The notes beneath the pieces were generated by a model, which had not been told where the DNA came from, did not search any database, and was given only the letters and a program-made list of their open reading frames with translations. A stretch of DNA of 11,201 bases. Origin: Acidimicrobiia bacterium (GTDB lineage Bacteria; Actinomycetota; Acidimicrobiia; UBA5794; JAOTWH01). Position 1 is the stretch's first letter. Every line of letters starts with the position of its first letter. This document shows positions 1 through 11,201 of the stretch, one piece after another. Location of the stretch: assembly GCA_029863035.1 (NCBI GenBank), contig JAOTWH010000058.1, positions 1 to 11,201 of the forward strand, written 5' to 3'. The translations under genes and the position numbers were made by a program.

Positions 1-3
1 AAC

Positions 4-33
4 GGCCGCCGCAAGGCGGCCTTCGGTCTTTTC
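4..33 (+). terminator. Rho-independent terminator-like hairpin
   Basis: A perfect 7-bp GC stem (GGCCGCC at 4-10 with GGCGGCC at 15-21) closes a GCAA tetraloop of the stable GNRA type. A T-rich tail follows (TTCGGTCTTTT, 22-32). On the plus strand this is a fair intrinsic terminator for a gene or RNA that ends left of the window. The tail is interrupted by CGG, so termination may not be complete. It separates the upstream unit from the histidine phosphatase gene. Confidence 0.6.
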
Positions 34-54
34 TGGGACCATATAGGTGGCCAT

Positions 55-60
55 TACCCT
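55..60 (+). promoter_or_regulatory. Putative -10 box (TACCCT) of a leaderless promoter
   Basis: TACCCT fits the actinobacterial -10 pattern TANNNT and ends 7 nt before ATG 68, so transcription would begin at or next to the start codon. No -35 box is convincing. It supports ATG 68 over GTG 47, which lies upstream of the box. The same layout recurs at five other genes in the window. Confidence 0.4.
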
Positions 61-67
61 CGAAGAC

Positions 68-757
68 ATGCAATTGTGGTTGGCCAGGCACGCCGAACCC
101 CAGTGGGCAGTCGACGGCATCAATCAGCGAGACCCTCAGCTCACCGAGCGGGGTCATCAACAGGCAACACTGCTCGCCAAACGACTGGCCGAAGTCGAGG
201 AGCCGTTCACCGAGCTCCTGGTGTCTCCGGCACGCCGGGCGCAGCAGACCGCGGCGCCGATAGCCGATGCGCTAGGCCTGAGTCCCCACACCATCGACGA
301 CCTCACCGAGATCCGGATGCCGGACTGGAGCGATACCCCGGAAGAAACCGTCCAACAGATCTTCAAGGCTTCCTACCAGCGGCCTCCCGCGCAATGGTGG
401 GACGGCTTGGAGGGAGGCGAATCCTTCCGTGACTTCCACGATCGGATCACCGGTGCTTTTGCCGCCATGCTTTCCGACCGAGGACTGAAGCGACCCTCTC
501 ACGACGAACCGACCCAGCTATGGCAGGTGGCGTCCCATGATGAGAAGGTCCTGGTGGTGGCCCACGGCGGCACCAACGCGGTAGCGCTCGGCTTCCTGCT
601 CGGTGCAGCCCCGACTCCGTGGGAGTGGGAGCGATTCGTCCTCGGACATGCCTCTTTGGCTTCGCTTGTGTCGTTCCCTTTAGGCGGTGAGCACATCCTT
701 TCGATGCGCACCTTCAACGACTGCGAGCACCTGGCGCAGGAGATGCGTACCAAGTAG
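68..757 (+). CDS. Histidine phosphatase family protein (phosphoglycerate mutase-like)
   Basis: Probable phosphatase or mutase working through a phosphohistidine; the substrate cannot be told from sequence. From ATG 68 the protein is 229 residues and begins MQLWLARHAEP, which puts the catalytic His at residue 8, as usual for the family. The motif is RHA rather than the common RHG. Further signatures are LVSPARRAQQTA (51-62, phosphate-binding Arg), a likely acid/base Glu in LTEIRMPDW (79-87), GGESF (116-120) and the second catalytic His in VVAHGG (163-168). A GTG at 47 would add seven residues. I prefer 68 because the family starts just before the RHG strand and because a TACCCT box ends 7 nt upstream, as at other starts here. 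There is no Shine-Dalgarno at 68. The gene appears monocistronic. The family call is firm, the function unknown. Confidence 0.9.
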   Translation: MQLWLARHAEPQWAVDGINQRDPQLTERGHQQATLLAKRLAEVEEPFTELLVSPARRAQQTAAPIADALGLSPHTIDDLTEIRMPDWSDTPEETVQQIFKASYQRPPAQWWDGLEGGESFRDFHDRITGAFAAMLSDRGLKRPSHDEPTQLWQVASHDEKVLVVAHGGTNAVALGFLLGAAPTPWEWERFVLGHASLASLVSFPLGGEHILSMRTFNDCEHLAQEMRTK

Positions 758-772
758 CGGCTCCGTTTGCCG

Positions 773-778
773 TAGGGT
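773..778 (+). promoter_or_regulatory. Putative -10 box (TAGGGT), overlapping a possible Shine-Dalgarno
   Basis: TAGGGT fits TANNNT and ends 6 nt before GTG 785, the layout of a leaderless promoter. The overlapping AGGG (774-777) could instead be a ribosome binding site with 7 nt spacing. Either reading supports GTG 785 as the start of the small cysteine-rich gene. Confidence 0.35.
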
Positions 779-784
779 CAGCGG

Positions 785-988
785 GTGCACATCCCATTCA
801 TCGGCAATTGGAAAGAGAGCGAAGCACCGTTGCTGACCAAGGTCGGCATGGTGTTGAAGAACAACGCCAAGAAGGCGGCGACGCTGTCCAGTTGTTGTGG
901 CAATCACGGAGAGCCAGGCTGTTGACGAGGTCCTGACGAGCCCGGTTCGGGCTCACACGATCACAGCCACGGGGACCACGACCACTAG
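785..988 (+). CDS. Small cysteine-rich CCGNHGEPGC protein, candidate selenoprotein (in-frame TGA at 923-925)
   Basis: Too short for usual gene callers. From GTG 785 the frame encodes 46 residues, beginning with residues HIPFIGNWKESEAPLL after the start, with a basic middle (LKNNAKKAA) and the end SSCCGNHGEPGC. It then meets TGA at 923-925. Read conventionally the gene stops at 925. The same frame runs on for 20 codons without another stop and ends in HDHSHGDHDH before TAG 986-988: six His and three Asp in ten residues, which looks like a metal-binding tail rather than chance. If TGA is read as selenocysteine the product has 67 residues and a Cys-Sec pair. A hairpin at 938-954 is suitably placed for insertion. 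A recent nonsense mutation of a Cys or Trp codon is the main alternative. AGGG at 774-777 (7 nt spacing), overlapping the TAGGGT box, supports the start. I do not recognise a function; the Cys/His content suggests a redox or metal role. Confidence 0.6.
938..954 (+). promoter_or_regulatory. Candidate bacterial SECIS hairpin downstream of TGA 923-925
   Basis: GAGCCCG (938-944) pairs perfectly with CGGGCTC (948-954) around a GTT loop (945-947). The stem starts 12 nt after the TGA and the loop begins 19 nt after it. Bacterial SECIS elements, as I recall the models, have a short apical loop with a G in its first two positions, a stem of several base pairs, and a loop roughly 16-37 nt from the UGA; this hairpin satisfies all three. 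It lies inside the continued reading frame, as bacterial SECIS elements do. No T-tract follows, so an intrinsic terminator is less likely. SelB recognition is not demonstrated. Confidence 0.45.
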
Positions 989-1006
989 GACCCCTCACCT
1001 GGCCGG

Positions 1007-1789
1007 CTACAGCCCGTATCGGCGTTCTCGTCGGGTGAAATCGCGCAGCGCCCGGAGGAAATCGACACGGCGGAACGCCGGCCAGAACACATCAACGAAG
1101 CTGAACTCCGAGTAGGCCGACTGCCACAGCAGGAATCCCGACAGCCGAGATTCGCCGCTGGTGCGGATCACAAGGTCGGGATCCGGCACGTCTGTGCTGT
1201 AGAGATGGGCAGCGATGCTGTCGGCGTCGATCTTGCCAGCCATCTCCTGTGGATCGAGTCCCTCGTTGCCCAGCCCGGTTACCAGATCGCGTACCGCGTC
1301 GACGATTTCTTGACGACCCCCGTAGGCCAAGGCGATCGTCAATCGGTGGTCACCACCCGAGGTCGCCTCTTCACATCGTTTAGCTGCTTCGACGACGTTC
1401 GCCGGCAACAGGTCGAGGCTGCCGATGAAGCGGATCGACCATCCGAGCCGTCCAGCAGTTTGCGGAAGCCTCTCGAACAACCCGACCAGCACCTCGAAGT
1501 AGGGTCTCAACTCCTCTGCCGGACGCTGCAGGTTCTCCTTCGAGAGCAACCACCCCGTCACGGCCGGGATCCCGAAGCCGTCGCACCAATTGAGGAACTC
1601 GACAAATCGGTCCATACCCATGCGGTAGCCGGCGGCGTAATCGATCAGCCCGCTCTCTCTGACAAAGCGACGGTGGCCATCGAGGATCACCCCAACGTGG
1701 CGGGGTAGGCGGCCGTCGTCGAGGTCTCTGGCCAGGCGATCCTCATAGAGGCGATAGAGGGGCCTCAACAAACTGCTGCGGATAGTCAT
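1007..1789 (-). CDS. uppS: Isoprenyl transferase (cis-prenyltransferase, UppS family)
   Basis: Condenses isopentenyl diphosphate onto an allylic diphosphate with cis geometry to make polyprenyl diphosphates, the precursors of cell-wall lipid carriers. From the chosen ATG it has 260 residues, normal for the family. Seen in order: HVGVILDGHRRF (31-42, catalytic Asp37), LLSKENLQRP (81-90), and the very conserved end RTSGESRLSGFLLWQSAYSEFSF (209-231). A longer frame reaches 1867 but would overlap the divergent hemolysin III gene and add a poorly conserved 26 residues; MTIRSSLLRPLYRLYEDRL is a typical family start. Some signature residues are unusual: DGHRR for DGNGR/DGNRR, GYRMG for GHxxG, and SKEN for STEN. 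It may therefore be a paralogue with a different chain length. It converges on the small cysteine-rich gene, with only 18 nt between the stops. Confidence 0.9.
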   Translation of the reverse strand: MTIRSSLLRPLYRLYEDRLARDLDDGRLPRHVGVILDGHRRFVRESGLIDYAAGYRMGMDRFVEFLNWCDGFGIPAVTGWLLSKENLQRPAEELRPYFEVLVGLFERLPQTAGRLGWSIRFIGSLDLLPANVVEAAKRCEEATSGGDHRLTIALAYGGRQEIVDAVRDLVTGLGNEGLDPQEMAGKIDADSIAAHLYSTDVPDPDLVIRTSGESRLSGFLLWQSAYSEFSFVDVFWPAFRRVDFLRALRDFTRRERRYGL

Positions 1790-1822
1790 GCTGATACCGA
1801 TGGTAGAGAGACAACAACCGCC

Positions 1823-1828
1823 TATCCT
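1823..1828 (+). promoter_or_regulatory. Putative -10 box (TATCCT) of the hemolysin III gene
   Basis: TATCCT matches TANNNT and ends 14 nt before ATG 1843, giving an expected leader of about 8 nt. It lies in the short divergent spacer with uppS. A TACCAT on the minus strand (1805 down to 1800), ending 10 nt before the uppS ATG, could serve that gene. No -35 box is convincing for either. Confidence 0.3.
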
Positions 1829-1842
1829 GGTCTCTTCCCCTG

Positions 1843-2511
1843 ATGAACCCTCCCGAACGAGTAACACTCGGCCCCATCCAGAACCCAGTGCGGGGTTTCC
1901 TCAATGGAACCGCTGCCATCGTGGCATGGGTCGGCCTGGCGTTCCTCGTCACCACCGGCTCCGGATTGTCGGCTCGACTGTCGCTTGCCGTTTTCGGTGC
2001 TGGGTTGGTGATCCTGTTCTCAGTCAGCTGCCTCTATCACGCGGTTCCCTGGAAGCCCACCGCCAAAGCCATCATGCGCAGGGTGGACCACTCCGCCATC
2101 TTCATTCTCATCGCGGCCACCTACACCCCGCTGGGGATAATCGTGTTCGACGGGTGGGCCAGTTGGCTGACGCTTGGAGTTGTGTGGGGCATCGCCGCCT
2201 TCGGCATCGGCCAACACGTCTTCTTTCCGCGCTCGCAGCAAGTTCTATCGATGATCCTCTTCCAGGTGATGGGCTGGTTGGCGGTCTTCATCATGATCCC
2301 GATGGGTCAACGAATTGGGTGGGAACCCGTTCTGTTATTTCTGGGCGGAGGCATTCTTTACACGGCGGGCATGATCTTCATGGCCACCGGGCGCCCTCGC
2401 CTGTGGCCGCGGGTCTTTTCTGCTCACGAGTTGTTCCACGTGCTCGTGATAGCCGCCGGCACTCTGCACTTCGTAGCCACCATTCGCTGGGTGGCCCCCT
2501 ACAGCGCCTAG
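1843..2511 (+). CDS. Hemolysin III / PAQR family membrane protein (TrhA-like)
   Basis: Integral membrane protein of the hemolysin III branch of the PAQR superfamily. The 222 residues form about seven hydrophobic segments, starting near residue 22. The metal-site signatures of the family are present: SCLYH (62-66, SxxxH), DHSAIF (82-87), and HELFH (195-199) followed by His209 in the last helix. In bacteria such proteins have been linked to membrane fluidity homeostasis and zinc-dependent hydrolase-like chemistry; true haemolysis is doubtful. ATG 1843 has a TATCCT box ending 14 nt upstream and no Shine-Dalgarno, so a very short leader is likely. It is divergent from uppS (53 nt apart) and its TAG overlaps the stop codon of the convergent pcnA by 3 bases. 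Confidence 0.92.
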   Translation: MNPPERVTLGPIQNPVRGFLNGTAAIVAWVGLAFLVTTGSGLSARLSLAVFGAGLVILFSVSCLYHAVPWKPTAKAIMRRVDHSAIFILIAATYTPLGIIVFDGWASWLTLGVVWGIAAFGIGQHVFFPRSQQVLSMILFQVMGWLAVFIMIPMGQRIGWEPVLLFLGGGILYTAGMIFMATGRPRLWPRVFSAHELFHVLVIAAGTLHFVATIRWVAPYSA

Positions 2512-3896
2512 CTGCGCTCTATCCCCCGCTGGGCGGCCCATTCATCCAGCAACCGGTGTGCCTCTTCGACCTCGAACGGACCTTCGTCGAGGCGGTATTC
2601 CATCAACATCTCCATCGCCTCGCCAACCGCTGGACCAGGCGAAATACCCAGGTAAGCCATGACCTCGTTCCCGTCGATCGGCGGACGCAGCTTGTCTAGC
2701 TCCTCTTGCTGTCGCAGCTCGGCGATCCGCTGCTCCAACTCGTCGATTCGCCGCTCGATCTGGCGGGCGCGCTTCTCGTTGCGGGTGGTGACGTCGCACC
2801 TGACCAATTCGTTGAGGTCGACCAACAAGTGACCGGCGTCGCGTACGTAGCGCCGCACCGCCCGATCGGTCCAGCCCAACGCATATGTATGGGGGCGCAT
2901 GTGTAGATAGACGAGGCGGGCAACGTCGGTGACGATCGGCTTGGGGTATTTCAGTTCCTGGAGCCTGGCCTTGGCCATGCGCGACCCAACCACCTCGTGG
3001 TGATGAAAGGAGACCTTCCTGTCCTCGATCGACAGCGTGTCCGGCTTTCCGATGTCGTGCAGCAGTGCGGCCAGGCGGAGCTCGAGCGCCGGTGAGGTCT
3101 TGGCCACAACGGCAACCGTGTGGGCGAGCACATCCTTGTGGCGTTGGTGAGGGTCATGAGCATCGGCCAAGGCCGTGAACTCGGGCAAGAACTCGTCGGC
3201 AAGACGGCTCTCAACCAAGCCCTCTAGTGCGATCGTGACGTGGTCACCGACGATGAGTTTCGACAACTCATCGCGTATCCGCTCTGCGCTCACGATGGAC
3301 AGGCGGTCTCTCATTGTCGCCACGGCCGCCAGCGCCGCCGGGGTGGCTTTGAAGCCGAGCGTGGACATGAAGCGGTAGAGACGGAGCATCCGCAACGGGT
3401 CGTCTCCGAAGGAGATCTCAGGCCCCAGTGGAGTTCTGAGTAGCTTGGCCCCGAGGTCGGTCAGGCCATTGTGGGGGTCCACCATCTCTGGCTCGGGGAG
3501 ACGAAGCGCTATGGCATTCACAGTGAAGTCGCGCCGGCCAAGGTCGGTCTCTATGTCGGAGGCGTACTCGACCTGTGGCTTGCGACTGTCGTCGCGATAG
3601 ACCTCACTCCGGAAGGTCGTGATCTCCATTAGCTGACCGTCTTTGATCACCCCGATGGTTCCAAAGGCTTCCCCTGTGCTGAAGACCTCATCGGCCCAGC
3701 CCAACACCGCCTGCTTTACCTGCTCGGGGCGGGCATTGGTTGCGAAGTCGAGATCGGTGTGGGCGTTACCCAACAGCAAGTCGCGCACCGTTCCACCAAC
3801 CAGGAACACCTGGAATCCAGCGCTGGCCAAGAGGTCGGCCAGAGCAGGTGCAAGAGCATCGCCGCTGAGTATCGGCTCGAGACGGGCCGGGATCAT
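2508..3896 (-). CDS. pcnA: CCA tRNA nucleotidyltransferase / poly(A) polymerase family with HD domain
   Basis: Class II nucleotidyltransferase that adds or repairs the 3' CCA of tRNAs in the cytoplasm. The 462 residues show the catalytic head LVGGTVRDLLLG (32-43) and DLD (48-50, metal-binding Asp), RRDFTVNAIAL (121-131), and the RNA-binding segment DDPLRMLRLYRF (165-176). An HD hydrolase domain follows, with LLHDIGKP (278-285) and FHHHEVVG (297-304). The C-terminal part (about 376-405) is highly charged and likely coiled coil. This architecture and length match actinobacterial PcnA (Rv3907c type). In mycobacteria it sits in the block containing sigM and trxB2, so its presence here fits, although it is separated by pilT, acuC and a GNAT gene. 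ATG 3896 has no Shine-Dalgarno but a TATCCT box 9 nt upstream. Its stop overlaps that of the convergent hemolysin III gene. Confidence 0.95.
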   Translation of the reverse strand: MIPARLEPILSGDALAPALADLLASAGFQVFLVGGTVRDLLLGNAHTDLDFATNARPEQVKQAVLGWADEVFSTGEAFGTIGVIKDGQLMEITTFRSEVYRDDSRKPQVEYASDIETDLGRRDFTVNAIALRLPEPEMVDPHNGLTDLGAKLLRTPLGPEISFGDDPLRMLRLYRFMSTLGFKATPAALAAVATMRDRLSIVSAERIRDELSKLIVGDHVTIALEGLVESRLADEFLPEFTALADAHDPHQRHKDVLAHTVAVVAKTSPALELRLAALLHDIGKPDTLSIEDRKVSFHHHEVVGSRMAKARLQELKYPKPIVTDVARLVYLHMRPHTYALGWTDRAVRRYVRDAGHLLVDLNELVRCDVTTRNEKRARQIERRIDELEQRIAELRQQEELDKLRPPIDGNEVMAYLGISPGPAVGEAMEMLMEYRLDEGPFEVEEAHRLLDEWAAQRGIERS

Positions 3897-3905
3897 GGCT
3901 CATCG

Positions 3906-3911
3906 AGGATA
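3906..3911 (-). promoter_or_regulatory. Putative -10 box (TATCCT, minus strand) of pcnA
   Basis: Read on the minus strand, TATCCT ends 9 nt before the pcnA ATG, giving a leaderless or nearly leaderless transcript. It lies in the 35-nt spacer after pilT, so pcnA could have its own promoter despite being codirectional with pilT. No clear -35 hexamer is seen. Confidence 0.35.
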
Positions 3912-3918
3912 ACGATTG

Positions 3919-3931
3919 ACCGCCAGGCGGT
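3919..3931 (-). repeat. Short inverted repeat between pilT and pcnA
   Basis: ACCGC and GCGGT flank a 3-nt centre directly after the pilT stop (minus strand). It may be a weak terminator for pilT, but there is no T-tract and the stem is only 5 bp. It also lies just upstream of the pcnA -10 box, so a regulatory role is equally possible. Confidence 0.25.
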
Positions 3932-5020
3932 TTAGGCGGCGATTACGCCCTCGTGTTGTGCCTGCAGCTTGAAGTCCGACGGGCTGGTAGCTGAGGCCTG
4001 GGCGGTCTGGAAGGTGATCTGGCCCGCTTTGACCAGCTTGAGCAACGCCTGATCGAAAGTCTGCATGCCGTAGAAGTGTCCGTCGGCGATGACCTCATTT
4101 AGCTGCCATGTCTTGTCTGGATCGATGATCCTCTCCTGGGCCCTTTCGGTGTTGACGAGTACCTCTACCGCAGGGATGCGCCCTTCACCGTCACTACGCA
4201 GCAACAGGCGCTGACTGATGACGCCGCGCAGCGATCCAGCCAACATCAATCGGATCTGGCGTTGCTGGTGAGAAGGGAAGAAGTCGATAATGCGGTGGAT
4301 GGTCTCGGTGGCATCGATGGTGTGGAGAGTCGAGATGACAAGGTGGCCGGTCTCGGCAGCCTTGAGGGCTGCGTCAGTGGTCTCGGCGTCTCGCATCTCC
4401 CCAATCTGGATGACATCGGGGTCTTGGCGCAGCACGCGGCGCAACGCTTCCGCGAACGTCATGGTGTCGACACCAACTTCGCGCTGACTGACGATTGAGA
4501 GCTTGTCTGGATGCAGAACCTCGATCGGATCTTCCAGGGTGATGATGTTGCAGCGTCGATTCGAGTTGATGTAATCGATGATGGCGCCCTGGGTGGTGCT
4601 CTTGCCGGAGCCGGTCGGACCGGTCACGAGAACCAGTCCTCGAGACTCGGCACCCAAGGTGCCTAGGACATCTGGCAAACCGAGCTCATGGAAGTTCTGA
4701 CTGGCGGGTGAAACAGAGCGCATCACGAGGGTGACGGAGCCGCGCTGTGAGTAACAGTTCACGCGGAACCGGCCTAGCTGAGGCAAGCCGAACGCGAAGT
4801 CAGCCTCGTGGGTGTGGGTGAACTCCTCTGCGAGGTGGTCCGGGATTATCTCGGCAGCGATTCGCTCGGTGTCGGCTGCGGTCATCTTGGGCAGGTTGGA
4901 CAGATGCAGCTCACCATCGATGCGAAAAACAGGGGGAGAACCCACCTTCAGGTGCAGGTCTGATCCGCTAACAGCTACCAGCTTCCCTAGAAGCTCTTCA
5001 ACGCCAGGTTGTTCGGACAA
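3932..5020 (-). CDS. pilT: Type IV pilus twitching motility ATPase PilT
   Basis: Hexameric retraction ATPase of type IV pili, on the cytoplasmic side of the membrane. At 362 residues it has the usual PilT length and lacks the long N-terminal domain of PilB assembly ATPases. Motifs in order: GSDLHL (19-24), Walker A GPTGSGKS (134-141), Asp box TLEDPIE (161-167), Walker B region VIQIGEMRD (203-211), and His box STLHT (230-234). GMQTFDQAL (318-326) is typical of PilT C-termini. The usual PilT AIRNLIRE motif is not recognisable at the expected place, where I read RIIDPDKTWQLNEVI. The start is TTG 5020, supported by GAGAGG on the minus strand about 8 nt upstream and by the family-typical N-terminus. 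No other pilus gene is in the window, so it is an orphan pilT here. It follows acuC on the same strand, separated by a strong hairpin. Confidence 0.95.
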   Translation of the reverse strand: MSEQPGVEELLGKLVAVSGSDLHLKVGSPPVFRIDGELHLSNLPKMTAADTERIAAEIIPDHLAEEFTHTHEADFAFGLPQLGRFRVNCYSQRGSVTLVMRSVSPASQNFHELGLPDVLGTLGAESRGLVLVTGPTGSGKSTTQGAIIDYINSNRRCNIITLEDPIEVLHPDKLSIVSQREVGVDTMTFAEALRRVLRQDPDVIQIGEMRDAETTDAALKAAETGHLVISTLHTIDATETIHRIIDFFPSHQQRQIRLMLAGSLRGVISQRLLLRSDGEGRIPAVEVLVNTERAQERIIDPDKTWQLNEVIADGHFYGMQTFDQALLKLVKAGQITFQTAQASATSPSDFKLQAQHEGVIAA

Positions 5021-5066
5021 GATGCCGTCCTCTCGTGCAACGGAGTGGTCAAGCCCTTTATCGGTA

Positions 5067-5094
5067 GAGGAGCCTCGCCCTTGAGAGGCTCCTC
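5067..5094 (-). terminator. Strong hairpin overlapping the acuC stop (terminator or processing site)
   Basis: Two 10-nt arms (GAGGAGCCTC at 5067-5076 and GAGGCTCCTC at 5085-5094) pair perfectly around an 8-nt loop. The hairpin begins within the TGA of the acuC-like gene and lies about 46 nt upstream of the pilT TTG start, on the strand both genes use. There is no T-tract on the minus strand (CTACCGATAAAGG follows), so it is not a classical intrinsic terminator. It could protect the acuC transcript end or reduce read-through into pilT. Confidence 0.5.
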
Positions 5095-6091
5095 AACGAA
5101 GCCCGTGGGCCTCCAAGCTCTCTCCAACCTGGTCGATAATGCGCCAGGCAGAGTCGGGCGACCTACCGGGGGATAGCGGCGAGTCGCCACCGTCGATGGT
5201 GGCAGTCACAGAATTCTCGAGGGCCTCGAGGTTGTACCCCCCTTCGAGGAAATAGATCGTCCTCTTGGCAGGTACCGCCGCACGGAGCGCCGACGCCATT
5301 ACCCCGTAGTCGCCATCCGACAAGCGCAATCCTGCCAAAGGATCTGCAGAATGGGCGTCGTAGCCGGCACTCACCAACAGCCAGGTGGCGCCAAAGCTTC
5401 TAATGGCAGGCACGATGAGATCGTTCATCGCGGGTCGATAGGCGTCCCCGCCGGTGCCCGTGGGCATGGGCAGATTGATCGTAAGACCCTCGCCACGGCC
5501 GCTGCCCACCTCGTCCAACCACCCGCTCCCTGGATAGGCGGGGAACTCGTGCAGCGATGCATAGAGCACTCGACCGTCGTTGTAGAAAGAGTTCTGGGTG
5601 CCGTTTCCGTGGTGCACATCCCAGTCCACGATGGCTACTTTCTCTCCCTCTTCGACCAGCGCCGCCGCCGCGATCGCGATGTTGTTGAACAGGCAGAATC
5701 CCATAGCTCGAGCGGTCTCGGCGTGGTGACCGGGGGGGCGAACCGCCAGGAACGCACCAGCGGTAGCGGTGGCGCTCATCTCCTCGATGGCGCTCAGCCC
5801 AGCACCGGCCGCCCGCAGAGCAGCCTCCCAAGAGGTCTCGACCGCCACCGTGTCGGGGTCGAGGTGGCCGCCGCCTTCCTCGCAGAAGCTCCGGATGAGA
5901 TCTACGTATTCCGGACTGTGAATCCGGTGTAACGCGTCGAGGTGGACAACCGGAGCATCGCGGCGCTCGACCGTTGCAGTCGAACCCGATACCCCGCCTA
6001 TGGCGGCGCCGAGGCGCGCCGGCCGCTCGGGATGCCCGGGCCCTGTGTTGTGGCGCTCGAAAGATGGATGGGTGTACAGAAGCAAGTCCAC
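5093..6091 (-). CDS. Histone deacetylase family protein (AcuC/HDAC-like amidohydrolase)
   Basis: Zinc-dependent deacetylase of the arginase/HDAC fold, acting on acetyl-lysine of proteins (as AcuC on acetyl-CoA synthetase) or on acetylated small amines. From GTG 6091 it has 332 residues. It opens with LLLYTHPSFERHNTGPGHPERP, the usual start of the family. The active site is complete: the PPGHHAE pair (His122, His123), DWDVHHGNGT with zinc ligands Asp158 and His160, SAGYDAH with zinc ligand Asp245, and EGGYN with the catalytic Tyr286. The frame is open to an ATG at 6196, but that would add a non-conserved 35 residues and overlap the divergent GNAT gene, so GTG 6091 is preferred; its ribosome binding site is weak. 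The divergent GNAT acetyltransferase 47 nt away makes an acetylation/deacetylation pair conceivable, which is inference only. Confidence 0.92.
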   Translation of the reverse strand: MDLLLYTHPSFERHNTGPGHPERPARLGAAIGGVSGSTATVERRDAPVVHLDALHRIHSPEYVDLIRSFCEEGGGHLDPDTVAVETSWEAALRAAGAGLSAIEEMSATATAGAFLAVRPPGHHAETARAMGFCLFNNIAIAAAALVEEGEKVAIVDWDVHHGNGTQNSFYNDGRVLYASLHEFPAYPGSGWLDEVGSGRGEGLTINLPMPTGTGGDAYRPAMNDLIVPAIRSFGATWLLVSAGYDAHSADPLAGLRLSDGDYGVMASALRAAVPAKRTIYFLEGGYNLEALENSVTATIDGGDSPLSPGRSPDSAWRIIDQVGESLEAHGLR

Positions 6092-6126
6092 GATGACACT
6101 CTGGCAGGCGGCGGCGCGGCCTGCAG

Positions 6127-6132
6127 TACCCT
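6127..6132 (+). promoter_or_regulatory. Putative -10 box (TACCCT) of a leaderless promoter
   Basis: TACCCT, identical to the box before the histidine phosphatase, ends 6 nt before GTG 6139. Transcription would begin at the start codon. There is no Shine-Dalgarno before this GTG, which fits a leaderless message. Confidence 0.4.
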
Positions 6133-6138
6133 TGGCTG

Positions 6139-6891
6139 GTGGCGAAGACTGCCCAACCCGGGCCCGCAGCTCCCAAGGTCCGCTTGTTCGAGACATGGCC
6201 CGGTCCAGTGACCCTGCGCAGAGGTTGGGCCAAGGCCGCCGCTCGACCGTGGAACCAGGATTACAACGACGCCCATCTGCGGATCATCAGGGGCGGCCCC
6301 GGGTTCATTGCTGGCTGCGCAGAGAGGCTCTTTGCTGCTGGGGCCCCTTCCGTCATTTCTATTCCCCTGCCCTACGCTGCGGCCCGGCCCTGGAGGGCGG
6401 CAGGTTTCGAGCCGTACCTCAACCTCGCTCTGCTGCGATTGGACCTCGGATCAAGTCCCCGCACCCCAGACCACCTGGTTCAGCAAGGTTCTCGCGACGA
6501 TGTCGCGGCCGCAGCGATCATCGACTCGGAAGCGTTCGAGCCTTTCTGGCGGCTGGATGCCATCGGGTTGACCGAGGCACTTGATGCCACCGCCAAGTCG
6601 ACCCTTCTGGTGATTCGGGACGATGTTGGCGGGTTGGCCGGCTTCGCCATCCTCGGCCTCGGCCATGCTCTTGCCTATCTGCAGAGGATGGCGGTGTTGC
6701 CGCGCTGGCAACGACAAGGCATGGGTCGCTCCATGGTGCGAGCATGCGCCCGCCAGGCGCGCCAGAACGGGGCCGGAGCCCTGCTGCTCAATACCCAGAC
6801 CGACAACGGATCTGCACGCTCTCTGTACGAGCAGGAGGGCTTCATAAACCTGACTGATTCGCTTGGCCTGCTGCGTCTCGCCGCCGTCTGA
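6139..6891 (+). CDS. GNAT family N-acetyltransferase
   Basis: Acetyl-CoA dependent N-acetyltransferase; the substrate is unknown. The C-terminal half is a clear GNAT domain. It has LQRMAVLPRWQRQGMGRSMV (181-200) with the acetyl-CoA pyrophosphate loop RQGMGR (192-197), then LLLNTQTDNGSARSLYEQEGF (215-235), the motif B helix and following strand. The first 110 residues contain AAGFEPYLNLALLRLDL (87-103), which resembles the closing strands of a GNAT domain (compare EQEGF...LGLLRLAAV at the C-terminus). The protein may thus be a double-GNAT with a degenerate first copy. GTG 6139 is chosen for the TACCCT box just upstream. It stands directly before the pseudokinase gene (42 nt), in the place where murJ/mviN would be expected from the mycobacterial order. 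Confidence 0.88.
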   Translation: MAKTAQPGPAAPKVRLFETWPGPVTLRRGWAKAAARPWNQDYNDAHLRIIRGGPGFIAGCAERLFAAGAPSVISIPLPYAAARPWRAAGFEPYLNLALLRLDLGSSPRTPDHLVQQGSRDDVAAAAIIDSEAFEPFWRLDAIGLTEALDATAKSTLLVIRDDVGGLAGFAILGLGHALAYLQRMAVLPRWQRQGMGRSMVRACARQARQNGAGALLLNTQTDNGSARSLYEQEGFINLTDSLGLLRLAAV

Positions 6892-6919
6892 GCTGACACT
6901 GCCACCACACCTGCACAGT

Positions 6920-6925
6920 TACTCT
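6920..6925 (+). promoter_or_regulatory. Putative -10 box (TACTCT) of the pseudokinase-sigma operon
   Basis: TACTCT matches TANNNT and ends 8 nt before GTG 6934. It would drive a leaderless transcript covering the pseudokinase, sigma factor and anti-sigma factor genes. CTGACA at 6893-6898 resembles a -35 box, but the spacing of 21 nt is too long to rely on. Confidence 0.35.
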
Positions 6926-6933
6926 CGACCTCG

Positions 6934-8223
6934 GTGGCCCCACTTCTTCCCGATCGATTCCATATAGAGGTCAGGTTGGGGCGCGTCGACGATGTCGAGG
7001 CCTGGCTCGCCACCGATGAGATGCTCGATAGACCGGTCATGGTCGAATGGCTCGGACCGGAGGCATCTCCGCAACGGAAAGCTCAGTTCCTTGCGGCATT
7101 CAGGGCCGCGGCGGGGGTTTCGCACGATCATCTGGCTTCGGTATTCGCCGCCGACGACACCGGCCAGGGAGCCTATGCCGTGAGTGAATGGACCGGCGGG
7201 GTGAGCGTGGCCGATCGGATCAAGGCGGGGGAGACCATACCCGTGGAGGATTTCCTTCCCAACGCCGCCGGCCTCGCCGATGCTCTCGCAGCGCTCCACG
7301 AAGCCGGAGTGGTGCACGGTGCCATCGGTCCGGACACCATCCAGTTCGCCGCGGCCCACCCCGGCAAGATCTCCGGCTTCGGCAAGAGTCACCAACGCGG
7401 TGATCAACTCTCCGATACCAAGGATCTTTCCCTTGCCCTTATCGAGGGGATCGTGGGCGGACCAACCGACCTGCCACCATCCCAGGTGGCCCAGGGGCTC
7501 TCTTCGGCGGTTGACGAAGCGCTGATCGCCGCGGCCGATGGCCGCATGAGCGCGACCGATCTCGCTGCCGCTTTGCGAGCCTCGCCGAGCAGCGCTCCGA
7601 GCCGGGAACGCCGCGCCGGGTCACGGCTGTGGCTGGCCATCGGCGCTGGCTTGTTGGTGGCGGCTGTTGCGATCATCGTGGCTGGTTTCCTCATCGATAC
7701 TGGCTCCGAATCGCCCTTCCTGTTCCCGGCGGGCCCGGTGGCCACGACCCCCGAACTCGATCCGACATCCGCCGCCCCCACTACCTCGTTGCCCGCTTCT
7801 GCGGGGCAACTGATCACGGTCGCGGCCGCATATGACCCGTTCGGCGACGGTGTAGAACGAAATAGCGACATATTCCTGTTGGCCGATGGGGACACCTCCA
7901 CGGGCTGGCGCACCGAGCGCTACTTCGACCCACTTCGCAGCATCAAGGGAGGCGTTGGCGTGTCGTTCGCCACTACCGGAACACCGACAGTTTTGGATAT
8001 GACAGCCAGCGACGGCCTGCGCTATGGGATCCAGTGGGCGGAGCAGATACCAGCCGACTTCTCCGTGTGGGAGGAGGTTGCCTCTGGCACGGTGGTAGGC
8101 GGTAGCGCCACCATCCAGCTTCCAGCGAGAGTCGACGGACACTGGTTGATTTGGCTCACCGACCTTCCAGCAAACGATGAGTTCTTCTTTGGCTACCTAT
8201 ACGAAATACAGTTCCGACCATGA
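6934..8223 (+). CDS. Membrane-anchored pseudokinase with extracytoplasmic discoidin-like domain (MviN C-terminal type)
   Basis: The 429 residues fall into three parts. Residues 8-215 follow a Ser/Thr kinase fold but lack its catalysis. The VAIK lysine region reads PVMVEWL (34-40), HRD is replaced by HGA in VVHGAIGPDTIQF (126-138), and DFG is replaced by SGFGK (147-151). Residues 231-253 form one transmembrane helix with a basic stretch before it (RERRAGSR), so the kinase-like part is cytoplasmic. After a Pro/Thr/Ala linker, residues 292-429 form an outer domain (SDIFLLADGDTSTGWRTERY, 311-330) resembling discoidin or carbohydrate-binding modules. This matches the C-terminal half of mycobacterial MviN (Rv3910), whose pseudokinase binds FhaA when phosphorylated, but the MurJ flippase part is absent. 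ATGA overlap couples it to the sigma factor gene. A role in cell-wall synthesis or envelope sensing is inferred. Confidence 0.85.
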   Translation: MAPLLPDRFHIEVRLGRVDDVEAWLATDEMLDRPVMVEWLGPEASPQRKAQFLAAFRAAAGVSHDHLASVFAADDTGQGAYAVSEWTGGVSVADRIKAGETIPVEDFLPNAAGLADALAALHEAGVVHGAIGPDTIQFAAAHPGKISGFGKSHQRGDQLSDTKDLSLALIEGIVGGPTDLPPSQVAQGLSSAVDEALIAAADGRMSATDLAAALRASPSSAPSRERRAGSRLWLAIGAGLLVAAVAIIVAGFLIDTGSESPFLFPAGPVATTPELDPTSAAPTTSLPASAGQLITVAAAYDPFGDGVERNSDIFLLADGDTSTGWRTERYFDPLRSIKGGVGVSFATTGTPTVLDMTASDGLRYGIQWAEQIPADFSVWEEVASGTVVGGSATIQLPARVDGHWLIWLTDLPANDEFFFGYLYEIQFRP

Positions 8224-8801
8224 CTCAACCCTCCGACTTCGATCGCGGGTTGATCGACCGGTTCCTCGGCGGCGACCAAGCGGCGTTCAACGACCTCATG
8301 GCGGCGCACGAAGACAGGGTCTTCGCGGTTTGCCTGCGAATGCTGCGCGATCGCGAGGCGGCGCTCGATGCAACGCAGGAAACGTTCATCACCGTGTTTC
8401 GCAAAGTGGGTAGCTTCGCCGGAAAGTCAGCCTTCAGCACGTGGCTTTATCGGGTCGCCGTCAACACTTGTTACGACTCATTGCGGCGGCAGAAGCGTCA
8501 TAGGGCCGATCCACTGCCTGAACACCACGACCCACCAGATCGCACCAGCGGTGACGCGCTGGCCGCGGCCGAGCTTCGCCCAGACATCGAAACCGCTCTC
8601 GCCGAAGTGCCTATCGAATTCCGCTCAGCCATCGTGCTGGTCGATCTCCAGGGGCTATCTCTACAGGATGCCTCGGACGCCCTGGGAGTGGCGGTTGGCA
8701 CGGTGAAGAGCCGTTTGTTCCGAGGAAGACGAATTCTGGCTGAATCTCTCGGGAACCTTTTACCCGCGCCGCACACTCCAAGAGATGAAGAACATGCATA
8801 A
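8220..8801 (+). CDS. ECF RNA polymerase sigma factor (SigM-like position)
   Basis: Extracytoplasmic-function sigma-70 factor that directs RNA polymerase to a stress regulon. The 193 residues hold region 2 (about 10-95: LIDRFLGGDQAAFNDLM, then DATQETFITVFRKV and STWLYRVAVNTCYDSLRR), a Pro/Asp-rich linker (98-112), and region 4 (about 118-178: ALAEVPIEFRSAIVLVDLQG, then helix-turn-helix LSLQDASDALGVAVGTVKSR and LFRGRRIL). ATG 8220 shares ATGA with the pseudokinase stop, so translation is probably coupled. The gene overlaps the anti-sigma gene by 17 nt. The order sigma - anti-sigma - trxB - trxA matches mycobacterial sigM - rsmA - trxB2 - trxC, so it is probably the SigM equivalent; orthology is inferred from context, and I leave the symbol blank. 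Confidence 0.93.
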   Translation: MTQPSDFDRGLIDRFLGGDQAAFNDLMAAHEDRVFAVCLRMLRDREAALDATQETFITVFRKVGSFAGKSAFSTWLYRVAVNTCYDSLRRQKRHRADPLPEHHDPPDRTSGDALAAAELRPDIETALAEVPIEFRSAIVLVDLQGLSLQDASDALGVAVGTVKSRLFRGRRILAESLGNLLPAPHTPRDEEHA

Positions 8802-9693
8802 CCACGACCACGACCTAATCGCAGCCCTGGCCGAAGGGGCGCTCGACGCCGCGGAAGCGGCCAGAGCTTCCGCTGACATCGGCGGGTGTGCCGAATGTCA
8901 GAGCGAGCTCGACGCCCAGCGCCTTGCGCTGTCGGCTATGAGCGAAGCACCAACACCAGGTCTTTCGATGCAGGAGTCCGCTCAGATGCGCCGCGGCGTT
9001 GCCGATGCGCTCGGCATCGAGAACGCCCCAGCTGCTCGCCGGGAGCGACGATTGCCCTGGGCCGGCTTGGTCACCGCCGCCGTCGTCCTGGTCACAGTGG
9101 TGGCAGCCGCCCCGTTGCTCAACCTGCTGTCCACCAGTGGGGACAACTCAGCAGATGGGCCATTAGCCCAAACCGAGGCTCGTGCCGACCTGGAGACCCC
9201 CGAGCTTGGCGCCGACGACCTCGCCAGCGGAGATGCAGGCACGGCGGCGCCTGCGGCCGAGGCCCCAGCTGCTGCCGAAGCTCCGGCCACCACCAACTTC
9301 GCCGCCGCCACCGAGGAAGACGGCGCTGCGGGTGTGCCGAAACTGCTCGCATTCGGCGAGATATCGCCTGAGGACATCGAATCCATTCGAGACGCCTACG
9401 CCGCCTATCGAGCGTCCGGGTTATCGCTGAGCCCAGGAACCCTTCATTTCTCAGACGAGCAGATCGACCAACTGAACGATCAGCTTGGCGATCTCCAGCT
9501 GACCGATGCAACGTCGCTGACGCCATACTGTGAGATAACGGCGACGGACAGTTGGGTCTACCAACAGATCGGAAGCGGGACATTGGATGGCCGTCAGGTG
9601 TTGGTTTTCGTCGGCCCGTTCGCCGACGAGCCGATGGTTGTACTCCTCGATGCTGAGACCTGCGAGCAGGTAACGACAAGTAGCGACCAATAG
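8785..9693 (+). CDS. Membrane anti-sigma factor with atypical zinc-finger motif
   Basis: Presumed antagonist of the sigma factor encoded just upstream. Residues 1-85 form a cytoplasmic His-rich and helical domain with CAEC (Cys35, Cys38). The classical zinc anti-sigma motif is HxxxCxxC, but here the position of the His is Asp31; His residues at 5, 7 and 9 could complete a metal site. Residues 91-116 form one transmembrane helix. The outer part has an Ala/Pro/Glu-rich linker (about 130-180) and a small domain (185-297) with two cysteines (Cys249 in TPYCEI, Cys293 in AETCEQ) that could form a disulfide. ATG 8785 gives a 17-nt overlap with the sigma gene; ATG 8794 is an alternative start. Location next to thioredoxin genes suggests redox or envelope stress sensing, by inference. 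Confidence 0.85.
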   Translation: MKNMHNHDHDLIAALAEGALDAAEAARASADIGGCAECQSELDAQRLALSAMSEAPTPGLSMQESAQMRRGVADALGIENAPAARRERRLPWAGLVTAAVVLVTVVAAAPLLNLLSTSGDNSADGPLAQTEARADLETPELGADDLASGDAGTAAPAAEAPAAAEAPATTNFAAATEEDGAAGVPKLLAFGEISPEDIESIRDAYAAYRASGLSLSPGTLHFSDEQIDQLNDQLGDLQLTDATSLTPYCEITATDSWVYQQIGSGTLDGRQVLVFVGPFADEPMVVLLDAETCEQVTTSSDQ

Positions 9694-9702
9694 CACCTTC
9701 GC

Positions 9703-9708
9703 TAACCT
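9703..9708 (+). promoter_or_regulatory. Putative -10 box (TAACCT) for the trx operon
   Basis: TAACCT fits TANNNT and ends 9 nt before ATG 9718 in the 24-nt gap after the anti-sigma gene. It could start a nearly leaderless transcript of the small membrane protein, trxB and perhaps trxA, separate from the sigma operon. No -35 box or recognisable ECF-type promoter was seen. Confidence 0.35.
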
Positions 9709-9717
9709 GATTCGTTA

Positions 9718-10026
9718 ATGGATGACGAAACGCCGGAGCAGGATTTCCCCACCAAGATCGCCGATTCCATCGAAATGGCCGCCGGGAAAGTGCGGGCTCT
9801 GACTATCGATCGGGTGGACGGGGCCGCCAAGTGGGCAGCGCTAGCTGTGATCTTGTTCGTTCTCGCCATCGTGGTGTTCGTCTTCCTCGTCATCGGTTTG
9901 CTTCGCCTCGGTGGCGAGGTGGTTGGCACCGAGTGGTCCTACGTGATTCTTGGGGGATTATTCGTCCTCGGCGGGGCGTTGGTGTGGAGGCTCCGCAACA
10001 AAGTGCCTCAGGAGGAATCCGAATGA
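9718..10026 (+). CDS. Small two-helix membrane protein (holin-superfamily-like), trxB-linked
   Basis: The 102 residues begin with an acidic segment ([20 protein letters not shown]) and an amphipathic stretch. Two hydrophobic helices follow at about 38-63 ([20 protein letters not shown]) and 73-90 ([17 protein letters not shown]), and the tail is charged ([12 protein letters not shown]). Both ends are therefore probably cytoplasmic. The shape resembles actinobacterial DUF1469/phage-holin-superfamily membrane proteins, but the family is not certain and the function is unknown. The stop overlaps the trxB start (ATGA, 10023-10026), and the trxB Shine-Dalgarno lies inside this gene, so the two are cotranscribed and probably translationally coupled. 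Similar small membrane proteins next to trxB would be worth comparing across Acidimicrobiia. Confidence 0.82.
10010..10015 (+). promoter_or_regulatory. Shine-Dalgarno (AGGAGG) of trxB
   Basis: A perfect AGGAGG core stands 7 nt before ATG 10023. It fixes the trxB start and contrasts with the leaderless-looking starts elsewhere, as expected for an internal operon gene. Confidence 0.8.
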
Positions 10027-10943
10027 GCGAAAAGCTGATCATCATTGGCTCGGGTCCGGCCGGTCTCACCGCCGCGATCTACGCAGCCCGTGCCGATCTC
10101 GAACCTCTGCTCTTCGAAGGCGCTCAGGCCGGGGGTCAGTTGATGCTCACCACCGACGTCGAGAACTACCCCGGTTTCCCCGACGGGATCACTGGTCCCG
10201 AGTTGATGCAGAAGTTCCGCGAGCAGGCTGAACGGTTCGGCACCCGAATCGTCACCGACGACGTGACCGCGGTCGATTTCTCGGTGGCACCCTTCATCGT
10301 GCGGGTGGGAGAGGACAGTCACGAGGCCGACGCCGTTGTCATCTCAACCGGCGCTTCAGCCCGCTGGCTCGAGATCCCCGGCGAAGAAAAGCTGCGCGGC
10401 CATGGCGTGTCAGCATGCGCCACCTGTGATGGATTCTTCTTCAAGGAGAAGGAGTTGGTTGTGGTCGGGGGAGGTGACTCCGCCATGGAGGAAGCATTGT
10501 TCTTGACCAAGTTCGCTTCGAAGGTCACCGTCATTCATCGCCGCGATGAGTTCAGAGCGTCGAAGATCATGGCCGACAGGGTCATGAAGAACCCCAAGGT
10601 CGAAGTCATGTGGGACAGCGTGGTAACCGAGGTACACGGTGAGACCTCTGTGACCGGTGTGAGGGTGCGCAACACCAAGACCGCCGCTGAGTCGGACTTT
10701 GCCACAGAGGGGTTGTTCGTTGCCATCGGCCACACACCGAACACAGATCTGTTCAAAGGTCAGCTAGAGCTAAACGACAAGGGCTATATCGACGTATTCG
10801 AGGGAACTACAACGTCTGTGCCGGGTGTCTTCGCTTCCGGAGACGTCGTTGACTTCGTATACCGTCAGGCCGTGACCGCGGCGGGAACCGGCTGTGCAGC
10901 AGCTCTCGACGCCGAACGTTGGCTCGAAGCCCGAGAGGCCTGA
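10023..10943 (+). CDS. trxB: Thioredoxin-disulfide reductase
   Basis: Cytoplasmic FAD flavoenzyme that uses NADPH to reduce thioredoxin. The 306 residues show the FAD-binding loop [16 protein letters not shown] (9-24), [16 protein letters not shown] (37-52), the redox-active CATC (Cys132, Cys135) in [10 protein letters not shown], the NADPH-binding [10 protein letters not shown] (149-158) with HRRDEFRAS (172-180), GHTPNT (236-241), and the closing FAD segment [21 protein letters not shown] (270-290). Length and motif order are those of the low-molecular-weight bacterial enzyme. The start is fixed by AGGAGG and by the ATGA overlap with the upstream membrane protein gene. trxA follows after about 60 nt, so the enzyme and its substrate are probably made together. 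Position after sigma and anti-sigma genes matches mycobacterial trxB2. Confidence 0.98.
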
Positions 10944-10989
10944 AGGAACACAAAGGGCTCCGCGGCGGTTATAGGTCGTGCAATTCAAA

Positions 10990-10995
10990 AAGGAG
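10990..10995 (+). promoter_or_regulatory. Shine-Dalgarno (AAGGAG) of trxA, deciding between two ATGs
   Basis: AAGGAG lies 3 nt before ATG 10999 and 9 nt before the in-frame ATG 11005. The longer spacing is the more usual, so 11005 is preferred, although the two products differ by only two residues (Met-Lys). Confidence 0.65.
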
Positions 10996-11004
10996 ACAAT
11001 GAAA

Positions 11005-11201
11005 ATGGGTGAGAACACGGTCACCGTTAGCGACTCTGACTTCGAAGCTGCCATCTCGGGCGATAAGCCGGTGTTGGTTGACTTCTGGGCCGAATGGTGT
11101 GGGCCGTGCCGCATGATCGCTCCGGTGCTCGACGAGGTCGCTACCGATCACAGCGACAAGATCACCATCGCCAAGCTCAACGTCGACGAGAACCCCCAGT
11201 C
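11005..11201 (+). CDS. trxA: Thioredoxin, partial (3' end beyond window)
   Basis: Small cytoplasmic dithiol protein that reduces disulfides in client enzymes and is recharged by the adjacent reductase. The 65 visible codons start [20 protein letters not shown] and include the hallmark [20 protein letters not shown] (25-44), with the redox pair Cys32 and Cys35 and the Pro of CGPC. Then comes [14 protein letters not shown]. The gene is cut by the window edge; the cis-Pro loop and last helix are missing. About 60 nt separate it from trxB, with no terminator in between, so one transcript is likely. TTATAG at about 10969 could be an internal promoter element, but I cannot support it. Confidence 0.95.

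Follow-up and report, generated by a model that had tools for sequence, protein, structure and literature searches.

Bacterial SECIS elements ordinarily lie inside the coding region. Among proteins with a Cys-Sec pair, thioredoxin reductase has a GCUG C-terminal end with vicinal Cys and Sec, and the KCU-star selenoprotein is small and carries Sec near its C-terminus. The published bacterial SECIS model consists of a 4–16 bp stem with a 3–9 nt loop, a G at the first or second loop position and a spacing of 16–37 nt (PMC13188914). The deep-Sep filter retains a candidate if it has a known Sec homologue or if at least two of its top ten hits are Cys homologues, and its paper states a possible loss of families without Cys homologues (PMC12013277). 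Here we analyse a stretch of 11,201 nucleotides from an Acidimicrobiia bacterium (the window), in which a short gene almost certainly encodes a 67-residue selenoprotein of an undescribed family present in Acidimicrobiia-like and other Actinomycetota.

The reading frame and its TGA codon

The gene extends from position 785 to 988 on the forward strand, from a GTG start to a TAG, and is read through a TGA. The frame is the one proposed by the initial annotation. The 46 codons from the GTG (785..922, +) cover a predicted helical region followed by CCGNHGEPGC and are conserved in 39 aligned homologues. They meet the in-frame TGA at 923..925 (+), read as Sec47 from the TGA column of the homologues and from the Cys found there in three proteins (P0030, P0067 and P0076). 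The 20 sense codons of a His-rich tail, RGPDEPGSGSHDHSHGDHDH (926..985, +), were assigned from a third-position substitution excess in the tails of relatives, and the TAG at 986..988 (+) was taken as the true stop from the frame read and from the mixed tail stops across relatives. The read-through product has the expected length of 67 residues, with Sec at position 47. The segment HDHSHGDHDH, credited earlier with six His, contains five in ten. The His-rich continuation was nevertheless rightly called unlikely by chance: among the 482 stop triplets of the window, both strands included, the TGA at 923–925 is the only one that leads into 10 or more open codons with at least five His in ten.

The perfect hairpin announced by the initial annotation, GAGCCCG-GTT-CGGGCTC, was found within the tail at 938..954 (+): its 7 bp stem closes a GTT loop and starts 12 nt past the TGA, with 19 nt from the TGA to the first loop G. 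We assigned it as SECIS-like from hairpin scores, covariation and likeness to FdhA-like sites. The 86-nt fold around the TGA had a z-score of -2.7, and an equally good fold was seen in 0 of 200 shuffles. The comparative evidence given below is far stronger than either the rarity of the His tail or the fold z-score in the window.

Upstream of the gene, a putative -10 element TAGGGT (773..778, +), of the form TANNNT, lies 6 nt before the start codon. In 36 of 39 sequences of the same class, a TANNNT was located no more than 16 nt ahead of the start, compared with 40 of 536 control starts, and in those 36 the distance to the start was 6–9 nt. With the motif so placed, the gene is probably transcribed alone and without leader; the position of TAGGGT itself suggests a leaderless mRNA. 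The upstream neighbour (47..757, +), whose protein resembles the histidine phosphatase family, was matched by tblastn upstream of the gene at 4 of 80 other loci, and the convergent downstream neighbour (1007..1867, -), which resembles isoprenyl diphosphate synthase (UppS), was matched downstream at 16 of 80. Neighbours at other loci resemble transketolase, fumarase, malate dehydrogenase and isocitrate dehydrogenase. No gene neighbour was conserved across the family loci, most of which span only about 1.5 kb of flank. As a separate observation, genes resembling those for thioredoxin reductase and thioredoxin lie at the window end (10014–11199), some 9 kb away from the gene studied here.

Homologues were collected in several steps. 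An initial contig scan gave seven relatives, all with TGA right after CCGNHG[E/D/Q]PGC and then an open tail. A profile search in 395 genomes of the same class gave matches in 38; removal of three chance matches (G106, G280 and G127) left 35. Together with the window, L002 (from G002) and second copies in G201, G216 and G236, these form a class set of 40 sequences. The double copies in the latter three assemblies may reflect duplication or mixed assembly. At the level of the phylum, 46 of the 396 genomes searched had a match; two of these were already known (G004 and G014) and one was decayed (G401), leaving 43 new sequences: 41 in the scripted count, and L079 and L110, which were missed by the motif or start filter of the script, read by eye and kept outside the 81 sequences counted. 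A second draw of 345 genomes of the same class gave 35 with a match, the sole new genome being G241, whose copy no longer has the motif. A pattern search in viral contigs found no homologue. Assignment of the relatives to Acidimicrobiia and Actinomycetota follows record titles and source names. One record (L001) is labelled Acidobacteria bacterium; its genome groups in one class with the Acidimicrobiia relatives, and the label is probably an error.

All 83 homologous sequences, from the window and 79 genomes, carry TGA at the Sec column (81/81 in the scripted count, with L079 and L110 in agreement by eye), and neither TAA nor TAG was seen there (0 each). The stops closing the tails are mixed over the 81 sequences (TGA 43, TAG 31, TAA 7), so a uniform TGA column is not expected of a plain stop; its rough probability is 5e-23 on the assumption of independent sequences, which these are not. 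The two decayed relatives, L109 (1668–1799, CCGHPSEPDF-TGA) and L138 (from 1520, CCGFSTAP-TGA), have lost the Cys-Sec motif, and their genomes (G401 and G241, respectively) still have a SelB match. A nonsense change that turned a Cys or Trp codon into TGA in the strain of the window, the rival named in the initial annotation, or an assembly error can be dismissed, as 82 further sequences, taken from 79 genome assemblies and in many cases distantly related, share this TGA.

The tail and the SECIS-like hairpin

The tail was examined in 20 pairs of close relatives by a nucleotide alignment blind to frame. Mismatches fell at third positions in 95 of 182 cases (0.52, p = 1e-7), and beyond codon 12, past the hairpin, in 40 of 74 (0.54, p = 2e-4). 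Over the 75 nt that follow the stop of the tail, the proportion was 93/280 (0.33), the neutral share; pairs with at least 50% mismatch or less than 75 nt of downstream sequence were left out of this control by the script. Judged by its substitutions, the tail behaves as protein-coding DNA as far as its own stop and no further.

A His-rich tail was present in 55 of the 81 sequences, and a His-rich N-terminus in 15 of the remaining 26 (11 by count and four, L070, L072, L073 and L075, by eye); L077, L095 and L099 count as N-terminally His-rich only with a farther start codon, and L059, cut by a contig end, stands outside the N-terminal counts. Occurrence of the His segment at either end in different lineages suggests that it is selected. 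Neither end is His-rich in 11 of 81, so that metal binding is not universal. Five sequences (L084, L098, L100, L101 and L103) have tails of 1–4 codons and keep both Cys-Sec and hairpin, and in all five the tail stop precedes the hairpin loop. All of these but L100 end in GC-U-x; in L100 the stem begins at the stop codon, and the hairpin of L084 is weak and lies beside a masked stretch. Long tails were also observed: 64 to 74 codons in L053 (1651 on), L055 and L056 (minus strand), where a His cluster is followed by what appears by eye as a coiled-coil-like stretch, and 90 codons in L061.

With 7 bp, loop GTT and spacing 19, the hairpin of the window falls within the published SECIS model. A hairpin score of at least 15 was obtained for 69 of the 81 sequences. 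The corresponding figures were 65 of 394 for the controls, TGA stops that close long ORFs at these loci, and 11.7% for 4050 shuffles. The other 12 of the 81 scored below 15. The loop lies 18–22 nt from the TGA in 77/81 and at exactly 19 nt in 32/81. The 69 strong hairpins showed 50 kinds of 5′ arm, with pairs 3 to 7 from the loop occurring in several types, a tally that is not independent, as these hairpins had been chosen for pairing. Covariation was measured on a MAFFT alignment of 40 sequences, not fitted to the structure. In this alignment 82.1% of cells were paired (66.7% in shuffled data) and 43 cells were changed on both sides (18.9 in shuffled data); the paired share, the double-changed cells and the covariation score were all lower in every slid register. 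Two of the five measures, pairs with a double change and further pair types, were not above shuffles. Run on the plain MAFFT alignment, RNAalifold returned neither a pair nor a common fold because hairpin spacing differs between sequences; hence hairpins were searched in each sequence separately. Rfam gave no match within the window.

As a positive control, we took ten FdhA-like genes (L149–L158) from carrier genomes. Their Sec sites (SCNRT-U-H) showed, in 10/10, CCG or UCG, a GUC loop and UGG, the loop standing 19 nt after the TGA. The family hairpin shares a similar core (CCG, GUU and CGG in the window) and the 19-nt spacing with these sites, a likeness that is partly confounded since the protein after the FdhA-like Sec is itself conserved, which fixes part of the DNA. 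The FdhA-like hairpin belongs to an unrelated protein, whereas in the new family stems are more variable and five tail stops precede the loop. For five of the ten FdhA-like sites (L153 and L155 to L158), the 60-nt minimum-energy fold lacks this hairpin. SelD genes (L139–L148) carried an in-frame TGA (G-U-ACKL) in all ten fetched, followed by a strong hairpin. We considered this hairpin as the same element; it too has a GUY loop, but at about 33 nt from the TGA (by eye), and was set aside as different.

Selenocysteine machinery, database entries and the reading of the TGA

Genes of the Sec machinery were counted in the genomes of relatives. SelB (E 1e-60) was found in 31 of 35 class carriers and missed in 4, compared with 189 of 360 family-negative genomes (Fisher p = 2e-5), given a class total of 220 over the cut-off and the assumption that the 395 genomes were identical in the two class searches. 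Twenty-eight of the 31 were seen over the curated cut-off; those of G220, G255 and G289 (E 1.6e-80, 2.5e-77 and 4.5e-74) were taken as over, and G002 had no SelB over it. With G002 included, tRNA-Sec was found in 33 of 36 class carriers (absent from 3), SelA in 31 (absent from 5) and SelD in 35, with an inner TGA in 31. An FdhA-like gene with an inner TGA was present in 31/36, only the match of G272 being above the curated cut-off of that family. The G006 assembly has no SelA, SelB or tRNA-Sec, yet contains TGA-bearing FdhA-like and SelD genes. In the phylum genomes, counting G401, SelB was over the cut-off in 40/44 and tRNA-Sec present in 32/44, leaving 4 and 12 assemblies without; excluding G401, which has both, the numbers were 39/43 and 31/43. 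Neither SelB nor tRNA-Sec was found in the G427 and G723 assemblies, and tRNA-Sec matches near 50 bits (G325, G533, G552 and G749) may be other tRNAs. By these gene matches, most carrier genomes hold Sec machinery together with other genes bearing a Sec-type TGA.

Searched at E 0.01, a set of 5.8 billion proteins yielded 2945 matching clusters, and among the best 120 of them every source-given name shown was ‘hypothetical protein’. We read 123 proteins, namely these best 120 and four from another search, one being shared. From this sample of the best 120 of 2945 clusters, 119 of the 123 proteins end exactly at ..GC, just before the Sec codon, and three (P0030, P0067 and P0076) carry Cys at the Sec column; for the short entries, the codon after ..GC was seen in those also read as genome loci. 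P0103, with CF instead of CC, also ends at GC. Among the genome loci, Cys was found at the column in 0/81.

No real match was found in NCBIfam release 20 (39 members at E 1; 80 members at E 0.1), and Pfam gave chance matches only. A streptolysin S-type model, at E 0.009 in one of 80 members, was rejected as reflecting low-complexity Cys content. The PDB sequences returned a single match at E 0.71 and no family. In Table 1 of a 2026 catalogue, none of the 119 prokaryotic selenoprotein families fits CCGNHGEPGCU followed by a His tail, the families being set apart by name and motif and not by alignment of each representative (PMC13188914). Among the papers listed from the open-licence literature, none names this family in its title or the start of its abstract, and the exact motif retrieved none.

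These data bear on how the TGA is read. A suppressor tRNA or a changed genetic code could translate the TGA as Trp or Cys, and programmed read-through could pass it without Sec; either would also yield a coding tail. We consider such recoding extremely improbable: TGA is an ordinary stop here, ending 430 of 685 open frames of at least 200 aa as well as 43 of 81 tails, Trp stands at the column in none of the sequences read, and both Sec machinery and a SECIS-like hairpin are present. Equally, the TGA might be a true stop of a 46-residue protein ending in PGC, with the His codons and the hairpin representing a chance frame or a terminator. Automatic annotation does end there, in the 119 of 123 proteins stopping at ..GC and in P0103. 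This is nonetheless very improbable in view of a column that is TGA in 83/83 and never TAA or TAG, of the coding constraint ending at the tail's own stop and of the three Cys homologues that continue past the column; likewise, the hairpin conforms to the SECIS model, and in the window it is not followed by a T-run.

We are thus left with Sec incorporation at the TGA (923–925) and translation of the tail, a reading that the compared sequences make very probable. SelB would bind the hairpin and deliver Sec-tRNA at the UGA, as expected from known biology. The checks suggested by the initial annotation pointed the same way: homologues aligned at the TGA gave the uniform column, a constrained tail and three database homologues with Cys; the hairpin was conserved, covarying in three of five measures and like that at the FdhA-like Sec codon; and Sec machinery, sought in the carrier genomes of relatives, was present in most.

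Possible function and comparison with known selenoproteins

Residue conservation was examined in an alignment of 80 sequences selected among the loci and the proteins. N26, C37, C38, G42, G45 and C46 are invariant, and M1, N8, G39 and P44 are conserved at 90% or more. AlphaFold2 predicted helices at 4–11 and 16–33 followed by coil, with a mean pLDDT of 62.7 (low confidence); the model is too weak for a claim about the fold. A Foldseek search returned nothing at E 0.001.

Metal binding is only suggested, by the His-rich ends and the Cys/Sec pairs. We tentatively propose, at slightly less than even chance, that the gene is transcribed on its own and that its product is a small redox-active protein that binds metal. 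In it, the Gly/Pro-rich GNHGEPG turn would bring together two vicinal pairs, Cys37-Cys38 and Cys46-Sec47, which could form a selenenylsulfide/dithiol or a soft-metal site. The His-rich arm, found at the C-terminus in some lineages and at the N-terminus in others, might collect or hand over a metal ion. Nearly as likely is a purely redox role, in which a real Sec would serve a Cys-Sec carrier resembling thioredoxin reductase and the His residues would be incidental or used for folding or localisation. The vicinal Cys-Sec is that of thioredoxin reductase GCUG ends, the five sequences with tails of 1–4 codons retain Cys-Sec and hairpin, and 11/81 have no His-rich end; recurrence of the His segment, at the C-terminus in 55/81 and at the N-terminus in 15 of the remaining 26, speaks against it. 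Considering the redox-active metal-binding protein further, we give somewhat less than even chance to a broader view: a large family across Actinomycetota, nearly all-Sec among the sequences read and absent from the sources consulted, consisting of mini metalloproteins whose selenol would help to bind or sense metal and whose His arm would have moved between the ends, with Sec penultimate and the SECIS in the 3′ untranslated region in some lineages.

The ‘new kind of selenoprotein’ announced earlier thus holds at the level of the family, which matches nothing in Pfam, NCBIfam, PDB or the catalogue; the metal or redox role proposed with it is inferred. The work adds a selenoprotein family absent from Pfam, NCBIfam and, as far as its table of 119 families goes, the 2026 catalogue (PMC13188914), whose database entries, among those seen, mostly stop just short of the Sec codon. 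Published homology filters could overlook a family with few Cys forms. The relatives also provide a compact actinobacterial SECIS set for tests of SelB recognition, including hairpins past the stop codon.

Among the selenoproteins listed in the catalogue's table, KCU-star (YbdD/DUF466, NF033934) shares the Cys-Sec pair (catalogue motif CU; PMC13188914). It differs in that NF033934 had no match in 80 members at E 0.1, and in that the motif here is CCGNHGEPGCU with a tail. The CC/Se motif family (NF041239) and SaoC (NF040734) also have Cys and Sec close together (CxxU and CU in the same table; PMC13188914), and neither profile matched among the family members. MbdU (NF045648), a metal-binding double selenoprotein by its catalogue name, shares the CU motif (PMC13188914); however, it has two Sec compared with one in the new family, and its profile was without match. 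Thioredoxin reductase, with its GCUG end, has in common a vicinal Cys-Sec at or near the C-terminus, whereas the new family consists of small separate proteins that are not flavoproteins and have no profile match. Finally, the short-tail relatives (L084, L098, L100, L101 and L103) depart from the textbook bacterial SECIS: their tail stop comes before the loop, in contrast to an element contained within the coding region.
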